In this document: positions 1 to 64,000 of the stretch, in pieces
Numbering within the stretch: the stretch's first letter is position 1
How the letters are laid out: each line of letters begins with the position of its first letter
Assembly: GCF_014200495.1 (NCBI RefSeq)
Contig: NZ_JACHBY010000003.1
Location: 310,001-374,000 of the forward strand
DNA length: 64,000 nucleotides
DNA from: Mucilaginibacter geliditolerans
Lineage (GTDB): Bacteria > Bacteroidota > Bacteroidia > Sphingobacteriales > Sphingobacteriaceae
Direction: 5' to 3'
Program-made: the position numbers and the translations under genes
Notes under the pieces: model-generated
Databases searched by the model: none
What the model saw: only the letters and a program-made list of their open reading frames with translations
Told to the model about the DNA's origin: nothing

Positions 1-210
1 AACGGAGCATTCAAAAGTTTCACGCATGAACATCATTTCACTATGGTTGATGATAAGCATACGGTAATGAGGGATGTATTTGTATTTGAATCACCATTAG
101 GTTTACTAGGCAAGCTGGTTAACCGGCTCGTATTAAAGAGATATATGACCAAGCTGTTAGCTAAAAGAAATGAGGTGATAAAAGCGGTGGCTGAAGCAGG
201 TCATTGGTAG
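1..210 (+). CDS. SRPBCC-family protein, C-terminal part
   Basis: Only the last 69 residues lie in the window; the frame is open from base 1 to the TAG at 208-210. The visible part has the end of a beta strand run (TMVDDKHTVMRDVFVFESP) followed by the long C-terminal helix SPLGLLGKLVNRLVLKRYM and a Lys/Arg-rich tail. This is the usual ending of START/SRPBCC (polyketide cyclase-like, CoxG-like) ligand-binding proteins of about 150-160 residues in Bacteroidota. The ligand cannot be inferred. No catalytic residues are visible, and members of this fold act as carriers, cyclases or unknowns. Confidence 0.7.
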   Translation, partial: NGAFKSFTHEHHFTMVDDKHTVMRDVFVFESPLGLLGKLVNRLVLKRYMTKLLAKRNEVIKAVAEAGHW

Positions 211-257
211 TCTACTTCTCCTCGCAATGACGCGCGGAGAAAGGCATTAGCCTTTTA

Positions 258-1190
258 CTACGGCGTAAAATCCTTCTGCACTATCAAAAAACTGGCCCGT
301 TCTGTTTTGTGGAACGGGATGTCCCAATTGCCCTGGTAGGTTATTTTAGTGGGCAATAGCTCGCCATTAAACCTGTTCAGCTCCATATTCATCTGCACAT
401 CAAAATCAATGAACATGTTGTGGAAACTGAGGTTAACGTAACGGCCCAATATCTGGAAAGTGCGGGTATCAAAAATAGTGGTAAGTTCTTTTATCACTAC
501 ATCATTATCCTGTGTGCTTGATTTTTGTATCACCTTAAAACGATAAACGGGAATACTATCTAAATACTTACCGCGGGCAAACTGGTAATCGTAATACTGC
601 CGCATGTCCGGCGAAAAGATCTCTGTTTTATTGCTGATGAAAGGAATACCATCAACCCGGTGACCGGGTGCGAATATGAGGGTTTTAAGCTTGTCTTTAT
701 ACGATTGATCCTTACCACCATTGGTGCTTTTAGCACCTAACGGACTACTGTTACCATTGCTGTTGTAGGCATTGGTAAAAATGTAATCGAACATATTTAC
801 AGTATACAGCTGATATTTGCCATCCTTTTTGTACATATTGCCGCTATCGCGTTTAGCCAGGTATTCAACTTTATGACTTCCGTTGGCATAAGTGCGTTTT
901 ATTTTACGGTATATTTTGCCGTCTATTTTATTGTGCTTATCGTAAGTATAAATGTAGTTCTCCGCAGTAAAGGAGGCATGTTTCATATTGCGGAAAGCCT
1001 GGTAGAAGCTGGTATCATTTAATACGGCATCAATAAAATCCTGCACATTTAGTTTGTGCGAATGGATGTTGATGGGCGAATCGATAACAATGGTGCGGAT
1101 GGTATCAGGGTTAAAGCGCTTTACCTGTTGGGCGTTGGAGGTGAAAGCTAAAAGGAGAAAGCTGAAAGCTAATAAAACGCTTTTTTTCAT
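258..1190 (-). CDS. secreted protein of unknown function
   Basis: 310 residues. An N-terminal signal peptide is clear (MKKSVLLAFSFLLLAFTSNA, cleavage near NAQ), so the protein is exported to the periplasm or outer membrane. There is no lipobox. The rest is beta-rich and polar, with many Tyr/Asn and no recognisable catalytic motif. The last 110 residues (YYDYQFARGKYLDSIPVYRF onward, then IFDTRTFQILGRYVNLS) weakly resemble the C-terminal beta module that follows regulatory domains in Bacteroidota CarboxypepD_reg-like outer-membrane proteins, where a YxL..D....YRF strand recurs. The gene stands alone, with repeat DNA upstream. On the + strand, the signal peptide is encoded by GAAAGCT-type word repeats (1139-1165) like those seen at 36842-36885. 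Confidence 0.7.
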   Translation of the reverse strand: MKKSVLLAFSFLLLAFTSNAQQVKRFNPDTIRTIVIDSPINIHSHKLNVQDFIDAVLNDTSFYQAFRNMKHASFTAENYIYTYDKHNKIDGKIYRKIKRTYANGSHKVEYLAKRDSGNMYKKDGKYQLYTVNMFDYIFTNAYNSNGNSSPLGAKSTNGGKDQSYKDKLKTLIFAPGHRVDGIPFISNKTEIFSPDMRQYYDYQFARGKYLDSIPVYRFKVIQKSSTQDNDVVIKELTTIFDTRTFQILGRYVNLSFHNMFIDFDVQMNMELNRFNGELLPTKITYQGNWDIPFHKTERASFLIVQKDFTP

Positions 1191-1219
1191 GGGTAATTTT
1201 AATTTTATCTAACAACCCC

Positions 1220-1311
1220 GTCATCCCGAACTTGTTTCGGGATCTCAAAAGCCAAGTAGCCCGCATATAGTACACCTTGCAGATGGGATGCTGAAACAAG
1301 TTCAGCATGAC
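1220..1311. repeat. REP-like hairpin repeat (GTCAT...ATGAC family)
   Basis: A 92-bp element bounded by GTCAT and ATGAC. The left part contains a small hairpin, CCCGAACTTGTTTCGGG; the right part contains CTGAAACAAGTTCAG. Related pieces are at 15491-15560, 15671-15695, 19665-19687 and 38377-38449. It sits in the promoter-side gap between two minus-strand genes. It is intergenic, and the short ORF through it is an artefact. Confidence 0.7.
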
Positions 1312-1332
1312 AAAGAATAAATTTCAATTACC

Positions 1333-2517
1333 TTAATTCCCTAACTGTTTAATAGCCAGATAAGCCATTAAACCGGTGCTTAGTTCTAATGCTGACTCTT
1401 CTACATCAAAGGTTGGTGTATGTACCGACGATACGATGCCGCGACTTTCGTTACGGGTACCTAAGCGGTAAAAGCATGAATCAGCTTGCTGTGAGTAGAA
1501 GGCAAAATCTTCGGCAGCCATCCATATATCCAGGTCGAGCACGTTCTCTTTACCTAAATAATCTTCGGCATGGCCACGGGTTGATGCGGTTAGTTTTTCT
1601 TCGTTCACCAAAAAAGGATAGCCCTTCATAATGTTGAACTCGCAGCTGCCGCCCATGCTCTCGGCAATGCCTTCAGCCATTTTTTTCATGCGGATGTGCG
1701 CATCAACGCGCCATTTTTCATCCATGGTGCGGAAGGTACCTTCCAAATAAACCTCGTTAGGTATAACATTGGTAGCGCCATTGGCAATCACTTTACCAAA
1801 CGATAATACCGATGGATTTTTAGGATCGGCAAAACGGCTTATTACCTGTTGCAGGGCCGTTAATATATGCGCGGTAATAATTACCGGGTCAATATTTTGC
1901 TGGGGTTGCGCAGCATGGCCGCCCTTACCTTTTACAGTCACATACAGCTCATCAGCCGATGCCATATATTTTCCAGCGCGGAAACCTACTTTACCGGCAT
2001 CAATTAAAGGCATTACGTGCTGCCCTATTACTGCCTGCGGTTTAGGGTTTTCCAACACGCCTTCTTTTATCATGAGACTGGCACCGCCGGGCAATTTTTC
2101 TTCAGCTGGCTGAAATATCAGTTTTATAATACCGCCAAATTCGCTTTTTAAGCTGGTTAATATCTGTGCCGTACCCAGTAATGATGAGGTATGCACATCA
2201 TGGCCGCAGGCATGCATCACGCCGCTGTTTTGTGAACGGTATGGCACATCATTAGCTTCAAGTATAGGCAGCGCGTCCATATCGGCACGCAGGGCTACAA
2301 CGTTGTTTGATGGCTTATCACCTTTTATCAGGGCTACCAAACCGGTATCGGCCATTTTGTGGTATTCAAGGCCCAGTTCTTCCAGTTTTTTTGCTACAAA
2401 GGCAGATGTTTCTACTTCGTGAAATGAAAGTTCGGGATGGGAGTGTAAATGACGACGGTTGGCTACAACGCCACCAAATATATTACCGGATAGTTCCCTT
2501 ATCTTGTCCTGGATCAT
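1333..2517 (-). CDS. M20 family amidohydrolase (N-acyl amino acid / hippurate hydrolase type)
   Basis: 394 residues, the normal length for the M20D/HipO-AmhX branch of zinc aminoacylases and carboxypeptidases. Visible motifs: the metal/catalytic segment HACGHDVHTSSLLGTA (about 103-118), the catalytic glutamate pair in QPAEEKLPGGA (about 141-150), the dimerisation/substrate segment GKGGHAAQPQQNIDPV, and the C-terminal metal ligand region AAEDFAFYSQ. Predicted to hydrolyse N-acyl or N-amidino amino acids in the cytoplasm, since there is no signal peptide. Its start overlaps the stop of the upstream SPOR gene by 4 bp (2514-2517), so the two are translationally coupled, probably within a secA-SPOR-amidohydrolase transcript. 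The exact substrate is not readable from sequence. Confidence 0.9.
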   Translation of the reverse strand: MIQDKIRELSGNIFGGVVANRRHLHSHPELSFHEVETSAFVAKKLEELGLEYHKMADTGLVALIKGDKPSNNVVALRADMDALPILEANDVPYRSQNSGVMHACGHDVHTSSLLGTAQILTSLKSEFGGIIKLIFQPAEEKLPGGASLMIKEGVLENPKPQAVIGQHVMPLIDAGKVGFRAGKYMASADELYVTVKGKGGHAAQPQQNIDPVIITAHILTALQQVISRFADPKNPSVLSFGKVIANGATNVIPNEVYLEGTFRTMDEKWRVDAHIRMKKMAEGIAESMGGSCEFNIMKGYPFLVNEEKLTASTRGHAEDYLGKENVLDLDIWMAAEDFAFYSQQADSCFYRLGTRNESRGIVSSVHTPTFDVEESALELSTGLMAYLAIKQLGN

Positions 2518-2969
2518 TCTGTATCAAGTTTTGGAAGGTTGATCTTCTCTTGTGTAATAAAAAGGCCGCTAAACAACGGCTTTAGGTCCTGCATCACTTT
2601 CTCAGCCTCAAGCCTCGACCTGTAATCACCCACGCGTACCTTAAAATTAGGAGCGCGGTAGCTAAGATAAGTTGCTAAGTCAGGGTATTTAGCCTTAAGT
2701 TTTGCCTGCGCATCATAAGCAGCCTGGCGGTCGGAGCCACTGAATATTTGTATACGGTACCCATCAGATGAGGCAGGCGCGATATTCTTTCCTTTATCGC
2801 CCACCACATAGTCCTGCACCAGCGAATCAACTTTGGGGTCTTTCACTACTTCTACCTTGCCCTTTTCCTGCGCAAACAGTAACGAGGGTAATAGCATTAA
2901 CCCAAAAAGCACACAGCACCTTACCGGTGCTGTTGCTATAGTTTTATAAAAAGATGACCCATCTTTCAT
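2514..2969 (-). CDS. SPOR-domain protein
   Basis: 151 residues. The N-terminus has a hydrophobic segment preceded by basic residues (VRCCVLFGLMLLPSLLFAQE), which reads as a signal peptide or anchor with a possible cut after FAQ. The C-terminal 75 residues form a SPOR fold: GYRIQIFSGSDRQAAYDAQA, then YRAPNFKVRVGDYRSRLEAE, then LKPLFSGLFI. SPOR domains bind denuded glycan strands of septal peptidoglycan. It lies 12 bp downstream of secA and overlaps the following amidohydrolase start, so it is probably in one transcript with them. MKDGSS is used as start; an internal start nearer the hydrophobic segment is possible. Confidence 0.85.
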   Translation of the reverse strand: MKDGSSFYKTIATAPVRCCVLFGLMLLPSLLFAQEKGKVEVVKDPKVDSLVQDYVVGDKGKNIAPASSDGYRIQIFSGSDRQAAYDAQAKLKAKYPDLATYLSYRAPNFKVRVGDYRSRLEAEKVMQDLKPLFSGLFITQEKINLPKLDTE

Positions 2970-2981
2970 CCCTTGTGGTAA

Positions 2982-5900
2982 TTACGCCAGGCCCTGACCG
3001 TGGCAGTTTTTAAACTTTTTGCCGCTTCCGCAAGGGCAGGCGTCATTACGCCCTACTTTTTGCTCAACGCGTACCGGGGTAGCTTTTTGCGGCTCCCGGG
3101 TATCTTCAAGCATTGGTATACCCGTGCCCTGGCTAACTAATTCAGGTTTTGAGGTACGCATTTTTTTCATATCCGTACGTGGCTGCGGTTTAGCTTCGCG
3201 AACATCTTCCGCTTGCTGCTGAACCGGGATAACACCTCTGAACAGGAAGCTTACCATCTCTTTGTTGGTTGCGGCAAGCATATTTCTGAACAACTCAAAA
3301 GCCTCAAACTTATAAACCAATAATGGGTCCTTTTGTTCGTAAACAGCATTTTGTACAGATTGCTTTAACTCATCCATCTCACGTAAATGCTCTTTCCAGG
3401 CATCATCTATCTGCGAAAGTGTTACCATTTTCTCAAATGATTTAAACACTTCTAAACCGTGGTTCTGGATAGCTTTTTTAAGCGGAACGGCTATCTGGAT
3501 ACCATGTATACCATCGGTAAACGGCACCATAATGTTTTCTACATATTCGCCACGGGTATCATATACATCCTTTAAAACCGGATATGCCTGATTAGCTATA
3601 CCTTCAGCCTTACGTTTGTAGAATTCCATTACCTCAGTAAAAGTTTTTTCAGTAAGGTTAGGGATCGACAAATGACCGAATTCGTCTTCCTCAGTTTCAA
3701 TATCTACCGAGAATAAACGGATCACCTCCAACTGGAAGCCTTCGTAATTGTTTTGCTCTTTATATTCGGTAACGATGTCTTCAACAACATCATAAATGGT
3801 ATTGCTCAGGTCGACATCCAAACGTTCGCCAAACAGCGCGTTCTTACGTTTTGAGTAGATAACGGTACGTTGTGAGTTCATCACATCATCATACTCCAGT
3901 AAGCGTTTACGGATACCAAAGTTGTTTTCTTCAACCTTCTTTTGCGCACGCTCAATTGACTTGGAGATCATGGAGTGCTGGATAACTTCGCCTTCCTCAA
4001 CACCCATACGTACCATCATGTTCGAGATACGCTCTGAGCCGAATAAACGCATCAGGTTATCTTCTAGTGATACGAAGAACTGGCTTGATCCCGGATCACC
4101 CTGACGACCAGCACGACCACGCAACTGCCTGTCAACACGGCGGGATTCATGCCTTTCAGTACCTACAATGGCTAAACCACCGACACCTTTAACGCCCTCG
4201 CCCAATTTTATATCCGTACCACGACCAGCCATGTTGGTAGCAATGGTCACCGTGCCTGTCTTACCTGCTTCGGCCACAATATCGGCCTCTTTCTGGTGCA
4301 TTTTGGCGTTCAGTACGTTATGTTTTATACCGCGCAGTTTAAGCATACGGCTCAATAATTCTGAAATTTCAACCGATGTTGTACCTACCAGTACCGGGCG
4401 GCCAGCTTGTGTAAGCTTAACAATCTCATCAGCTACCGCGTTGTACTTTTCACGTACGGTACGGTAAACCAGGTCCTGCATATCTGAACGGCTGGTTGGT
4501 GTGTTGGTTGGTATTTCAACCACATCCAGTTTATAGATCTGCCAAAACTCACCTGCTTCGGTAACAGCAGTACCCGTCATACCGCAAAGCTTGTGGTACA
4601 TGCGGAAGTAATTTTGCAGGGTGATGGTAGCAAAAGTTTGTGTAGCATCCTCTATCTTCACATTCTCTTTTGCCTCAATAGCCTGGTGCAAGCCATCAGA
4701 GTAACGGCGACCATCCAGTACACGGCCAGTTTGCTCATCAACTATCTTTACTTTGCCTTCATCAAGGATGTATTCGGTATCCTTTTCAAACAAAGTATAA
4801 GCTTTTAATAACTGGTTAACCGAGTGGATACGTTCTGACTTGATTGAGAAATCGCGCATCAGCTCATCCTTATTTGCGATCTTTTCTTCAGCAGGCAGAT
4901 CAGATTTTTCGATATCTGCTATCTCGGTACCCACATCAGGCATTACAAAGAAGTGCGGATCCTCGCCTGATGCGGTGATCAGCTCAATACCTTTTTCTGC
5001 AAGCTCAACCTGGTTATTTTTTTCGTCGATAATAAAGAACAGCTCGGCATCAGCCTTATGCATTTCCTTGTTTTGGTCCTGCATGTAATAGCCCTCTGTT
5101 TTAAGTAAAAGCTGCCTGTTGGCGCCTTCGCTCAAAAATTTTATTAAGGCTTTGCTTTTTGGCAAGCCCCTGTGTGCACGCAATAAAGCCAAACCACCTT
5201 CATCCGGACCAGTTTTGCCTTCGGCGATCAATTTTTTAGCCTCATTTAATGCGCCATTCACATATGATTTCTGCGCATTTACCAAACGTTCGATGCGTGG
5301 TTTCAATTCATAAAACTCATGCTCATCGCCACGAGGTATAGGGCCTGATATAATTAATGGTGTACGTGCATCATCAATCAACACGGAGTCAACCTCATCC
5401 ACCATGGCATAGTGCAGCTTACGTTGTACCAATTCTTCAGGACTGCGTGTCATATTGTCACGCAGGTAATCAAAACCAAATTCGTTATTGGTACCAAAAG
5501 TAATATCAGCTAAATAAGCTAAGCGGCGTTCTTCGGAGTTTGGCTCATGCCTGTCAATACAATCAACAGATAAACCGTGGAACTCATACAGAGGCCCCAT
5601 CCACTCAGAGTCACGACGGGCCAGGTAATCATTCACAGTAACTATATGCACACCCTGCCCTGCCAATGCATTTAAATAAGCAGGCAATGTAGCTACCAGC
5701 GTTTTACCCTCACCTGTTGCCATTTCGGCAATTTTACCCTGGTGCAATACTATACCGCCAATCAACTGTACATCGTAGTGTACCATATCCCAGGTAACTT
5801 CATTACCGGCAGCTAACCAGGTACTACTGTGTATAGCTTTGTCACCTTTTATAACAACATTGTTCTTTTTGGCAGCCAGTTCACGGTCAAACTGTGTGGC

Positions 5901-6293
5901 GGTAACCTCAATGGATTTATTTTCCTTTAAGCGGCGGGCTGTTTCTTTAACCACAGCAAAAGCTTCAGGCAATATATTTAGCAATATATCTTCCAGCTCC
6001 TTATTGCGGTCTTTTTCCAGCTTATCCAGTTGGGTATACAGTTCTACTTTTTCGGCTACATCTATGTCCAGTTCATTTTCTGTCCTGTCTTTAATAGCCT
6101 GTATTTCAGCATCAATACCAGCAAGTCCAACCTTAATTGTTTCTTTAAAATCTATGGTTCTAGCCCTAAGCTCATCATTGCTTATATTATCGAGTTTGGC
6201 AAATTCGGCCTTTACTTTTTCAACTAAAGGCAATATGCTTTTTACATCCCGTTCTGATTTGCTTCCGAAAAGCTTACTTATAAAATCTAACAT
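2982..6293 (-). CDS. secA: preprotein translocase ATPase SecA
   Basis: 1103 residues. This is the motor ATPase that drives preproteins through SecYEG. Visible elements: Walker A region [30 protein letters not shown], the DEAD-type box [18 protein letters not shown], the TGTA and VGTTSVE segments of NBD2, [14 protein letters not shown], the arginine-finger stretch [20 protein letters not shown], and the zinc-binding tail [13 protein letters not shown] that binds SecB and lipid. It is about 200 residues longer than the E. coli protein. Extra sequence lies around residues 40-110 and 340-470, as is usual in Bacteroidota. The start at 6293 is an ATG followed by [15 protein letters not shown], the conserved SecA beginning. 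Confidence 0.98.
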
Positions 6294-6361
6294 ATTAATT
6301 TGATATAATCATCCCAACTCAACAATTGCGCCACAGCGAATTATAAAGCCATAATGACAGG

Positions 6362-6369
6362 CAAATGTA
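6362..6369 (-). promoter_or_regulatory. -7 box of a secA promoter
   Basis: TACATTTG on the minus strand matches the Bacteroidota sigma-ABfr -7 consensus TAnnTTTG. It would start transcription near 6356, giving secA a leader of about 60 nt. The -33 TTG is not well placed; the nearest is 12 nt upstream, inside the palindrome. Confidence 0.5.
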
Positions 6370-6370
6370 A

Positions 6371-6522
6371 GTATTTAGTATCAAGAATCGAAGTTTGGTA
6401 TCAAGTAGCTGGTATCAAGTATCAAGACTTTTTTAAAAACGTATAAACCGTTTATTATGAATGACTTTTATCAGCTCTTAAAAGAAAAAAATCTTGATAC
6501 TTGATACTAAATACTTGATACT
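6371..6522. repeat. word palindrome with TATCAAGTA units
   Basis: The left arm holds the word TATCAAG four times (6380, 6400, 6413 and 6420). The right arm holds the reverse complement CTTGATA three times. GTATCAAGTATCAAGAC followed by a T run (6412-6433) pairs with an A run followed by CTTGATACTTGATAC (6484-6507). It lies between the divergent secA and purD promoters, so it is not a simple terminator. The right arm supplies the TTG that may serve as the purD -33 element. Confidence 0.75.
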
Positions 6523-6533
6523 GCCAAAAAAAC

Positions 6534-6541
6534 TATCTTTG
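6534..6541 (+). promoter_or_regulatory. -7 box of the purD promoter, leaderless spacing
   Basis: TATCTTTG is an exact TAnnTTTG match ending 5 nt before the purD ATG at 6547. A TTG at 6515-6517 lies 16 nt upstream. With transcription usually starting about 4-7 nt past the box, the mRNA would begin at or next to the start codon. Confidence 0.6.
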
Positions 6542-6546
6542 ACCCC

Positions 6547-7821
6547 ATGAACATCCTGATCTTAGGTTCGGGCGGAAGGGAAAGCGCCTTTGCCTGGAAA
6601 CTATCACAAAGTAAAAAATGCGGGCAGCTTTTTATAGCACCTGGTAATGCCGGCACCGGCCATTACGGAACTAATGTAAACATAGCCGTTACTGATTTTG
6701 AAGGCATAAAGCAATTGGTTTTAGAAAAAGGCATTAACCTGGTATTGGTTGGCCCCGAAGAACCATTGGTTAAAGGCGTACATGATTTTTTTCTGGCGGA
6801 TGAGCAGCTGAAAAGCATCCCGGTTATTGGTCCGCAGGCCGAGGGCGCACAGCTGGAAGGCAGCAAGGATTTCTCCAAGCAGTTTATGGAGCGCCACAGC
6901 ATTCCGGCCGCTGCATCAAAAACCTTTACCCGCGAAACTTTGCAGGAGGGTTTTGATTACCTGCCAACAATAGGCCTACCCATAGTTTTAAAAGCCGACG
7001 GACTTGCCGCAGGCAAAGGTGTACTGATATGCCTTACCGTACAGGAAGCCCAGGAAGAATTGATTGAAATGCTTACCAATGCCAAATTTGGCGCAGCCAG
7101 CGCAAAGGTTGTGGTTGAGCAATTTTTACAGGGGATAGAGTTATCCGTTTTTGTACTTACCGATGGCAATAATTATAAAATACTGCCATCAGCTAAAGAT
7201 TATAAACGCATTGGCGAGGGCGATACCGGCTTAAATACCGGCGGTATGGGTTCTGTATCCCCTGTTCCGTTTGCTGATGAGGTATTTTTAAAGAAAATAG
7301 AGGACCGCATCATTATCCCGACCATCGAGGGACTGAAAAGCGAGAATATCCCTTATAAAGGTTTTATTTTTATCGGGCTGATGAATTGCTGCGGCGACCC
7401 TTACATGATAGAATACAACTGCCGTATGGGCGATCCGGAAACGGAAAGTGTAATGCCGCGTATAGAATCGGATTTTGTAGAATTATTGCTAGGCGTAGCC
7501 GAAGGTAATTTAAATGAAAAAGAACTCATCATATCCAGCAAAGTAGCTGCTACCGTAATGATGGTTGCAGGTGGATACCCGGGCACCTATTTAAAAGATA
7601 GGGTGATGACCGGCATGGAAAACATCCGCGATTCCTACATTTTCCACGCGGGTACTTATACCGATGGGGACGAGATAAAAACTTCAGGCGGCAGGGTGAT
7701 CGCTATTACCTCGTTGCAGGATGATATGTTCACAGCACTGCAACAAGCCACCGCTGATGCCAGTCGCATTTATTACGACGGCATGTATTTCAGGAAAGAT
7801 ATTGGGTTTGATTTGTTGTAG
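6547..7821 (+). CDS. purD: phosphoribosylamine--glycine ligase
   Basis: 424 residues, full length for PurD (GAR synthetase), the second step of de novo purine synthesis: phosphoribosylamine + glycine + ATP. The N-terminal motif NILILGSGGRESAFAWKLSQ is diagnostic. The ATP-grasp core follows: GLPIVLKADGLAAGKGVLIC, VVVEQFLQGIELSVFVLTDG, the LNTGGMGSVSP loop, and the metal site EYNCRMGDPETESVMPR. It is monocistronic as laid out, divergent from secA and convergent with the thioredoxin genes. The upstream -7 box leaves essentially no leader, and no Shine-Dalgarno sequence is visible. Confidence 0.98.
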   Translation: MNILILGSGGRESAFAWKLSQSKKCGQLFIAPGNAGTGHYGTNVNIAVTDFEGIKQLVLEKGINLVLVGPEEPLVKGVHDFFLADEQLKSIPVIGPQAEGAQLEGSKDFSKQFMERHSIPAAASKTFTRETLQEGFDYLPTIGLPIVLKADGLAAGKGVLICLTVQEAQEELIEMLTNAKFGAASAKVVVEQFLQGIELSVFVLTDGNNYKILPSAKDYKRIGEGDTGLNTGGMGSVSPVPFADEVFLKKIEDRIIIPTIEGLKSENIPYKGFIFIGLMNCCGDPYMIEYNCRMGDPETESVMPRIESDFVELLLGVAEGNLNEKELIISSKVAATVMMVAGGYPGTYLKDRVMTGMENIRDSYIFHAGTYTDGDEIKTSGGRVIAITSLQDDMFTALQQATADASRIYYDGMYFRKDIGFDLL

Positions 7822-7833
7822 TTTGGTGAGTGG

Positions 7834-7881
7834 TTGATTGGGTTGATTAAGTGAGTAGTAAAACTTAATCAATCCAATCAA
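7834..7881. terminator. bidirectional hairpin between purD and the TlpA genes
   Basis: TTGATTGGGTTGATTAAG (7834-7851) pairs with CTTAATCAATCCAATCAA (7864-7881): 18 pairs, one of them G-U, with a 12-nt loop. It separates two convergent stop codons (7821 and 7893). It is built from the word GATTGA, so it also belongs to the word-palindrome class. Confidence 0.6.
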
Positions 7882-7892
7882 TACTCGATTAA

Positions 7893-8948
7893 TCACATCT
7901 TTCCGAATAACTCGACCAGCTTGCTTTCCAATCCGTCCTCATCCAGGTTTTGAGCTATGATCTTCCCATCCGGATCGATCAAAAAATTTTGTGGAATGCC
8001 ATGAACAGCATACAATTTAGCAACCCCACTATTCCAGCCTTTTAAATCAGACCCCTGGGCCCAGGTTAGCCCATCTTTATGAATAGCCTTAAGCCATACA
8101 TCTTTACCTCCGGTATTATCTAATGAAACTCCAAGAATTGTAAAATTTTTACTTTTATACTTATTAAATTCTTTTACTATGCTGGGGTTAGCATGGCGAC
8201 AAGGCCCGCACCATGATGCCCAAAAATCAATTAAAACATATTTCCCCCTAAACGAGGATAGCTTTACCGGATTGTTGTTAGTATCTGGCAAAGTAAACTC
8301 AGGAGCTATTGAGCCATTAGTTACACTTTTGAGCGTTATTGATTTTTTTTCATATTCCACACCTGCCTTGCTAAAACGCACAGTTGCCGAAAGCGACCTA
8401 AATAAAGTTTCATCTTCAGCAGTTATTGTATTCACTCCGCTCAAATCTTTTAATGCCAGGTCAAGACTGATATAGGAGTTTGGATTTTCCCTTATGAATT
8501 TTTTATCCAATACTTTTTTTTCTGAATCTGATTTAGCTGTGTTGGTTAGAACTATATATCTATAATAATCTTCATTTAATTTATTACCTGAAAACCTGGA
8601 GTTACGTATAGAATCATTGCCACTAATAATTGTGGTTCCATTTGCCAGGTATATTAGCTTAGTATCAACGTTATCTTTCCCCCATATATCGTCTAAATTC
8701 ACTCCTTTATAATCAACCATAAGTTGGGCAACAACTGTGTCAATAACGGTGCCCTTGAACTCAAATTCGCCATTTTTAACAACAGTAGAATCCCAATGGC
8801 TTTTTGCTCCTTTCACTTCATATCTATAAACCAGATACACTTTGGCTGGTGCCTGAATGTTTTTGATCTTTCCTTTTATTAAAAAATTCTGCTGAGCCAG
8901 CGAGCAAACCGGAGCAATTAAAAACAGGAACAGGATGAATTTTCTCAT
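7893..8948 (-). CDS. DUF4369 + TlpA-like thioredoxin, copy 1
   Basis: 351 residues. Signal peptide MRKFILFLFLIAPVCSLAQQ, then a beta-rich N-terminal half of the DUF4369 type (FLIKGKIKN...AKVYLVY, FEFKGTV, ANGTTIISGNDS), then a TlpA/AhpC-TSA domain from about 210. The redox centre is WCGPC with cysteines at about 247 and 250, followed by the TlpA-typical VSLDNTGGKDVWLKAI and the cis-proline region HGIPQNFLIDPDGKIIAQ. Predicted to be a periplasmic thiol reductase. It is the last of three tandem paralogues (9060-10202 and 10383-11537), all reading leftward; this copy has the shortest linker between the halves. Confidence 0.92.
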   Translation of the reverse strand: MRKFILFLFLIAPVCSLAQQNFLIKGKIKNIQAPAKVYLVYRYEVKGAKSHWDSTVVKNGEFEFKGTVIDTVVAQLMVDYKGVNLDDIWGKDNVDTKLIYLANGTTIISGNDSIRNSRFSGNKLNEDYYRYIVLTNTAKSDSEKKVLDKKFIRENPNSYISLDLALKDLSGVNTITAEDETLFRSLSATVRFSKAGVEYEKKSITLKSVTNGSIAPEFTLPDTNNNPVKLSSFRGKYVLIDFWASWCGPCRHANPSIVKEFNKYKSKNFTILGVSLDNTGGKDVWLKAIHKDGLTWAQGSDLKGWNSGVAKLYAVHGIPQNFLIDPDGKIIAQNLDEDGLESKLVELFGKM

Positions 8949-8976
8949 TTATGTTTTTCAATAAGATTATTAATAA

Positions 8977-9041
8977 CGAAAGTCCGAAATTAAAGGGGCA
9001 AAGCACAATACTTTAACCTTCTTTAACTTTCGGACTTTCCC
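8977..9041. repeat. word palindrome, GGACTTTCGG units
   Basis: ACGAAAGTCCGAAATTAAAG near 8977 is nearly the reverse complement of CTTTAACTTTCGGACTTTCC near 9021; the word TTTCGGACT then recurs at 9045. It fills the gap between two tandem thioredoxin genes. The same word family reappears at 17127-17224, 8 kb away. Confidence 0.65.
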
Positions 9042-9059
9042 GTCTTTCGGACTAAAAAC

Positions 9060-10202
9060 TTATATCTTCCCGAACAATTCGGCTAATTTCTTTTCCAGAT
9101 CATCACCAAAAAGATCTTTAGCTATGATCTTTCCGCTTGGATCTATTAGCAGGTTTTGTGGGATGGCTTGGATGCCATATAATTTGGCGGCATCGTTATC
9201 CCAGAATTTAAGATCGGATACATGGTTCCAGGTTAGGCCGTCGTGGTTGATGGCTTTGATCCAGGCATCTCTTTTACCGGGCCTATCTAAAGATACACCC
9301 AGTATAGTAAAGTTTTTACCTTTATAGTTATTGAATGCCTTTACCACGTTAGGGTTTTCTGCACGGCAAGGGCCGCACCATGATGCCCAAAAATCAACCA
9401 GCACATATTTACCCTTGAATGATGACAGACTGATCATTTTGCCATTGGTATCAGCCTGGGCAAAGTCGGGAGCCATTGCGCCTACTGCTACCGCTTTAAG
9501 AGTGTTTAAGTAAGTTTGATATTTTGCACCTGCTGCGCTTTTTTGCAGCGATGGTGATAATTTTGAGAACACCGGCTGCAATTCATTCGGATCAGGATAT
9601 GGGCCGCCCATACCTCTTAATGCTTGCAGGCTCATGTATGAATCAGGGTTGGCAGCGATAAACTGTTTGTTCAAATCTTTTGATTGTACACCGATCACAC
9701 TATCTTTTTTATCGATATAGTCGCCAAATTCCTTGGTTTCTCTTTTCTCTTTTGGCGCGGCATAGTATTCTGCTGTTAATGCGTCTTCAGCATCGGTAGC
9801 AGGTTTTACAAATGCTTTATAACGTACATTATCCTCGTTTACTTTTGTACCGGTAACTTTAGCATGTGATAATGAATCAGCACTGATAATATTGGTTGTT
9901 CCATTAACCAGGAAAAGAGAAACGATGTCCTGTTTTGATTTCCTGTCGATATTCATAATACCGATGCCTTTATAATCCAGCAATAATGTAGCCTGAGTTA
10001 TATCCTTTACTTCGCCGCTGAACTGGAACACACCATTTTTTATGGCAGTAGAATCTGACACGCGTTTGCCATCGGCACTGTAAGTTAAGAATATTTTTGA
10101 AGGCGGATTAACCGAGCCAACCTTGCCCTTTATCACATACTTTTCCTGTGCAAACAGCACCGCCGGCGAGGCCACCAGCATGAATAGAATTAGTTTTTTC
10201 AT
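9060..10202 (-). CDS. DUF4369 + TlpA-like thioredoxin, copy 2
   Basis: 380 residues. Signal peptide MKKLILFMLVASPAVLFAQE; DUF4369-like N-terminal half (YVIKGKVGSVNPPSKIFLTY, VFQFSGEVKD, LVNGTTNIISADS); a charged, helical linker (YYAAPKEKRETKEFGDYIDK); and a C-terminal TlpA domain with WASWCGPCRAENPNVVKAF and the closing segment GIQAIPQNLLIDPSGKIIAK. Very close to its neighbours in the catalytic half, and more divergent in the linker. The family reduces or isomerises periplasmic disulfides; the DUF4369 half is of unknown role. The gap on either side carries a hairpin, so the three genes may be separate transcripts or an attenuated operon. Confidence 0.92.
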   Translation of the reverse strand: MKKLILFMLVASPAVLFAQEKYVIKGKVGSVNPPSKIFLTYSADGKRVSDSTAIKNGVFQFSGEVKDITQATLLLDYKGIGIMNIDRKSKQDIVSLFLVNGTTNIISADSLSHAKVTGTKVNEDNVRYKAFVKPATDAEDALTAEYYAAPKEKRETKEFGDYIDKKDSVIGVQSKDLNKQFIAANPDSYMSLQALRGMGGPYPDPNELQPVFSKLSPSLQKSAAGAKYQTYLNTLKAVAVGAMAPDFAQADTNGKMISLSSFKGKYVLVDFWASWCGPCRAENPNVVKAFNNYKGKNFTILGVSLDRPGKRDAWIKAINHDGLTWNHVSDLKFWDNDAAKLYGIQAIPQNLLIDPSGKIIAKDLFGDDLEKKLAELFGKI

Positions 10203-10257
10203 TGTTATTTTAAATTTTATAATTCGAAAATGAGGTCAGGCATAAAAGTATGTAATA

Positions 10258-10380
10258 AAGAGTCAGGATGCAAGAGTCAGGAATCAGGAGATAAAAAGCG
10301 AAGAGTCAAAAATTAAGGTAAAAGCATTGACAACGCAATCCTCCTATCCTGATTCCTGACTCTTAATTCTTGGCTCTTAA
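10258..10380. repeat. word palindrome, AGAGTCAGGAATCAGGAG units
   Basis: AAGAGTCAGGAATCAGG (about 10272-10288) is the exact reverse complement of CCTGATTCCTGACTCTT (10348-10364), with a loop of roughly 60 nt. AGAGTCAGGATGCAAGAGTC gives extra tandem copies of the word on the left, and TTAATTCTTGGCTCTT on the right. Close relatives of this word fill 25264-25392 and 59345-59590. Confidence 0.75.
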
Positions 10381-10382
10381 AA

Positions 10383-11537
10383 CTACTTTCCGAATATCGC
10401 TGACAATTTATTGTCAAGATCTGCGCCACGTAAGTCTTTGGCGATGATCTTTCCTGTTGGGTCGAGCAGGAAATTATGCGGAATGGATTGTACTGCATAC
10501 AGAACCGCCACCTGGTTGCTCCAGGCGTTAAGATCTGATACCTGTGTCCATGCCAAGCCATCATTTTTAATAGCGGCTACCCAATCGGCTTTACCATTTG
10601 ATTTATCAAGCGATACGCCTATGATGGTGAAGTTTTTTGTTTTGAATTTATTGTAGGCCTTTACCACGTTCGGGTTTTCCTGGCGGCAAGGGCCGCACCA
10701 TGACGCCCAAAAATCTATCAGTACATATTTACCTCTAAAAGATGATAAAGTAACCGGCTTGCCATCAGGATCGCTCTGCGTAAAATCAGGCGCTATTGAA
10801 CCTAAGGCAGTAGATTTTAAACCATCAATCCCTTTTCTGATCACCTTACCCTGCTCTGTATCTTTTAAGTTTTGCGACAATGAGTTATATAGATCATTCA
10901 ATACTAAATAATCAGGCGATGGGCCTAAAGAGCTCAGTACGATCAGGCTGAAATAATTATCAGGATTGCTTTTTATGAATTTTTCGAAGATAGCGGTTTG
11001 CTCGTCGGCCAACGCTTTGTGCTTGGCGTCTTCGGCAGTTTGGTATGCTTCGGTGTTTTGTTGCGCCGCAGGGGTTGCGCTTTCTTCGGTTTTAATTGCT
11101 TTTGCTTTAGTGATAACAGGCGTTAAATCCACCATTAATCTTTTATAAGCATCATTAACAGCTGAGCCGGTGATCTGCGCTTTCCCAATGGAATCGGTTG
11201 TACTCACTGCTGCCATTGAGCCTTTTTCAACATAAAAGCTTAAGCCATCAAGCGATTTTTCATCCAGGTATGCTGAACCAAGGCCTTTATGGTCTATAAC
11301 CAATAAAGCCTGACTTGGGTCCATTACCTGACCGGAAAACTTGAAACTGCCTTGTACAATTTCAGATGAGTCGATTATCTTATTGGCGCCTAACTGGTAA
11401 AACAGGTAAGCACGCACAGGTGCATTTAAACTGCCAACTTTACCCTGGATGGTAAATGTTGAAACTGCAGGAGATGTTGTTTGCGCAAAGGCCAGTGACG
11501 GCAACAATGCTATAATAAAAACGAATATTTTTTTCAT
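10383..11537 (-). CDS. DUF4369 + TlpA-like thioredoxin, copy 3
   Basis: 384 residues from the ATG at 11537 (MKKIFVFIIALLPSLAFAQT, a clean signal peptide); an in-frame upstream start at 11558 would add seven residues before it and is rejected. The N-terminal half is DUF4369-like (TIQGKVGSLNAPVRAYLFYQ, FKFSGQVMD, YVEKGSMAAVST). An Ala/Glu-rich helical linker (ESATPAAQQNTEAYQTAEDA) precedes the TlpA domain with WASWCGPCRQENPNVVKAYN and IPHNFLLDPTGKIIAKDL. It is the first gene of the tandem triplet. All three keep both redox cysteines and the cis-Pro loop, so all look active. Confidence 0.92.
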   Translation of the reverse strand: MKKIFVFIIALLPSLAFAQTTSPAVSTFTIQGKVGSLNAPVRAYLFYQLGANKIIDSSEIVQGSFKFSGQVMDPSQALLVIDHKGLGSAYLDEKSLDGLSFYVEKGSMAAVSTTDSIGKAQITGSAVNDAYKRLMVDLTPVITKAKAIKTEESATPAAQQNTEAYQTAEDAKHKALADEQTAIFEKFIKSNPDNYFSLIVLSSLGPSPDYLVLNDLYNSLSQNLKDTEQGKVIRKGIDGLKSTALGSIAPDFTQSDPDGKPVTLSSFRGKYVLIDFWASWCGPCRQENPNVVKAYNKFKTKNFTIIGVSLDKSNGKADWVAAIKNDGLAWTQVSDLNAWSNQVAVLYAVQSIPHNFLLDPTGKIIAKDLRGADLDNKLSAIFGK

Positions 11538-11591
11538 AAAACGCAATAATACTAACAAAGGTAACGTAAAAATGCGCTCAGAATTATTCTA

Positions 11592-12773
11592 TCAGATGAG
11601 TTTTTGGTAAGTACGCCACCAAAGATCAGGCATTTCGCCGGAAACGGCGGTCTTGTAATCATCATATTGACAAGGCACTAAATGGAAACGCTCGTTAATA
11701 GAGCCTGTATTTGGATACGGCACCTGCATCCACCAGCGGTCTGATTTTTTGCTTTTTACAAACACCACTTCATGCTCATCGTGCTTTAAGCTGGTTTTAT
11801 AAATAAGGTACTGCGATTTTGGATTAAGCGGAAAATCTTTTTTACGGTTATAAAAACCATCAATAAAATACCATATCATTTGCGCTACCAGCGTAGCCGT
11901 TTGGCCGTTACTATCATAAGCAGGGTTAAACTCGTAAAAACCTATGGAGGTTAGCTTATCATTAAAGCCAGCGTAGCGGCAAAGCTGGCATGCTTCCTCG
12001 GCATAAAAGCCATTTGGGGTAGCATTGGCGCTGCCCATCGCATCAGACGAGCGGATGGCATTTACATCAAAGCTGATCATGCTCGCGTTGCGGATAACGG
12101 GTTCGGCAACAGCTATATTTCCACTCAAAGCACCTAAACGGTGCGCATCAAAAAACAATTTCTCCATCACCCGTAAACCTGCCTGACTAATAAAATAAGT
12201 CTGGTAACCCAGGTTGCTGTAGTTGAACAGGAAATTAGGCTCGTGTAAAAATATCTTGCTCAGGTATGATTGCGATGTGGTTTCGATACTATCGCCAAAG
12301 GCATCATCATCCAGATCGAAATGAGAATCGATCACCACCAGGTCAACCCTTTGTTCGAGGTTTTCATAGCCCATGTATTGTGCATAGGTCAGATCCTGTC
12401 CCCCGCCTATGATGATTGGGATGATATCTTTTTTAACCAGTTCCTCTACCACAGTTTTAAGGGCGAAGTAAGTATCGGTTATGGTTGCACCGGGTTTTAT
12501 ATTGCCGAAATCAACAATCCTGGTGTTGTAATTTCCCTCGTTAAGCAGGTAAAGTTTTTCGCGCACATAATCGGGTGCCAACGCGCACCCGGAGTTATCT
12601 ATAGCGTTACGATCTTCCATTACCCCAATAATGGCGATATCTATTTTTTGCTCAGCATCAAGGGAATCGGCAGCATATTGTTCTATCCTGTCGCCCATAT
12701 GACTGGCATAATAACCGTTTTTAGGCGTTATAGTTTTAAGATCAACCGGGGTAAAAAAATCAGATAAAGACAT
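11592..12773 (-). CDS. arginase-fold (formimidoylglutamase-like) protein with altered metal site
   Basis: 393 residues. The ureohydrolase fold is visible as three ordered motifs: IIGGGQDLTY (121-130), VVIDSHFDLD (146-155) and SFDVNAI (234-240). Classical arginases and agmatinases read GGDHS, DAHxD and SxDxD there, and bind two Mn ions with H, D/H/D and D/D. Here the first His is Gln126 and the last Asp is Asn238, while Asp149, His151, Asp153 and Asp236 remain. About 60 extra C-terminal residues (KSDRWWMQVPYPN, PDLWWRTYQKLI) are rich in Trp. Related Bacteroidota proteins are usually annotated formimidoylglutamase or arginase; with these substitutions that activity should not be assumed. No other histidine-degradation gene is nearby. 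Confidence 0.8.
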   Translation of the reverse strand: MSLSDFFTPVDLKTITPKNGYYASHMGDRIEQYAADSLDAEQKIDIAIIGVMEDRNAIDNSGCALAPDYVREKLYLLNEGNYNTRIVDFGNIKPGATITDTYFALKTVVEELVKKDIIPIIIGGGQDLTYAQYMGYENLEQRVDLVVIDSHFDLDDDAFGDSIETTSQSYLSKIFLHEPNFLFNYSNLGYQTYFISQAGLRVMEKLFFDAHRLGALSGNIAVAEPVIRNASMISFDVNAIRSSDAMGSANATPNGFYAEEACQLCRYAGFNDKLTSIGFYEFNPAYDSNGQTATLVAQMIWYFIDGFYNRKKDFPLNPKSQYLIYKTSLKHDEHEVVFVKSKKSDRWWMQVPYPNTGSINERFHLVPCQYDDYKTAVSGEMPDLWWRTYQKLI

Positions 12774-12779
12774 GTCTTA

Positions 12780-12906
12780 TAATGTGCGAATATGCGGATG
12801 TGCAAATATGCAGATTGTTTTGATATGCATATGTGCGCTGTGCAAAATATGCAGCTTTTTTCAATGTGCAGATCACAAATGTGCGTTTGCCCCATTTTAT
12901 ATTTGC
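12780..12906. repeat. ATGTGCAAATATGC word array, G-strand orientation
   Basis: The gap between the arginase-like and AraC genes is almost entirely degenerate copies of ATGTGCAAATATGC (AATGTGCGAATATGCGGATG, TGCAAATATGCAG, ATATGCATATGTGCGC, TGCAAAATATGCAG, AATGTGCAG, AAATGTGCG). The same word in reverse-complement orientation fills 13905-13995 and 15770-15826, so the AraC gene is flanked by inverted copies. Two overlapping short ORFs here are not genes. Confidence 0.75.
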
Positions 12907-12908
12907 AC

Positions 12909-13817
12909 CTATGCCCGGAACGCTACAGGTGTAAAGGAAGTTTGCTTTTTAAAGTATTTGGAGAAATGCGCCAAGTCGTCATAACCTAAAGCGTATGCTA
13001 TTTCGCTTACACTCCAGTGTGTTTGTTTCAGTAATATTTTGGCTTCCTGTATCACCCTGCTGCTGATAATCTCGGTGGTTGTGCTGCCTGTGGCCTCTTT
13101 TAAAACTTTATTGAGGTGGTTTACATGCACAGCCAGGCGGTTAGCATAATCTTTAGCGGTACGCAATGAGAGTGGTTGCTGAGGCGATTCAAGCGGAAAC
13201 TGTCGTTCCAGCAACTCGATAAACAGGGATGAGATACGTTCCGAAGCATTCTGCGTCGCGCTGATTGGCGGCATAGGTTGTAGTTTTTGCCCGTAATGGA
13301 TAAGCTCCATAACAAATGTGCGCAGCAGGTCATATTTATACTGGTAATCGGTGCCTAACTCTTTAAGCATTTTCCGGAAGATGTATTCAATTTCCTTCAC
13401 TTCTGTTTCTGAAAGCTGGAACATCGGCAACTGTCCCGGCTGAAATATCGGCAACTCGTCCAACCCTACACCTGTTTTACCCTGAGAAAGAAAATCGGTT
13501 GTAAAAATACAGAACATGCCGGTTTGGTTACTATCCATTGGCACCCAATGATAAGGGATCTTTGGTGTTGCAAACAGCAAGGCATTTTCCTGTACATCAA
13601 TTACTTTATCAGCATACTCGGCACGGCTTTTACCTCTTAGCCAGCTAATCTTATAATAGGCCCGCCTGCTGTAAGGCATAATACGGGTACCGTTTTTTTT
13701 ATCGAACAGTTTTTCACTTTCAAACACGTTAAAATGTCCTATCTCACGGGCGATCCCATCCGGGTGCGGAGCCCCGTTCCTTTGGTAAAAATCGTCAAGT
13801 GAAGTATTGGTGATCAT
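12909..13817 (-). CDS. AraC-family transcriptional regulator
   Basis: 302 residues from ATG 13817 (MITNTSLDDFYQRNGAPHPD); an upstream in-frame start at 13844 overlaps promoter-like sequence and is less likely. The N-terminal half is a cupin-like sensor (FNVFESEKLFD, YSRRAYYKISWLRG, ALLFATPKIPYHW). The C-terminal 100 residues are the paired helix-turn-helix of AraC: YANRLAVHVNHLNKVLKEAT, then ILLKQTHWSVSEIAYALGYD and DLAHFSKYFKKQTSFTPVAF. Bacteroidota AraC proteins of this shape often act on an adjacent gene. The divergent NAD-dependent epimerase at 13999 is the obvious candidate, and the arginase-like gene downstream is the other. The inducer is unknown. Confidence 0.93.
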   Translation of the reverse strand: MITNTSLDDFYQRNGAPHPDGIAREIGHFNVFESEKLFDKKNGTRIMPYSRRAYYKISWLRGKSRAEYADKVIDVQENALLFATPKIPYHWVPMDSNQTGMFCIFTTDFLSQGKTGVGLDELPIFQPGQLPMFQLSETEVKEIEYIFRKMLKELGTDYQYKYDLLRTFVMELIHYGQKLQPMPPISATQNASERISSLFIELLERQFPLESPQQPLSLRTAKDYANRLAVHVNHLNKVLKEATGSTTTEIISSRVIQEAKILLKQTHWSVSEIAYALGYDDLAHFSKYFKKQTSFTPVAFRA

Positions 13818-13904
13818 TTTTGTGTTTGATAATCTATAATACAAAGATGAGAATATTACTGTTCAATAGTTTGCAACAATCAATCCGTTATTTGTACATT
13901 TCAA

Positions 13905-13995
13905 ACTATATGCAAAAATAGGCATCGCTGATAATTCGTATTTGCACATACGCCTATCAATATGCACATTTGCACATACGCATAGCTGCACATAA
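13905..13995. repeat. ATTTGCACAT word array, C-strand orientation
   Basis: Divergent gap between the AraC gene and the epimerase. The units GTATTTGCACATACGCC, ATATGCACATTTGCACATACGC and AGCTGCACAT are inverted relative to 12780-12906 and parallel to 15770-15826. The array reaches within a few bases of the epimerase ATG, so it would form most of that gene's leader or promoter. Confidence 0.7.
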
Positions 13996-13998
13996 ATA

Positions 13999-14967
13999 AT
14001 GATACTGGTTACAGGCGCAACAGGTTTTTTAGGTTCGGAACTGGCCAGGCAATTGGTGCAGCAGGGCAACACTATCCGCTGTACCAAACGCGGCAGTTCG
14101 ATCATACCCAAAATACTTACCCCTTACCAGCAACAGATAGAATGGGTTGATGCCGATATGCTCGACATATTTGCCTTGGAAGATGCGCTTGATGGCGTTA
14201 CTCAGGTTTACCATTGCGCCGCATGGGTATCATTACGGCAGGCCGATAAACAGCCCATGATCCGTACCAATGTTATGGGCACGGCTAACCTTGTTAATTT
14301 ATGCACGCAGTTTGGTGTAAGGTTATTGCATGTAAGTTCCATTGCCGCCATCGGCACCGCCTTACCGGGCGAAATGATAAGTGAAAACAATCACCTGGAA
14401 GAAACCACCGAGAACGATGGCTATGCCATATCAAAGCTGGAAAGCGAGATGGAAGTATGGCGCGGCATTGCCGAAGGGCTGAACGCTGTTATTGTGAACC
14501 CATCATTAATACTGGGTGCAAGCTCAGGTACAAATGGCACAGGTCAATTATTTGAGACCGTGCGCAAGGGCCTAAAATTTTATACCGCCGGCACAGGAGG
14601 TTTTGTTGATGTAGAGGATGTAGCCAAATGCATGATCCTGCTCATGAACAGCGACATACAAGCCGAACGCTACATCATCAACGCTGAAAACCTCACTTAT
14701 AAAGAAGTAATTACCGATATAGCCAACAACTTTGGCATAAAACCGCCTGCTACCCTTGCCACACCATTTATGATGGGCCTGGCCTGGCGCGGATCTGCTG
14801 TTATAGCAGCGTTAACCAGCAAAGCTCCCGCCATTGATAAAGTTTCGGCCCAAACCGCATCGCAAACACGGATTTATGATAACTCGAAGATAAAGAAGGC
14901 GATTGGGGTTGATTTTAAGAGTATTAATGATACTGTAAAGGAAGTTTGTGAAGCGTTGAGTCATTAG
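13999..14967 (+). CDS. NAD-dependent epimerase/dehydratase (dihydroflavonol-reductase-like SDR)
   Basis: 322 residues of extended SDR type. The Rossmann start ILVTGATGFLGSELARQLVQ gives the glycine motif TGATGFLG. The catalytic YxxxK appears as GYAISKLESE (Tyr about 141, Lys about 145), preceded by the LLHVSSIAAIG serine strand. The substrate-side segment NPSLILGASSGTNGTGQLFE is also typical. Such proteins reduce or epimerise sugar nucleotides or aldehydes and ketones; the substrate cannot be read here. It is divergent from the AraC regulator, which suggests control by it. The ATG at 13999 directly begins the Rossmann strand, so no N-terminal residues are missing. Confidence 0.9.
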   Translation: MILVTGATGFLGSELARQLVQQGNTIRCTKRGSSIIPKILTPYQQQIEWVDADMLDIFALEDALDGVTQVYHCAAWVSLRQADKQPMIRTNVMGTANLVNLCTQFGVRLLHVSSIAAIGTALPGEMISENNHLEETTENDGYAISKLESEMEVWRGIAEGLNAVIVNPSLILGASSGTNGTGQLFETVRKGLKFYTAGTGGFVDVEDVAKCMILLMNSDIQAERYIINAENLTYKEVITDIANNFGIKPPATLATPFMMGLAWRGSAVIAALTSKAPAIDKVSAQTASQTRIYDNSKIKKAIGVDFKSINDTVKEVCEALSH

Positions 14968-14988
14968 GTCATTGTGTCATTAAATCTG

Positions 14989-15390
14989 ATGGATAAAAAA
15001 AGCGAAAAAGAGTTTATAGAAGACCTCATTACTACTTTCTCTGAAATAAAGGAAGACGTTTTGGATGAGGATTGGGCAGGTATAACCTCATTACAAATTG
15101 GATGCTTCAGAAGATTTACTCAAACAGCAATTGACACTAATAACGGAACACTGGCGCTAAAATGTTTTCAGTTTGTTGATGACAATATAGATGAAGTAGA
15201 ATTTAGCGTTGAGAATTCTCTCTCGATATCATGGTTGGGAAAATTAAATTTCGACAGGAATCCTATTTTGTTTAACAGCCTACCTGCTAAATTAGAAAAG
15301 CTTTATATCCATTTGCAAAACGAATACAGCAAACCACTCGACAAAAAAGTAAGCGATTTTCTTAATGATATCGCCAAAGATTCAGATTAA
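14989..15390 (+). CDS. small acidic protein of unknown function
   Basis: 133 residues from the ATG at 14989 (MDKKSEKEFIEDLITTFSEI); the GTG at 14974 would add five residues and has no better context. The protein is helical and acidic, without a signal peptide or membrane segment, and contains SLQIGCFRRFTQTAIDTNNG and ENSLSISWLGKLNF. The overall look (small, acidic, helical, SWLGKL core) recalls DUF7674-like proteins or immunity proteins, but this is an impression, not an identification. It starts 21 bp after the epimerase stop and may be cotranscribed. Confidence 0.6.
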   Translation: MDKKSEKEFIEDLITTFSEIKEDVLDEDWAGITSLQIGCFRRFTQTAIDTNNGTLALKCFQFVDDNIDEVEFSVENSLSISWLGKLNFDRNPILFNSLPAKLEKLYIHLQNEYSKPLDKKVSDFLNDIAKDSD

Positions 15391-15831
15391 TCAAGATTTC
15401 CGACACATACGGGCGAAGGTTTGCCCCATTGTTTGTGTACTCACCATAGGTGTTCGGAAGATATATTTTCTTACGAATATTGAGCGTGAGGTCACCCTGA
15501 GGCACTCGAAGGGTAAGCGTAAAGGCCTTTGCCCGCATGCTTCGAGTGCCTCAGCATGACATCCTTTTTTAATCTTCCGAACACCTATGGTCTCCCCACA
15601 AACAATCCGTAAACATATTGACAGCTGTTTGTGAGGACACAAACAGCGGGAGAAAAGGCCTCTGCGCTCACCCTTCGACTAGCGCTCAGGGTGACACCAC
15701 CACGCGTTATTTCCATAGCTCCAACAAACCCTATCAACTTAATCAACTAATCATCCAAAAAATCATCCAAAATTTGCACATTTGCACATCCGCGTATTTG
15801 CACACTAAAGCTTATATCTGCACATCAACTA
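15391..15831. repeat. 441-bp gap filled with nested REP-like palindromes
   Basis: No gene is seen here. Outer arms: ACCATAGGTGTTCGGAAGAT (15443-15462) and its exact reverse complement at 15572-15591, with pairing extending outward through ATTGTTTGTG (near 15428 and 15605). Inside lies a GTCA...TGAC element (15491-15560) with arms CTGAGGCACTCGAAG and CTTCGAGTGCCTCAG. A separate perfect hairpin, GCTGTTTGTG-AGGA-CACAAACAGC, is at 15624-15647. A half element with CTTCGACTAGCGCTCAG is at 15671-15695. ATTTGCACAT words fill 15770-15826, up to the next start codon. Confidence 0.8.
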
Positions 15832-17124
15832 ATGGATCAATACTTTATTATAGACTTCGACAGCACATTTACGCAGGTTGAAGCGCTTGACGAACTTGCC
15901 CGCATATCCCTCAAAAATCATCCTGACCGGGAAAAAATATACGAACAGATTGAAGAACTAACCAACGCCTCCATGGAAGGCCGGTTATCATTCACGCAAA
16001 GTCTGGAGGCGCGTGTTAAGCTGTTGCAGGCTAACCGTGAGCATTTGAAGCAGCTCATCACCCATCTAAAAAAGAAAGTATCTACATCATTTTCTCGTAA
16101 TACCATCTTCTTTAAGAATCACCAGGATGAGGTATTGATCGTGTCAGGCGGGTTTAAGGAGTTTATTACCCCGGTTGTTACCGAGTACCATATAAAAAAG
16201 GAAAATATCTACGCCAATACCTTTGTGTTTGATGATGAAGGAAACATCATTGGTTACGACCGTGAAAACCCACTATCGCAGGAAGGCGGCAAGGTTAAGC
16301 TGTTGAAAGAGCTAAACCTGCCCGGGGAAATATTTGGCATTGGCGATGGTTATTCTGATTTCCAATTAAAGGAATCGGGCATGATCAAAAAATTCTTTGC
16401 CTTTACCGAGAATATCGAACGTAAATCAGTAGCCGAAAAAGCCGACCATATTACCCCAAGCTTTGATGAGTTTTTATACATCAACAAACTGCCAAGGGCT
16501 ATATCGTACCCCAAAAACCGCATAAAATGTTTGGTGGTGGGTAATGTTGATGAGGATGCGCTGGCACAAATGCAAAAGGAAGGGTACAACATCCGCCAGC
16601 GTGATAGCATTGAGGAAAAATATTTAGAGGAAGCCGGTATCTTATTTTGCGATGAGGAAAACCAACCAACGCCAGAGCAATTACAAAATGCAGGCAGGTT
16701 AAAAGCGATAGGTATTTTTGGCAAAATAAGCAGTCGTAAGTTGGCTGAGGCAGCTTGTGAAAACGGCATTATTATTTTTGATGACCCTAAGCATAATCCC
16801 CGTAACGATGATTTTATCCCGAAAAGGGTAATGGCATTTATGAACGAGGGAAAAACACATACCAGTTGTAATTTCCCCGATCTGCAGCCGCCGCGCATTA
16901 ATAACGCGCACAGGTTGATCCACATTCACAAAAACGTACCGGGTATACTAGCCAAGATAAATGATGTATTTGCCCGCCATAATATCAATATAGTCGGCGA
17001 GTTTTTGGTTACCAACCCGCAAATAGGCTACGTAATTACTGACGTTAATACCGGTTATGATACCCAGGTATTGAACGAACTTAAAGCGATTGAGCAGACG
17101 ATTAAGTTTAGGTTGTTGTATTAA
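15832..17124 (+). CDS. serB: phosphoserine phosphatase fused to SerA substrate-binding fragment and ACT domain
   Basis: 430 residues. Residues 1-215 are a HAD-IB phosphatase: motif I IIDFDSTFTQ (Asp8, Asp10), cap helix SFTQSLEARVKLL, motif II IVSGGFKEF (Ser105), Lys154 in GGKVKLLKEL, motif IV GIGDGYSDF (Asp172, Asp176). All catalytic residues are present. Residues 231-345 match the outer substrate domain of D-3-phosphoglycerate dehydrogenase (IKCLVVGNVDEDALAQMQKE; LKAIGIFGKISSRKLAEAAC; NGIIIFDDP). They then jump straight to the SerA tail NFPDLQPP and the ACT domain RLIHIHKNVPGILAKINDVF...AIEQTIKFRLLY (358-430). The NAD-binding core of SerA, with its Arg/Glu/His active site, is absent, so dehydrogenase activity is excluded. 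Inference: a serine phosphatase sensing serine through its ACT domain. Confidence 0.9.
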   Translation: MDQYFIIDFDSTFTQVEALDELARISLKNHPDREKIYEQIEELTNASMEGRLSFTQSLEARVKLLQANREHLKQLITHLKKKVSTSFSRNTIFFKNHQDEVLIVSGGFKEFITPVVTEYHIKKENIYANTFVFDDEGNIIGYDRENPLSQEGGKVKLLKELNLPGEIFGIGDGYSDFQLKESGMIKKFFAFTENIERKSVAEKADHITPSFDEFLYINKLPRAISYPKNRIKCLVVGNVDEDALAQMQKEGYNIRQRDSIEEKYLEEAGILFCDEENQPTPEQLQNAGRLKAIGIFGKISSRKLAEAACENGIIIFDDPKHNPRNDDFIPKRVMAFMNEGKTHTSCNFPDLQPPRINNAHRLIHIHKNVPGILAKINDVFARHNINIVGEFLVTNPQIGYVITDVNTGYDTQVLNELKAIEQTIKFRLLY

Positions 17125-17126
17125 GG

Positions 17127-17206
17127 CAGTCGGGAAGTCCGGAAGTAAAAAAGCTTTACTTCCGGACTTTTTTGCTTTTTTCTATCTCTCTTTCGGACTT
17201 CCCGAC
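17127..17206 (+). terminator. intrinsic terminator with alternative outer hairpin
   Basis: AAGTCCGGAAGTAAA (17135-17149) pairs perfectly with TTTACTTCCGGACTT (17155-17169) around a 5-nt loop and runs into a T tract, a strong terminator 10 nt after the phosphatase stop. The left arm can also pair with CGGACTTCCCGACT (17193-17206), an alternative, longer fold. The words are those of 8977-9058. Confidence 0.8.
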
Positions 17207-17228
17207 TTACGGACTTTCGGACTAAAGA

Positions 17229-17702
17229 TTACTCTTTCGACGGCACCACCAATACCGGTATTTCCGAATGGCGCACTACGTATTCTGCAATGCTGCCCAT
17301 CAGCAGGCGGTCGAGGCCGGTGCGGCGATGGGTGCCGATGATGATCAGGTCGGCTTTAAACTCATGACTACAGTTTATAATACCTTCGCCGGTTGAACCG
17401 AATTCATTAAAATGAGTAACCTGTAATGTGCCGCCATACTTTTTAACAATACGCTCCATTAAGTTTTCAGCTATCTCATCCTGCACCTTTAAAAGTTCAA
17501 GGTTATCAGGTCCACTAAGAGCCTGCATTGAAGTACCCAATATTTCATCGGCCCCGGTATTGGTCATAGCTAAAGATACGGGTTCGGTCATGTGCACCAA
17601 TCCTACGTGGGCATTCAGTGTTTCGGCCAGGTCAAAACCATATTTCGCGGCATGTTCGGCATATGTGCTGTCATCAATGCCTATTAGTATTTTCTTTATC
17701 AT
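17229..17702 (-). CDS. universal stress protein UspA family
   Basis: 157 residues, a single Usp domain. The start MIKKILIGIDDSTYAEHAAK shows the conserved Asp of the nucleotide site. The C-terminal ATP-binding loop is IIGTHRRTGLDRLLMGSIAE, with Gly-x-His and Gly-Ser at the expected spacing (the second glycine of G-x2-G is Arg), followed by HSEIPVLVVP. Cytoplasmic and probably ATP-binding; Usp proteins help survival in stasis or oxidative stress, but this member's role is unknown. It is convergent with the phosphatase fusion and monocistronic as placed. Confidence 0.93.
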   Translation of the reverse strand: MIKKILIGIDDSTYAEHAAKYGFDLAETLNAHVGLVHMTEPVSLAMTNTGADEILGTSMQALSGPDNLELLKVQDEIAENLMERIVKKYGGTLQVTHFNEFGSTGEGIINCSHEFKADLIIIGTHRRTGLDRLLMGSIAEYVVRHSEIPVLVVPSKE

Positions 17703-17817
17703 AAATTATAAAGGTTTGGTATATACTTAATATAACAACTTAAACGCTATATGTTTTGCAATGGTATAAGTTTATGGGTTACTTATTACCGCAATTGGCA
17801 TTAATATAAAACCTAAT

Positions 17818-18270
17818 ATGACCCGGATTGCAAAAGTGCTCTTTTATACACTGCTAGTTATTTTAGTGGCTGCATTAATAAGAATTAAACCAGCAACAGA
17901 ATACGTTGGTTTTTATGCAGGTGAATGTATAGGAGCATGTAATATTAGCTATGAGATCACTTCTGATAAACTTACAATCAATGAAATCTCAAATGATTCT
18001 ATACCCGGTAAACACCTTATAATAAAGGGCGATTTTGATTCACTCAGATTCAGGGTTCCATTGTTGATATTATCCCAAATTACCGGCAGGTTTGGCTGTC
18101 CGGATTGTTCCGATGGTGGCGCATCAACTTTAGGGTTTAAATTATTAGGTATGAAGTTTAATTACGCGTTTGACAGGGATAAAAAACCATGGTACTTTTA
18201 TGATGCGCATGATATTATAAGAGACAGGTTGAGTAAAATACAGAAAATAGATTCGGCATACCATAAATAA
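17818..18270 (+). CDS. membrane-anchored protein of unknown function with two CxxC-like pairs
   Basis: 150 residues. One N-terminal transmembrane helix or uncleaved signal (AKVLFYTLLVILVAALIRI) leaves about 125 residues outside. Two cysteine pairs, ECIGAC (about 38-43) and FGCPDCSDGG (about 97-106), suggest disulfides or metal binding. The GCPDC-SDGG segment with a later DRDKKPWYFYD looks conserved in character. I do not recognise the family. It lies 22 bp upstream of the kynA ATG, but kynA seems to have its own promoter, so a shared function is not implied. Confidence 0.65.
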   Translation: MTRIAKVLFYTLLVILVAALIRIKPATEYVGFYAGECIGACNISYEITSDKLTINEISNDSIPGKHLIIKGDFDSLRFRVPLLILSQITGRFGCPDCSDGGASTLGFKLLGMKFNYAFDRDKKPWYFYDAHDIIRDRLSKIQKIDSAYHK

Positions 18271-18280
18271 CAAATCTTCC

Positions 18281-18288
18281 TACATTTG
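18281..18288 (+). promoter_or_regulatory. -7 box of the kynA promoter, leaderless spacing
   Basis: TACATTTG matches TAnnTTTG and ends 3 nt before the ATG at 18292, so transcription would begin at or just inside the start codon. The alternative TTG codon at 18286 is part of this box, which argues against it as the translation start. Confidence 0.55.
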
Positions 18289-18291
18289 TTT

Positions 18292-19245
18292 ATGCCGTTT
18301 ACACCCGAAATTGAACAACGCCTAACACAGTTACAGGAAAAATATGAGGCCATGGGCCAGGATATGCCTGCTTACCTGGATGGTTTACTGTATGCCGATT
18401 TTTTAACTTACTGGGATTATATTCACCTGGATACGTTACTGAGCCTGCAAAGCCCCAAAACGCCTTTCCCGGATGAGGAGATCTTCATCATTTATCACCA
18501 GATAACGGAACTGTATTTTAAGCTGGCGCTGCACGAGTGTAAACAAATAGCCGAAGCGCAATCCTTAACAAGCGATTTTTTCACTGCCCGCATAAAGCGC
18601 ATTAACCGTTATTTTGAGGCGCTTACCCATTCTTTCGAGATCATGGTTGATGGGATGGAAAAAGAGCAGTTCCTGAAGTTCCGGATGTCGTTATTACCGG
18701 CAAGCGGTTTCCAATCGGGGCAATACCGGATGATAGAGATATATGCTACTGATTTTATTAACCTGGTAGCCAAAGATAAACGGGCAGAACTAAGCACTGC
18801 TACCATTGAGGACCAATTTGAACATCTATACTGGAAATCGGGTGCTACAGAACTGGCAACCGGCAAAAAAACGCTGACACTTAAACAATTTGAGAAGAAA
18901 TATTCCAAAACTTTTATTGAGCTGGGAGCTGCCAATATCAATACAAACTTTAACGCATTGCTGCAGCAATTTAAATATAAGGGAGAAAGCACATCGCAAT
19001 TGGAGGATGAATTAAGGCGCCTGGATAGCAATGTAAACGTAAACTGGCCCTTATCGCACTATAAATCGGCCGTGCGTTACCTTAACCGCGAGCCCGAGGA
19101 TATTAAAGCAACCGGTGGCACCAACTGGCAAAAGTACCTGCCTCCGCGTTTTCAAAAACGCATCTTCTTCCCAAGTTTATGGACAGTAGAACAGGAAGAG
19201 AACTGGGGTAAGAGTTGGGTTGATCAGGTGCTGAGGGATTTATAG
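18292..19245 (+). CDS. kynA: tryptophan 2,3-dioxygenase
   Basis: 317 residues from ATG 18292 (MPFTPEIEQRLTQLQEKY). A cytoplasmic haem enzyme that opens the indole ring of L-tryptophan to N-formylkynurenine, the first step of the kynurenine route. Family signatures: YWDYIHLDTLLSLQ, FIIYHQITELYFKLALHE, FRMSLLPASGFQSGQYR, and the C-terminal WPLSHYKSAVRYL with the proximal haem histidine, ending with ATGGTNWQKYLPPRFQKR. It is somewhat longer than E. coli-like short forms but normal for Bacteroidota. The remaining kynurenine-pathway genes are not in this window. Confidence 0.96.
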   Translation: MPFTPEIEQRLTQLQEKYEAMGQDMPAYLDGLLYADFLTYWDYIHLDTLLSLQSPKTPFPDEEIFIIYHQITELYFKLALHECKQIAEAQSLTSDFFTARIKRINRYFEALTHSFEIMVDGMEKEQFLKFRMSLLPASGFQSGQYRMIEIYATDFINLVAKDKRAELSTATIEDQFEHLYWKSGATELATGKKTLTLKQFEKKYSKTFIELGAANINTNFNALLQQFKYKGESTSQLEDELRRLDSNVNVNWPLSHYKSAVRYLNREPEDIKATGGTNWQKYLPPRFQKRIFFPSLWTVEQEENWGKSWVDQVLRDL

Positions 19246-19256
19246 AATTGCAAAAT

Positions 19257-19574
19257 ATGGCAAACAATCAATATTTTACAAGAATAAAACAGCACTTTAT
19301 TGCCTTTGGCATTTTAGGGTTATATTTCTTTTGTTGGATCTGGTTAGGATGTGCTGCCTTCTATGACTTTAACAATCATGGTGATGGAGAAGAGATTGGA
19401 ATAGCTTTATATTCCTTCTTACCCTGTATCTTCCTGCCATACTTTATTATTACAGGAATGATGGCAATTATCTCCAAACAAAAAAGTGCCTTTTATTGGA
19501 AATTAGTTTGGCTAATACTAATGCCAATACCTATAGCCGTAGTGGTTGGCTTAGGCATTTATTTTCTGCTTTAA
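19257..19574 (+). CDS. small integral membrane protein of unknown function
   Basis: 105 residues from ATG 19257 (MANNQYFTRIKQHFIAFGIL), 11 bp after the kynA stop. Three hydrophobic stretches are visible: IAFGILGLYFFCWIWLGCAA, IGIALYSFLPCIFLPYFIIT and LVWLILMPIPIAVVVGLGIY. A short acidic loop (NNHGDGEE) follows the first helix. No family is recognised. Possibly cotranscribed with kynA. An upstream TTG start at 19248 is less likely. Confidence 0.6.
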   Translation: MANNQYFTRIKQHFIAFGILGLYFFCWIWLGCAAFYDFNNHGDGEEIGIALYSFLPCIFLPYFIITGMMAIISKQKSAFYWKLVWLILMPIPIAVVVGLGIYFLL

Positions 19575-19664
19575 TTTCATTTCCGGGAAACAGAACTCGC
19601 CATCCCGTTCGCTGATTAGCAGATCGAAATCACACAGGACAAACAGCTTGCCTAGCATGTGAGG

Positions 19665-19687
19665 TGCTGAAACAAGTTCAGCATGAC
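19665..19687. repeat. REP-like half element (CTGAAACAAGTTCAG)
   Basis: TGCTGAAACAAGTTCAGCATGAC, the same right half as the element at 1220-1311. It stands alone about 90 bp upstream of ilvE; the other half is degraded or absent. Confidence 0.6.
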
Positions 19688-19777
19688 GGATTTGAAATGA
19701 GTAATAAGTTAAAAACTATTAATATTTTAACAAAAATACCTAACTTGCCATTTTCCATAATTTAATACGATAAGGCC

Positions 19778-20851
19778 ATGACAGAGACGCTGGACATCAA
19801 GATCACCAAAACAAACCATTCGCGCTTAGCGGAAACCGATTTTAACAATTTGCCATTCGGAAAAATTTTTACTGACCACATGTTCGTGGCAGATTACGTC
19901 GATGGCGAGTGGAAGAATTTTCAGGTCATTCCCTACGGCGAAATTGGATTGAGTCCCGCTATTTCGGCCCTGCATTACGGGCAATCATTTTTTGAAGGCA
20001 TAAAAGCTTACAAACATGCTGATGGCACTGTTTCAATCTTCCGCCCGGATAAAAATGCTAAACGTTTTAATAAATCGGCAGAAAGATTGTGTATGCCTAC
20101 CATACCCGAGGATATCTTTTTACAAAGCCTTGCAGCTGTAGTTGAAATTGACCGCGACTGGGTACCTACACAAGCCGACCATGCTCTATACATCAGGCCG
20201 TTTATGTTTGCTACCGACCCATTTTTGGGCGTTGCACCATCAACAACCTATAAATACATGGTATTGCTATGCCCTGTAGGCCCTTATTTTTCAAAAACAT
20301 TAAGGGTTAAAATAGAGAACTTTTACACCCGCTCTGCTGAAGGCGGTATGGGTTATGCAAAATCATCAGGCAACTATGGTGGCGCTATGCTGCCTGCTAA
20401 AAAGGCCGTTGAAGAAGGTTTTGACCAACTGATATGGACCGACGCAAAGGACCATGCTTATGTTGAGGAAATGGGCGCGGCAAACGTAATTTTTGTATTG
20501 GATGGCAAAGTAACAACCCCATCAACCCGTGATACTATTTTGGATGGCGTAACCCGCGATACAGTTTTAGCACTGGCCCGTGAATGGGGTTACCCCGTTG
20601 AAGAGCGCCGTGTTTCAGTAGCTGAAATTATTGAAGGCGCTAAAAACGGTAAGCTTACTGATGCTTTCGGGGCAGGTACAGCAGCTACCATTGCACCGGT
20701 TGGCTCAATAAGCCTTAATGGCGAAGAGTACTTTTTAAGCGACCCTAAAACACGCGAGTTTTCACAACGTGTATTTAAGGAAATGAACGCTATAAAATAC
20801 GGCACTACGCCTGATACCCACGGCTGGAACTTTGTTGTGAGTGGTGAGTAG
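19778..20851 (+). CDS. ilvE: branched-chain amino acid aminotransferase
   Basis: 357 residues, fold-type IV PLP enzyme that makes or breaks Leu, Ile and Val with 2-oxoglutarate. Visible: ALHYGQSFFEGIKAYKHADG (substrate loop), FRPDKNAKRFNKSAERLCMP, ALYIRPFMFATDPFLGV, the PLP lysine in GGMGYAKSSGNYGG, DAKDHAYVEEMGAANVIFV, and the phosphate-binding AFGAGTAATIAPVG. The length and the KSSGNYGG box fit the long (eukaryote-like, BCAT_beta) subgroup common in Bacteroidota. It has its own terminator at 20885, so it appears monocistronic. Confidence 0.96.
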   Translation: MTETLDIKITKTNHSRLAETDFNNLPFGKIFTDHMFVADYVDGEWKNFQVIPYGEIGLSPAISALHYGQSFFEGIKAYKHADGTVSIFRPDKNAKRFNKSAERLCMPTIPEDIFLQSLAAVVEIDRDWVPTQADHALYIRPFMFATDPFLGVAPSTTYKYMVLLCPVGPYFSKTLRVKIENFYTRSAEGGMGYAKSSGNYGGAMLPAKKAVEEGFDQLIWTDAKDHAYVEEMGAANVIFVLDGKVTTPSTRDTILDGVTRDTVLALAREWGYPVEERRVSVAEIIEGAKNGKLTDAFGAGTAATIAPVGSISLNGEEYFLSDPKTREFSQRVFKEMNAIKYGTTPDTHGWNFVVSGE

Positions 20852-20884
20852 TGAACGGTGAATGAAACTATGATTTTATGATAT

Positions 20885-20911
20885 AAGCCCTGAGCAATCG
20901 GGGCTTTTTTT
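20885..20911 (+). terminator. intrinsic terminator of ilvE
   Basis: AAGCCCTGA (20885-20893) pairs with TCGGGGCTT (20898-20906) around a 4-nt loop, with one G-U pair, followed by a run of T to 20911. Confidence 0.85.
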
Positions 20912-20942
20912 GTAAGGAGGTTTTCTAATTTTATATCTGGTG

Positions 20943-21224
20943 TTATTCAACGCTAACCGTCAATCCTTCCTGTTGTAAGATTTTGCGGTAGATTTCCATT
21001 TCGGTAAAGGATCCTTCCAATACGGCGCATTTGCCTTCGTTGTGTACTTTCCAGGCTATTTTCTCAGCCTGGGCCTCGTTGTAATCCAAGTATTTTATCA
21101 TGCAATAGATCACATGATCAAAACTGTTAACATCATCGTTCCATAAAATAAGGCGGTGAATTTCTTTCAAACCTACCAGCAACTCCTCGAGTGTGAACGT
21201 TTCTTCCTGTACTTCAGTTGGCAT
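20943..21224 (-). CDS. clpS: ClpS adaptor of the Clp protease
   Basis: 93 residues. ClpS binds the N-domain of ClpA/ClpC and hands over N-degron substrates. Core motifs: RLILWNDDVNSFDHVIYCMI (the NDD/N-H pocket for the N-terminal residue), AEKIAWKVHNEGKCAVLEGS and the closing EMEIYRKILQQEGLTVSVE. The N-terminal tail (PTEVQEETFTLEELLVG) is short and acidic as usual. Convergent with ilvE. The 175-bp gap on its upstream side shows no other gene. Confidence 0.93.
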   Translation of the reverse strand: MPTEVQEETFTLEELLVGLKEIHRLILWNDDVNSFDHVIYCMIKYLDYNEAQAEKIAWKVHNEGKCAVLEGSFTEMEIYRKILQQEGLTVSVE

Positions 21225-21400
21225 ATGTAACTGTAAAATTACTTAAAAACTATAATAAAACTGTTAAAATTCTGTTCAAGGGAGAATTTTAGCAGTGAAA
21301 GTAATGATCTGATAAATGGCCCGCTAAGTGAAATTTCTTTGCTGTATAGCTATCGATCATAAAATCGCTCTAAAATAAGCAAACATCACAATTAAAATTA

Positions 21401-22270
21401 ATGAAACGATCCCCTTTTTACATTACCGGTATTTTAACTATCCAATTAATGGCAACCATGATATGCCATGCGCAAACGGATGTAAACCTTAAGCTGCAAA
21501 CACCACCGCCACATTTAACCGTCGACGGTGATGTAAGAGATTGGGGCGACAGTCTTAAATTTTACAGTCCTGAAGAACGCATTAATTATATGATGGCCAA
21601 TAGTCAGGATACCATTTACCTGGCTGTAAAAATTTATGAGAAATCGGAAATTGGGCGTGTGTTGAGTGCCGGGTTAACTTTCAGCATCGACCCAAAGGGT
21701 AAAAAGAAAGAAACTTTTAGCATAACCTTTCCCCTGAACGTACAGGGCAGTGCGTCTGTGCCATTTAAACGCCCCGAAGGCGATGAAGATGCAATAAGCC
21801 AGGAAGACCGCAACGAACTGATGCGTGAACGCATAACCTCATTAAGAGGCATTAAGGTTGTTGGTTTTAAGGATATTGAGGATGATATGATCACCACATC
21901 AAACACCTATGGTATACAAACCGCAATAAATTATGATGATGCCGGCAACCTGATTTGTGAGGCTGCGATACCATTAAAATTCTTTCATGCTGATAACCTG
22001 ATGAAAAGCCCGTGGGCATTTAATATCAAGATAAACGGTGTACAACGCCCTAAACCGAGCGGCGATAGTGATAGCGGTGGCGGAAGGCAAGGCGGTGGCG
22101 GTGGCGGCGGCATGGGCGGCGGTGGCGGCATGGGCGGTGGCGGCGGCAGGCATGGCGGCGGCGGTGGTGGTGGTGGAAGACACGGCGGCGGTGGCGGCGG
22201 CAACGCCCCTGATAATAGCGAAATGAGTAAATCGGTTGATTTTTGGGGTAAATTTTCGTTAGCGAAATAA
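21401..22270 (+). CDS. secreted CBM9/DOMON-like protein with polyglycine tract
   Basis: 289 residues. N-terminal signal peptide (FYITGILTIQLMATMICHAQ). Residues 28-220 look like a CBM9/DOMON-type beta sandwich: HLTVDGDVRDWGDSLKFYSP, YLAVKIYEKSEIGRVLSAGL, YDDAGNLICEAAIPLKFF. Such a fold often begins with 'hVDGxxxdW' in carbohydrate-binding or outer-membrane proteins. Residues about 225-270 are almost pure glycine with Met, Arg and His (GGMGGGGGMGGGGGRHGGG), followed by a 23-residue tail KSVDFWGKFSLAK at the very end. The glycine tract is encoded by a GGC/GGT microsatellite. No enzyme motif; the role is unknown. Confidence 0.75.
   Translation: MKRSPFYITGILTIQLMATMICHAQTDVNLKLQTPPPHLTVDGDVRDWGDSLKFYSPEERINYMMANSQDTIYLAVKIYEKSEIGRVLSAGLTFSIDPKGKKKETFSITFPLNVQGSASVPFKRPEGDEDAISQEDRNELMRERITSLRGIKVVGFKDIEDDMITTSNTYGIQTAINYDDAGNLICEAAIPLKFFHADNLMKSPWAFNIKINGVQRPKPSGDSDSGGGRQGGGGGGGMGGGGGMGGGGGRHGGGGGGGGRHGGGGGGNAPDNSEMSKSVDFWGKFSLAK
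22075..22202 (+). repeat. GGC/GGT codon microsatellite inside a CDS
   Basis: About 128 bp of in-frame GGCGGTGGC-type repeats broken by ATG, AGG/AGA and CAT/CAC codons, encoding Gly-rich units GGMGGGGG and GGRHGGGG. The repeats are in multiples of three, so length changes by slippage would keep the frame and the C-terminal tail. The antisense proline-rich frame is a shadow. Confidence 0.85.
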
Positions 22271-22285
22271 CAGCGAATAATACGT

Positions 22286-22369
22286 GTCATTGCGAGCGTT
22301 AGCGCGGCAACCTCGTCGCTCACATATTAAACGCGACGAGGTTGCTTCGTCGTTCCTCCTCGCAATGAC
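22286..22369. repeat. REP-like element, GTCATTGCGAG family
   Basis: 84-bp element from GTCATTGCGAGC to CTCGCAATGAC, with an inner inverted repeat CAACCTCGTCGC / GCGACGAGGTTG. Nearly identical to 38269-38353. Fragments of the same ends are at 225-236 and about 62776-62790. Confidence 0.85.
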
Positions 22370-22390
22370 ATGGTTTTTATTCATTTCAGA

Positions 22391-22422
22391 AAACTTACGA
22401 AGTTTTTAAACTTCGTAAGTTT
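22391..22422. terminator. perfect hairpin between convergent genes
   Basis: AAACTTACGAAGTTT (22391-22405) and AAACTTCGTAAGTTT (22408-22422) are exact reverse complements with a 2-nt spacer, and both ends are A/T tracts. It probably terminates both the glycine-rich gene (ending 22270) and the opposing gene (ending 22481). Confidence 0.7.
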
Positions 22423-22480
22423 CATAAAGGCCACATAAAAGATATTGCAAACTGCCCACCACAAACTGCAAACTGAATAA

Positions 22481-25195
22481 CTATTCCACCTTATACCTGT
22501 ACACCTGCCTGCCTATATTGCCATCGCTATCAATACCTTCAATAACTACACGATAGGTACCTTTGCTGCCGGCATTAAAGAAATCAAATGAAGCATTGCC
22601 ATCTTTATCGGTAATAATATTGGGGGTCCAGTAAATGGTTGATCGCAGATCGGCTACAGCGATATTAGTTTTAGGGTCATCATATTTAGGTGAGTAAAAC
22701 TCCCGGGCCTTATAATAACCTTTAGGCGAAACTGTAATAATACCTGGAGCCGGACGGGTTAAATAGGAATGATCTTCATCCCCCCTCTTCATAGTGATCA
22801 ATATGACACCTCCCGGACCAGCCTGGCTGCCGTATATTGAATAATAAGAAGGCGTACGCAGTACTTCAATGCTAGCTATATCATTCGTATTGATCATATC
22901 GTACTCCGAACTTTGCAAAAACATGCCGTCAACATTAATAGTTAACGCACCCCCACGTGTTGAATAAGGCATACCATTACGGAAAATAACACCCATCAGC
23001 ATGCCCTGTAAACAAATACTAAGCGTTGGGCAACCCAATAATTTATCACCCAATATAACCTGATCTGCGTTGCCCGGACCGTTTAAATTATCAGAATGTT
23101 TTAAAGCAGCGGGCCGCTTGTCTGTTATAACTACTTCCTTTAATGCAATTATATGATTACCCAACCCATATTTCAACTGCGCGTCATAATAGGCTTTGCT
23201 GTTTTGCATATAGGTCGACAGTCCATCGCTCACACTTACCTGCATATCGGGCGCATTTTTATTTTGGGTAACTTTTTGCGGGTTTATGTCGTCAAGGTCA
23301 ATTTCAACGTTTTTTCTATCCTTGCTGGTGCGTGCCTGTATCACAAACCTCACGCTATCCCTGAATGCAAGGTTATCGAACGAAAACTTACCCTGCTCAT
23401 CGGTTATAGTATCTATAAAAAATGTTCCTCCGCCGGTAGCTAATAACGTAACCTTACCATGCGGCACAGGCTTACCGCCCGATGTTTTTATATGCCCGCT
23501 AATATGTAGTGTTTTTTCGGGTTCGTAAGCCAATGGCGGCATATCATCCTTTAATATCTTTTTCCACTCAAAGCGACGATAGCCCTGCGTAAGCATTAAT
23601 ATATCCAGATCGGCTTTGGTCTTTTCATTTACAGCGGTGAAATAATAGTTGGGTTTTTCTACATAGCCTTTTATGTCGGATGTAAGCAGCAGGTTTGATA
23701 ATATCGTACTTTCATCTTCTTCTTTAACCGGTACCTTTGTTTCATCAATAACAGCTACGGAAAAAGCGCCTACAACCGGTTTTGAATCGGCATTTTGCGC
23801 ATTTAAGTTGATCTTAACTTTTTCCCGCGGCGCATATGTTTGTTTAGCCGAGTTTACATCCATCTTAAGCTGATCGGGGTTCTGGATGAATACCAATCGC
23901 TCATTCATAGGCTCCCCTTTTGATGAAAATAATGTAAACTGTACAATACCTGACGGGAAACGGCTTTTGGATATAGACGCCGTAAAATTAGTACTGCCGA
24001 CTTTACTCTGCGCGGCAAAATATACCTGGCCGCCCGATTGACCAATAACACTAATGGTATCATCTGGGTTATCGGCAAGCAACGCGTGGCTGGCTGATAT
24101 CTTTAACTTAACATTATCCGGATCCGTATTATCAATACTCAAAACAAAGCCTTTATCTATTGCTTTAGGCAGATCAAAGCTTTTGGTTGAGCCATCGGCA
24201 AATGCAATATTGGCTTTGTATACTCTTCCAGTAATTGGTAAAAGGTCAAATACGCCCATGCCCAGGTGCTGGGTGCTAAAGGTAGTTATGGTATTATTCT
24301 GATCATCAATAACAGTACCTTTTATATCTGCGCCCAAGCCATCAGCACCTGTCGCCTTAAAGGCCACTTTAGCTCTGATACCACTCACCAGGTTACCGCT
24401 TTCAGGGAAAAACTGAACATCAACATTGGCTGATGTATTCTTTATCAGTATAGCTTTGGTAACCGTTTTTTTATCATCCAGCTTGATGGTAGTGGCTATC
24501 ATACCCGACTGCAACGCCGTAGGCTGCGGGTCGGTGAAGGAAACATTGATATTTCCCTTATCATCCGTGATGCCTTTCCCCTTGGCTACAGATTTTGCAT
24601 TCAGCTCAACAGTGTACCGCACTTCTTTATTTGCATACGGTGTTCCGTTCAAATCAGCATAGTTGATGACAGCATTTACCTGCTGTTTGCCGTTTTGGGT
24701 AGTATAGGAATAGGTTGTTTTTGTAAAAACCTTATTGGTGGTTGAGTTAACAATGGTAATGGCCTTATCAAAAAAATAATCCTCGGCGGCATTACGCATG
24801 TAATTGGTGTAGGCACGTATGCGGTAATTACCTTCTGCTAATGTATCGGATAACTCAAAATCGCCCCAGGCCAAGCCGTTTATGAGGGGCAGCTTAACGC
24901 TTTGCTTTACGGAATCCTTATCATCAATGAGCTCTACATTTAAAGCACCGCTTAAGGCTGATAACTGATGCTTGCTACCTATGGTTACATAAGCCTTAAA
25001 CCATACATCATCGCCAACGGCATAATAGGGTTTATCAAATTGCAGGTAAACTTTTTCAGGCGCGTAGTTTTCCTTCCACTTATTGAGTTGTCCGGCTATT
25101 TTTTCTATTGAATATTCATCAGCATTAATAAAACCGGCTATGGTTATTACACTGCCGATCAGCAATAGCCCTGCAATTATTTTTTTGTAGCTCAT
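22481..25195 (-). CDS. MG2-domain protein with TonB-type plug but no beta-barrel
   Basis: 904 residues. Signal peptide or anchor in the first 25 residues (KKIIAGLLLIGSVITIAGFI). Residues about 45-150 are an alpha-2-macroglobulin MG2-type domain (KVYLQFDKPYYAVGDDVWFK; EGNYRIRAYTNYMRN). More Ig-like domains follow; a CarboxypepD_reg-like fold lies near 570-640 (ISGHIKTSGGKPVPHGKVTL). A TonB receptor plug lies near 700-800 (GGALTINVDGMFLQSSEYDM; SIEVLRTPSYYSIYGSQAGP; GGVILITMKRG). The C-terminus is another A2M-like beta domain (NASFDFFNAGSKGTYRVVIE), not a barrel. Bacteroidota have such plug-carrying MG2 proteins; the role is unknown, presumably in outer-membrane or periplasmic interactions. Confidence 0.85.
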   Translation of the reverse strand: MSYKKIIAGLLLIGSVITIAGFINADEYSIEKIAGQLNKWKENYAPEKVYLQFDKPYYAVGDDVWFKAYVTIGSKHQLSALSGALNVELIDDKDSVKQSVKLPLINGLAWGDFELSDTLAEGNYRIRAYTNYMRNAAEDYFFDKAITIVNSTTNKVFTKTTYSYTTQNGKQQVNAVINYADLNGTPYANKEVRYTVELNAKSVAKGKGITDDKGNINVSFTDPQPTALQSGMIATTIKLDDKKTVTKAILIKNTSANVDVQFFPESGNLVSGIRAKVAFKATGADGLGADIKGTVIDDQNNTITTFSTQHLGMGVFDLLPITGRVYKANIAFADGSTKSFDLPKAIDKGFVLSIDNTDPDNVKLKISASHALLADNPDDTISVIGQSGGQVYFAAQSKVGSTNFTASISKSRFPSGIVQFTLFSSKGEPMNERLVFIQNPDQLKMDVNSAKQTYAPREKVKINLNAQNADSKPVVGAFSVAVIDETKVPVKEEDESTILSNLLLTSDIKGYVEKPNYYFTAVNEKTKADLDILMLTQGYRRFEWKKILKDDMPPLAYEPEKTLHISGHIKTSGGKPVPHGKVTLLATGGGTFFIDTITDEQGKFSFDNLAFRDSVRFVIQARTSKDRKNVEIDLDDINPQKVTQNKNAPDMQVSVSDGLSTYMQNSKAYYDAQLKYGLGNHIIALKEVVITDKRPAALKHSDNLNGPGNADQVILGDKLLGCPTLSICLQGMLMGVIFRNGMPYSTRGGALTINVDGMFLQSSEYDMINTNDIASIEVLRTPSYYSIYGSQAGPGGVILITMKRGDEDHSYLTRPAPGIITVSPKGYYKAREFYSPKYDDPKTNIAVADLRSTIYWTPNIITDKDGNASFDFFNAGSKGTYRVVIEGIDSDGNIGRQVYRYKVE

Positions 25196-25263
25196 AGGTA
25201 TAAAAATAAATTATATGTGCTTAATAATTGCCAGGCGATACATAACAAATATGTTACATGATG

Positions 25264-25392
25264 GGAAAGAGCCAAGAAAAAAGAATCAAGAGCCTAGATG
25301 CAAGAATCAGGATAAAATGAGAAAGATATTAACCGCTTTGTCTGCAAAATAGTCTTTCTTGGTTCTTGACTCTTAATTCCTGGCTCTTGTAA
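25264..25392. repeat. word palindrome, AAGAGCCAAGAATCAAG units
   Basis: The left arm has AAGAGCCAAG, AAGAATCAAGAGCC and CAAGAATCAGGAT; the right arm has GGTTCTTGACTCTTAATTCC and TGGCTCTTG. The pairing is imperfect but extensive. Same word family as 10258-10380 and 59345-59590. Lies between the plug protein and dcd, both leftward. Confidence 0.7.
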
Positions 25393-25393
25393 A

Positions 25394-25930
25394 CTAAAAC
25401 TTATTCTTCCACATCATGCTTTCAACAGGGCGTGTGGTGGGATTGTTGTATTTGGCGTTGCCTTTGGTGTTGTACATGGTTTCAATCTCGCCCTCAACAA
25501 CAAAATAAATAAGCTGGCCTATGGGCATACCTGCATAAATCTTTACGGGTTGCGCGCATGATATTTCAAGCGTCCACGTATTACAGAACCCTACATCGCC
25601 TTTACCGGCTGTGGCGTGTATGTCAATACCCAATCGGCCGGTGCTCGATTTTCCTTCCAGAAAAGGCACATGGGCATGTGTTTCGGTATATTCAAGTGTT
25701 ACACCCAGGTAAAGTGTGTTGGGCTGCAAAACAAATCCATCCTTAGGGATCTCAAAATAATCTATCTCATTATGCAGCTTTGCATCCAGCACCCTATCGC
25801 GATAGGTAGCTAAATGTTTGCCCAAATGCACATCGTAGGAGTTGGTGCCCAGGCCCTCACGTTTAAAAGGTTCAATAATAATGGTGCCCTTATCAATTTC
25901 CTCAAGGATGCGTTTGTCTGATAATATCAT
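25394..25930 (-). CDS. dcd: dCTP deaminase
   Basis: 178 residues. Trimeric enzyme making dUTP from dCTP for thymidylate synthesis. Signatures: MILSDKRILEEIDKGTIIIE at the start, the GTNSYDVHLGKHLATYRD segment, and the active-site strand EGKSSTGRLGIDIHATAGKG (the Ser-Arg and catalytic Glu region), followed by GFCNTWTLEISCAQPVKIYA and the trimer-interface GMPIGQLIYFVVEG. The lack of an obvious dUTPase fusion and the usual length suggest the monofunctional form. It is divergent from the phosphopantetheinyl transferase gene. Confidence 0.96.
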   Translation of the reverse strand: MILSDKRILEEIDKGTIIIEPFKREGLGTNSYDVHLGKHLATYRDRVLDAKLHNEIDYFEIPKDGFVLQPNTLYLGVTLEYTETHAHVPFLEGKSSTGRLGIDIHATAGKGDVGFCNTWTLEISCAQPVKIYAGMPIGQLIYFVVEGEIETMYNTKGNAKYNNPTTRPVESMMWKNKF

Positions 25931-25970
25931 ATTTAAAGATGTTATATGGCTAAATTAGAATTATTTGACA

Positions 25971-25978
25971 TAAGTTTG
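25971..25978 (+). promoter_or_regulatory. -7 box upstream of the phosphopantetheinyl transferase gene
   Basis: TAAGTTTG, an exact TAnnTTTG match 25 bp before the ATG at 26004, giving a leader of about 20 nt. The gap to dcd is 73 bp, so both promoters must lie here. Confidence 0.5.
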
Positions 25979-26003
25979 CCATCCTTTTTGCAATTTTACT
26001 TTT

Positions 26004-26645
26004 ATGGCTATAGCATACCGCCAACGGGTTGATGATGACACTGAATTTGCCCTCTGGAAAATAGAGGAAGAAGCAGATGAATTGTATAACCAGTTACAAT
26101 TAGATGCCGACGAACAGGCTTATTTTGAACAGCTAAGCAAAGGCAAGCGCCACTTGCACTGGCTGGGTACGCGTGTGCTGCTGCGCAAAATGCTGAACAC
26201 CGATGCTTTTATCGACTGTAAGGTTGACTCGCATGGCAAGCCCTACCTGGTGAACCTGCCGTTCCAGATCTCGATGAGCCATTCTTTTGATTATGCCGCG
26301 GTAATGATCAGTAAGAAAAGTCCGGTGGGGATTGATATTGAGCTGATAAAGGAAAAAGTGGAGCGCATTGCCCACAAATTTATGCGCCCCGAAGAAATGG
26401 ACTTTATTACCACCAATGGAAACCGCATACCGCAGTTATATGTATGCTGGTGCGCGAAAGAGGCGGTTTATAAATGCTACGGACAAAAAGAGGTATCATT
26501 TGTAAACAATATTTTATTGGAGCCATTTAAATTTGCGGAGCAAGGCACATTACAGGTTTCGCTGGATAAAGAACCTGTAAAAAACGATTATAAGGTTGAA
26601 TACATGCAGTATGAAGACTACATGATAGGATACGTAAAGGGCTGA
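26004..26645 (+). CDS. 4'-phosphopantetheinyl transferase superfamily protein
   Basis: 213 residues of the Sfp/AcpT type, which attach the CoA-derived arm to carrier proteins. Visible: KRHLHWLGTRVLLRKML (the conserved RxxLG-like helix), SHGKPYLVNLPFQISMSHSF (His/Ser before the core), the metal site VGIDIELIKEKVERIAHKFM (Asp and Glu ligands) and the WCAKEAVYKCYG helix (the conserved W-x-x-K-E-A). All key residues are present. Followed 3 bp later by lipB, whose donor substrate octanoyl-ACP needs such a modified carrier protein, which makes joint expression sensible. Confidence 0.93.
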   Translation: MAIAYRQRVDDDTEFALWKIEEEADELYNQLQLDADEQAYFEQLSKGKRHLHWLGTRVLLRKMLNTDAFIDCKVDSHGKPYLVNLPFQISMSHSFDYAAVMISKKSPVGIDIELIKEKVERIAHKFMRPEEMDFITTNGNRIPQLYVCWCAKEAVYKCYGQKEVSFVNNILLEPFKFAEQGTLQVSLDKEPVKNDYKVEYMQYEDYMIGYVKG

Positions 26646-26648
26646 TAA

Positions 26649-27383
26649 ATGAAAAACAAACAAGTTAAGCTTGAGGATTGGGGACTGATAGATTATCAGC
26701 AGGCATGGGATAAACAGGAGGAGATATTTAACAGCACCGTTAAGTTAAAAACAGAGATCCGTAACAGGCAGGTTGCAGTTACAGCAGATTCATTACCCGT
26801 TGAGGATAATGATCTAACTCCAAATTACCTTATTTTCTGCGAGCACCCGCACGTATATACCCTGGGCAAGAGCGGCAAAGCTGAACATTTATTGCTTGAT
26901 GAGCAGGGCTTAAAGGAAAAAAATGCTGTTTATTACCCTGTTAACCGCGGCGGCGATATTACCTATCACGGCCCGGGGCAGATTGTATGTTACCCCATAC
27001 TGGACCTGGATAATTTTTTCACCGATATACACCTGTATTTAAGAAAGCTTGAAGAAGCGATTATCCTTACCCTTGCTGAATTTGGTTTACAGGCAGGGCG
27101 CTATCCCGGCTATACCGGTGTTTGGTTTGATGCTGACAATGAAAAGGCCCGTAAGATATGCGCCATGGGTGTACGCTGCAGCCGCTGGGTTACCATGCAT
27201 GGCCTGGCACTAAACGTTAATACCAACCTGGATTATTTTAAAAACATGATTCCATGTGGTATTGATGATAAAGATGTAACCTCGATGGAGCGTGAGTTGG
27301 GAAGAAAAGTTGATATTAATGAAGTAAAAAAAATCCTTACACATCATATTTCCGTATTGTTTGATATGGAGATATCGATATGA
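26649..27383 (+). CDS. lipB: octanoyl-[ACP]:protein N-octanoyltransferase
   Basis: 244 residues. LipB moves octanoyl from ACP to lipoyl domains, the first step of lipoate synthesis. Motifs: FCEHPHVYTLGKSGKAEHLL, the substrate strand NRGGDITYHGPGQIVCYPIL, and GVWFDADNEKARKICAMGVR with the catalytic lysine region followed by WVTMHGLALNVNTNL and the catalytic cysteine in IPCGIDDKDVTSMEREL. Starts 3 bp after the previous stop and overlaps the next gene by 4 bp (ATGA), so the three genes form an operon. lipA is not in the window. Confidence 0.96.
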   Translation: MKNKQVKLEDWGLIDYQQAWDKQEEIFNSTVKLKTEIRNRQVAVTADSLPVEDNDLTPNYLIFCEHPHVYTLGKSGKAEHLLLDEQGLKEKNAVYYPVNRGGDITYHGPGQIVCYPILDLDNFFTDIHLYLRKLEEAIILTLAEFGLQAGRYPGYTGVWFDADNEKARKICAMGVRCSRWVTMHGLALNVNTNLDYFKNMIPCGIDDKDVTSMERELGRKVDINEVKKILTHHISVLFDMEISI

Positions 27384-28111
27384 AAGTATTACAGATAATT
27401 TTAATTAGTTTGACTACGCTATTCGGCTGTAAAAAAAATGAGGCTAAACCTTCCGTTTATACAGTAACTGATAACGTTAACCCAGTTAAAGCAATGACCA
27501 CCGATTCCATTACTTATCTTGCTTTAGGAGATTCTTACACTATAGGCCAATCCGTACCGCAGGCGGAGTCATATCCATACCAACTAACTGCTTCATTAAG
27601 TGCCGAAGGCTTTAAAACCCGCAACCCGGATATAATTGCAATAACCGGCTGGACAACCGACGATCTGATTGATGCAATTGCGGCCAGCACATTTAAATCC
27701 AAACAATACAGTTTTGTAACCTTATTAATTGGGGTGAATGATCAGTATCAGGGTATGAGCCAGGCCAATTACACCATAAAATTTGCGCAGGTATTAAATA
27801 CAGCCATCAGTTACGCGCAAGGCGATCCTAACCGGGTTTTTGTTTTATCGATACCGGACTATGGTGTTACACCATTTGCAGACGGCAACGACGCGGTTAT
27901 AGGCCCGCAGATAGATCAGTTTAATGCCATTAATGCAGCTATCAGCGCCAAAGCCGGCGTACATTATCTTAATATTACGGCAATCTCAAGGCTAGCTGCT
28001 AAAGATCCACTGTTAATTGCTTCGGATGGCTTGCATCCATCGGGCCTGATGTATACGCAATGGGTAAGCATGCTTGAACCATTAGTTGCTACGCAGCTGA
28101 ATAAGAAGTGA
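27380..28111 (+). CDS. SGNH/GDSL-hydrolase lipoprotein
   Basis: 243 residues. The N-terminus is a lipoprotein signal (KVLQIILISLTTLFGCKKNE, lipobox LFGC with Cys about 17). The SGNH blocks are complete: block I YLALGDSYTIGQ (nucleophile Ser), block II ITGWTTDDL (Gly), block III LLIGVNDQYQGM (Asn), block V ASDGLHPSGLMY (Asp and His). Predicted to be an esterase or acyl hydrolase tethered to the membrane; the substrate is unknown. It is translationally coupled to lipB by a 4-bp overlap, an unexpected but tight pairing of a cytoplasmic and an exported protein. Confidence 0.92.
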   Translation: MKVLQIILISLTTLFGCKKNEAKPSVYTVTDNVNPVKAMTTDSITYLALGDSYTIGQSVPQAESYPYQLTASLSAEGFKTRNPDIIAITGWTTDDLIDAIAASTFKSKQYSFVTLLIGVNDQYQGMSQANYTIKFAQVLNTAISYAQGDPNRVFVLSIPDYGVTPFADGNDAVIGPQIDQFNAINAAISAKAGVHYLNITAISRLAAKDPLLIASDGLHPSGLMYTQWVSMLEPLVATQLNKK

Positions 28112-28150
28112 TTTTTAGTCTTGAGTCTGAAGTCTTTAGTGAAAAAACTG

Positions 28151-28296
28151 CTGCCCATTCAAGCGGCCACGCTTGAATGCTGAAAAAGGTTAGCGTCAAC
28201 GCTAACGGATTATGAGTGCATGTTAATTTCGTATGCGTGGACGCTTACAAAAGCTTACGTGCAAGCATGGACGCTTGAACGGGCGGATGCCCACGC
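28151..28296. repeat. cluster of AAGCG-ACGCTT tetraloop hairpins
   Basis: CATTCAAGCG-GCCA-CGCTTGAATG (28156-28179) and GTTAGCG-TCAA-CGCTAAC (28189-28206) are perfect hairpins. Degenerate units follow: TGCGTGGACGCTTAC and CATGGACGCTTGAACGGGCGG (to about 28286). Similar units occur at 62619-62645 and 62820-62935. Between the SGNH gene and the toxin-antitoxin pair; no gene seen here. Confidence 0.75.
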
Positions 28297-28356
28297 AGAA
28301 GAAAAATAATGCATATTCTTTGTATTTTTCTTAAATTCGTATAAAAGGATTATACC

Positions 28357-28566
28357 ATGAGTGTAATAAATTATCCATTGAGTAATGTGCAAATTGAGCT
28401 GATGAAATTATTCAGCACAAACCTTTCAGATAAAGAACTTATCGAATTAAAAGACCTGTTATCAAGATTTTATGCCGATAAAGCAATTTCTCAAGCTGAT
28501 GCAATCTGGGATAAAAAAGGGTTCAGCAATGAAGACATGGAAAAATGGCTTAATCAAAATTCCTAA
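28357..28566 (+). CDS. putative antitoxin of a PIN-type toxin-antitoxin pair
   Basis: 69 residues, acidic and helical (NYPLSNVQIELMKLFSTNLS, DKELIELKDLLSRFYADKAI, ending WDKKGFSNEDMEKWLNQNS). This is the common look of small antitoxins that precede PIN toxins in Bacteroidota; the tail with Trp probably plugs the toxin. The stop is 5 bp before the toxin start. No DNA-binding motif is obvious, so autoregulation cannot be shown. Confidence 0.75.
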   Translation: MSVINYPLSNVQIELMKLFSTNLSDKELIELKDLLSRFYADKAISQADAIWDKKGFSNEDMEKWLNQNS

Positions 28567-28571
28567 TTATT

Positions 28572-28991
28572 GTGCTAGTTGTAATTGACACCAATGTATT
28601 ATTAGTTTCTATTTCTTCAAGATCAAAATATCATTGGCTTTACCAACTTATAATAGACAAGAAAATACAGGTAGCATTCACTCATGATATTCTTAGTGAA
28701 TATGAAGAGCAAATCGGATTACACTGGCATCCCGATGTTGCAACTAATCTTACCCGTTCATTAACCGAACTCTCAACTGCTTTCTTAATTACAATTTACT
28801 ACAATCTTCAACTGATCACTGCTGATATAGATGACAATAAATTTGTTGATTGTGCTTTTGCAGCAAATGCCGATTTCATTCTCACAAATGACAGCCATTT
28901 CAATATTTTAAAAACTATTGATTTCCCATCTATCCCTACACTTCGTTTGGATGAATTTCATGAGTTATTAAAAAAAGCTAATGGGTTGTAA
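28572..28991 (+). CDS. PIN-domain toxin (putative RNase)
   Basis: 139 residues beginning with a GTG (LVVIDTNVLLVSISSRSKYH). PIN acidic residues: Asp in VIDTNVLL, Glu in ILSEYEEQI, Asp in ADIDDNKFVDCAFAANADF, and the final TNDSHF. These form the Mg-dependent RNase site of VapC-like toxins (the family often labelled 'putative toxin-antitoxin system toxin component, PIN family'). The pair sits between repeat clusters and has no tight link to neighbours, typical of acquired modules. Base composition (AT-rich, few GC-rich codons) differs somewhat from adjacent genes. Confidence 0.88.
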   Translation: MLVVIDTNVLLVSISSRSKYHWLYQLIIDKKIQVAFTHDILSEYEEQIGLHWHPDVATNLTRSLTELSTAFLITIYYNLQLITADIDDNKFVDCAFAANADFILTNDSHFNILKTIDFPSIPTLRLDEFHELLKKANGL

Positions 28992-29053
28992 AAAAATCCA
29001 CATTACACGCCCGCCCATTTTTTTCTTATTCCCCCCTTCAGGGGGTTAGGGAG

Positions 29054-30481
29054 CTAACACTCAGGCAAACTCAACGGTATATTTATTGCCAGGCCACCAT
29101 CAGATGTTTCCTTGTATTTTGAGTTCATATCCTGCGCGGTTTGCCACATGGTGCGTACTACAGCATCCAGACTTACCTTGGCATTTTCAGGGTTACTTTG
29201 CAGGGCCAATTGCGATGCGGTTATAGCCTTTATAGCGCCCATGGTGTTACGCTCAATGCAGGGCACCTGTACCAGGCCGCCTATCGGGTCGCAAGTTAGG
29301 CCGAGGTGATGCTCCATGGCAATTTCGGCAGCCATTAAAACCTGGCGCTGTGTACCACCCAAACATTCTGTTAAAGCAGCAGCAGCCATCGCCGATGATA
29401 CCCCGATCTCCGCCTGGCAACCACCCATAGCCGCCGATATAGTAGCACCCTTTTTAAATATACTCCCAATTTCCGACGCGGTAAACATAAAGCGGATCAC
29501 CTTATCATCGGTATAGCCATCGCAAAAAGTTATGTAATATAACAGCACTGCCGGTATTACGCCTGCTGCGCCATTGGTCGGGGCAGTAACCACCCTGCCG
29601 AACGAAGCATTTTCTTCATTTATGGCTAATGCAAAACAGCTTACCCAGTCCAGTATATTTTTAAAGCCCTCGCCGGTTTGGCGTATGGCTGTTACCCATT
29701 CATCAAAATTGCTGTAAGTATTTGTGCCGATGAGTTTTTTGTTAAGATTAGCCGCCCTGCGCGATACATTTAAGCCACCCGGCAAATTGCCCTTTGTATG
29801 ACAGCCACGGAACATGCACTCCTTCATCACCCTGAAAATATTGAGCGCGCCTGCGCGCACCTCATCTTCATTACGCCAGGCCAGCTCATTTTCCATCACC
29901 ACTTCTGATATTTTGAGTCCGGTTTTCATGCACCAGTGCAGCAAATCATTGGCAGTATCAATTGGAAAAGGCAAGTCTACCTCCGTTTTTGACTGCCCCT
30001 GATCACCCTCCCTCACCACAAAGCCGCCACCTATAGAGTAAAACGTAGCTGATATAGCCTTATCACCCATTAACAATGCCTGAAAAGTTACCGCGTTGGG
30101 GTGATAAGGCAAGCTTTCATTAAACAGGAACAGCAGATCATCATCTGTAACAAAGTTAACCTCCTGCGTACCTCCCAATATCAATTTATGTGAGGTTTTT
30201 ATATGGTTGATCTTATTGTCAATTTCGTTTACATCAAAGGTTACCGGGTCATCGCCGCTCAGGCCCAATAATACGGCAATATCGGTACCGTGCCCCTTGC
30301 CTGTTTTGGCGAGCGAGCCGTAGAGTAAGATCCGTACACCTTCAACCAATGGTAAAGCATCTTGTTGCTCCAGTAGTTGTACAAACTGCTGCGCGGCACG
30401 CCAGGGGCCAAGTGTGTGCGAACTTGATGGCCCTATGCCAATCTTAAACATATCAAATACGGATATCTGCTCTCTCTGCAT
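29054..30481 (-). CDS. sdaA: L-serine ammonia-lyase (iron-sulfur type, single chain)
   Basis: 475 residues, alpha and beta parts fused. Deaminates L-serine to pyruvate. The N-terminal domain starts [20 protein letters not shown], the hallmark of SdaA (substrate loop GPSSSHT). Cluster cysteines are in [15 protein letters not shown] and in [18 protein letters not shown], with a further Cys near ALTECLGG. The 4Fe-4S enzyme is oxygen sensitive. The gene stands alone; a -7 box right before the ATG indicates a leaderless mRNA. A short C5-TTCA-G5 hairpin (29032-29045) lies past its stop. Together with the ACT-domain phosphatase, it bears on serine pools. Confidence 0.96.
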
Positions 30482-30485
30482 AGTT

Positions 30486-30493
30486 CAAAATTA
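30486..30493 (-). promoter_or_regulatory. -7 box of the sdaA promoter, leaderless spacing
   Basis: On the minus strand, TAATTTTG matches TAnnTTTG and is followed by AACT and then the ATG at 30481. That leaves 4 nt between box and start codon, as in purD and kynA. A good -33 TTG is not evident. Confidence 0.5.
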
Positions 30494-30578
30494 CAATAGT
30501 ATCCTGCTTTTGCCGATAATATTTTGATTATTGAGAATAGATTTTTACATTCAACTATAAATTAATCTCTTATTACCA

Positions 30579-30875
30579 ATGGATCAAACAACACCTTTCG
30601 ACCAAATGCCTCCTCTACGCCCGAAAAACTGGCTGGTTGAGTCTATTTTAGTTACCATTTTTTGCTGTCTGCCTTTTGGCATTGTAGGCATTATAAATGC
30701 AGCTTCTGTTAATAGCAAGTATGATTCCGGGGATTATGCCGGAGCATTGTATTCTTCGCAGCAAGCCGGTAAGTGGACTAAAATTGGATTTTTTACAGGT
30801 ATTGCAGTAACAGTAATTTATTTAATTTTTGTTTTTACAGTAGGTATCAGCAGCTTTATGCCGCATCATTCATAA
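30579..30875 (+). CDS. CD225/dispanin-family membrane protein
   Basis: 98 residues. Short N-terminal proline-rich stretch (TPFDQMPPLRPKNWLVES), then helix 1 (ILVTIFCCLPFGIVGIINAA) with the CD225-type CCLPFGIVGI core, a loop NSKYDSGDYAGALYSSQQAG, and helix 2 (FFTGIAVTVIYLIFVFTVGI). The arrangement helix - basic/Tyr loop with AxxxSxxAxxW - helix is that of dispanins, widespread small bacterial membrane proteins of unknown function. Abuts the DUF2752 gene with no gap (stop 30875, next start 30876). Confidence 0.88.
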   Translation: MDQTTPFDQMPPLRPKNWLVESILVTIFCCLPFGIVGIINAASVNSKYDSGDYAGALYSSQQAGKWTKIGFFTGIAVTVIYLIFVFTVGISSFMPHHS

Positions 30876-31289
30876 ATGACATTAAAAAGAAACCTGTATT
30901 TTGCTTTAAGCGGGCTGTTATTAATTGCTTTAGCCATTATATATTACCTGTTTAACCCGGCAAAATATGGGTTTTTCCCAAAATGCCCTTTCCATACGCT
31001 TACGGGGTTGGATTGCCCCGGCTGTGGTTCGCAACGGGCCATATATAGTCTTTTACATGGAGATTTAAGGCAGGCGCTCGGCTACAATCTTTTATTGGTT
31101 ATCAGCCTGCCCTTTCTGCTGGTACAGCTTTCTTATAAGATCAGGTCATTCATCCTTAAACGGGATATCCGCTGGGCAATATTATACCATCCGCTTACGC
31201 CTAAAATAATATTTGTTATAGTAATGATCTTCTGGATCGTGCGTAATATCCCGGCAACGCCGTTTAGTTATTTATCAGCAGATCACTAG
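30876..31289 (+). CDS. DUF2752 membrane protein
   Basis: 137 residues with three to four transmembrane helices and the DUF2752 core CPFHTLTGLDCPGCGSQRAI (Cys-x(9)-Cys-x2-Cys), then YSLLHGDLRQALGYNLLLVI. The cysteine cluster at the membrane surface suggests metal or disulfide chemistry, but no function is known. DUF2752 next to CD225/dispanin is a frequent pairing in Bacteroidota. Its 3' end overlaps the opposite-strand RDD gene by 26 bp (31264-31289). Confidence 0.92.
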   Translation: MTLKRNLYFALSGLLLIALAIIYYLFNPAKYGFFPKCPFHTLTGLDCPGCGSQRAIYSLLHGDLRQALGYNLLLVISLPFLLVQLSYKIRSFILKRDIRWAILYHPLTPKIIFVIVMIFWIVRNIPATPFSYLSADH

Positions 31290-32001
31290 ACGAACTGATG
31301 TGGCTGTAATCCTTTATCAGGATTTGTAAAAACTGCATAGCGTTCATGTTCGGCGGCAGGGAAATAGATAAATGCTCCCGCATTTTATCGGCCATTGTAT
31401 AAACCAGCACATCATTGCCCGATTTAAAATAATTGTTTATTACTTCATGTATCAGCTCAATATCCTTATCGCTTAACTGGCTTGCCTGCGGAAATACGGG
31501 TTGATAGGTATCATCGGTAGTAGCAAAAGCAATATTATCCCTTTTTGTGCGTGGCGATGTTTTTATCACAGCTGTACCTGCAACCAGGTCACCCAGGCGC
31601 TGCCCTTTTTTTGATACTGCAACCGAAATTAACGCACATATACCACTGCTAATGCCAAAATCAACCATCCTGAATAACCAGCGCAGCAGGTATTGGCTAA
31701 ATCTTGGCCTTGTACCGTTTAAGCTAATCACCCTTATTTTCATGATACGTTTGCCGAGGCTTTGTCCGTTAAAAAAAGTTTCGCACAGCAGATCATAAAA
31801 AACATACAGCACTAAGATTGCAATAGGAAACACTGCCATGTAAGGTCCGGCCGAGAATATTGACGCTACAATAATGCCAATAGCAAACAAGCCGATAAAT
31901 ATTCCGCAATCAATTAAGTACGCTAATATGCGTTCGCCTAAGCCGCCTATCTCATAATCGATATCAATATTCTGGGTGGTGCGTACACTTATAGTTTCCA
32001 T
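31264..32001 (-). CDS. RDD-family membrane protein
   Basis: 245 residues from ATG 32001 (METISVRTTQNIDIDYEIGG); a TTG at 32010 would add three residues and is inside the promoter box. The N-terminal two thirds contain the RDD domain: GERILAYLIDCGIFIGLFAI, FFNGQSLGKRIMKIRVISLN and the last helix with KKGQRLGDLVAGTAVIKTSP. The C-terminal 80 residues are soluble. Function of RDD proteins is unknown. It is the minus-strand neighbour of the SpoIIM-MoxR cluster, a linkage seen in several phyla. Confidence 0.9.
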   Translation of the reverse strand: METISVRTTQNIDIDYEIGGLGERILAYLIDCGIFIGLFAIGIIVASIFSAGPYMAVFPIAILVLYVFYDLLCETFFNGQSLGKRIMKIRVISLNGTRPRFSQYLLRWLFRMVDFGISSGICALISVAVSKKGQRLGDLVAGTAVIKTSPRTKRDNIAFATTDDTYQPVFPQASQLSDKDIELIHEVINNYFKSGNDVLVYTMADKMREHLSISLPPNMNAMQFLQILIKDYSHISSSSDLLINN

Positions 32002-32007
32002 CTTTAA

Positions 32008-32015
32008 CAAATATA
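32008..32015 (-). promoter_or_regulatory. -7 box of the RDD gene promoter, leaderless spacing
   Basis: TATATTTG on the minus strand, then TTAAAG, then ATG 32001. Exact consensus and the same short spacing as in purD, kynA and sdaA. Confidence 0.55.
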
Positions 32016-32088
32016 AAATTGTTATTGAAAATATTGTTGCAGATTAAATTTTTGTGAGTATTTTGAACAAAAAACTAAGCCCTTATAA

Positions 32089-33066
32089 ATGCGCGAAGCC
32101 CTGTTTATTAAACAAAATACACAAAGGTGGAAAGACTATGAAAAACAACAAGCAAGCGACCCCGATGAGCTTGCCGAATCTTTCATAAGTATTACCGACG
32201 ATCTTGCGTATGCAAAAACATTTTATCCAAAATCAAATACTACAAAATATTTGAACGGACTTGCCGCGGGCTTCCATCAATCTATCTACAAAAACCGTAA
32301 GGAGAAAACAAACAGGTTCATCACCTTTTGGAAATATGAGCTGCCGCTGATATTTTACAAGCACCGCAGGCAATTACTGTATTCCTTTTTATTCTTTTTT
32401 GTATTTAGCCTGATGGGATGGCTATCCGCAAAATACGACAGCACATTTCTGCGGGCGATACTGGGGAACGACTATGTAAACATGACCAATGAAAACATTG
32501 CCAAAGGCGACCCATTTGGGGTATATAAGCAGGGCGATTCATCACTCATGTTCCTGATGATCGCATCAAACAATATAAAAGTTGAGCTATTAACATTTGT
32601 GATGGGTATTTTCCTGTCAGTAGGAACCATATACGAACTGATGTTCAACGGCATTATGATGGGCTCATTTCAATACTACTTCTTTAGCAAAGGTTTGGGC
32701 CTGCAATCGGTATTGGTAATATGGCTGCACGGCACATTGGAGCTGTCATCCATTATTATAGCAGGCGGGGCAGGGTTGATATTAGGCAACAGCATCCTTT
32801 TTCCAAAAACATTTACCCGCATGGTATCATTAAAAAACGCGGCAAAAGATGGCCTTAAAATAGGCATCGGCCTTATACCTATATTTATTACGGCAGCATT
32901 TATTGAAAGCTTTTTAACACGCCGTACCGAAATGCCCATTTGGTTGAGTGGCAGCATATTATTAAGTTCGCTGGCCTTTATTATTTGGTATGTTTTATTA
33001 TACCCTGCTTATTTAAACCGAAAACTAACCCCTCAAAATCTAACCTTAGATGAACCCACCTATTGA
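32089..33066 (+). CDS. SpoIIM-like membrane protein
   Basis: 325 residues. A cytosolic N-terminal helix pair (REALFIKQNTQRWKDYEKQQ, DPDELAESFISITDDLAYAK, KEKTNRFITFWKYELPLIF) precedes six or so transmembrane helices. The SpoIIM core motif is FMGIFLSVGTIYELMFNGIMM-like, with a WLHGTLELSSIIIAGGAGLI helix, both diagnostic. In sporulating Firmicutes, SpoIIM sits in the DMP peptidoglycan complex; this organism has no other sporulation gene here, so the protein must do something else. Overlaps the next gene by 17 bp, thus translationally coupled. Confidence 0.92.
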   Translation: MREALFIKQNTQRWKDYEKQQASDPDELAESFISITDDLAYAKTFYPKSNTTKYLNGLAAGFHQSIYKNRKEKTNRFITFWKYELPLIFYKHRRQLLYSFLFFFVFSLMGWLSAKYDSTFLRAILGNDYVNMTNENIAKGDPFGVYKQGDSSLMFLMIASNNIKVELLTFVMGIFLSVGTIYELMFNGIMMGSFQYYFFSKGLGLQSVLVIWLHGTLELSSIIIAGGAGLILGNSILFPKTFTRMVSLKNAAKDGLKIGIGLIPIFITAAFIESFLTRRTEMPIWLSGSILLSSLAFIIWYVLLYPAYLNRKLTPQNLTLDEPTY

Positions 33067-33931
33067 ATTAAGAAAAACGCGAGACTTTGGCCAGATCATT
33101 AATGATTCCTTTATATTTTTTAAGGAAAACTTTAAATCGCTGACTATCTCGTTACTCATCATCACCGGTTTGTTTTTACTTGCCAGTGTTATATCAAACG
33201 TATTAACCTATGTGAGTATGAGTGATCTATATTCCGGTAGCTTTGCACGTTCGCCGGGATTTACACACTACACTTCATCTTATATTATAAATACATTGAT
33301 AAATGCATTTATTGCCCTTTTAACACAAGTGTTTATTCATCTTACAACTGTATGTTACATTTCGGTTTACCTGCAAAAAGGTAATAAGCAGCCAACCTTT
33401 GACGAGGTATGGGGGTATTTTAAGTATTACTTTTTAAGAGCCGTAGGGAGTGGATTTTTAATTTTTTTACTACTATGCGTTGGTTTTGTAATGTGCTTTA
33501 TACCAGGCATTTATTTAACACCTATTCTTTATCTTATCATCCCCATTATCGTTATTGAAAACTCTTCGTTTAAATATGCATTTAACAAAAGCTTTAAACT
33601 GATTAAGGACAACTGGTGGTTTACATTCGGGGTTCTTTTTGTTATGGGATTAATTGTAGGGATGGCGGCAGGTATTGCAAGCATACCAGCAACTATAATC
33701 AGTGTTGGTAGCGGCTTCCTGTCCTTAAAAAGTTTTACAATGCCTGTTTTTATTATTTGCAGTATACTGCGCGGGCTGATAATGATAGCGTATGCGTTGC
33801 CGTCAATTGCGATATGTATGTCTTATTTTACCCTGTCGGAGGAAAAAGAAGGCCTCGGATTATTGAGTCGCATTGAAAACCTAGGTAAAAATGACAATAC
33901 CGACACAGGCTTACCTGCTGAGGAATATTAA
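33050..33931 (+). CDS. polytopic membrane protein of unknown function
   Basis: 293 residues with about six hydrophobic helices; N-terminus KTRDFGQIINDSFIFFKENF is soluble, then LTISLLIITGLFLLASVISN and so on. The central stretch FVMCFIPGIYLTPILYLIIP with the preceding YFKYYFLRAVGSGFL resembles glycerophosphoryl-diester phosphodiesterase membrane or DUF975-type domains, with the I-P-G/P-x-I pattern. Its place between SpoIIM and DUF4129 genes is conserved in Bacteroidota. The next gene starts 5 bp after its stop (33936). Confidence 0.75.
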   Translation: MNPPIELRKTRDFGQIINDSFIFFKENFKSLTISLLIITGLFLLASVISNVLTYVSMSDLYSGSFARSPGFTHYTSSYIINTLINAFIALLTQVFIHLTTVCYISVYLQKGNKQPTFDEVWGYFKYYFLRAVGSGFLIFLLLCVGFVMCFIPGIYLTPILYLIIPIIVIENSSFKYAFNKSFKLIKDNWWFTFGVLFVMGLIVGMAAGIASIPATIISVGSGFLSLKSFTMPVFIICSILRGLIMIAYALPSIAICMSYFTLSEEKEGLGLLSRIENLGKNDNTDTGLPAEEY

Positions 33932-33935
33932 ATAT

Positions 33936-34676
33936 ATGCACAGGTTTATTGCAACTTTTTTTGCCTTTATTATTGCCTTAATGTTTTTTAACATGGCCCG
34001 TGCCGGTGTTAAAAAAACTGTCGTTAAAAAAGTACCGGCACAGGAACGTCTTGATACCTCTAAAATCCAGGTAAAGAAATTTGACGCAGCAGCCGTAGAT
34101 AAATTCAGGGCCGATAAAAACTTTAACTATAATGAGGCCCAGGACGACACATCACTCTGGACACGTTTTTGGGCATGGGTATGGGATAAACTGTTCGGCT
34201 GGCTTAAATATAGCCGTTATGGCGGCACCATACTTGAATATGTATTAATAGCCGCCGCGGTTGGGCTATTGATCTATGTGGTATCAAAATCATTAGATAT
34301 TGACCCCATTAAACTATGGCGCGGCGAAGCAAGAAAAGTTGATATGCCTTACAGCGAATCGCTGGAAAATATTCATGAAATAAGCTTCGATAGCGAGATA
34401 GAAAAAGCCATCGCCCAAAATAATTACCGCCTGGCTGTACGCCTGTTGTATTTAAAATGCCTTAAACAATTAAGTGATACGCAGCATATACAATGGCAAA
34501 TTGATAAAACAAACGCGGCCTATATACATGAGCTTACCGACCCCGGACAACAACAAACCTTTAAACTGATAACGCGCCAGTTTGAGTACGTATGGTACGG
34601 CAATTTCGGCATTGATAAACAAGCGTTCAGTAATATTGATGCCCTTTTTCAGGACTTTAAAAAGCAATTGTCATGA
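33936..34676 (+). CDS. DUF4129-family membrane protein
   Basis: 246 residues from ATG 33936 (MHRFIATFFAFIIALMFFNM, a signal peptide or anchor); the longer frame from 33891 would overlap the previous gene by 41 bp and is rejected. Central transmembrane helix YVLIAAAVGLLIYVVSKSLD; the C-terminal DUF4129 part is AIAQNNYRLAVRLLYLKCLK with LTPKELLD-like TDPGQQQTFKLITRQFEYVW. DUF4129 and MoxR genes co-occur in many phyla, possibly in a membrane-remodelling or chaperone system. Overlaps the next gene by 4 bp. Confidence 0.9.
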   Translation: MHRFIATFFAFIIALMFFNMARAGVKKTVVKKVPAQERLDTSKIQVKKFDAAAVDKFRADKNFNYNEAQDDTSLWTRFWAWVWDKLFGWLKYSRYGGTILEYVLIAAAVGLLIYVVSKSLDIDPIKLWRGEARKVDMPYSESLENIHEISFDSEIEKAIAQNNYRLAVRLLYLKCLKQLSDTQHIQWQIDKTNAAYIHELTDPGQQQTFKLITRQFEYVWYGNFGIDKQAFSNIDALFQDFKKQLS

Positions 34677-35860
34677 AAGGGTTACGCGCATATTTGATTA
34701 TTGGCGGGGCGTTGCTTATAGTCTATCTCATAGCCGAATTTAACCGACCAAAACCTATCGACTGGACAGTATCATTGAGCAGTAAAGACAAGATACCTTA
34801 CGGCACTTATATATTGCAAGACCGCCTGAATGATATTTTCCCGGGCGATACCATTGTTCCGTACAGGCAACCTGTATATAATGTAATTGCAGACGATTCT
34901 ATAAAACAATCGTCGTATGTTATCATCTGCCATGATATTGAGCTCTCAAAGCCTGATTATAATCAGCTGGAAAAATATTTGAAACAAGGTAATGATGTTT
35001 TTATAGCCGCTGAAGATTTCGGCACCTTGTTTGAAAAAAACCTCAGCATTACAACAGACGCCGAAAACTACTTTAAGTTCACCAGGGATTATGGCATGCC
35101 GGTAAGTTTTGTAAGCCCTTATCTCGACCCTAAAAAAACATACACTGCAGGCAAAGGTATGGGCGATATTTATTTCAGCAAGTTTGATACCACTAAGGCT
35201 GTTGTTTTAGGTAAGGACATTAAACATAAAGCTAATTTTATAAAATATGCTTTCGGTAAAGGATCATTATACCTGTTGGCTAACCCTAAGTTTTTCAGCA
35301 ATTATAGTTTACTGAAACCACAGGGCGCCGCCTATGCCGCCGCTGCTTTATCATTTATAAAAAGCACAAAAAAAATAACCTGGGATCAATATTACACCCA
35401 AGGCAGCGAAGAAAACGATTCGCCGATGCGTGTGTTTTTAAGTCACCCCGAACTGGAATGGGCCTATTATATTGCTATTTTTAGTCTGCTCATATTTGTG
35501 CTGTATGAAATAAAACGCAGGCAGCGCATTATCCCGGTTATTGAGCCGCTCGGCAACTCAACGCTTGAGTTTGTGAATGTTGTTGGTCAGCTTTATTACG
35601 AAAAACGGAACAATGATAACATCGCCAAAAAGCAGGTGCTTTACCTGTTAACTTATCTGCGCGATGAATACCATTTAAAGACCAATAAGCTGGATAAGGA
35701 ATTTACTGAAACACTAACTGCAAAATTGGGCCTCGACCCTGATTTTGCCAACGATTTTGTGGAATTTTTGCACTATATAAATGTGCAGGACCATATTAAC
35801 GACAAGGAACTCATACACTTAAATAAACTCATTGAACAATTTTATATTCAATCCAGGTAA
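34673..35860 (+). CDS. DUF4350-family membrane protein
   Basis: 395 residues. N-terminal membrane helix (RAYLIIGGALLIVYLIAEFN), then a luminal domain with SKDKIPYGTYILQDRLNDIF and IICHDIELSKPDYNQLEKYL (the DUF4350 nucleotide- or sugar-hydrolase-like fold), and a second helix near 260 (YYIAIFSLLIFVLYEIKRRQ) followed by a cytosolic tail of about 115 residues. Stop codon abuts the moxR start. Typical partner of DUF58 and MoxR proteins in these clusters. Confidence 0.88.
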   Translation: MKGLRAYLIIGGALLIVYLIAEFNRPKPIDWTVSLSSKDKIPYGTYILQDRLNDIFPGDTIVPYRQPVYNVIADDSIKQSSYVIICHDIELSKPDYNQLEKYLKQGNDVFIAAEDFGTLFEKNLSITTDAENYFKFTRDYGMPVSFVSPYLDPKKTYTAGKGMGDIYFSKFDTTKAVVLGKDIKHKANFIKYAFGKGSLYLLANPKFFSNYSLLKPQGAAYAAAALSFIKSTKKITWDQYYTQGSEENDSPMRVFLSHPELEWAYYIAIFSLLIFVLYEIKRRQRIIPVIEPLGNSTLEFVNVVGQLYYEKRNNDNIAKKQVLYLLTYLRDEYHLKTNKLDKEFTETLTAKLGLDPDFANDFVEFLHYINVQDHINDKELIHLNKLIEQFYIQSR

Positions 35861-36844
35861 ATGATGGAAGAAGACGAAATATTTGAACAAAGAACCGATC
35901 TGAGCAAGCTTAGTGCTGCCGTAGATCAGATAAAAACAACCCTTGCAAAAATAATTGTGGGGCAGCAGGACAGCATTGACCTGCTGATAGCGGGCATACT
36001 GGCCGATGGGCATATATTAATTGAGGGTGTTCCCGGCGTGGCCAAAACTTTAACGGCCAAGCTGCTCGCCAGATCAATTGACGCGAAATATTCGCGCATA
36101 CAATTCACGCCCGACCTGATGCCTTCTGATATTTTAGGCACATCAGTATTCAACCCCAAAACAACTGATTTTGAGTTTAAGCGCGGCCCTATCTTCGGCA
36201 ATATTGTGTTGATAGATGAGATAAACCGTGCACCGGCCAAAACCCAATCGGCCTTGTTTGAGGTAATGGAAGAACGCCAGTTAACTATTGACGGGCAAAG
36301 CTATAAAATGGATGAACCTTTTATTGTACTGGCTACCCAAAACCCGGTTGAACATGAAGGAACTTATCGCCTGCCAGAAGCGCAACTTGACCGTTTCCTG
36401 TTCAAGATAGAAGTAAAATATCCGTCGCTTGATGAAGAGATAGCCATCATTACCCAGCAGCATCAACATAAGACAATCGACCAATTGCATGATATAAAAC
36501 CAGTATTATCGGGGCAGGAGATCATATCGCTTCGTCAGCAGGTTAAGGCCTTTCATGTTGAGGATAAGCTGATCGTATACGTTGCCAAGCTGATAAATGA
36601 GAGCCGTAACAATAAATCATTGTTCCTGGGTGGGTCGCCGCGCGCTTCGCTGGCTATTATTAATGCGGCTAAAGCGCTGGCAGCTATCCGCGGGCGCGAT
36701 TTTGTTACGCCTGAGGACATCATCTACGTTGCTGCCCCTGTTTTAAGGCACCGCATTATGCTTACGCCTGAAAAGGAAATGGAAGGCGTTACACCTGATG
36801 ATGTAGTGGCACAGTTGATACAGAAGATTGAAATACCGAGGTAG
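35861..36844 (+). CDS. MoxR-type AAA+ ATPase
   Basis: 327 residues. Walker A: ILIEGVPGVAKTLTAKLLAR; Walker B: IVLIDEINRAPAKTQSALFE; then EERQLTIDGQSYKMDEPFIV, sensor 1 VLATQNPVEHEGTYRLPEAQ, arginine finger LDRFLFKI and sensor 2 GGSPRASLAIINAAKAL. MoxR ATPases of this branch act with a DUF58/VWA partner as chaperones or remodelers. Two tandem ATG codons open the frame; the first is used. The next gene follows after 55 bp containing GAAAGCT words (36842-36885). Confidence 0.95.
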   Translation: MMEEDEIFEQRTDLSKLSAAVDQIKTTLAKIIVGQQDSIDLLIAGILADGHILIEGVPGVAKTLTAKLLARSIDAKYSRIQFTPDLMPSDILGTSVFNPKTTDFEFKRGPIFGNIVLIDEINRAPAKTQSALFEVMEERQLTIDGQSYKMDEPFIVLATQNPVEHEGTYRLPEAQLDRFLFKIEVKYPSLDEEIAIITQQHQHKTIDQLHDIKPVLSGQEIISLRQQVKAFHVEDKLIVYVAKLINESRNNKSLFLGGSPRASLAIINAAKALAAIRGRDFVTPEDIIYVAAPVLRHRIMLTPEKEMEGVTPDDVVAQLIQKIEIPR

Positions 36845-36899
36845 AGGTGAAAGCTGAAAGGCGAAAGCTTAAAGCTTAAAATCAATAGTAAATTATTAA

Positions 36900-38246
36900 G
36901 TGAAAAAAATATTCAGCTTATTTTATAAGAACCTGTTTTTAACAAACCGGCTGTTCACCCTGATTGGGTGCTGCGTGGTGCTGTTTTTGTTCGCGTTCTT
37001 TTTTACGTGGCTGGGTGTAATACCCCACCTGCTTTTTTATACGCTGATAGCGCTTGTTATTATTGATGTGTTTATGCTTTACCGCACGGCAAGGGGCGTA
37101 TTCGCAAAGCGTCATGCGCCTGACCGTTTAAGCAACAGCGATGATAATGAACTAGGCATATTTATTGAAAACTGGTACCCTTTTAACATAAGCGCAGGTA
37201 TTATTGATGAGATACCTTTCCAGTTTCAACGCCGGGATATTTTATTTAAGACCTTTTTAAAACCACGCCAGCGTAAGTTGATTAACTACATGTTGCGCCC
37301 TACCAAGCGCGGCGAATATGAGTTTGGCGATATCAGGGTGTACGTACAATCGCCATTAGGCTTGATCAGGAGGCGTTATAATATTAAGCAGGCAGAAACA
37401 TTAGCTGTATACCCGTCCTTCCTGCAGATGCGCAAATATGAGCTGATGGCGATCTCCAATAACCTATCGGAGATCGGCATAAAAAAAATACGACGACTGG
37501 GCCATAGCATGGAGTTTGAGCAGGTAAAAAACTATGTGCAGGGCGATGATTACCGCACCATAAACTGGAAAGCCACGGCACGCCAGGGCAACCTGATGAC
37601 CAATACTTATACCGACGAGAAATCGCAGCATGTATATTGTATTATTGATAAATCAAGGGCCATGAAAATGCCTTTTGAAGGTTTGAGTCTGCTTGATTAT
37701 GCCATAAATGCCAGCCTGGTACTGTCAAACGTAGCCTTATTAAAAGAAGACAAAGCCGGACTAATTACTGCAGGCGAAAAGATAGGCTCTGTTATAGCAG
37801 CCGACCGCCGGCCTACACAGATCAATAAGATACTGGAAGTATTATACAAAGAGAAAACCCGCTACCTGGAAACCAATATGGAAATGCTTTACGCAACCAT
37901 ACGTACAGTTATTAAGCAGCGTAGTCTGGTAGTGTTTTTTACCAATTATGAGAGCTTATCGGCATTGCAGCGGCAGTTGCCTTTTTTAAAGCGGATAGCC
38001 AAATACCACTTATTACTGGTGGTGTTTTTTGAGAACACGGAGCTCAAAAAGATCAGTGAAAAACCGGCTGATGATGTAGAAGGTATCTACATAAAAACTA
38101 TTGCCGAGAAGTTTGCTTACGACAAAAAGTTGATTGTAAAAGAGCTGGCGAAGTATAATATCCAATCTATTTTAAGTACTCCGCAGAATTTGACGGTTAA
38201 TACAATTAACAGGTATCTGGAGATTAAGGCTAAGCAGAAGATCTAG
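36900..38246 (+). CDS. DUF58 (VWA-like) protein
   Basis: 448 residues starting with GTG at 36900 (KKIFSLFYKNLFLTNRLFTL); two N-terminal transmembrane helices (RLFTLIGCCVVLFLFAFFFT, VIPHLLFYTLIALVIIDVFM). The DUF58 block RRLGHSMEFEQVKNYVQGDD followed by YRTINWKATARQGNLMTNTY is diagnostic, after which a VWA-like domain begins (QHVYCIIDKSRAMKMPFEG) with a degenerate MIDAS (D-K-S in place of D-x-S-x-S is present in part). The usual partner of MoxR; the last gene of the cluster. Confidence 0.93.
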   Translation: MKKIFSLFYKNLFLTNRLFTLIGCCVVLFLFAFFFTWLGVIPHLLFYTLIALVIIDVFMLYRTARGVFAKRHAPDRLSNSDDNELGIFIENWYPFNISAGIIDEIPFQFQRRDILFKTFLKPRQRKLINYMLRPTKRGEYEFGDIRVYVQSPLGLIRRRYNIKQAETLAVYPSFLQMRKYELMAISNNLSEIGIKKIRRLGHSMEFEQVKNYVQGDDYRTINWKATARQGNLMTNTYTDEKSQHVYCIIDKSRAMKMPFEGLSLLDYAINASLVLSNVALLKEDKAGLITAGEKIGSVIAADRRPTQINKILEVLYKEKTRYLETNMEMLYATIRTVIKQRSLVVFFTNYESLSALQRQLPFLKRIAKYHLLLVVFFENTELKKISEKPADDVEGIYIKTIAEKFAYDKKLIVKELAKYNIQSILSTPQNLTVNTINRYLEIKAKQKI

Positions 38247-38268
38247 GGTTGGGTTGTGTGGCATTAGT

Positions 38269-38449
38269 GTCAATTGCGAGCGATAGCGCGGCAACCTCGT
38301 CGCATGCATATTGAACGCGACGAGGTTGCTTCGTCGTTCCTCCTCGCAATGACATGATTAGTGAAATTGTGGAAGGGTCATGCTGAGCGCTAGTCGAAGC
38401 ATAAGCGTAAGGCCTTTGCCCACATGCTTCGACTAGCGCTCAGCATGAC
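38269..38449. repeat. two adjacent REP-like elements
   Basis: First, the GTCA(A)TTGCGAG family (38269-38353), nearly identical to 22286-22369. Second, a GTCATGCTGAGC family hairpin (38377-38449) whose 24-bp arms are exact reverse complements around a 25-nt loop TAAGCGTAAGGCCTTTGCCC. The same loop occurs at 15491-15560 between different arms. Located between convergent DUF58 and mscS genes. Confidence 0.85.
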
Positions 38450-38466
38450 AACCCTCTCTTAAAGCA

Positions 38467-39252
38467 TCAGACTCCCGGCAGTTTTACGCCGGCGGTTACT
38501 AAATCATTCAATATTTTTTCCTGCAGGGCCAGTTTTACTGATCCAAAATCACCGGGGTTTACCCATGCGTTTACAACAAACTTAACGCCGTCAATCTCCA
38601 ATGCCGAGATACCTACCTTATTCCGGGGGTCGTTTAATACGTTGGGCGTGCTTTTAATCGCGTTCCATATTACGGTCTTTACCTGCTCCACATTTGCAAC
38701 ATAGCCTAATTTTATCTCAAAATCCAAACGGCGTTTACCTTCGCGGGTTACATTTACAATAACCTCGTTAAACAGCTTACCATTGGGGATGATCACCGTT
38801 TTACTATCAAACGTTAGCAGTACGGTATAAAATATTTGTATGGAGGTTACTATACCATCCTGTCCCTGTGCCACTATATTATCATCCAGGCCGAAAGGTT
38901 TAAGCAAGAGTATCAACACCCCACCTGCAAAGTTTTGCAATGTGCCCGACAGCGCTAAGCCCGCAGCAACACTAAACGCGCCAATAATGGTAGTGAATAC
39001 AGTGAGCTCAAGCCCGACCACATTCATTACCACAATAATGAGCAGTACATAAAGCGAAGTGATGGTTAAACTAAGAAAGAATGGTTGGAGTGAAGAGTGT
39101 ACCTTCTTTTTGAGCATCTGATCGCGGAGCCGCGTTCTGAGCATTTTTATAAGCCAGATGCCTATAAACAATATTATTAATCCGACTATTATTTTTGGCC
39201 CGATATCAAGCAACCAATCGTAGGCCTTATCATATAACTTCGTTAGCTTCAT
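38467..39252 (-). CDS. mscS: small-conductance mechanosensitive channel, MscS type
   Basis: 261 residues, the size of the minimal MscS. Three membrane helices: IIVGLIILFIGIWLIKML, LTITSLYVLLIIVVMNVVGL, and the pore helix GAFSVAAGLALSGTLQNFAGG, with the Gly/Ala packing of the MscS family. Then the beta-domain signature GVLILLLKPFGLDDNIVAQG and TFDSKTVIIPNGKLFNEVIV. It relieves turgor on hypoosmotic shock. Monocistronic. Confidence 0.95.
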   Translation of the reverse strand: MKLTKLYDKAYDWLLDIGPKIIVGLIILFIGIWLIKMLRTRLRDQMLKKKVHSSLQPFFLSLTITSLYVLLIIVVMNVVGLELTVFTTIIGAFSVAAGLALSGTLQNFAGGVLILLLKPFGLDDNIVAQGQDGIVTSIQIFYTVLLTFDSKTVIIPNGKLFNEVIVNVTREGKRRLDFEIKLGYVANVEQVKTVIWNAIKSTPNVLNDPRNKVGISALEIDGVKFVVNAWVNPGDFGSVKLALQEKILNDLVTAGVKLPGV

Positions 39253-39276
39253 AGTGCCACGAAGTTAAGGAATTAA

Positions 39277-39378
39277 TTATTTTCCGTAAATAGATATAAA
39301 AAGCTCAGGGCCTTTAAAAAACACCCACTCAACTATGTGGGATTGTATCTGTCTTGTTTTTTCTGTTAGATGTTTCAT
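39277..39378 (-). CDS. possible 33-residue peptide
   Basis: A short frame ATG-AAA-CAT...TAA just upstream of mscS on the same strand, 24 bp from its ATG. It encodes an amphipathic peptide beginning MKHLTEKTRQIQSHIVEWVF and ending FISIYGK. Basic helix followed by a hydrophobic end is compatible with a leader or small membrane peptide. No strong ribosome site or promoter is seen, so this is a candidate only. Confidence 0.25.
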   Translation of the reverse strand: MKHLTEKTRQIQSHIVEWVFFKGPELFISIYGK

Positions 39379-39460
39379 GTCGTGGGTTATTCAAATGCCA
39401 TGCCTGATTTATGATGTATCAGAATTGTTATTCAAATTTACGCAGAAAACATACGATTAG

Positions 39461-39490
39461 ATTTATTAATCAATCATTTGATTAATAAAT
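39461..39490. other. perfect AT-rich 30-bp palindrome (operator-like)
   Basis: ATTTATTAATCAA (39461-39473), TCAT spacer, TTGATTAATAAAT (39478-39490): an exact 13-bp inverted repeat in the groEL-mscS gap. Lacks a T-run and lies 46 bp from the groEL-side terminator, so it looks like a protein-binding site or a promoter-proximal operator more than a terminator. Confidence 0.5.
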
Positions 39491-39535
39491 GACCATCCGC
39501 TTACTTTTAAATGACTAAACAGGCCCATTTAAAGC

Positions 39536-39572
39536 AAAACACCCTGTCTGAAATATCAGACAGGGTGTTTTA
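39536..39572. terminator. terminator downstream of groEL
   Basis: AAAACACCCTGTCTGA (39536-39551) is the exact complement of TCAGACAGGGTGTTTT (39556-39571) with a 4-nt loop, and has A/T tracts on both ends. On the minus strand it ends groESL transcription about 95 bp past the groEL stop; it could also work in the other direction. Confidence 0.8.
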
Positions 39573-39584
39573 GTGTATATTATA

Positions 39585-39662
39585 TTAGTCGGTAGTCTTT
39601 AGTTCTAAGTCCCTAGTAAAAATAATTGACTTAAGACTCTAGACTATCGGCTTGGGACTTTC
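39585..39662. repeat. word palindrome, AGTCTTTAGTTCTAAGTC units
   Basis: AGTCGGTAGTCTTTAGTTCTAAGTCCCTAG-type words on the left; TGACTTAAGACTCTAGAC and ATCGGCTTGGGACTTTCGAC on the right, roughly the reverse complements. Fills the gap between the groEL terminator and the groEL stop. A short copy of the word (TTAGTCTTGAGTCTGAAGTC) sits at 28114-28133. Confidence 0.6.
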
Positions 39663-39665
39663 GAC

Positions 39666-41300
39666 TTACATCATGCCGCCCATGCCGCCGCCGCCCATTG
39701 GTGGCATACCGGCTTTTTCATCTTCAGGATCGTCAGCTAACACACACTCGGTGGTTAACAACATCGCTGCAATTGAAGCTGCATTCTCTAATGCTACACG
39801 GCCTACTTTAGTTGGGTCGATAACACCAGCTGCGATCAGGTTTTCGTATTTATCAGTACGTGCATTATAACCGAAGTCGCCAGTACCTTCCTTAACCTTT
39901 TGTACTACTATTGAACCTTCAATACCAGCGTTTTCGCAGATCTGACGTAAAGGCTCTTCAATAGCACGACGGATGATCTGGATACCAGTGTTCTCATCTT
40001 CGTTATCACCTTTAAGATTAGCTAAAGCTGCTACTGCGCGGATGAAAGCAACACCACCACCAGCAACTATACCTTCTTCAACAGCGGCACGGGTTGCGTG
40101 TAATGCGTCATCAACACGGTCTTTCTTTTCTTTCATTTCAACTTCTGATGCAGCGCCGATATATAATACAGCAACACCGCCTGATAATTTGGCTAAACGT
40201 TCCTGTAATTTTTCTTTATCGTAATCAGATGTTGTAGTTTCAATCTGTGAGCGGATCTCGCCAACACGACCTTTAATAACTTCGGTATCACCGTTACCAT
40301 TAATGATAGTTGTGTTGTCTTTATCGATAGAGATCTTTTCAGCCTGGCCTAACATGGTTAAGTCAGCGCTTTCCAATTTGTAACCTCTTTCTTCAGAAAT
40401 TACGGTACCACCAGTTAATACAGCGATATCCTCTAACATAGCTTTACGGCGATCGCCAAAGCCTGGTGCTTTAACAGCAGCAACTTTCAGTGAGCCACGG
40501 ATCTTGTTAACTACTAATGTAGCTAATGCTTCACCGTCTAAATCTTCAGCTATAATTAATAATGGCTTGCCAGTTTGAACTTGTTTTTCAAGTATTGGAA
40601 GCAATTCCTTCATTGAAGAGATCTTCTTGTCGTAGATAAGGATATAAGGGTTATCCAGTTCTACTTCCATTTTATCAGAGTTGGTTACAAAGTAAGGAGA
40701 AAGGTAACCGCGGTCAAACTGCATACCTTCAACAGTTTTAACTTCAGTTTCAGTTCCTTTAGCTTCTTCAACAGTAATAACACCTGAAGTACCAACTTTT
40801 TTCATCGCGTCAGCAATCATTTCACCAATAACTTCATCGTTATTTGCTGAGATAGATGCTACTTGTTTGATCTTGCTGAAATCATCACCAACATCCTGTT
40901 TTTGTGATTTTAAGTTTTCAACAACAACTTTAACAGCTTTATCAATACCGCGTTTTAAATCCATTGGGTTAGCGCCGGCTGCAACGTTTTTAATACCTGC
41001 AGTAACAATTGCCTGTGCTAAAACAGTAGCAGTAGTAGTACCATCACCTGCAATGTCAGCAGTTTTTGATGCAACTTCTTTAACCATTTGAGCGCCCATG
41101 TTTTCAATAGGGTCTTTTAATTCAATTTCTTTTGCTACAGTTACACCATCTTTAGTGATAGCCGGTGAACCGAATTTTTTATCAATAATTACGTGACGAC
41201 CTTTAGGGCCTAAGGTTACTTTAACCGCGTTAGCTAAAATATCAACACCGCGTTTTAGAGCGTCGCGTGCTTCAACATTGTATTTAACTTGTTTTGACAT
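39666..41300 (-). CDS. groEL: chaperonin GroEL
   Basis: 544 residues. The 60-kDa barrel subunit of the GroEL/GroES folding machine. N-terminal [20 protein letters not shown], the nucleotide site [20 protein letters not shown] and [15 protein letters not shown], the apical region, and the C-terminal GGGGMGGMM tail are all present. Directly downstream of groES by 111 bp with a word repeat in between; one operon. Codon-use is strongly biased to the common codons of the window. Confidence 0.99.
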
Positions 41301-41320
41301 GTTTTTTCTATTTTTGAATT

Positions 41321-41411
41321 AGTGATTTGTTTTCTGAATTATTGAATGACTGATTTATTGAATTATTGATTTTTTAAAATTCCATAATTCACTCAGTCAC
41401 TAATTCAATAA
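41321..41411. repeat. word palindrome, GAATTATTGAATGACTGA units
   Basis: The left arm repeats GAATTAGTGATTTG, GAATTATTGAATGACTGATT and TTGAATTATTGAT; the right arm has CATAATTCACTCAGTCAC and TAATTCAATAATTA. Almost the whole groES-groEL spacer. An RNA hairpin here could separate groES and groEL expression levels or mRNA stability. Confidence 0.65.
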
Positions 41412-41705
41412 TTATAATATAACGTAGATATCAGACTCTCTCATTACTAAATAATCCTTACCATCGATAGGGAATTCCTGGCCGGCAAATTTACCGTAGA
41501 TTACTTTATCACCTGCCTTAACTGTCATAGGTATTAATGTACCTGTTTGATCAGCATATCTTCCCGGGCCAACTGCTACTACAGTTCCGTATTGAGGTTT
41601 TTCTTGTGCAGTTTCAGGAATGTAGATACCTGATGCAGTTTTTGTCTCAGCCGGAGCAGCTTCAATTAAAATTCTGTCTCCAATAGGTTTAACGTTTAAT
41701 GACAT
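41412..41705 (-). CDS. groES: co-chaperonin GroES
   Basis: 97 residues, standard for the GroES lid: VKPIGDRILIEAAPAETKTA, the mobile loop SGIYIPETAQEKPQYGTVVA, VGPGRYADQTGTLIPMTVKA and EFPIDGKDYLVMRESDIYVI. First gene of the groESL operon. I looked for a CIRCE operator (TTAGCACTC-N9-GAGTGCTAA) upstream and did not find one, so regulation is probably by another route, as is usual in Bacteroidota. A small inverted repeat TGCCATCATGGCA at 41847-41859 is present upstream. Confidence 0.98.
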   Translation of the reverse strand: MSLNVKPIGDRILIEAAPAETKTASGIYIPETAQEKPQYGTVVAVGPGRYADQTGTLIPMTVKAGDKVIYGKFAGQEFPIDGKDYLVMRESDIYVIL

Positions 41706-41877
41706 ACTAATAACTATTTTAAATTTATAAAAGTTTTATGTTTTGCTTGCTTTAGCTCATCAATTGTGCCAAGCATGCAAATGCTGTTTAATTGTCAGAT
41801 TAGATTTTATTAATATTTCTTACCTAACGGCATCATAACATGCAAGTGCCATCATGGCAGTGGTTTTTATTTAAACT

Positions 41878-41910
41878 AAAAAGGCCCCGGTAAATTACCG
41901 GGGCCTTTAA
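41878..41910 (-). terminator. terminator of the miaB-secG operon
   Basis: Stem AAAGGCCCCGGTAA (41879-41892) with TTACCGGGGCCTTT (41895-41908) and only 2 nt between the perfect arms. On the minus strand it ends in CCTTTTTAG, a T tract, about 20-50 nt after the secG stop. Confidence 0.85.
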
Positions 41911-41927
41911 ATATTTTATACGCTCCG

Positions 41928-42293
41928 TTATTTTGAAGGAGGAGTTGTTTGCGGTTGTGGCTGTTGAACAGGAGGCAATGCAGTTGGCGCAGCACCTGTG
42001 CTTGCCGGTTTCGAAGCTTTTTGTATAGCCTCGTGCAATTGTTTGTTTGAATCATCAGTAGCAGCTACACCACGTTTTACACCAACGTTAATAGCCAATG
42101 ATAAAACCATCAGGGTTATAGCTAAAATCCATGTGCCTTTTTCTAAAAAGTCACCTGTTTTTTGCACACCCATTAATTGTGATGAGCTTGAGAAATTTGA
42201 GGATAAGCCTCCGCCTTTAGGGTTTTGTACTAAAACAATGAATCCTAAAAGGATACAAACTATGATAACAACGATCAACAATAAAATGTACAT
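41928..42293 (-). CDS. secG: preprotein translocase subunit SecG
   Basis: 121 residues. Helix 1 ([20 protein letters not shown]), then the SecG loop motif [20 protein letters not shown], helix 2 ([18 protein letters not shown]) and an Ala/Pro/Gln tail ([18 protein letters not shown]). SecG is the small auxiliary subunit of SecYEG, the partner of the SecA at 2982-6293. Last gene of the sigma-54 activator/lptE operon, 9 bp after the TPR gene stop (ATG 42293). Confidence 0.95.
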
Positions 42294-42302
42294 TTCTTTA
42301 TA

Positions 42303-43850
42303 TTAATTAGTTTTCTTTTCTAACTCTTCAATTTGGCTTGCAAAGTAACGGCTTTTTTCCGGAAATTTCAACATCAATTTTTTATAGGCTGCAATAGCTT
42401 TGTGGTATAGCATCTGGTCGGCATAAATTCCCGCCAAAGTTTCTGTCACCAACTCATCCTTGTCTTCCGAACTCTTCCGGGCTTTATTCTCATTATCCAG
42501 TTTCTCGCTGGTTTGCGGCTTTATCTGCGGCGCTTCCTGCATAAAGCGTTCAATTATAACATCCTCCTTACGTTTGGAATCAAACTCAACGGGGACCAGC
42601 CCGGTGCTCCTGTCCAATTCCTCAACAGAGGTAAGGTGAAAAATATTTTCAACATACTGCTGCTGCAGCTCATCAGCAGGCGGCGTTTCTTTTATGCTTT
42701 GTGTAGTGTCAAGCGTAAACTCAACATAAGGCTGATATATACCGGAGTGCTCTTTACGGGTTTTATTTAACCACCATAAAAAGCTGAAAGGCATTTTATC
42801 ATCATCATACTTTGATACCCTTTTGTTGTTAACAAACTTAGCAGGGATATTATGCGCATAAGGTTTGAATGGCTCAGCTGCCGGTTGCGACTTGTCTATT
42901 GTAACATCCGTGTTTGTTTTCTTCTTATCGCCAAAGGCGCGGTCAAAAACAAAGAAATCGCTGGAGGCAATATTGCCCAGTATCAGTTTTTCTTCTTCAA
43001 GGTTCAGGTTTTGCTTACGGGTGGTGCCTGTAGTTTCTTCATTTTCAACAACAGGCACATCAGGAGTATCATCGGCTACAGGCTCGGGCTCCCTATGGCT
43101 TGGTGTGTCATAACGTATGTTTGACAGGTTTATGCCTTCTATCCCTTGTATCTCATCATACACCTCATCTTCGTCATACTCATCATCTGCATTTGACCGG
43201 TTTATATCCTCGATACTTTGTATTTCGTCAAAAATCTCATCATCAATAGTATGCGCTATTTGTGGCTCTTTTTCTTCGAGCTCAATCAGCGGTTCAACTA
43301 TATTCCCGGCTTCTTCGGCTATTCCTGCTGCTTCGGCTGTTGCCTGTTCATCTTCTGCGACTTCTTCCCTTATCTGTTCAGCTGTTAACACCTGCCCCTC
43401 AGCATTGGGGTCTATGGCGTGTTCTTCAACAGCTTCATTATCTTCAACAGGTATTACCGCGTATTCAGGATTTTCGAGCAGTTCTTCGTGTTCTGTTTCT
43501 GCGGATGGTTGTTCCGCAGGGTCATTTTCCTCATCAGTATCCGGCATTAATAATGGCTCCGCCTGAAGATGGGTATTTTTAAGATTAACAATTTGATCAG
43601 GGCTTACTGTATGCAAGCCATCGGGATCATTGACTATCTTGTATAATAACTGCGGGCTACTATATGTTGTTGCGCGCGATAAATTCCCTCCATCGCCTGC
43701 ATATAAAAGTAATGATTGTAAGAGGCCGCTCTGCGGATAGTCCTCAACTAACTGGTGTAAATTATAGGCATACTCCGCCCCTTTAGCTGCAGGGTTGTCC
43801 AATAATTCCCACAAAAGTTCTGTCCGCCGGTTATTTAAATATTGATCCAC
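42303..43850 (-). CDS. acidic TPR-like protein of the lptE-secG operon
   Basis: 515 residues. A soluble, very acidic protein with long Glu/Asp-rich disordered stretches (EEHAIDPNAEGQVLTAEQIR, EDEVYDEIQGIEGINLSNIR) and helical repeats. The N-terminus is a helix pair (RRTELLWELLDNPAAKGAEY, LHQLVEDYPQSGLLQSLLLY) and the C-terminus is a TPR-type repeat (DQMLYHKAIAAYKKLMLKFP). No signal peptide or enzyme motif. The position between lptE and secG is conserved in Bacteroidota, but the function is not known to me; a scaffold in envelope transport is a possibility. Confidence 0.8.
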   Translation of the reverse strand: MDQYLNNRRTELLWELLDNPAAKGAEYAYNLHQLVEDYPQSGLLQSLLLYAGDGGNLSRATTYSSPQLLYKIVNDPDGLHTVSPDQIVNLKNTHLQAEPLLMPDTDEENDPAEQPSAETEHEELLENPEYAVIPVEDNEAVEEHAIDPNAEGQVLTAEQIREEVAEDEQATAEAAGIAEEAGNIVEPLIELEEKEPQIAHTIDDEIFDEIQSIEDINRSNADDEYDEDEVYDEIQGIEGINLSNIRYDTPSHREPEPVADDTPDVPVVENEETTGTTRKQNLNLEEEKLILGNIASSDFFVFDRAFGDKKKTNTDVTIDKSQPAAEPFKPYAHNIPAKFVNNKRVSKYDDDKMPFSFLWWLNKTRKEHSGIYQPYVEFTLDTTQSIKETPPADELQQQYVENIFHLTSVEELDRSTGLVPVEFDSKRKEDVIIERFMQEAPQIKPQTSEKLDNENKARKSSEDKDELVTETLAGIYADQMLYHKAIAAYKKLMLKFPEKSRYFASQIEELEKKTN

Positions 43851-43871
43851 GAGGTTGAAACTACGAATTGC

Positions 43872-44390
43872 TTACCAACTTGCAAAGGCTTTGTTAAAAA
43901 TATCTTCGGTCAGGGCCAGGTTAAGGGTGGTAATCAGGTTATCCTGCTTGCTGCCGGTAAGGTCGCCCGTGAAATTCCCCGGCTCGCTGAATGATTGCTC
44001 ATAGCTCAGCTTTTTATCCACGTTGTTGACATACTTTACCTCAACCGTAATGGTTAATGCAGATGCACCGGCAATAGGCGGCGCATTACCCGTAGTAGCC
44101 TGGATAGATACCGGGGCTATGCTGTAACCTGTAATTGTACCAGTTAAAACAGCATCGGCCTGCTGGGTTTGTACAATGCTAAGGCTAGTTGTTGAACGTA
44201 TACGCGCCTTTAAGGCTTCAGTGAAATTCTGACTCAGGTTACTCACCACAAAGGGGGCATTGTTATCAAAATAGCCTACATATATTGTTTTTAAACCTAC
44301 TGTTGAAGAACCGTTTAAAGTAAAGGAGCATGAAGGAAGAACAAAAACCAAAAAGCCTACTGCGACAAAAATTCCAATTATTTTTTTCAT
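43872..44390 (-). CDS. lptE: LptE-family outer-membrane lipoprotein
   Basis: 172 residues. A lipoprotein signal MKKIIGIFVAVGFLVFVLPS with Cys21 in the lipobox LPSC. The body is an LptE/RlpB-type fold: YVGYFDNNAPFVVSNLSQNF, TEALKARIRSTTSLSIVQTQ, ADAVLTGTITGYSIAPVSIQ, and TITVEVKYVNNVDKKLSYEQ. LptE plugs the LptD barrel to insert LPS in the outer leaflet; a Bacteroidota version lies in this operon. lptD is not in the window. Confidence 0.9.
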   Translation of the reverse strand: MKKIIGIFVAVGFLVFVLPSCSFTLNGSSTVGLKTIYVGYFDNNAPFVVSNLSQNFTEALKARIRSTTSLSIVQTQQADAVLTGTITGYSIAPVSIQATTGNAPPIAGASALTITVEVKYVNNVDKKLSYEQSFSEPGNFTGDLTGSKQDNLITTLNLALTEDIFNKAFASW

Positions 44391-44402
44391 CTACCTGTTA
44401 TA

Positions 44403-45638
44403 CTATAAGTCTAATTCTTTTATTTTCCTGTACAATGTACGTTCTGATATACCCAGCTCATTAGCGGCAAGCTTGCGTTTGCCCTTGTGTTTTTTTAATG
44501 CCTTGCGTATAAGGTCCGATTCTTTTTCAACCAATGATAACGATTCTTCCACTTCCTCATGGTCATGCGTTATGTTGAATGAGTCGGGTTTATTATTATT
44601 GTTATTAACGGGTTGTTGCAGCGTAAATTGTGCCTCAGGGTTACCGGGTAATTCAATATCGCGGTACAATTGGTTTATGGCCTGTGAATGGTTAGCGAAG
44701 TTTGGCGATACACCACCATGTTCCACAATCTCGGCTACCAGTTTTTTAAGTTCCACCATATCGCGTTTCATATCAAACAATACCTTGTATAATATATCAC
44801 GCTCAGAGAAATCCTCTTTCTGCTGATCAATCCGCATAGGCAGGTTCCTGCCGCTTACTTCCTGCGGGATGTAGGTAAGCAGGGTTGGGCCGGTAATAAT
44901 GCGGTCGGTTTCTAATACGGCTAATTGCTCGGCCATATTTTTTAGTTGCCTAACGTTACCGGGCCATGAGTAATTGATCAGTATCTGCTGTGCATCATCA
45001 TCCAGCTGGATGGGCGGCGTACGGTATTTATCGGTAAAATCAGATGTAAATTTCCGGAACAACAGGAAAATATCTTCCTTCCTGTCGCGCAAAGGCGGTA
45101 TACGCAGCGGTACTGTATTTAAACGATAGTACAGATCTTCCCTGAACCTGCCTGCCTTTACCGCGTCATATACATCAACATTGGTAGCGGCTATAACACG
45201 TACATTGGTTTTCTCTACTTTTGATGATCCTACCTTTATGTATTGGCCCGATTCCAGCACACGCAGTAAACGTGCCTGTGTGCCCAGTGGCATTTCGGCA
45301 ATCTCATCTAAAAATATGGTGCCGCCGTTTACGGTTTCAAAGTACCCTTTACGCTCGCCAACCGCGCCTGTGTAAGCGCCTTTTTCGTGACCGAATAATT
45401 CGGAATCGATAGTTCCTTCAGGTATGGCACCGCAGTTAACCGCGATAAACGGCCCATGCTTACGCGGGCTCATCTGGTGAATGATATGCGAGAACACTTC
45501 CTTACCACTACCGCTTTCGCCGGTAATCAATACCGAAATATCAGTAGGCGCCACCTGGTTGGCTATATTTATTGCCCGGTTCAATAAAGGCGAATTGCCA
45601 ATAATGCCGAAGCGTTGTTTAATTTCTTGTATTTCCAT
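44403..45638 (-). CDS. sigma-54-dependent transcriptional activator without receiver domain
   Basis: 411 residues. The AAA+ domain starts almost at the N-terminus (FGIIGNSPLLNRAINIANQV): Walker A ITGESGSGKEVFSHIIHQMS, the sigma-54 contact loop EKGAYTGAVGERKGYFE (GAYTGA variant), Walker B TIFLDEIAEMPLGTQARLLR, and arginine fingers in GRFREDLYYRLN. The C-terminus is a Fis-type helix-turn-helix (KHKGKRKLAANELGISERTL). No receiver or sensory domain, so control must come from another protein or its own expression level. It heads an operon with lptE, TPR and secG; a 26-bp perfect hairpin ends 4 nt upstream of its ATG. Confidence 0.95.
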   Translation of the reverse strand: MEIQEIKQRFGIIGNSPLLNRAINIANQVAPTDISVLITGESGSGKEVFSHIIHQMSPRKHGPFIAVNCGAIPEGTIDSELFGHEKGAYTGAVGERKGYFETVNGGTIFLDEIAEMPLGTQARLLRVLESGQYIKVGSSKVEKTNVRVIAATNVDVYDAVKAGRFREDLYYRLNTVPLRIPPLRDRKEDIFLLFRKFTSDFTDKYRTPPIQLDDDAQQILINYSWPGNVRQLKNMAEQLAVLETDRIITGPTLLTYIPQEVSGRNLPMRIDQQKEDFSERDILYKVLFDMKRDMVELKKLVAEIVEHGGVSPNFANHSQAINQLYRDIELPGNPEAQFTLQQPVNNNNNKPDSFNITHDHEEVEESLSLVEKESDLIRKALKKHKGKRKLAANELGISERTLYRKIKELDL

Positions 45639-45641
45639 GAT

Positions 45642-45745
45642 CCCCCATACCCCCTAAAGGGGAGTTATGTCCTCTTTGTTATTAATTTAAATACCCCGCC
45701 GCCTGTTTCAAAGCAGCCGTAACTCCCCTTTAGGGGGTATGGGGG
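45642..45745. repeat. perfect 26-bp inverted repeat between miaB and the sigma-54 activator
   Basis: The left arm starts CCCCCATACCCCCTAAAGGG (45642-45667); the right arm ends CCTTTAGGGGGTATGGGGG (45720-45745) and is the exact reverse complement over 26 bp, with a 52-bp loop. The right arm covers the last codons and stop of miaB (its C-terminal PHTP); the left arm ends 4 nt from the next ATG. In the mRNA it forms a long hairpin immediately before the activator start codon. Confidence 0.9.
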
Positions 45746-47268
45746 CTCACTGTTCCTATCATTGTAGCCGTAGTACATCTTTCAATATACACATTTACAT
45801 ATTGCCCTGGTTTGTAGCCTTCTCCTACCGGGAAAACTACTACCGTGTTCTGGTCGCTTCTGCCACTGTAATCTTTGTCTGATTTTTTGGAGAAACCCTC
45901 GATCAGTACTTTTTGCGTTGTGCCAACCAGTTGTTTTAAACGAGTGTGCGAATGTTCCTGCTGTTTGTTTACCACTTCTTTCAAGCGCTGATGTTTTACT
46001 GCCTCCGGGATATCATCGGCATAGCGTTTTGCGGCTAATGTTCCGGGCCTTTCAGAGTACATGAACATGTAGGCAAAATAGTATTGCACGTAATCCATCA
46101 TACTTAATGTATCCTGGTGCTCTTCCTCTGTTTCGCTGCAAAACCCTGTGATTACATCGGTGGATATAGCGCACTCGGGGATAATACGGCGGATCGCATT
46201 GATCCTGTCGATATACCAATCACGGCTGTAGGTACGGTTCATCAGTTTCAATACACGGGTATTGCCCGATTGTACCGGCAGGTGAATGTATTTGCAGATG
46301 TTATCATACGCCTTCATGGTGTACAATACATCATCAGTAATATCTTTTGGGTGTGAGGTTGAAAAACGGATCCTTAGCTCGGGGCTGATCTGTGCAACCA
46401 TCTCTAAAAGGTTAGCAAAGGTTACGCCCTCTTTAACTTCTTCCAAAGCCTGATCCTGTGTTTCGCCCAGGTCTTCGCCCGATGAAAGAACTTTCTCCAG
46501 CAGGTCCATACCCATTATGGGTTTTTGTTCTTCAACTTTAGCACCCTGTTTCTCCGGGTTCCATTTATAGGAGTCAACATTTTGGCCCAGTAAGGTAACC
46601 TCGCGGTAGCCACGATTAAACAGATCAGTACATTCAGCTACTATTGATAGCGGCTCACGGCTGCGCTCACGGCCGCGGGTAAACGGTACTACGCAAAACG
46701 AACACATATTATCGCAGCCACGCATAATGGATACAAAGGCATTAATGCCATTGCTGTTTAAGCGCACCGGGCTAATATCGGCATAAGTTTCCTCGCGGGA
46801 TAGCAGTACGTTTACGGCTTTTTGTCCATCGTCAACACGTTCTATAAGGCCGGGCAGGTCGCGGTATGCATCGGGGCCTACTACTACATCTACCAGCTTT
46901 TCTTCTTCTAAAAATTTTGATTTTAAGCGCTCGGCCATACAACCCAACACACCAACCACCATACCGGGATTTTTAACCTTGGCTACGGTAAACTCTTTTA
47001 AGCGGTTCCGCACACGTTGTTCGGCGTTTTCGCGGATGGAACAGGTGTTTATCAATACCACATCGGCATTGTTAAAATCTGTTGTGGTTTCAAATCCTTT
47101 ATCCTGTAAAATAGATGCAACTATTTCACTGTCAGAAAAATTCATGGCGCAGCCATAACTTTCAATGTATAGTTTGCGCCCGTTATTTTTTCCGGCAACC
47201 GGTTCTAACAATAAAGCCTCACCTTGCCTGCTCTCATCATGTGTTTTATCCGGAATTAATAAATCCAT
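45730..47268 (-). CDS. miaB: tRNA-2-methylthio-N6-dimethylallyladenosine synthase
   Basis: 512 residues from ATG 47268 ([20 protein letters not shown]); the upstream TTG frame start at 47295 is inside the promoter box and rejected. Methylthiotransferase domain: [20 protein letters not shown] with first cluster Cys, [39 protein letters not shown]; radical-SAM domain [20 protein letters not shown] (CxxxCxxC); then [16 protein letters not shown] and a TRAM-like C-terminus. Modifies A37 of tRNAs reading UNN codons. Its final four residues come from the inverted repeat. First gene in the operon. Confidence 0.97.
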
Positions 47269-47292
47269 CGTATTTTTAACAAAATTAGTTTG

Positions 47293-47300
47293 CAAAAATA
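47293..47300 (-). promoter_or_regulatory. -7 box of the miaB operon promoter
   Basis: TATTTTTG on the minus strand, exact TAnnTTTG, about 25 bp upstream of ATG 47268 and giving a leader of about 20 nt. Divergent from the promoter at 47352. Between them lies TGACA-GAT-TGTCA (47322-47334), a small symmetric sequence. Confidence 0.55.
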
Positions 47301-47351
47301 CATAAAATTTAAATTATAGCGTGACAGATTGTCAGCATTTAACAAAATGTA

Positions 47352-47359
47352 TATTTTTG
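47352..47359 (+). promoter_or_regulatory. -33/-7 promoter upstream of the AsmA-like gene
   Basis: TTG at 47329-47331, 20 nt, then TATTTTTG (47352-47359): good spacing and match to the Bacteroidota consensus. Predicts a leader of about 130 nt before ATG 47496, longer than those of other genes in the window. Confidence 0.5.
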
Positions 47360-47495
47360 ATGTTATATGGATATACCATTAGGCATAATAATACGTATAA
47401 AAGCTAAATTAAGCCCGGGTCAATACAGAGTGGCTATAAAAAGCATGAACGCCAAAAGGAAATAAAAGAAACACATTAAACGTAAAAACTAAAGA

Positions 47496-49283
47496 ATGGC
47501 GTTACGCAGAAATCATAAAATAGGCGCGGCTATCTTGCTAACAATAGCTGCACTTGTTTTAATTCTATCATTTTTTATAAACAGGTACTGGTCGCCTGTG
47601 CTGGCTATGCGGGTAAAAAGTGTTGTTTTAAGTAGCAGCGATAGTTTGTATAATGTTGATTTCAGTGATGCTGAACTGCATGTACTTAAAGGGCAGCTCA
47701 TTTTTTATAACATCACCCTAAAGCCCGATACAGCAGTTTTTAACCGCAGAAAAAAAGAGAACATAGCGCCAAATAACCTGGTTGAACTGCATTTACGAAG
47801 GCTGATACTTAATAACATTCATCCGCTTCAGTTATACTTTCATCATAAGCTTAATATCGGGGAGATCATTTTAAGCTCTCCGGAGCTGAATGTAAGTTAC
47901 CAGCTGAACCATACCCGTGATACTGTAATTAAGGACCGCCGCACTCCATGGGAAATGATCTCAAAGAGCCTTAAATCTATTCATATAGGAGCCATCTATT
48001 TAAACGATGTAAAGCTGAAATACAGCGATTACTCGGGCAATAAGGTAGCCATATCCGAGCTAAAGGAAATGAACCTGAGTGCCAGTGATCTTTTGATAGA
48101 TTCGGCTACACAAACAGATAAATCGCGCCAGCTTTATTGTAAAGAGATAGTGTTTGAGGTAAATAACTATACCGGGCAAACACCAAACGGCTTATATAAC
48201 TATAAAATAAACCATCTTAAACTATCAACTTTAACCTCGCAAATGAATGTTGAGGGCTTTAGATTAACGCCCATTAAAGCGAATGAGTTTTTTAACAAGA
48301 GTCATCAAACACGTTACGACCTGGGTATAGATACTTTACAGCTCAACCATTTTGATTACCTGGGCTATCATAAATACCGTAAAGTGTCGGCATCAAAAAT
48401 AATGATAAAGGGGGGCATGCTTTCTGTTTTTAGCAACCCTAACGGCACTAAAGATCCTGAGGCAGATAAAACAAAAAGCTTTCCGAATGTTGCTTTAAGC
48501 AGCTTTACTACCGATGTTAAAGTTGATACCATCCAGATAAAAAGATACAATATTGCTTACAGCGAATTCAATAAAAAATCGAATCAAACCGGTACTATTA
48601 CCTTTAATAATACAAGCGGCACCGCTTTAAATGTAACCAACAATAAAGATGCCCTTGCAAAGAACAATATGAGCACTATATACTTAAACTCCTATTTTAT
48701 GAACAGGGGCAGGCTTAATGTGGTGTTCAACTTTAATTTAACGGATAAGGATGCCACCTTTAGTTATAAAGGCAATTTAGGACCGATGAGTTTAACAAAT
48801 ATTAACCCGGCAACTATGCCATTGGCTATGGTTAAGATCACATCAGGAACTATAAAGGACCTTAGCTTTGATATAAAGGGCAGTAGTAAACTATCAAAAG
48901 GGCACCTGGCGCTGTTGTACAATGATTTGAAGATAAAGCTATTAAAACCCGACTCCACTTATGGGCTTAAGAGCAAGATAATTGAAACGTTTTACGCCAA
49001 CCTGTTTATCATTAAGCATGACAACCCTGATAAGGAGGGAGGGGTGCCCCGTACATTTAATGTGACTTTCGTTAGGCCTGATAATTTCCCTTTCTTTAAA
49101 ACGGTGTGGCAAACCCTGTTCGACGGTATAAAGCCATCAGCAGGGCTCGATAAAAAAACTGTGGAAGCTATTGCCACAATGAAAAATAATAACGCGCAGA
49201 AAAAGCAGGAACGCCTCACCAAAAAAGCATTAAGACAACAGCGCCGTGCCGAAAAGAAACGCGAAAAAGAATTGCAGCAATAA
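47496..49283 (+). CDS. AsmA-like membrane-anchored protein
   Basis: 595 residues. N-terminal membrane anchor (IGAAILLTIAALVLILSFFI), then a long beta-rich periplasmic region with the pattern of AsmA/DUF748-type proteins: FSDAELHVLKGQLIFYNITL, ELHLRRLILNNIHPLQLYFH, IHIGAIYLNDVKLKYSDYSG, and near the end ATMPLAMVKITSGTIKDLSF with a repeat of strand-loop units. The tail is very basic (KKQERLTKKALRQQRRAEKK). Such proteins bridge the inner and outer membranes for lipid transport. It ends convergent with sprA, with stops only 2 bp apart. Confidence 0.7.
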   Translation: MALRRNHKIGAAILLTIAALVLILSFFINRYWSPVLAMRVKSVVLSSSDSLYNVDFSDAELHVLKGQLIFYNITLKPDTAVFNRRKKENIAPNNLVELHLRRLILNNIHPLQLYFHHKLNIGEIILSSPELNVSYQLNHTRDTVIKDRRTPWEMISKSLKSIHIGAIYLNDVKLKYSDYSGNKVAISELKEMNLSASDLLIDSATQTDKSRQLYCKEIVFEVNNYTGQTPNGLYNYKINHLKLSTLTSQMNVEGFRLTPIKANEFFNKSHQTRYDLGIDTLQLNHFDYLGYHKYRKVSASKIMIKGGMLSVFSNPNGTKDPEADKTKSFPNVALSSFTTDVKVDTIQIKRYNIAYSEFNKKSNQTGTITFNNTSGTALNVTNNKDALAKNNMSTIYLNSYFMNRGRLNVVFNFNLTDKDATFSYKGNLGPMSLTNINPATMPLAMVKITSGTIKDLSFDIKGSSKLSKGHLALLYNDLKIKLLKPDSTYGLKSKIIETFYANLFIIKHDNPDKEGGVPRTFNVTFVRPDNFPFFKTVWQTLFDGIKPSAGLDKKTVEAIATMKNNNAQKKQERLTKKALRQQRRAEKKREKELQQ

Positions 49284-49292
49284 ATTTATTGC
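49277..49292. other. palindrome containing both convergent stop codons
   Basis: GCAATAAATTTATTGC is a perfect 16-bp palindrome that holds TAA of the AsmA-like gene on one strand and TAA of sprA on the other; both genes end in a Gln codon then stop. No T-rich terminator is visible here. Confidence 0.7.
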
Positions 49293-52200
49293 AACAGCAG
49301 CTTTAAGTTAAAGCCAAAATTGGTGAACGAGGTAGTAAATGTTTGCGAGGTATATGGCCTTGTGATGTTAGAATCATAGAAGAAACTTACCGTAAAACGC
49401 TGACTGATGGAGTAATCAACTTCGGGGCGATAGGTAATATTTTGCGCGCCTGATGATACCTGGGCAGCCAGTACATCGGGCTGGTAAATAAGGGTTTTGG
49501 TATCGCGAAGATCGAATGTAAGGTTAAAGGTCAGATCGTTTTTTAGTATCACGTTCTTAAACAAGCCAAACGGGAACCTGAAGTTTTTGGCTTTATACCC
49601 AAACCCGAAGATCACATCGTTTTCATTTTGCTGTGCGAGCTGGCTATTTAATAAGCTTAAGCTTAATGCCCTGCTTTGCGCATAGCTAAAATTGGCTGTT
49701 ATATTATTCTTAAACCGCATATCAATACCCAGTAATGGCGCAAACTGTTCAAATATGGTGATCTGCGAAAACTGGTATAGCGGTAAAAAGTCGTTATTCA
49801 CGTCCCTTGAGGTGGCATTACCATCTGTTTCAGAATATTGCAGCAGCGTGGTATAGCCGCCCACGTTATAGGTTGATGAATAGGCATGTTTCAGATCGAA
49901 CGAATCAAAAATCTCACTTATAAAAGGAATTTTAGCTAAGCCGCTATAAGTGATTTGCCAGTTGGGGATAGGTATATTAGGGAACTGGCTGAGGCTTGAT
50001 TTTGATGGATCCTTACCGGTATATGCCGCCAGGAAAGCTGGCACCAGTACATCCTGCGAGTTAGGGCCATAACCATCGGCAAAGCCGCCAGCAACACCTG
50101 TAGAGTTTGGATTGGTTTTACCCAGCCTGGTCGAAATCTCACTACGGTCGTTCAGGAAGTTTTCATAAACAGCTGATGTATTGTTAATACCGCTTGTTTT
50201 GGAGAACGCGGTAGCCAATGTCATGTATGATATGCTGTAATCGCCGGTTATTACGGGTGAAAGATTTTCAAAACTATTAGTTTCAGCCAGGTATTTGAAG
50301 TTCGACTGGTAGGTATGATCCTGTGTTTTAAAGGCAGTTAACAGGATACGCAAACCCGGTATAGGTTCGAGCGTACTGCTAAAGTGCAGGTCTGAATTAT
50401 AGGATTGTACATATAACTGGTTCTGTAAGGTATCTGACGAGATCCATCCCTTTGCAATAGCTTGTGGCCGCAGATCGGCCTGGCTGCCCAGCAAGAAACC
50501 AATACCCGGTGCGCTGTAGCTTGGGTCTTCACCAAATATGGTCGATTGCGGCAGGTATCCCGGTAAATAGGTGCCCTGCGTTTTGGTATAGGTAGCATTT
50601 AAGCTTTTAACGCTGGTTAACAAGCCCAGTAAAACCTTACTCAGCTTACTCATACCTTCGCCCTTTTGCGCCCTGCGTAACAGCGGAAATTTATTATACA
50701 GGGTGATAAAGTTAAATGTAGGATCGAACTCCATGGTACGCCTGTTTTGTATGCTGTTACCCACCTCAAACTGTGGGTCATCTATAGAAAATCCCGGTTG
50801 GGCCATCCAGGTAAATTGTGTGTTATAACTAAAATTGGCCGTGATCCAATCCATGTAGGGCAATTTATTTATAGGCACGGCCCATGTTAAAGCAACGGTA
50901 TGGTTGTAATTAATGGTGCGCCCCAAATGCTTTAAATTATTCCAAAGCGTATCCCTGTTCAATCCGGTAAGCGGGCCCTGCGGCTCATCAACTGTTGATA
51001 GGTTGGTGGCATCAATATTAAGAGTTAATGATTTGGTAAGGTTCCAGCCTACGCCAAATACCCGGGTTATGTTAAAGGTATTGTTATAGGTGGTTGGTAT
51101 TGGGATGATATTGGTAGGATCGTTATTTCTTAACGTAGTTTGCGAATCAAAACGATCAAAATCAATACTAAAATTCAACCTTGATGGCATCAGGTTAAAG
51201 TTTATATCCTTAAAAATGGTGAGCAAATTGTTCTTAATTACTTTGGCAAACGGACTAATATATTTAGGCTTAGTTGCGTAATTATAGGCCAGGGCAAAAC
51301 GGTATGTTTTTTCAAAATCGGTAACCGTATTAAAGTCGTGGTGCTCCATATCGGTAAAGGCGTAGGTGGCATTAAAATTATCTAAATCCCATACACGATT
51401 TGGCGCCGTCGGATTTGTTTTGGCAATGTGTACGTTGGTAAAATTAATGCTCTTGCGTTCGGTATAATCTTCGGCAGCGTTTTTTATGGAGTCTTTTTGC
51501 TTGGTGCTGGTGGCCGCTTTAAGGGTTTGGCTTAACTCTATATCAGGCGATGCCGGATCATACAGCGGCATGCTGGTTTGGTTTGATACATTTATATAGG
51601 TTGGGATATGTACACCGCTTTTATCCGGGAAGAATTTACCGAGCTCCACATTTGCCGATATATCATACGACTGGGTATTATCCAGCGTACGGTCGCCTAT
51701 TTTTGAATCGAGCGTACCAAAGCCGGCGGTTGTTTTACTGCCTGATACGGTTATGTCGGCAAAATCAGCCAACTTAACATCAGCCTTTGCTATTGCCGAC
51801 CAGCCCTTGCGTTCGTTAAAATCAGTTAACCTTAACTCATCAAACCATACAATGCCCGATTTCTGTAGCCCATCGTCATTAGTTGGGTTATTTAGCTTAT
51901 ACGGGTTACGCACCCCCAGCATCACCGTGCTTAAACGGCTCAGATCGGGCTGCCCCATAATGGTTATTTTATAGATACCAACAGTAACGGTGTAAGGTAT
52001 ATTCAACGGCCATGCCTGCCCCTTATACCGGGCATTATTACGGGCCAGTTTTGCATTAGTCAGCACTGAAAGATCCAGATCGAGTTGATTGGCGGCAGGC
52101 CATATGGAGTTTTGATTAGTGGTACCTGGCTGTGTTACCTGCAACGGGATTTCGCACTCGTAATAGTTATCTACATAATCAATACCCAAACGGATAAATG

Positions 52201-55200
52201 CGCTCAGGTCATTATCTTTTAGCTGTTGCGTTGGCTGGGCCTCGGCATGTATAAACATTTGCAGGTGTTTATAATTGCGCAAATCGTTATTAAATGTTTT
52301 GAAGGCCGTTTGTGAGTACCCATCGTGCAGGTTGGTAACCGTTAATGACAGCGATTGCTCGTTTAACTTGGTATTAGCATTTATACCGGTATAATTGGTT
52401 TGGCGCTGTATACCCGGCGGCACTACATACGGTATTGGCACACGGTTACCGTTCTCCTCAATATTAACCGTACCAACTACCAGGGTTGAACCATCAGGCA
52501 CGGGATTAATAATAGCAGGATCGGCAATAACGTTGGCAGCTGTATTGTCTGAATTATATGCACGCCAATCGCCCCTTACCAGTTGCAGGGTTGCGAAACG
52601 CAAAATAGATGTATCAGCAAAACCGGTCATGTACATCCTGATAAAACGGATAGACTTAAAATCCTGGATACCACCAATTGCTGATTGATAAGAATTGATA
52701 GGAATGCGGAACTGGTACCAGGTGTAGGATTGTGTTAAACCATTAGCCAGTTTAACCTGCGAAGTTACCTTGTCATTAACAAAGCCCTGCCCTACTACCA
52801 GGTTTTGCGGGTTGATGGGTACCTTATATTCAAAATATTCATCATCGGTGCTCATGTTGTTATCACGGTCAATATCCTCCGCGTCGGGCAGGGAAGTAGA
52901 GGCTGATGTTTGCAGGCCAAGGAGCGCCTGCGATTGCTGTGCTGTTTTGGAGTTACCATCCGTACCGTTGTACTGGCTGTAACGTTGCAGTATACCCGCC
53001 CCGGCCTGATCGAGCTTCGGCCCCTGGTAGTATTGGTAATCATCTGTTGATGGATCGTTTTCAAAAGCAGTGGCTACCTGCGGGCTTACTACTGCTTTAA
53101 CGCGCTGTACTACGGTACCAAATTTTGTACGTTCATCGGCATCGTTCAAACCATCCAAACCAACATCCTGTAAAGCGCGCGCGTTGGGATCGTTATCAAA
53201 GGCATCAACCACAGGCTGCAGTTTAGCAACACGGCCCCAGGCAGTAGTATCAACCGTACTGTAATCGCCGTTAACAGGCAGGCCGTTTTCCAAACTTTTA
53301 CGTCCGTCTTTCAATATATCTTCCGAAATACTACCCAGGTCAAAATATAGGAAACCGCTATTTTTATTATTGATAAAGGGATCGAGCACCCAAAACTCAA
53401 TATAACCTACGTTTAATGCCTCAAAATCGGTTGTTGATATTGCCCGCATCATACCACCCCAGTTATTGGCCGGGCTTTGCAGTGTACCATCGCTGTTAAT
53501 GCCGGTTGTGGTATAGTTATACGGGCCGCGCACTTTAGGATAAAAAGCCAGATCCAAAGTAGGTAAAACCAATGGTTGCCCGGTTACTGATTGTTTGAAT
53601 GGGAACACTTCCGTTTCCAATACCTCGCGCACATAAGGCTTTGACAGCTCGGCACGTGAAACCGGTATGCTGCTTGAGGTATAAAATATGGGGTCGATAT
53701 TGTAAAAGGCCAGGCGGGCACGGTGGAAACCGTAGCTCAGGTCATTAAACCGCTGCGACTCGGGGAATAGCTGCGGTGTGCCTGAAATCTGCCAGCTTAT
53801 GGCGCTCTTCAGATCGATATCTGATTGACTATTCTCAAAATCATCAAGGTAAGCCGTACCATTTTTTGATCCGGCATAATTCAGTGCGCTTGGCGTGCCG
53901 GGCAGTAACTGCGCAAATTCACCGCTCAGGTTTATTGATGATGGCGCCTTGGTATGTATAAATGGTATCTTATCAACCAAACGGGTAAGTAAGCGTGAGT
54001 CGGAACTGTAGTTGCCATCAAAACCCCAAATGGTATTGGAGATAGATTCGTCACCTACGGCCTCGTTTTGTGAAATAGGCTGCTCGGTAAGGTGCATAAT
54101 GGTTGCACCTAATTTTAGTTTAGGGCTCGCATTGTAATCAAACCTTGAGCCATATAATGATTTTTGCTGAACGCCGAATAGTTCATTGTTTTCCAAATTC
54201 ACGGTAATAGGCACACCTGATGAAAGTATGGCCTGGTTAAGTATGCGGATAGTACCGGCATTATAATCAACCGTAAAATCGTTACCCTCAACCAACTTGG
54301 TTGCACCTGCTGTAACAATAACAGAACCCTGCGGAATATTGGTGGCATTTAACTGGTACTCTGACCCGCCCTGCGATGTATAGGTACCCTGTATCACATA
54401 CCTGTTCAGCTGCGGATAAAATTGCTGGGCCACTGTTTTGGTAGAGTCATACAACTGTTGATAAACGTAAGTACTGACCAGGCTCGTTTCCCCGGGCGCA
54501 AATTTGGCTGCAAGATCGGAGCCGAAAGGTTCAACCTCGGGAAAGATCAGGAAACCGTTTTTGGAGTCGATAGTTATACCCTCTATAAAGTCGAAATAAC
54601 CATCGGGTTTTTTCTGTTGCTGCTGATCGAGGTTATCCAGATCGGTTAACTGAATCCAAAGCTTGCCGGTAGTGTTCCTACCTTCAGCCATTATTTGCTT
54701 CGCGATGCCTGAGTTATTATCAAGCCGCGAAATATTCATTTTAAAGTTGGTTGGACTGATCTGATACGCACCTAAGTTATAGATGTTTTTCATCATCAGT
54801 TTCCAGGTTGGCAGGTTGGTTTTTAGTAAAGTATTTTTCAGCAACTTTACATACAACACATTCGGATTATTGTTATTAACCGCACGATCGCTTGAAAACT
54901 CACCCACCTGGTAAGTAACACCGTTGTAGGTATACTGGTAAGCCACGGCCAGTACCTCATCGTTATTCAAAGGATAATTTAATGATATATAACCCAGCTG
55001 CGGGTGCAGGGTAAACTCCTTGCTGGTTAACTGGCGGGCATAGGTTAACTTGGCATAGTTATCGGTACTACCGGTGCTGTTAAAGTAGGTAGCAATAGCA
55101 TTTGAGTTTGTTAAGCGGGCATCAGCCGGCAGGTTTTTAAGCAAACTGTTTGATTGCTGCTGAAAACCCGGAATATCACTACCTGCAGGCAAACCTGAAT

Positions 55201-56326
55201 ATGACGGCCCACCCCGTATCAAACGGGTATTGTAGGGTTTATTTTCACCCAGGTCCATAAAGGCCAATATATCCCTTGAGTTGGTAGTAACATTGGTACG
55301 GTTAGTTGTCCAAACCTCAATTTTGGTAATGTTTATGTTTGAGCTGATAATAGGGATATTTGCCAGCGCCTTATCATAATTATCGCGAAAGTACTGCGAT
55401 AAAAAGTAGTGCTTATTGGCATCGTAAGCATCGGTAGTCAGCTTAAAATTACCCTGTTCGGAGCCATTGGTAATGGTAATTGTTTTTGACTGCGACCGTT
55501 GTTGCGATAAAATAGAGGTCATGGTAAGCTTACCAAACTTCAGCTTGGTTTTAACCCCGAACAATGCCTGCGTACCGGTAATGAGCTGGGTATTTAAAGG
55601 CATGCTTACTGTACCGGCCTGTATTTCCTGTATAATATCATCATCATGCCCCTTGTAATCCATTTTTACCTGGTTATCAAACTGGAACTGGGCATTGGTA
55701 TTATAATTGGTATTAAAGGTTAATTTATCGCCTATAGTACCTATTACGTTCAACTGTATCTGCTGATCAAAATTAAAGTTGAACTGATCGCGCTGCGCGG
55801 TATTGAATAATGGATTTTCGTTTTTATTGATTTGCCCGGTAAAGGTGGCATTGGCCGATCCCTGGGCTTTTATATCGATATTTTCGCCACCGAATATTCG
55901 TGAAAAGGTTTGGCTCCGTACCTTTATTTGCGGAATAAAGCCAGGTTGTTGTGATTGATAGGCATAGTTATCGGCCAGTTTTTTAAAATAATCGCGCTCA
56001 TTTTGACGCTCTCTTAAGGCCAGGTATTGTGCAAAGGTTAGGTATTGGGGAGGGCGGTATAACATGTCGCCCACCCGCTCGTACATAATGTACTGATTGG
56101 CAACCGGATCATACTCAATGGTACGCACTAAATTTGGTGGATCGGGATCAAAAAGCCCCTCCCTTAAACGCATATTGTTTGATTGCTGCAGGTTTAAGGG
56201 CGCTTTTGTCGACGTTGAATCTCTTTTCCCGTTTGGCGGCTGTTGGGCAAATACCTTTTCCTGTCCGCACAATGCAGCAAAAATTAAGATAAGCACAACA
56301 ATCTTAAACGTAAAAGTCTTAGTCAA
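49286..56326 (-). CDS. sprA: cell-surface protein SprA (Sov), type IX secretion translocon
   Basis: 2346 residues, the usual giant size for SprA. Signal peptide in the first 28 residues (FKIVVLILIFAALCGQEKVF). N-terminal motifs include NMRLREGLFDPDPPNLVRTI and RDYFKKLADNYAYQSQQPGF; the rest is the very large outer-membrane beta-barrel, with long repetitive strands (NFNFDQQIQLNVIGTIGDKL) and a C-terminal strand run ending FTTSFTNFGFNLKLLLQ. SprA forms a 36-strand barrel that exports T9SS substrates and, in gliders, SprB. Located next to ruvA in the conserved maeB-ruvA-sprA order. Other T9SS genes (porK-N, porV) are not in the window. Confidence 0.96.
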   Translation of the reverse strand: MTKTFTFKIVVLILIFAALCGQEKVFAQQPPNGKRDSTSTKAPLNLQQSNNMRLREGLFDPDPPNLVRTIEYDPVANQYIMYERVGDMLYRPPQYLTFAQYLALRERQNERDYFKKLADNYAYQSQQPGFIPQIKVRSQTFSRIFGGENIDIKAQGSANATFTGQINKNENPLFNTAQRDQFNFNFDQQIQLNVIGTIGDKLTFNTNYNTNAQFQFDNQVKMDYKGHDDDIIQEIQAGTVSMPLNTQLITGTQALFGVKTKLKFGKLTMTSILSQQRSQSKTITITNGSEQGNFKLTTDAYDANKHYFLSQYFRDNYDKALANIPIISSNINITKIEVWTTNRTNVTTNSRDILAFMDLGENKPYNTRLIRGGPSYSGLPAGSDIPGFQQQSNSLLKNLPADARLTNSNAIATYFNSTGSTDNYAKLTYARQLTSKEFTLHPQLGYISLNYPLNNDEVLAVAYQYTYNGVTYQVGEFSSDRAVNNNNPNVLYVKLLKNTLLKTNLPTWKLMMKNIYNLGAYQISPTNFKMNISRLDNNSGIAKQIMAEGRNTTGKLWIQLTDLDNLDQQQQKKPDGYFDFIEGITIDSKNGFLIFPEVEPFGSDLAAKFAPGETSLVSTYVYQQLYDSTKTVAQQFYPQLNRYVIQGTYTSQGGSEYQLNATNIPQGSVIVTAGATKLVEGNDFTVDYNAGTIRILNQAILSSGVPITVNLENNELFGVQQKSLYGSRFDYNASPKLKLGATIMHLTEQPISQNEAVGDESISNTIWGFDGNYSSDSRLLTRLVDKIPFIHTKAPSSINLSGEFAQLLPGTPSALNYAGSKNGTAYLDDFENSQSDIDLKSAISWQISGTPQLFPESQRFNDLSYGFHRARLAFYNIDPIFYTSSSIPVSRAELSKPYVREVLETEVFPFKQSVTGQPLVLPTLDLAFYPKVRGPYNYTTTGINSDGTLQSPANNWGGMMRAISTTDFEALNVGYIEFWVLDPFINNKNSGFLYFDLGSISEDILKDGRKSLENGLPVNGDYSTVDTTAWGRVAKLQPVVDAFDNDPNARALQDVGLDGLNDADERTKFGTVVQRVKAVVSPQVATAFENDPSTDDYQYYQGPKLDQAGAGILQRYSQYNGTDGNSKTAQQSQALLGLQTSASTSLPDAEDIDRDNNMSTDDEYFEYKVPINPQNLVVGQGFVNDKVTSQVKLANGLTQSYTWYQFRIPINSYQSAIGGIQDFKSIRFIRMYMTGFADTSILRFATLQLVRGDWRAYNSDNTAANVIADPAIINPVPDGSTLVVGTVNIEENGNRVPIPYVVPPGIQRQTNYTGINANTKLNEQSLSLTVTNLHDGYSQTAFKTFNNDLRNYKHLQMFIHAEAQPTQQLKDNDLSAFIRLGIDYVDNYYECEIPLQVTQPGTTNQNSIWPAANQLDLDLSVLTNAKLARNNARYKGQAWPLNIPYTVTVGIYKITIMGQPDLSRLSTVMLGVRNPYKLNNPTNDDGLQKSGIVWFDELRLTDFNERKGWSAIAKADVKLADFADITVSGSKTTAGFGTLDSKIGDRTLDNTQSYDISANVELGKFFPDKSGVHIPTYINVSNQTSMPLYDPASPDIELSQTLKAATSTKQKDSIKNAAEDYTERKSINFTNVHIAKTNPTAPNRVWDLDNFNATYAFTDMEHHDFNTVTDFEKTYRFALAYNYATKPKYISPFAKVIKNNLLTIFKDINFNLMPSRLNFSIDFDRFDSQTTLRNNDPTNIIPIPTTYNNTFNITRVFGVGWNLTKSLTLNIDATNLSTVDEPQGPLTGLNRDTLWNNLKHLGRTINYNHTVALTWAVPINKLPYMDWITANFSYNTQFTWMAQPGFSIDDPQFEVGNSIQNRRTMEFDPTFNFITLYNKFPLLRRAQKGEGMSKLSKVLLGLLTSVKSLNATYTKTQGTYLPGYLPQSTIFGEDPSYSAPGIGFLLGSQADLRPQAIAKGWISSDTLQNQLYVQSYNSDLHFSSTLEPIPGLRILLTAFKTQDHTYQSNFKYLAETNSFENLSPVITGDYSISYMTLATAFSKTSGINNTSAVYENFLNDRSEISTRLGKTNPNSTGVAGGFADGYGPNSQDVLVPAFLAAYTGKDPSKSSLSQFPNIPIPNWQITYSGLAKIPFISEIFDSFDLKHAYSSTYNVGGYTTLLQYSETDGNATSRDVNNDFLPLYQFSQITIFEQFAPLLGIDMRFKNNITANFSYAQSRALSLSLLNSQLAQQNENDVIFGFGYKAKNFRFPFGLFKNVILKNDLTFNLTFDLRDTKTLIYQPDVLAAQVSSGAQNITYRPEVDYSISQRFTVSFFYDSNITRPYTSQTFTTSFTNFGFNLKLLLQ

Positions 56327-56349
56327 AAGTCAAATCAAATTATAAGTAA

Positions 56350-56934
56350 TTATAAGTTTTTTAAGGCGGATTTAATCAACTGTTCAACGGTTAAATCCTC
56401 TTTATTTTTATTCATTTCCTGATCAAGTACTTTCTCGGCAGCATTGCGTGCAAAGCCCAGCATTACCAACGCCGAAAGCGCCTCATCTTTAGCAGTTTTA
56501 TTAGCCGGCATAGTAGTTAAGGTATCCGGCCCTTCCTTGCGCAATTTATCTTGTAACTCCAGTATAACACGCTGTGCCGATTTGGGGCCGATGCCCTTTA
56601 TGCGTTGTATAAGGGCCACATTGCCATTAATAATGGCTGTTTGGATCTCCAAAGGAGTGATTGACGATAGCATCATGCGCCCGGTATTGGGGCCAATGCC
56701 TGAAATTGATATCAAGTGAAGGAACAGACGGCGCTCGCCTTCATCGGCAAAACCGTACAGGCTATGCGCATCTTCTTTTACATATAGCCAGGTGTATAAT
56801 TTGCAGCGCTCAGCATCGCCCAGCAATGAGTAGGTATTGAGCGATATATTGATGTGATAACCTACTCCACCGGCATCAATTACCACATATGAAGGGCTTT
56901 TAAAAACTAATTTACCATCAATATAAGCGTACAT
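56350..56934 (-). CDS. ruvA: Holliday junction branch-migration protein RuvA
   Basis: 194 residues. Domain I (YAYIDGKLVFKSPSYVVIDA, GVGYHINISLNTYSLLGD), helix-hairpin-helix motifs (ISGIGPNTGRMMLSSITPLE; IKGIGPKSAQRVILELQDKL) and a C-terminal domain III that contacts RuvB (DEALSALVMLGFARNAAEKV). Tetrameric, holds the four-way junction for RuvB. 15 bp downstream of maeB and 23 bp upstream of sprA, one probable transcript. Confidence 0.97.
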   Translation of the reverse strand: MYAYIDGKLVFKSPSYVVIDAGGVGYHINISLNTYSLLGDAERCKLYTWLYVKEDAHSLYGFADEGERRLFLHLISISGIGPNTGRMMLSSITPLEIQTAIINGNVALIQRIKGIGPKSAQRVILELQDKLRKEGPDTLTTMPANKTAKDEALSALVMLGFARNAAEKVLDQEMNKNKEDLTVEQLIKSALKNL

Positions 56935-56949
56935 GTTTTTTCGATATTA

Positions 56950-59253
56950 TTAGCGTTTTACAGATTTAGCGGGGTCAACAGCAACAGATTTTTCCTGTGC
57001 ATTTACCACTGCAATGGTTATCATGTTTACAATTTCACGTACCGAGCTACCCAATTGCAGCACATGCACCGGTTTTTTAAGGCCCAGCAATATTGGCCCT
57101 ACTGCTTCGGCCCCGCCTATCTCCTGCAATAATTTATACGCAATGTTACCCGATTCAAGGTTCGGGAATATTAAAGTATTTGCAGGACGGCCTACCAATG
57201 TTGAGAACGGAAAATTATCCGACAGCAATTCGGGGTTTAGGGCAAAGTTGGCTTGCATATCACCATCAACAACCATGTCGGGGTACTTTTCATGTAATAT
57301 GCGCACGGCTTCGCGTGTTTTTTCAGGAACAGGCCCATCATTTGAGCCAAAGTTTGAGTAAGATAATATCCCAACCCGTGGCGTTACATTAAACTGCCTT
57401 ACCGAGCGCTCTATCAATACAGTAATATCCACCAGTTCCTGTACTGTTGGGTTAACGTTTACGGTGGTATCTCCAAAAAACACGGGCCCCTTCTGGGTTA
57501 TCATCATGTACATACCGGCAACACGGTTCACACCATCCTCGGTACCAATTATTTGCAGGGCAGGTTTTATGGTGGTTACATAATTTTTGGTTAAGCCGGA
57601 GATCAGGGCATCGGCTTCGCCAAACTGTACCATACTTGCGCCGTAATAGTTACGGTCAATCATCAGCTTGCGGGCCTCAAACAAGGTTATCCCCCTGCGC
57701 TGGCGCTTGCTATATAGGTACTGCGCATATTTTTCGGTTTCTACGGTACCTTCGCGAGGGTCGATGATCTGTACATCGCCCAGGTCGAGGTCGTTATCCT
57801 TCATTATTTGTTTTATACGATCTACATTACCCAGCAAAATTGGCGTGGCAATACATTCATCTTTAACAATTTGAGCGGCACGCAGTATTTTGTATGTATC
57901 AGCCTCGGCAAAAACAATGCGTTTAGGGTTTTGCTTGGCCTGGTTGGTCAGGTTACGTAATAATTTATCATCGCTACCTATCCTTGTACGCAGTTCTTCG
58001 GCGTAAGCATCCCAATCAGTGATCACCTTGCGGGCAACACCTGAGTCAATAGCTGCTTTTGCTACTGCTGTTGATACCTCGATGATCAAGCGCTGATCCA
58101 TCGGTTTTGGGATGATATAATCGCGACCAAATTTCAGGTTGGTGGTGCTATATGCCAGGTTCACCGCTTCGGGCACAGGTTTTTTAGCTATGTCGGCTAT
58201 GGCCTTAACCGCGGCAATTTTCATTTCCTCGTTAATGGCGGTCGCCCTTACATCCAGCGCGCCACGGAAAATGTAGGGGAAGCCGAGTACGTTATTTACC
58301 TGGTTAGGGAAATCAGAACGGCCGGTAGCCATGATGATATCCTTGCGGGTATTATGTGCAATATCATAAGCAATCTCCGGATCGGGGTTGGCCATGGCGA
58401 ACACAATGGGGTTTTTGGCCATAGCTTTAAGCATATCGGGCGTAACCACGTTTCCGGCTGAAAGGCCCACGAAGACGTCGGCACCTTTCATGGCTTCGGC
58501 AAGGGTTTTGATATCCTTACGCTCAGTTGCAAATTCCATACGGATATCGCCCAGGTCGGTACGGTCTGGTGTTAAGAGGCCGTTGATATCAAACATCACC
58601 AGGTTTTCCTTTTTAACACCAAGCGACAGGTACATTTTTGAGCAGGATACCGCAGCGGCACCTGCGCCGTTAACCACCATTTTAATTTTATCCAGCTTTT
58701 TGCCCTGTATCTCGCAGGCATTGAGCAGTGCCGCGCCGGATATAATAGCCGTACCATGCTGATCATCGTGCATAACAGGGATCTTCATTTCGGCTTTCAG
58801 GCGGCGCTCAATTTCAAAACAGGTTGGGGCAGATATATCTTCAAGGTTGATACCTCCAAATGTTGGCTCCAGCGCCTTTACTATAGCTACAAATTCATCA
58901 GGGGTTTTGGCATTTATCTCCAGATCGAACACATCGATATCGGCATAAATTTTAAACAGCAAGCCCTTGCCTTCCATAACAGGCTTGCTTGCCTCGGGGC
59001 CAATATTGCCCAGACCAAGCACGGCAGTTCCGTTACTGATAACAGCTACAAGGTTACCTTTGGCGGTATATTTATATACATCTTCAACGTTGTCGGCAAT
59101 GCGCAGGCAGGGTTCGGCAACGCCGGGGGAATAAGCCATGGTAAGATCCCGCTGGGAGTTAGTAGGCTTGGTTGGCACTACCTGTATTTTGCCCGGTCGG
59201 CCTTTTGAATGGTAATCTAAAGCGTCCTGTTTACGATTGGTTTTATTATTCAT
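56950..59253 (-). CDS. maeB: NADP-dependent malic enzyme with phosphotransacetylase domain
   Basis: 767 residues from ATG 59253 ([20 protein letters not shown]); the TTG at 59268 adds five residues and is rejected. Malic domain: [40 protein letters not shown], catalytic Lys/Asp region in [20 protein letters not shown] and [23 protein letters not shown](P) fold [20 protein letters not shown]. The C-terminal 330 residues are a phosphotransacetylase-like domain ([20 protein letters not shown]), inactive in MaeB proteins but regulatory via acetyl-CoA. Converts malate to pyruvate + CO2. First in the maeB-ruvA-sprA string. Confidence 0.97.
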
Positions 59254-59268
59254 CTTCTCAAGATTCAA

Positions 59269-59591
59269 GAGCTCAAAACTACGATTCTTTTTTCACCGGG
59301 TACGGGAAAAAGACCGTATTTGATAATATATGTAAGGTTTAGCATAAAATAGAGCCAAGATTTAAGAGTCAGGAATCAAGATTACAAAAACCAATAAATA
59401 CGGAAATTATATCGCGACAGAAAAAGGAAAAATATATTATTGTGATGCCGGTTTCTATTAGCTATTTATTGGTTTATCCTGATTCTTATATTTTGGTTCC
59501 TGATTCATTCCCAGAGTCAAGAGCGAGGATACAAGAGTCAAGATTTTATTTTTCATCCTGATTCATGGTTCTTAACTCTTGACTCCTACAA
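59269..59591. repeat. 323-bp gap dominated by AGAGTCAGGAATCAAG word palindrome
   Basis: No gene is seen here. Left: AGAGCCAAGATTTAAGAGTC, AGGAATCAAGAT and CCAATAAATA; right: TATTTATTGG, ATCCTGATTC, GGTTCCTGATTC, AGAGTCAAGAGCGAGG, ACAAGAGTCAAGAT, ATCCTGATTCATGGTTC and AACTCTTGACTCC. The largest and most complex of the word palindromes, with direct repeats on both arms. Confidence 0.75.
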
Positions 59592-60962
59592 TCAGCCTTT
59601 GCTTATTTTAAGTGTCATACCCGGCTGTAACTGACCATGCTTTAAACCATTTAATGATTTAATATGCTCAACCGATGCACCATCAAATTTGGCGGCAATT
59701 ACGCTCAACGTATCGCCGCGTTTAACTTTATAGGTTATATAAGTCCGGGTTTCTTTAGAGGATGAGGAAGCGTCTTCTTTATCGGCGCTTAATTTAAGCT
59801 TTTGGCCGACTGCCGGTTTGTGGTGCAGGTGGTTCCAGTTTTTCAGGTCCTGCACATCAACGCCATAACGATCAGCAATATCCGACAACGTTTCCCCCCT
59901 TTTCACCTTATGGTAGGCAGGCCTGTGCTCGGGTCTTTCTTCCGCATAAGAAACATAGCTTGCATGCGCCGGTAATACGGGCGAAATAACACCGCTATTC
60001 AGTGCATCGTATAGTGCTGAGTAAGATTTACTGTTACATTGCGGAATAATAAGCCTGCGCGGGTTAGCCGGGCTGCCATTTATCATTTGTGTGCGGTAGG
60101 CCGGGTTTAACAGCGCTAAAACCCTGTAATCCATATTTAAGATATTGGAGATATTGCCAAGGGAAATGGACCTATCAACCAAAACGGTATCTATATTTCT
60201 TGAAAAACTACAAGGCTGGGCAATAATATTATGCTTGCCATAATAATTCATGAGGTAAGCAACGGCTATGTAAGCGGGTACATAATTGCGGGTTTCAAGC
60301 GGAAGGTATTGGCGAATGGACCAGAAATCATTGGCCCCGGCTTTGGCAATGGCATTTTCCACATTGCTTTTACCACAATTATATGACGCGATGGCTAACA
60401 GCCAGTCGCCGAATTCTTCATAAGCATCTTTAAGATAAGCGGCGGCAGCATAGCTGGCACGCACAGGGTCGCGGCGTTCATCAATATAGCCATCCATACT
60501 TAAGCCATATAATCTGGCTGTGGTTGACATGAACTGCCACGGACCGGTAGCGCCTACCCTTGATACCGCATTAGGATCAAGTTTCGACTCCACTACCGAT
60601 AAGTATTCAATTTCAACAGGGATACCCGCAGCGCGGAACACCTTTTCGTAGATAGGGAAATAATATTTAGCCAGGCCAATCACCTGCCCCATTTCGTCGC
60701 GGTTGTTGGCGTAAATGTCAATGTAGTTTTGTACGTACTCGTTATAATCTAAAGGGACATCTTTTTTAAGGGAATCAAGGCGATGTTTTATGTTAGTTTG
60801 ATAGCCGGTAAGCTGTGCCTGATTTGCAGCAGCATGTGCAAATGTGGTATCGCCAAAAGTTTGCGTAGAAGCCGGGGCTATAAAGCCGGCAGCAAAAATT
60901 GTATTAGTTTTAACAATTAGGAGTAATAAAATACAGATAATAAAAGTAAATAATCTCTTCAT
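59592..60962 (-). CDS. LysM lytic transglycosylase (MltD type)
   Basis: 456 residues. Signal peptide (LFTFIICILLLLIVKTNTIF). SLT domain from about 100: the catalytic Glu in EIEYLSVVESKLDPNAVSRV, then GATGPWQFMSTTARLYGLSM and LLAIASYNCGKSNVENAIAK, all hallmarks of family 1D (MltD). Two LysM domains follow: YHKVKRGETLSDIADRYGVD and YKVKRGDTLSVIAAKFDGAS, which bind glycan strands. Cleaves peptidoglycan to 1,6-anhydroMurNAc ends during growth and division. Monocistronic between two repeat-rich gaps. Confidence 0.95.
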   Translation of the reverse strand: MKRLFTFIICILLLLIVKTNTIFAAGFIAPASTQTFGDTTFAHAAANQAQLTGYQTNIKHRLDSLKKDVPLDYNEYVQNYIDIYANNRDEMGQVIGLAKYYFPIYEKVFRAAGIPVEIEYLSVVESKLDPNAVSRVGATGPWQFMSTTARLYGLSMDGYIDERRDPVRASYAAAAYLKDAYEEFGDWLLAIASYNCGKSNVENAIAKAGANDFWSIRQYLPLETRNYVPAYIAVAYLMNYYGKHNIIAQPCSFSRNIDTVLVDRSISLGNISNILNMDYRVLALLNPAYRTQMINGSPANPRRLIIPQCNSKSYSALYDALNSGVISPVLPAHASYVSYAEERPEHRPAYHKVKRGETLSDIADRYGVDVQDLKNWNHLHHKPAVGQKLKLSADKEDASSSSKETRTYITYKVKRGDTLSVIAAKFDGASVEHIKSLNGLKHGQLQPGMTLKISKG

Positions 60963-61028
60963 TTATTATAGGGATTTAAAACTAAAAACGTTGGCTTGCG
61001 TCAACATTTTTACTAATGTATTAAATTT

Positions 61029-62453
61029 TTATAGCCCCAGGAAATATTCAGAGAAATTTAACAACTCTTGCTCCTCAAATTGCCCGGTAATTAATTGTAA
61101 ACCTAACGGCAAACCTTTGCTATTATTGCCCGCAGGCAATGAAATTGCCGGAACACCAGATAACGAAGCCTGAACGGTAAAAATATCTGCCAGGTAAGTT
61201 ACAACCGGATCGCTTTCCTCCTTGCCTATTGCGTATGCAGGTTCGGGGGCTGTTGGGGTAAGTATAAAATCGTATTCCTGTAATATTTCTTCTGTTTTTT
61301 GGCGGATGAGGCGGCGCGCCTTTTGTGCCTTGGCATAGTAAGCATCGTAATAACCGGCACTTAACACAAATGTGCCAAGCATTATACGGCGCTTTACCTC
61401 TTTGCCAAAACCTTCGGAACGTGATTTTTTATAGGCTGATTGCAGATCGGATGCCTCAGGGCTCCGGTAACCATAATGTACGCCATCAAAGCGTGCAAGG
61501 TTTGATGAAGCCTCGGCAGTAGCCAGGATATAGTACGATGGTACCATGTAATCCAAATAATCAAAAGCTATAGGGTTTACGGTATGGCCTTCGGCTCGCA
61601 ACTTATCAATATATTTACTCAGTGTATTTTTTACCTCAGCATCTACACCCGGACTGGATAATGATTCCTGCAGATAGGCGATCTTTTTCTTTTCCGGCGC
61701 TTTAATATTCGCACTGAATGCGGGAACAGGCTTTTGGGCCAGTGTGCTGTCATACTCATCGGGGCCTGCCATAACTTCCAATAACAGGGCGGCATCCTCT
61801 ACAGATCTGGTGATCGGGCCCACCTGATCGAAAGATGAGGCATAAGCTATTATGCCATACCTTGAAATACGGCCATAAGTGGGTTTAAGGCCGATAAGCC
61901 CACAAAATGAGGCGGGCTGCCTTACTGAACCACCAGTATCGGTACCTATGGCTGCATGGCACATACCGGCCTGCACCGCTACCGCGGAACCACCTGATGA
62001 ACCACCCGACACTTTAGTATTATCGGCATAGTTTTTTACCGGGCCATAATATGAGCTCTCATTACTGGCGCCCATGGCAAACTCATCGCAATTACAGCGA
62101 CCTATGATTATGGCATCTTCGGCCAATAAACGCTCAACTATGGTTGAGGAATAAATGGAGGTAAAACCTTCTAAAATTTTTGATGATGCGGATACCTTGT
62201 GATCTTTATAGCAGATATTATCTTTTATTCCGATAACCATGCCTGCAAGTTTACCGGCACTCCCAAGCTGGATGCGGGAATCAATATCATTGGCACGTGT
62301 TAATGCTTCCTGTTCAAACACTTCGTTAAAAGCATTTAAATGGGCATGCTGTTTAATTTTTTCTAAATAACCTTTTACCAGTTTTTCAACAGTAATTTCC
62401 CCACTTTGCAACCCGCTCTTTATTTCAGTTAAAGAGGAATAGAATTTAGCCAT
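61029..62453 (-). CDS. gatA: aspartyl/glutamyl-tRNA amidotransferase subunit A
   Basis: 474 residues from ATG 62453 (MAKFYSSLTEIKSGLQSGEI). The longer frame to 62678 translates repeat DNA (its extra 75 residues read as FKSS/LKSSNQQ words) and is rejected. Amidase signature: catalytic Lys in GMVIGIKDNICYKDHKVSAS, the cis-Ser/Ser pair in VSGGSSGGSAVAVQAGMCHA and IGTDTGGSVRQPASFCGLIG. Transfers ammonia from Gln to misacylated Glu-tRNA(Gln)/Asp-tRNA(Asn) with GatB and GatC, which are not in this window. Confidence 0.97.
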   Translation of the reverse strand: MAKFYSSLTEIKSGLQSGEITVEKLVKGYLEKIKQHAHLNAFNEVFEQEALTRANDIDSRIQLGSAGKLAGMVIGIKDNICYKDHKVSASSKILEGFTSIYSSTIVERLLAEDAIIIGRCNCDEFAMGASNESSYYGPVKNYADNTKVSGGSSGGSAVAVQAGMCHAAIGTDTGGSVRQPASFCGLIGLKPTYGRISRYGIIAYASSFDQVGPITRSVEDAALLLEVMAGPDEYDSTLAQKPVPAFSANIKAPEKKKIAYLQESLSSPGVDAEVKNTLSKYIDKLRAEGHTVNPIAFDYLDYMVPSYYILATAEASSNLARFDGVHYGYRSPEASDLQSAYKKSRSEGFGKEVKRRIMLGTFVLSAGYYDAYYAKAQKARRLIRQKTEEILQEYDFILTPTAPEPAYAIGKEESDPVVTYLADIFTVQASLSGVPAISLPAGNNSKGLPLGLQLITGQFEEQELLNFSEYFLGL

Positions 62454-63088
62454 GCGGCTAAAATAAAAATTAAAATTGATTTGGAGACTTGTTGATTTGA
62501 AGATTTGGTGATGTACCGGTTTGAAGACTTGTTGATTTGAAGATTTGAGGATGTGCTGATTTGAGGAAAATGTTAATTTGAAGATTTGAAAATGTGCTGA
62601 TTTGAGGATGACGGATCGTCTGTTCAAGCGTCTACGCATGAACAGGCGACGAAATAATAACGCGCTCCGGTAACTCACCCGGCTTCGCTAAGCCGCTCGT
62701 CTGCCCTCTCTTCGCCGTTGGCGGAAAGAGGGCGATTGAATTATAGCTTATTTGAAGTGATCTTACTCCAGCATCATTGCGAGGAACGAAGCAATCCCCG
62801 ACTGTAAAGAGATATTCCGTTGGCTCAAGCGTCTACGCTTACCTGACATTAAAAAAAACAACATGATTTTGTAGGATCTTTAGCGTGGACGCTAAAATCT
62901 TTTTTCATTCAAGCGTGGGCGCTTGAACGGGCGGGAAATAATGTTGATTTGAAGATTTGAGGATGTGCTGATTTGAAGATGCACTACCTTTTAACTTAGA
63001 AAATGATCTGAAAATTTGAAGACATACCAACTGATAGCGGTAATTTAACCTTCAAATTTTCAAATCAACATATTTTCAAATAAAGTTT
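62454..63088. repeat. 635-bp gap: mosaic of four repeat families
   Basis: No gene is seen here. GATTTGAAGATTTG words at about 62475-62608 and again at 62940-62985 in the same orientation, with inverted partners TTCAAATTTTCAAATCAAC at about 63050-63080. Between them lie AAGCGT-ACGCTT hairpins (62619-62645; 62820-62935), a CCCTCTCTTCGCCGTTGGCGG hairpin (about 62703-62732) and a GCGAGGAACGAAGCAAT half of the 22286 family. The layout suggests later elements inserted into an earlier word palindrome. Confidence 0.75.
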
Positions 63089-63268
63089 TTATACTTTAGG
63101 TTTGTCGTCGGTATTTGTGGTAGTAGTACCCTCGCCGTTTTGCGCGTCTTTAAATTCCTTAACCCCTTTTCCTAAACCTTTCATTAGTTCAGGAATTTTT
63201 TTACCTCCAAACATCAATAATATTACGCCGAATATTAAGATGAGCATTACTGGTGATTCTAATCCCAT
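63089..63268 (-). CDS. tatA: TatA/E-family twin-arginine translocase subunit, small
   Basis: 59 residues, read from the minus strand ATG at 63268 (MGLESPVMLILIFGVILLMF). One transmembrane helix, then the amphipathic helix with FGGKKIPELMKGLGKGVKEF, the TatA hallmark (F-G-x-K-x-x-P-x-L). The short acidic tail ends TTTTNTDDKPKV. Exports folded proteins with TatC, which is not in the window. It lies 37 bp downstream of the second TatA-like gene. Confidence 0.93.
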   Translation of the reverse strand: MGLESPVMLILIFGVILLMFGGKKIPELMKGLGKGVKEFKDAQNGEGTTTTNTDDKPKV

Positions 63269-63305
63269 GATTTTAAGTTTTTATATTATGATTTATATAC
63301 TGTAC

Positions 63306-63749
63306 TTATGATTTAACTTCTTCCTGCGGTGATTTAAGCGACTCAATAGGTGTTTCCCTTAAATGAGCCGGCTCAGCAGGTGTATTAGGTTCGTGGTGTA
63401 CCGGTGCAACTTCGGCTGTTGAGCTTATCTCAGCTACCGGCATTGTATTGGGTGCCGGTGTTATAACAGGTGGTTCAGTTGCCGCTACCACCGGGGCTGC
63501 TGCTGCAGTTTCAGTTGTAGTTGGTGCAGCGTTTGCCTGGTCAGCTTTTTTAGCTTCAAAACTATCAATCTGATTAGTTATTTCACGTTTTACGCCTTCA
63601 GATGCATCTTTAAAATCACGAATGCCCTTACCCAGGCCGCGTGCCAGCTGAGGAAGTTTTTCGCCTCCAAACAATAATAATACCACCAGCATGATGAGCA
63701 TTATTTCCCCTCCGCCAATATCAAAAAACAGAAAAACTGAACTAAACAT
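63306..63749 (-). CDS. TatA/B-family protein with long Ala/Pro/Glu tail
   Basis: 147 residues. N-terminal helix (SSVFLFFDIGGGEIMLIMLV) then LLLFGGEKLPQLARGLGKGI and RDFKDASEGVKREITNQIDS, again the TatA/B fold. After about residue 70 the sequence is a low-complexity Ala/Pro/Thr/Glu linker (APTTTETAAAAPVVAATEPP) of 75 residues, much longer than in normal TatA. May act as a TatB-like subunit. Both TatA-like genes are together and in one direction, upstream of gatA. Confidence 0.9.
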   Translation of the reverse strand: MFSSVFLFFDIGGGEIMLIMLVVLLLFGGEKLPQLARGLGKGIRDFKDASEGVKREITNQIDSFEAKKADQANAAPTTTETAAAAPVVAATEPPVITPAPNTMPVAEISSTAEVAPVHHEPNTPAEPAHLRETPIESLKSPQEEVKS

Positions 63750-63805
63750 AATCTTACTATTAAAAGGTTACAAATATAAACATTTTTAATATTACAAAGT
63801 TTCAA

Positions 63806-64000
63806 TCAATTTGGCGCCAGCCATAATTTAGGGTTAACCGGTGTTGAACCTTTGTACAAATCAAACTCAACATCCGTTTCGCCGGTTGTTGAATCAGTAG
63901 CTACCGTGCCTATTGTTTGCTTCGTAGTTACCTTTTGCCCCTTTGATACACTAACCGATCTAAGGTTTGAGTAAGCTGTAAAATACTCACCATGCCTTAT
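63806..64000 (-). CDS. M23-family (EnvC-like) protein, C-terminal part
   Basis: 64 residues and a stop; the rest lies beyond the right edge. Reads RHGEYFTAYSNLRSVSVSKG, then QTIGTVATDSTTGETDVEFD and LYKGSTPVNPKLWLAPN. It is the end of a peptidase M23 (LytM) domain: the HGEY...YSNL strand and the NPKLWL ending are usual. The second histidine of the HxH zinc motif (normally in an LHFE strand) is VEFD here, so the domain is likely degenerate, as in EnvC-type activators of cell-wall amidases. Confidence 0.8.
   Translation of the reverse strand: MRHGEYFTAYSNLRSVSVSKGQKVTTKQTIGTVATDSTTGETDVEFDLYKGSTPVNPKLWLAPN

Follow-up and report, generated by a model that had tools for sequence, protein, structure and literature searches.

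Intergenic word palindromes of Mucilaginibacter geliditolerans as the probable ends of small IVP elements

Introduction

The IVS of the Coxiella 23S rRNA is a 428-nt element in which an ORF of the PF05635 family lies within complementary ends that make up a 28-bp stem, and such IVSs with an S23/IVP ORF, known from Coxiella and Leptospira, are thought to have been acquired horizontally (PMC4990558). ORF-driven mobility of the IVS has been proposed there (citing Ralph and McClelland, 1993), and the function of PF05635 was, in 2016, termed unknown (PMC4990558). The intergenic elements described in this article resemble the 23S rRNA IVS in that their full-length copies contain an S23/IVP (PF05635) ORF, one and the same word occurring with and without the ORF at the mreB-mreC junction, and in that their ends are complementary (at 122 of 142 loci, at ≤10/200 shuffles). 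Unlike the IVS, the loci considered here do not lie in rRNA, protein-type ORFs being present on both sides at 105 of 122 (the other 17 were not placed), and there are many copies and words per genome, with arms of five heptads.

REP and REPIN elements are short intergenic palindromes dispersed by a RAYT that is encoded elsewhere, and they occur as copies without the gene. Short intergenic palindromes and gene-less copies are found here as well, but the partner of REP is a Y1 transposase, whereas here it is IVP, and none of the seven Y1_Tnp loci of the genome studied has the comb described below in both arms. Terminal inverted repeats and derivatives without the ORF are shared with MITEs, from which the IVP elements differ in that their ORF lacks a transposase domain and their ends are degenerate heptad arrays. 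The accessory protein Avd (bAvd) of diversity-generating retroelements belongs to a related fold family; those retroelements, however, have a reverse transcriptase as partner, and the genome studied has no RVT_1 match. Intrinsic terminators differ in position, since 98 of 122 IVP elements lie between tandem genes and not at transcript ends.

Heptamers in tandem have also been reported. The TAACTGA heptamer forms intergenic direct arrays, also in five Bacteroidetes, with 169 sets, one of them indirect, near start codons, and the searched text on these repeats mentions neither IVP nor S23 (PMC4679880). Its tandem complement reads AGTTATC, which by its letters fits the A-G-W-N4 unit of the IVP arms, but TAACTGA is one fixed word in direct arrays, whereas the IVP elements have many words in inverted pairs. 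The same grammar may lie behind such heptamer arrays reported elsewhere, including the cyanobacterial STRR.

The window analysed here is a stretch of 64,000 nt (C3:310001-374000) from the 6.5-Mb genome of Mucilaginibacter geliditolerans (G000). A first-pass annotation, made from its letters, had pointed to a class of gaps in which a degenerate word is repeated in tandem and then inverted, and for which it knew of no described family. The open-access PMC literature searched likewise yielded no fitting description of the layout and none of IVP genes with heptad arms. This article describes the palindromes of the window, the IVP genes found between similar arms elsewhere (loci numbered L...), and the comparison with a syntenic relative (G026).

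Word palindromes of the window

Gene calls came from a simple ORF rule rather than from a gene finder, and each gap was scored for its excess of inverted 6-mer pairs over 300 dinucleotide shuffles. Nine of the fourteen named places exceeded the shuffles, and palindromicity beyond chance expectation was thus borne out for these: no shuffle was as high (0/300) at 6294-6546, 7822-7892, 10203-10382, 17125-17228, 39253-39665, 41301-41411 and 59269-59591, and five of 300 were at 8949-9059 and 25196-25393. An ordinary hairpin also lies within 39253-39665, and part of that gap's inverted excess does not come from words. The supposition of one inverted layout throughout held only for these nine, the rest being direct repeats, single arms, borderline or in-ORF. 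The gap 12774-12908 is borderline as a palindrome (21/300), no clear palindrome excess over dinucleotide shuffles was found at 13845-13998 (190/300), 15643-15831 (222/300) or 36845-36899 (74/300), and direct repeats are strong (0/300) at 12774-12908, 13845-13998 and 15643-15831. The array at 62475 sits in a called ORF (61029-62678) and so was not a gap in the shuffle test. As the first-pass annotation had noted, divergent gaps are included, for example 6294-6546. The arms are listed in Table 1.

Table 1. Arms and palindromes of the window, with RG units and shuffle results (inverted excess unless stated otherwise)
Feature	Position	Strand	Comb and shuffles
Left arm, TATCAAG element	6398..6434	+	5 RG units at 7-nt spacing; gap 0/300
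Right arm, TATCAAG element	6485..6521	-	5 RG units
TTGATTGG palindrome	7828..7886 (arms 7828-7852, 7863-7886)	.	0/300; without RG comb
AGTCCGAA palindrome	8978..9039 (arms 8978-9003, 9011-9039)	.	comb just 2 and 2; 5/300
Left arm, AGTCAGGA/AATCAGGA family	10258..10289	+	5 RG units
Right arm, AGTCAGGA/AATCAGGA element	10347..10378	-	7 RG units with 7-nt margins
ATGTGCAG-family words, direct arrays and weak palindrome	12784..12908	.	inverted 21/300, direct 0/300
TTTGCACAT words, one side (complement of ATGTGCAAA)	13934..13983	.	inverted 190/300, direct 0/300
TTTGCACAT words, single arm	15772..15825	.	inverted 222/300, direct 0/300
AGTCCGGA palindrome, 8-nt unit	17128..17207 (arms 17128-17145, 17190-17207)	.	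8-nt comb 3 and 3; wider margins 4 and 5
Left arm, AGCCAAGA/AATCAAGA family	25267..25298	+	6 RG units
Right arm, AGCCAAGA/AATCAAGA element	25357..25388	-	5 RG units
Left arm, AGTCTTTAG family	39587..39611	+	5 RG units with margins
Right arm, AGTCTTTAG element	39628..39652	-	5 RG units with margins
GAATTATTGA palindrome	41337..41413 (arms 41337-41374, 41376-41413)	.	0/300; without RG comb
First of two adjoining AGTCAAGA-family palindromes	59352..59499 (arms 59352-59401, 59451-59499)	.	5 and 3 RG units
Second AGTCAAGA-family palindrome	59514..59585 (arms 59514-59544, 59555-59585)	.	5 and 3 RG units

Further heptads of the TATCAAG left arm lie outside the tabulated piece, at about 6374-6397, and the right arm is upstream of a purD-like ORF (6547-7821). 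Both arms reach five RG units or more at only four places of the window. The PF05635 genes of the genome all map outside the window (none of the six matches of the profile search falls within it), so an IVP gene was invisible from the window sequence. No Rfam match was found inside the window.

Some minor features accompany these elements. The two adjoining palindromes at 59352-59585 belong to one word family, and the same word is present in a shorter G026 gap. REP-like CATTGCGAGG / TGCTGAGCGCTAGTCGAAGC palindromes at 22271-22480 and 38247-38466 are shared by sequence and form a class apart from the word palindromes, and unpaired word arms, which may be decayed elements, were seen by eye at 28112-28145, 20840-20866, 22445-22480 and 36851-36877.

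Across 400 kb of G000, inverted arms were found at ≤1/100 shuffles in 73 of 182 gaps, a figure that takes terminators, REP-like CATTGCGAG palindromes and word palindromes together. Three or more RG units are present in each arm of 11 of the 73 and no more than two in the other 62, among which at least eight word palindromes were recognized by eye. A k-mer listing was dominated by AT-rich and REP words.

Dispersed words and their change at fixed sites

The first-pass annotation took the sequence not to be shared between most gaps, a view contradicted by the TATCAAG word and arm, which recur genome-wide as dispersed families. The genome contains a 17-nt TATCAAG word 46 times and the reversed pattern six times; a degenerate 31-nt arm has 42 matches (a few of them overlapping) against two for the reversed control, and one identical letter string stands on contigs C5, C6 and C8. 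Adjoining arm matches on opposite strands are arranged + then - in 14 pairs and - then + in none, so the word points from outside inwards.

G026 is syntenic with G000 at about 90-95% nucleotide identity, and an orthologous gap exists for 133 of the 182 G000 gaps. When 22 gaps were scored with 14 hand-made word patterns, the word was the same in 12, different in four, present in G000 only in four and in G026 only in two. Ten of the scored gaps were chosen for alignment of the two genomes, one of them being too long. Gaps 102 and 109, scored as G000 only, carry another word in the G026 alignment and join gaps 122, 141 and 179 as in-place word changes; gaps 91 and 163 appear empty or decayed in G026. 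In the purD gap (6294-6546) the flanks are alike up to the element, where TATCAAG words stand opposite arms and a loop of ATGTGCAG words in G026. The expectation that layout would be kept in orthologous gaps while the word changed is confirmed by these alignments and by the mreB-mreC junctions described below, yet 12 of the 22 scored gaps have the same word in the closest relative. Among the aligned gaps there was no clean filled/empty pair with a readable target-site duplication.

The gap 7822-7892, one of the four scored as different, had also been considered a word replacement and was dropped, since G026 is without the first of two TlpA-like paralogues and its AGTCCGAA palindrome therefore corresponds to the next G000 gap. 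The two TlpA-like ORFs adjoin each other in the window (7893-10202). Elsewhere, at C3:224566-224810, a CATTGCGAG palindrome is found in G000 where G026 has a ATGTGCAG right arm, as if inserted into that arm.

IVP genes between inverted arms

That IVP genes lie between heptad arms, and that words change at fixed sites, is the descriptive part of this account and is stated with great confidence. A profile search of the genome gave six PF05635 (23S_rRNA_IVP) matches, and all six genes (L118-L123) are, by eye, flanked by inverted word arms, with six different words; five of the six loci passed the shuffle test. A small ORF that encodes a PF05635 protein lies inside one word pair of G026. The family is multi-copy, with 1 to 15 matches in 60 of 61 genomes of the genus. 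The frame of L122 contains an in-frame stop. TATCAAG words occur at none of the six genes, despite the 42 such arms in the genome, and G026 and G029 each have an IVP with the TATCAAG word.

Together with loci of the genus, 31 of 36 pass at ≤1/100 shuffles, the others being L120 (4), L145 (25), L147 (13, truncated), L148 (3) and L153 (8). Small control genes of the same genome pass in 9 of 49 cases, because the genome is rich in palindromes. The set was extended to 145 loci (L147 was left out as short), made up of own, genus and phylum-sample loci and the best 80 of at least 578 named matches; some were entered twice, with identical arms in at least L124/L194, L127/L209 and L138/L226. Inverted arms were found in 122 of the 142 testable loci at ≤10/200 shuffles (own 5/6, genus 27/29, phylum 25/30, named 65/77) and in 100 at ≤2/200, and 20 missed the 10/200 threshold. 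Eight genomes of other groups, namely MAGs labelled Methanophagales, Atribacterota, Alpha- and Betaproteobacteria, Limnohabitans and Chlorobiota, whose contigs may be misassigned, plus Gloeocapsopsis, contributed 29 of 30 loci, two of them too short; 24 of 27 testable loci pass at ≤10/200, at least five of which (L265, L266, L268, L269, L270) are already counted elsewhere. At that threshold, no significant arms were found in this set at L284 or at either Gloeocapsopsis locus. A null distribution from mismatched pairs (maximum 199) was discarded, as homologous flanks inflate it.

Heptad grammar of the arms

The grammar of the arms was read from 214 arms of ≤60 nt out of the 244 arms of 122 IVP loci. 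Letters match at lags of 7, 14 and 21 nt in.594,.581 and.553 of comparisons, against about.305 in shuffles, and the repeated unit is A-G-W-N4 with a period of 7, the last unit often reading AGAC. The longest run of G at 7-nt spacing, here called the comb, comprises five units in 119 of the 214 arms, six in 15 and seven in four; fewer units are found in the remainder (four in 33, three in 24, two in 13 and one in six). Arms with four or fewer units at 7 nt number 64, not including 12 unit-poor arms that the preceding counts contain. With 21-nt margins, the run is five in 108, six in 48 and seven or more in 30 of the 244 arms. The best lag was 7 in 95 of 110 loci, 8 in 14 and 9 in one; at 8-nt spacing, runs of exactly five RG are found in seven arms. 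On the IVP tree, which has few columns and several long branches, the period-8 families show only weak clustering (10 changes, shuffled 13.3, 2/500).

Both arms have a comb of four or more RG at 78 of 142 IVP loci; among the controls this is so at 1 of 192 small ORFs and at none of 564 larger genes. The controls were drawn from G000 and G026 alone and the IVP loci from many genomes; the other 64 IVP loci do not have such a comb. Read from outer to inner end, the arms contain A.36, C.09, G.23 and T.32. The first-pass description of left arms as purine-rich is better stated as an excess of G over C in IVP arms, seen in 219 of 244, with equality in 15 and the reverse in 10.

At 35 loci with full combs, the two arms of one element are.795 alike, against.686 for arms of different elements of a family, and one-arm changes (1076) outnumber matched ones (461). 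Mismatches between arms at 95 loci show no wobble bias, 104 being compatible with G-U pairing and 120 not (p =.32), and the five G are kept alike in 5' and 3' arms (50 and 54 of the 95). A reading of the arms as an RNA stem was rejected on the negative wobble asymmetry test and on arms that are about 80% alike. The absent wobble bias and the equal comb of the two arms suggest either that DNA is what is recognized or that the arms are homogenised.

Position in operons

Most IVP loci (98 of 122) lie between genes of the same strand, with the ORF in sense at 97 and antisense at one; four of the remainder are convergent, three divergent and 17 not placed. The native junction is ≤30 nt at 91 of the 98 tandem loci, compared with 93 of 207 tandem gene pairs in the G000 sample, and the arm edge is ≤10 nt from a stop codon on 90 of 129 sides and from a start codon on 53 of 82. 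As the first-pass annotation had argued from divergent gaps, terminators alone do not suffice to explain a layout that is found inside operon junctions. The sense bias can reflect insertion with regard to the transcript, or the loss of ORFs to which no host promoter gives transcription.

The mreB-mreC junction was picked since G000 has an IVP element there, and its figures are no genome average. A match was found in 59 of 61 genomes; 30 loci were read and 29 scored, L315 being left out. A word palindrome is present in 28 of these 29 species, L316 having none, and was assigned by eye to families AGAGATTAG (nine), AGATTTGAGATATGAG (six), GTGAGTGG (five), AAGAATCAAG (three), GAATTATTGA (three) and TTACGATT (two). 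The AGAGATTAG family is found five times with an IVP ORF and four times without. Over the 29 junctions, the medians are 4 nt from the mreB stop to the arm and 8 nt from the arm to the mreC ATG. In the 24 junctions under 200 nt, the G comb reaches five in 10 of the 5' arms and in 5 of the 3' arms, so that ORF-less copies preserve it less faithfully. The word label is without phylogenetic signal on the MreC tree (16 changes against a shuffled mean of 17.8, as low in 25/200), and G000, G026 and G029 have three different words. At gmk-nadD, elements of 444-489 nt with GTTTGCAG-type words occur at 6 of 30 loci read, the others having GTTCATAG-type arms, other repeats or none; in G026 this junction is 52 nt, with NadD identical.

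The IVP protein and its words

Three of the 122 loci were left aside for the length or lack of their ORF; over the other 119, protein identity correlates with shared arm 5-mers (r =.385, 0/500 permutations as high). Proteins 70-75% identical have a shared fraction of.59 in their arms and.39 in their spacers, and for those 80-85% identical the fractions are.71 and.26; under 55% identity the correlation is weak (r =.145), with fewer 5-mers in common between arms than between spacers. The IVP relatives 2gsc and 2rld each have five chains, and 2gsc is described as a homopentameric toroid (PMC4990558). Scans of four IVP proteins against Pfam, NCBIfam and PADLOC found no transposase, only IVP/four-helix-bundle and Avd-like families; the L121 protein scores 40.6 bits on Pfam bAvd (cut-off 40) and that of L144 31.3, below the cut-off. 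The RVT_1 reverse transcriptase has no match in the own genome, and among 148 genomes of the phylum IVP occurs in 116 and RT in 58, so that at least 58 IVP genomes are without RT. Movement through a resident reverse transcriptase is disfavoured on both counts.

Discussion

The word palindromes are probably the ends of small IVP elements, with or without the ORF. Such an element would be about 0.5 kb long with the ORF and about 0.1 kb without it, the full form carrying one PF05635 / TIGR02436 'IVP' four-helix-bundle gene, and each end would be a tract of typically five A-G-W-N4 heptads that runs from outside inwards and is inverted at the other end, with an 8-nt unit in a minority of families. 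The IVP pentamer may grip one tract on a single strand with one protomer per heptad, and the variable bases of the heptad would give each IVP subfamily its word. We regard this presumed binding of a pentamer to five heptads as evenly poised between acceptance and doubt. The TRAP ring offers a model for such a protomer-per-unit grip on a single strand. A single flexible strand is, by reasoning rather than as a result, the simplest fit: rotation by about 240 degrees per 7-bp step makes duplex DNA unable to track a ring of five-fold symmetry, and the 8-nt families would shift the phase. Dispersal and turnover alone point to movement, in which the element would move or be copied with the help of IVP and host enzymes. 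An occupied site may be readily retaken by another element, so that sites would persist while words turn over, and ORF-less copies, such as those of the window, would be derivatives.

A fuller picture, offered tentatively and with slightly less than even confidence, is of a widespread class of transposase-free mobile elements in which a pentameric ring reads a five-word heptad code at both ends of its gene, subfamilies and words diverge together, the elements travel as sense passengers of operons, and a junction stays filled through a genus with its words swapped repeatedly. An exact DNA grammar tied to PF05635 makes the function of the family testable in one binding experiment, and it suggests a protein-to-repeat recognition with a checkable stoichiometry of five units and five protomers. 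The same link accounts for a conspicuous sort of repeat between the genes of Bacteroidota, and it is an unusual pattern of evolution for one junction to have its word replaced in place across a genus.

The sense bias of 97:1, the tight junctions and the filling of 28 of 29 mreB-mreC junctions while words change would also suit intercistronic hairpins that serve the host, the stem separating or protecting cistrons (by an RNase III cut or 3'-end protection), IVP acting as an autoregulator on the 5' tract and any word being tolerated. Such hairpins are an unlikely explanation, however, given arms that show no G-U wobble bias, have an equal comb on the 5' and 3' sides, are just 0.795 alike and change more often singly than in matched fashion, and given palindromes in divergent gaps as well. 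The scatter of mreB-mreC word families on the MreC tree, like that of shuffled labels, and the conserved flanking genes are what would be expected if homologous recombination in the flanks imported alleles with other elements, without any movement of the elements. Allelic exchange of this kind is nevertheless improbable, since the G000 and G026 flanks are alike up to the element border and within one genome a family is found again at many sites that are not linked, which needs dispersal.

A mutational origin gap by gap, with slippage producing the tandem words and template switching at a hairpin producing the opposite arm, agrees with the greater likeness of arms within an element (.795) than between elements of a family (.686), but is very improbable in view of words common to many gaps and species, a fixed polarity, a preference for five units and one protein family inside. 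A template-switch origin in pure form is not supported either, given the recurrence of the same words in unlinked places and other species, the preferred number of units, and arms that flank one protein family. The view that the palindromes are ordinary terminators, or are of the REP/REPIN type with a Y1 transposase (RAYT), could draw on the seven Y1_Tnp matches of the genome, six of them flanked by inverted arms, and on its REP-like CATTGCGAG family; this is extremely improbable as the source of the word palindromes, the comb being absent from both arms together at all seven Y1_Tnp loci (at most three units in one arm) and IVP elements sitting inside operon junctions. Six of the seven Y1_Tnp loci (L355-L360) have inverted arms of their own, without the comb, and are candidate RAYT-REP systems.
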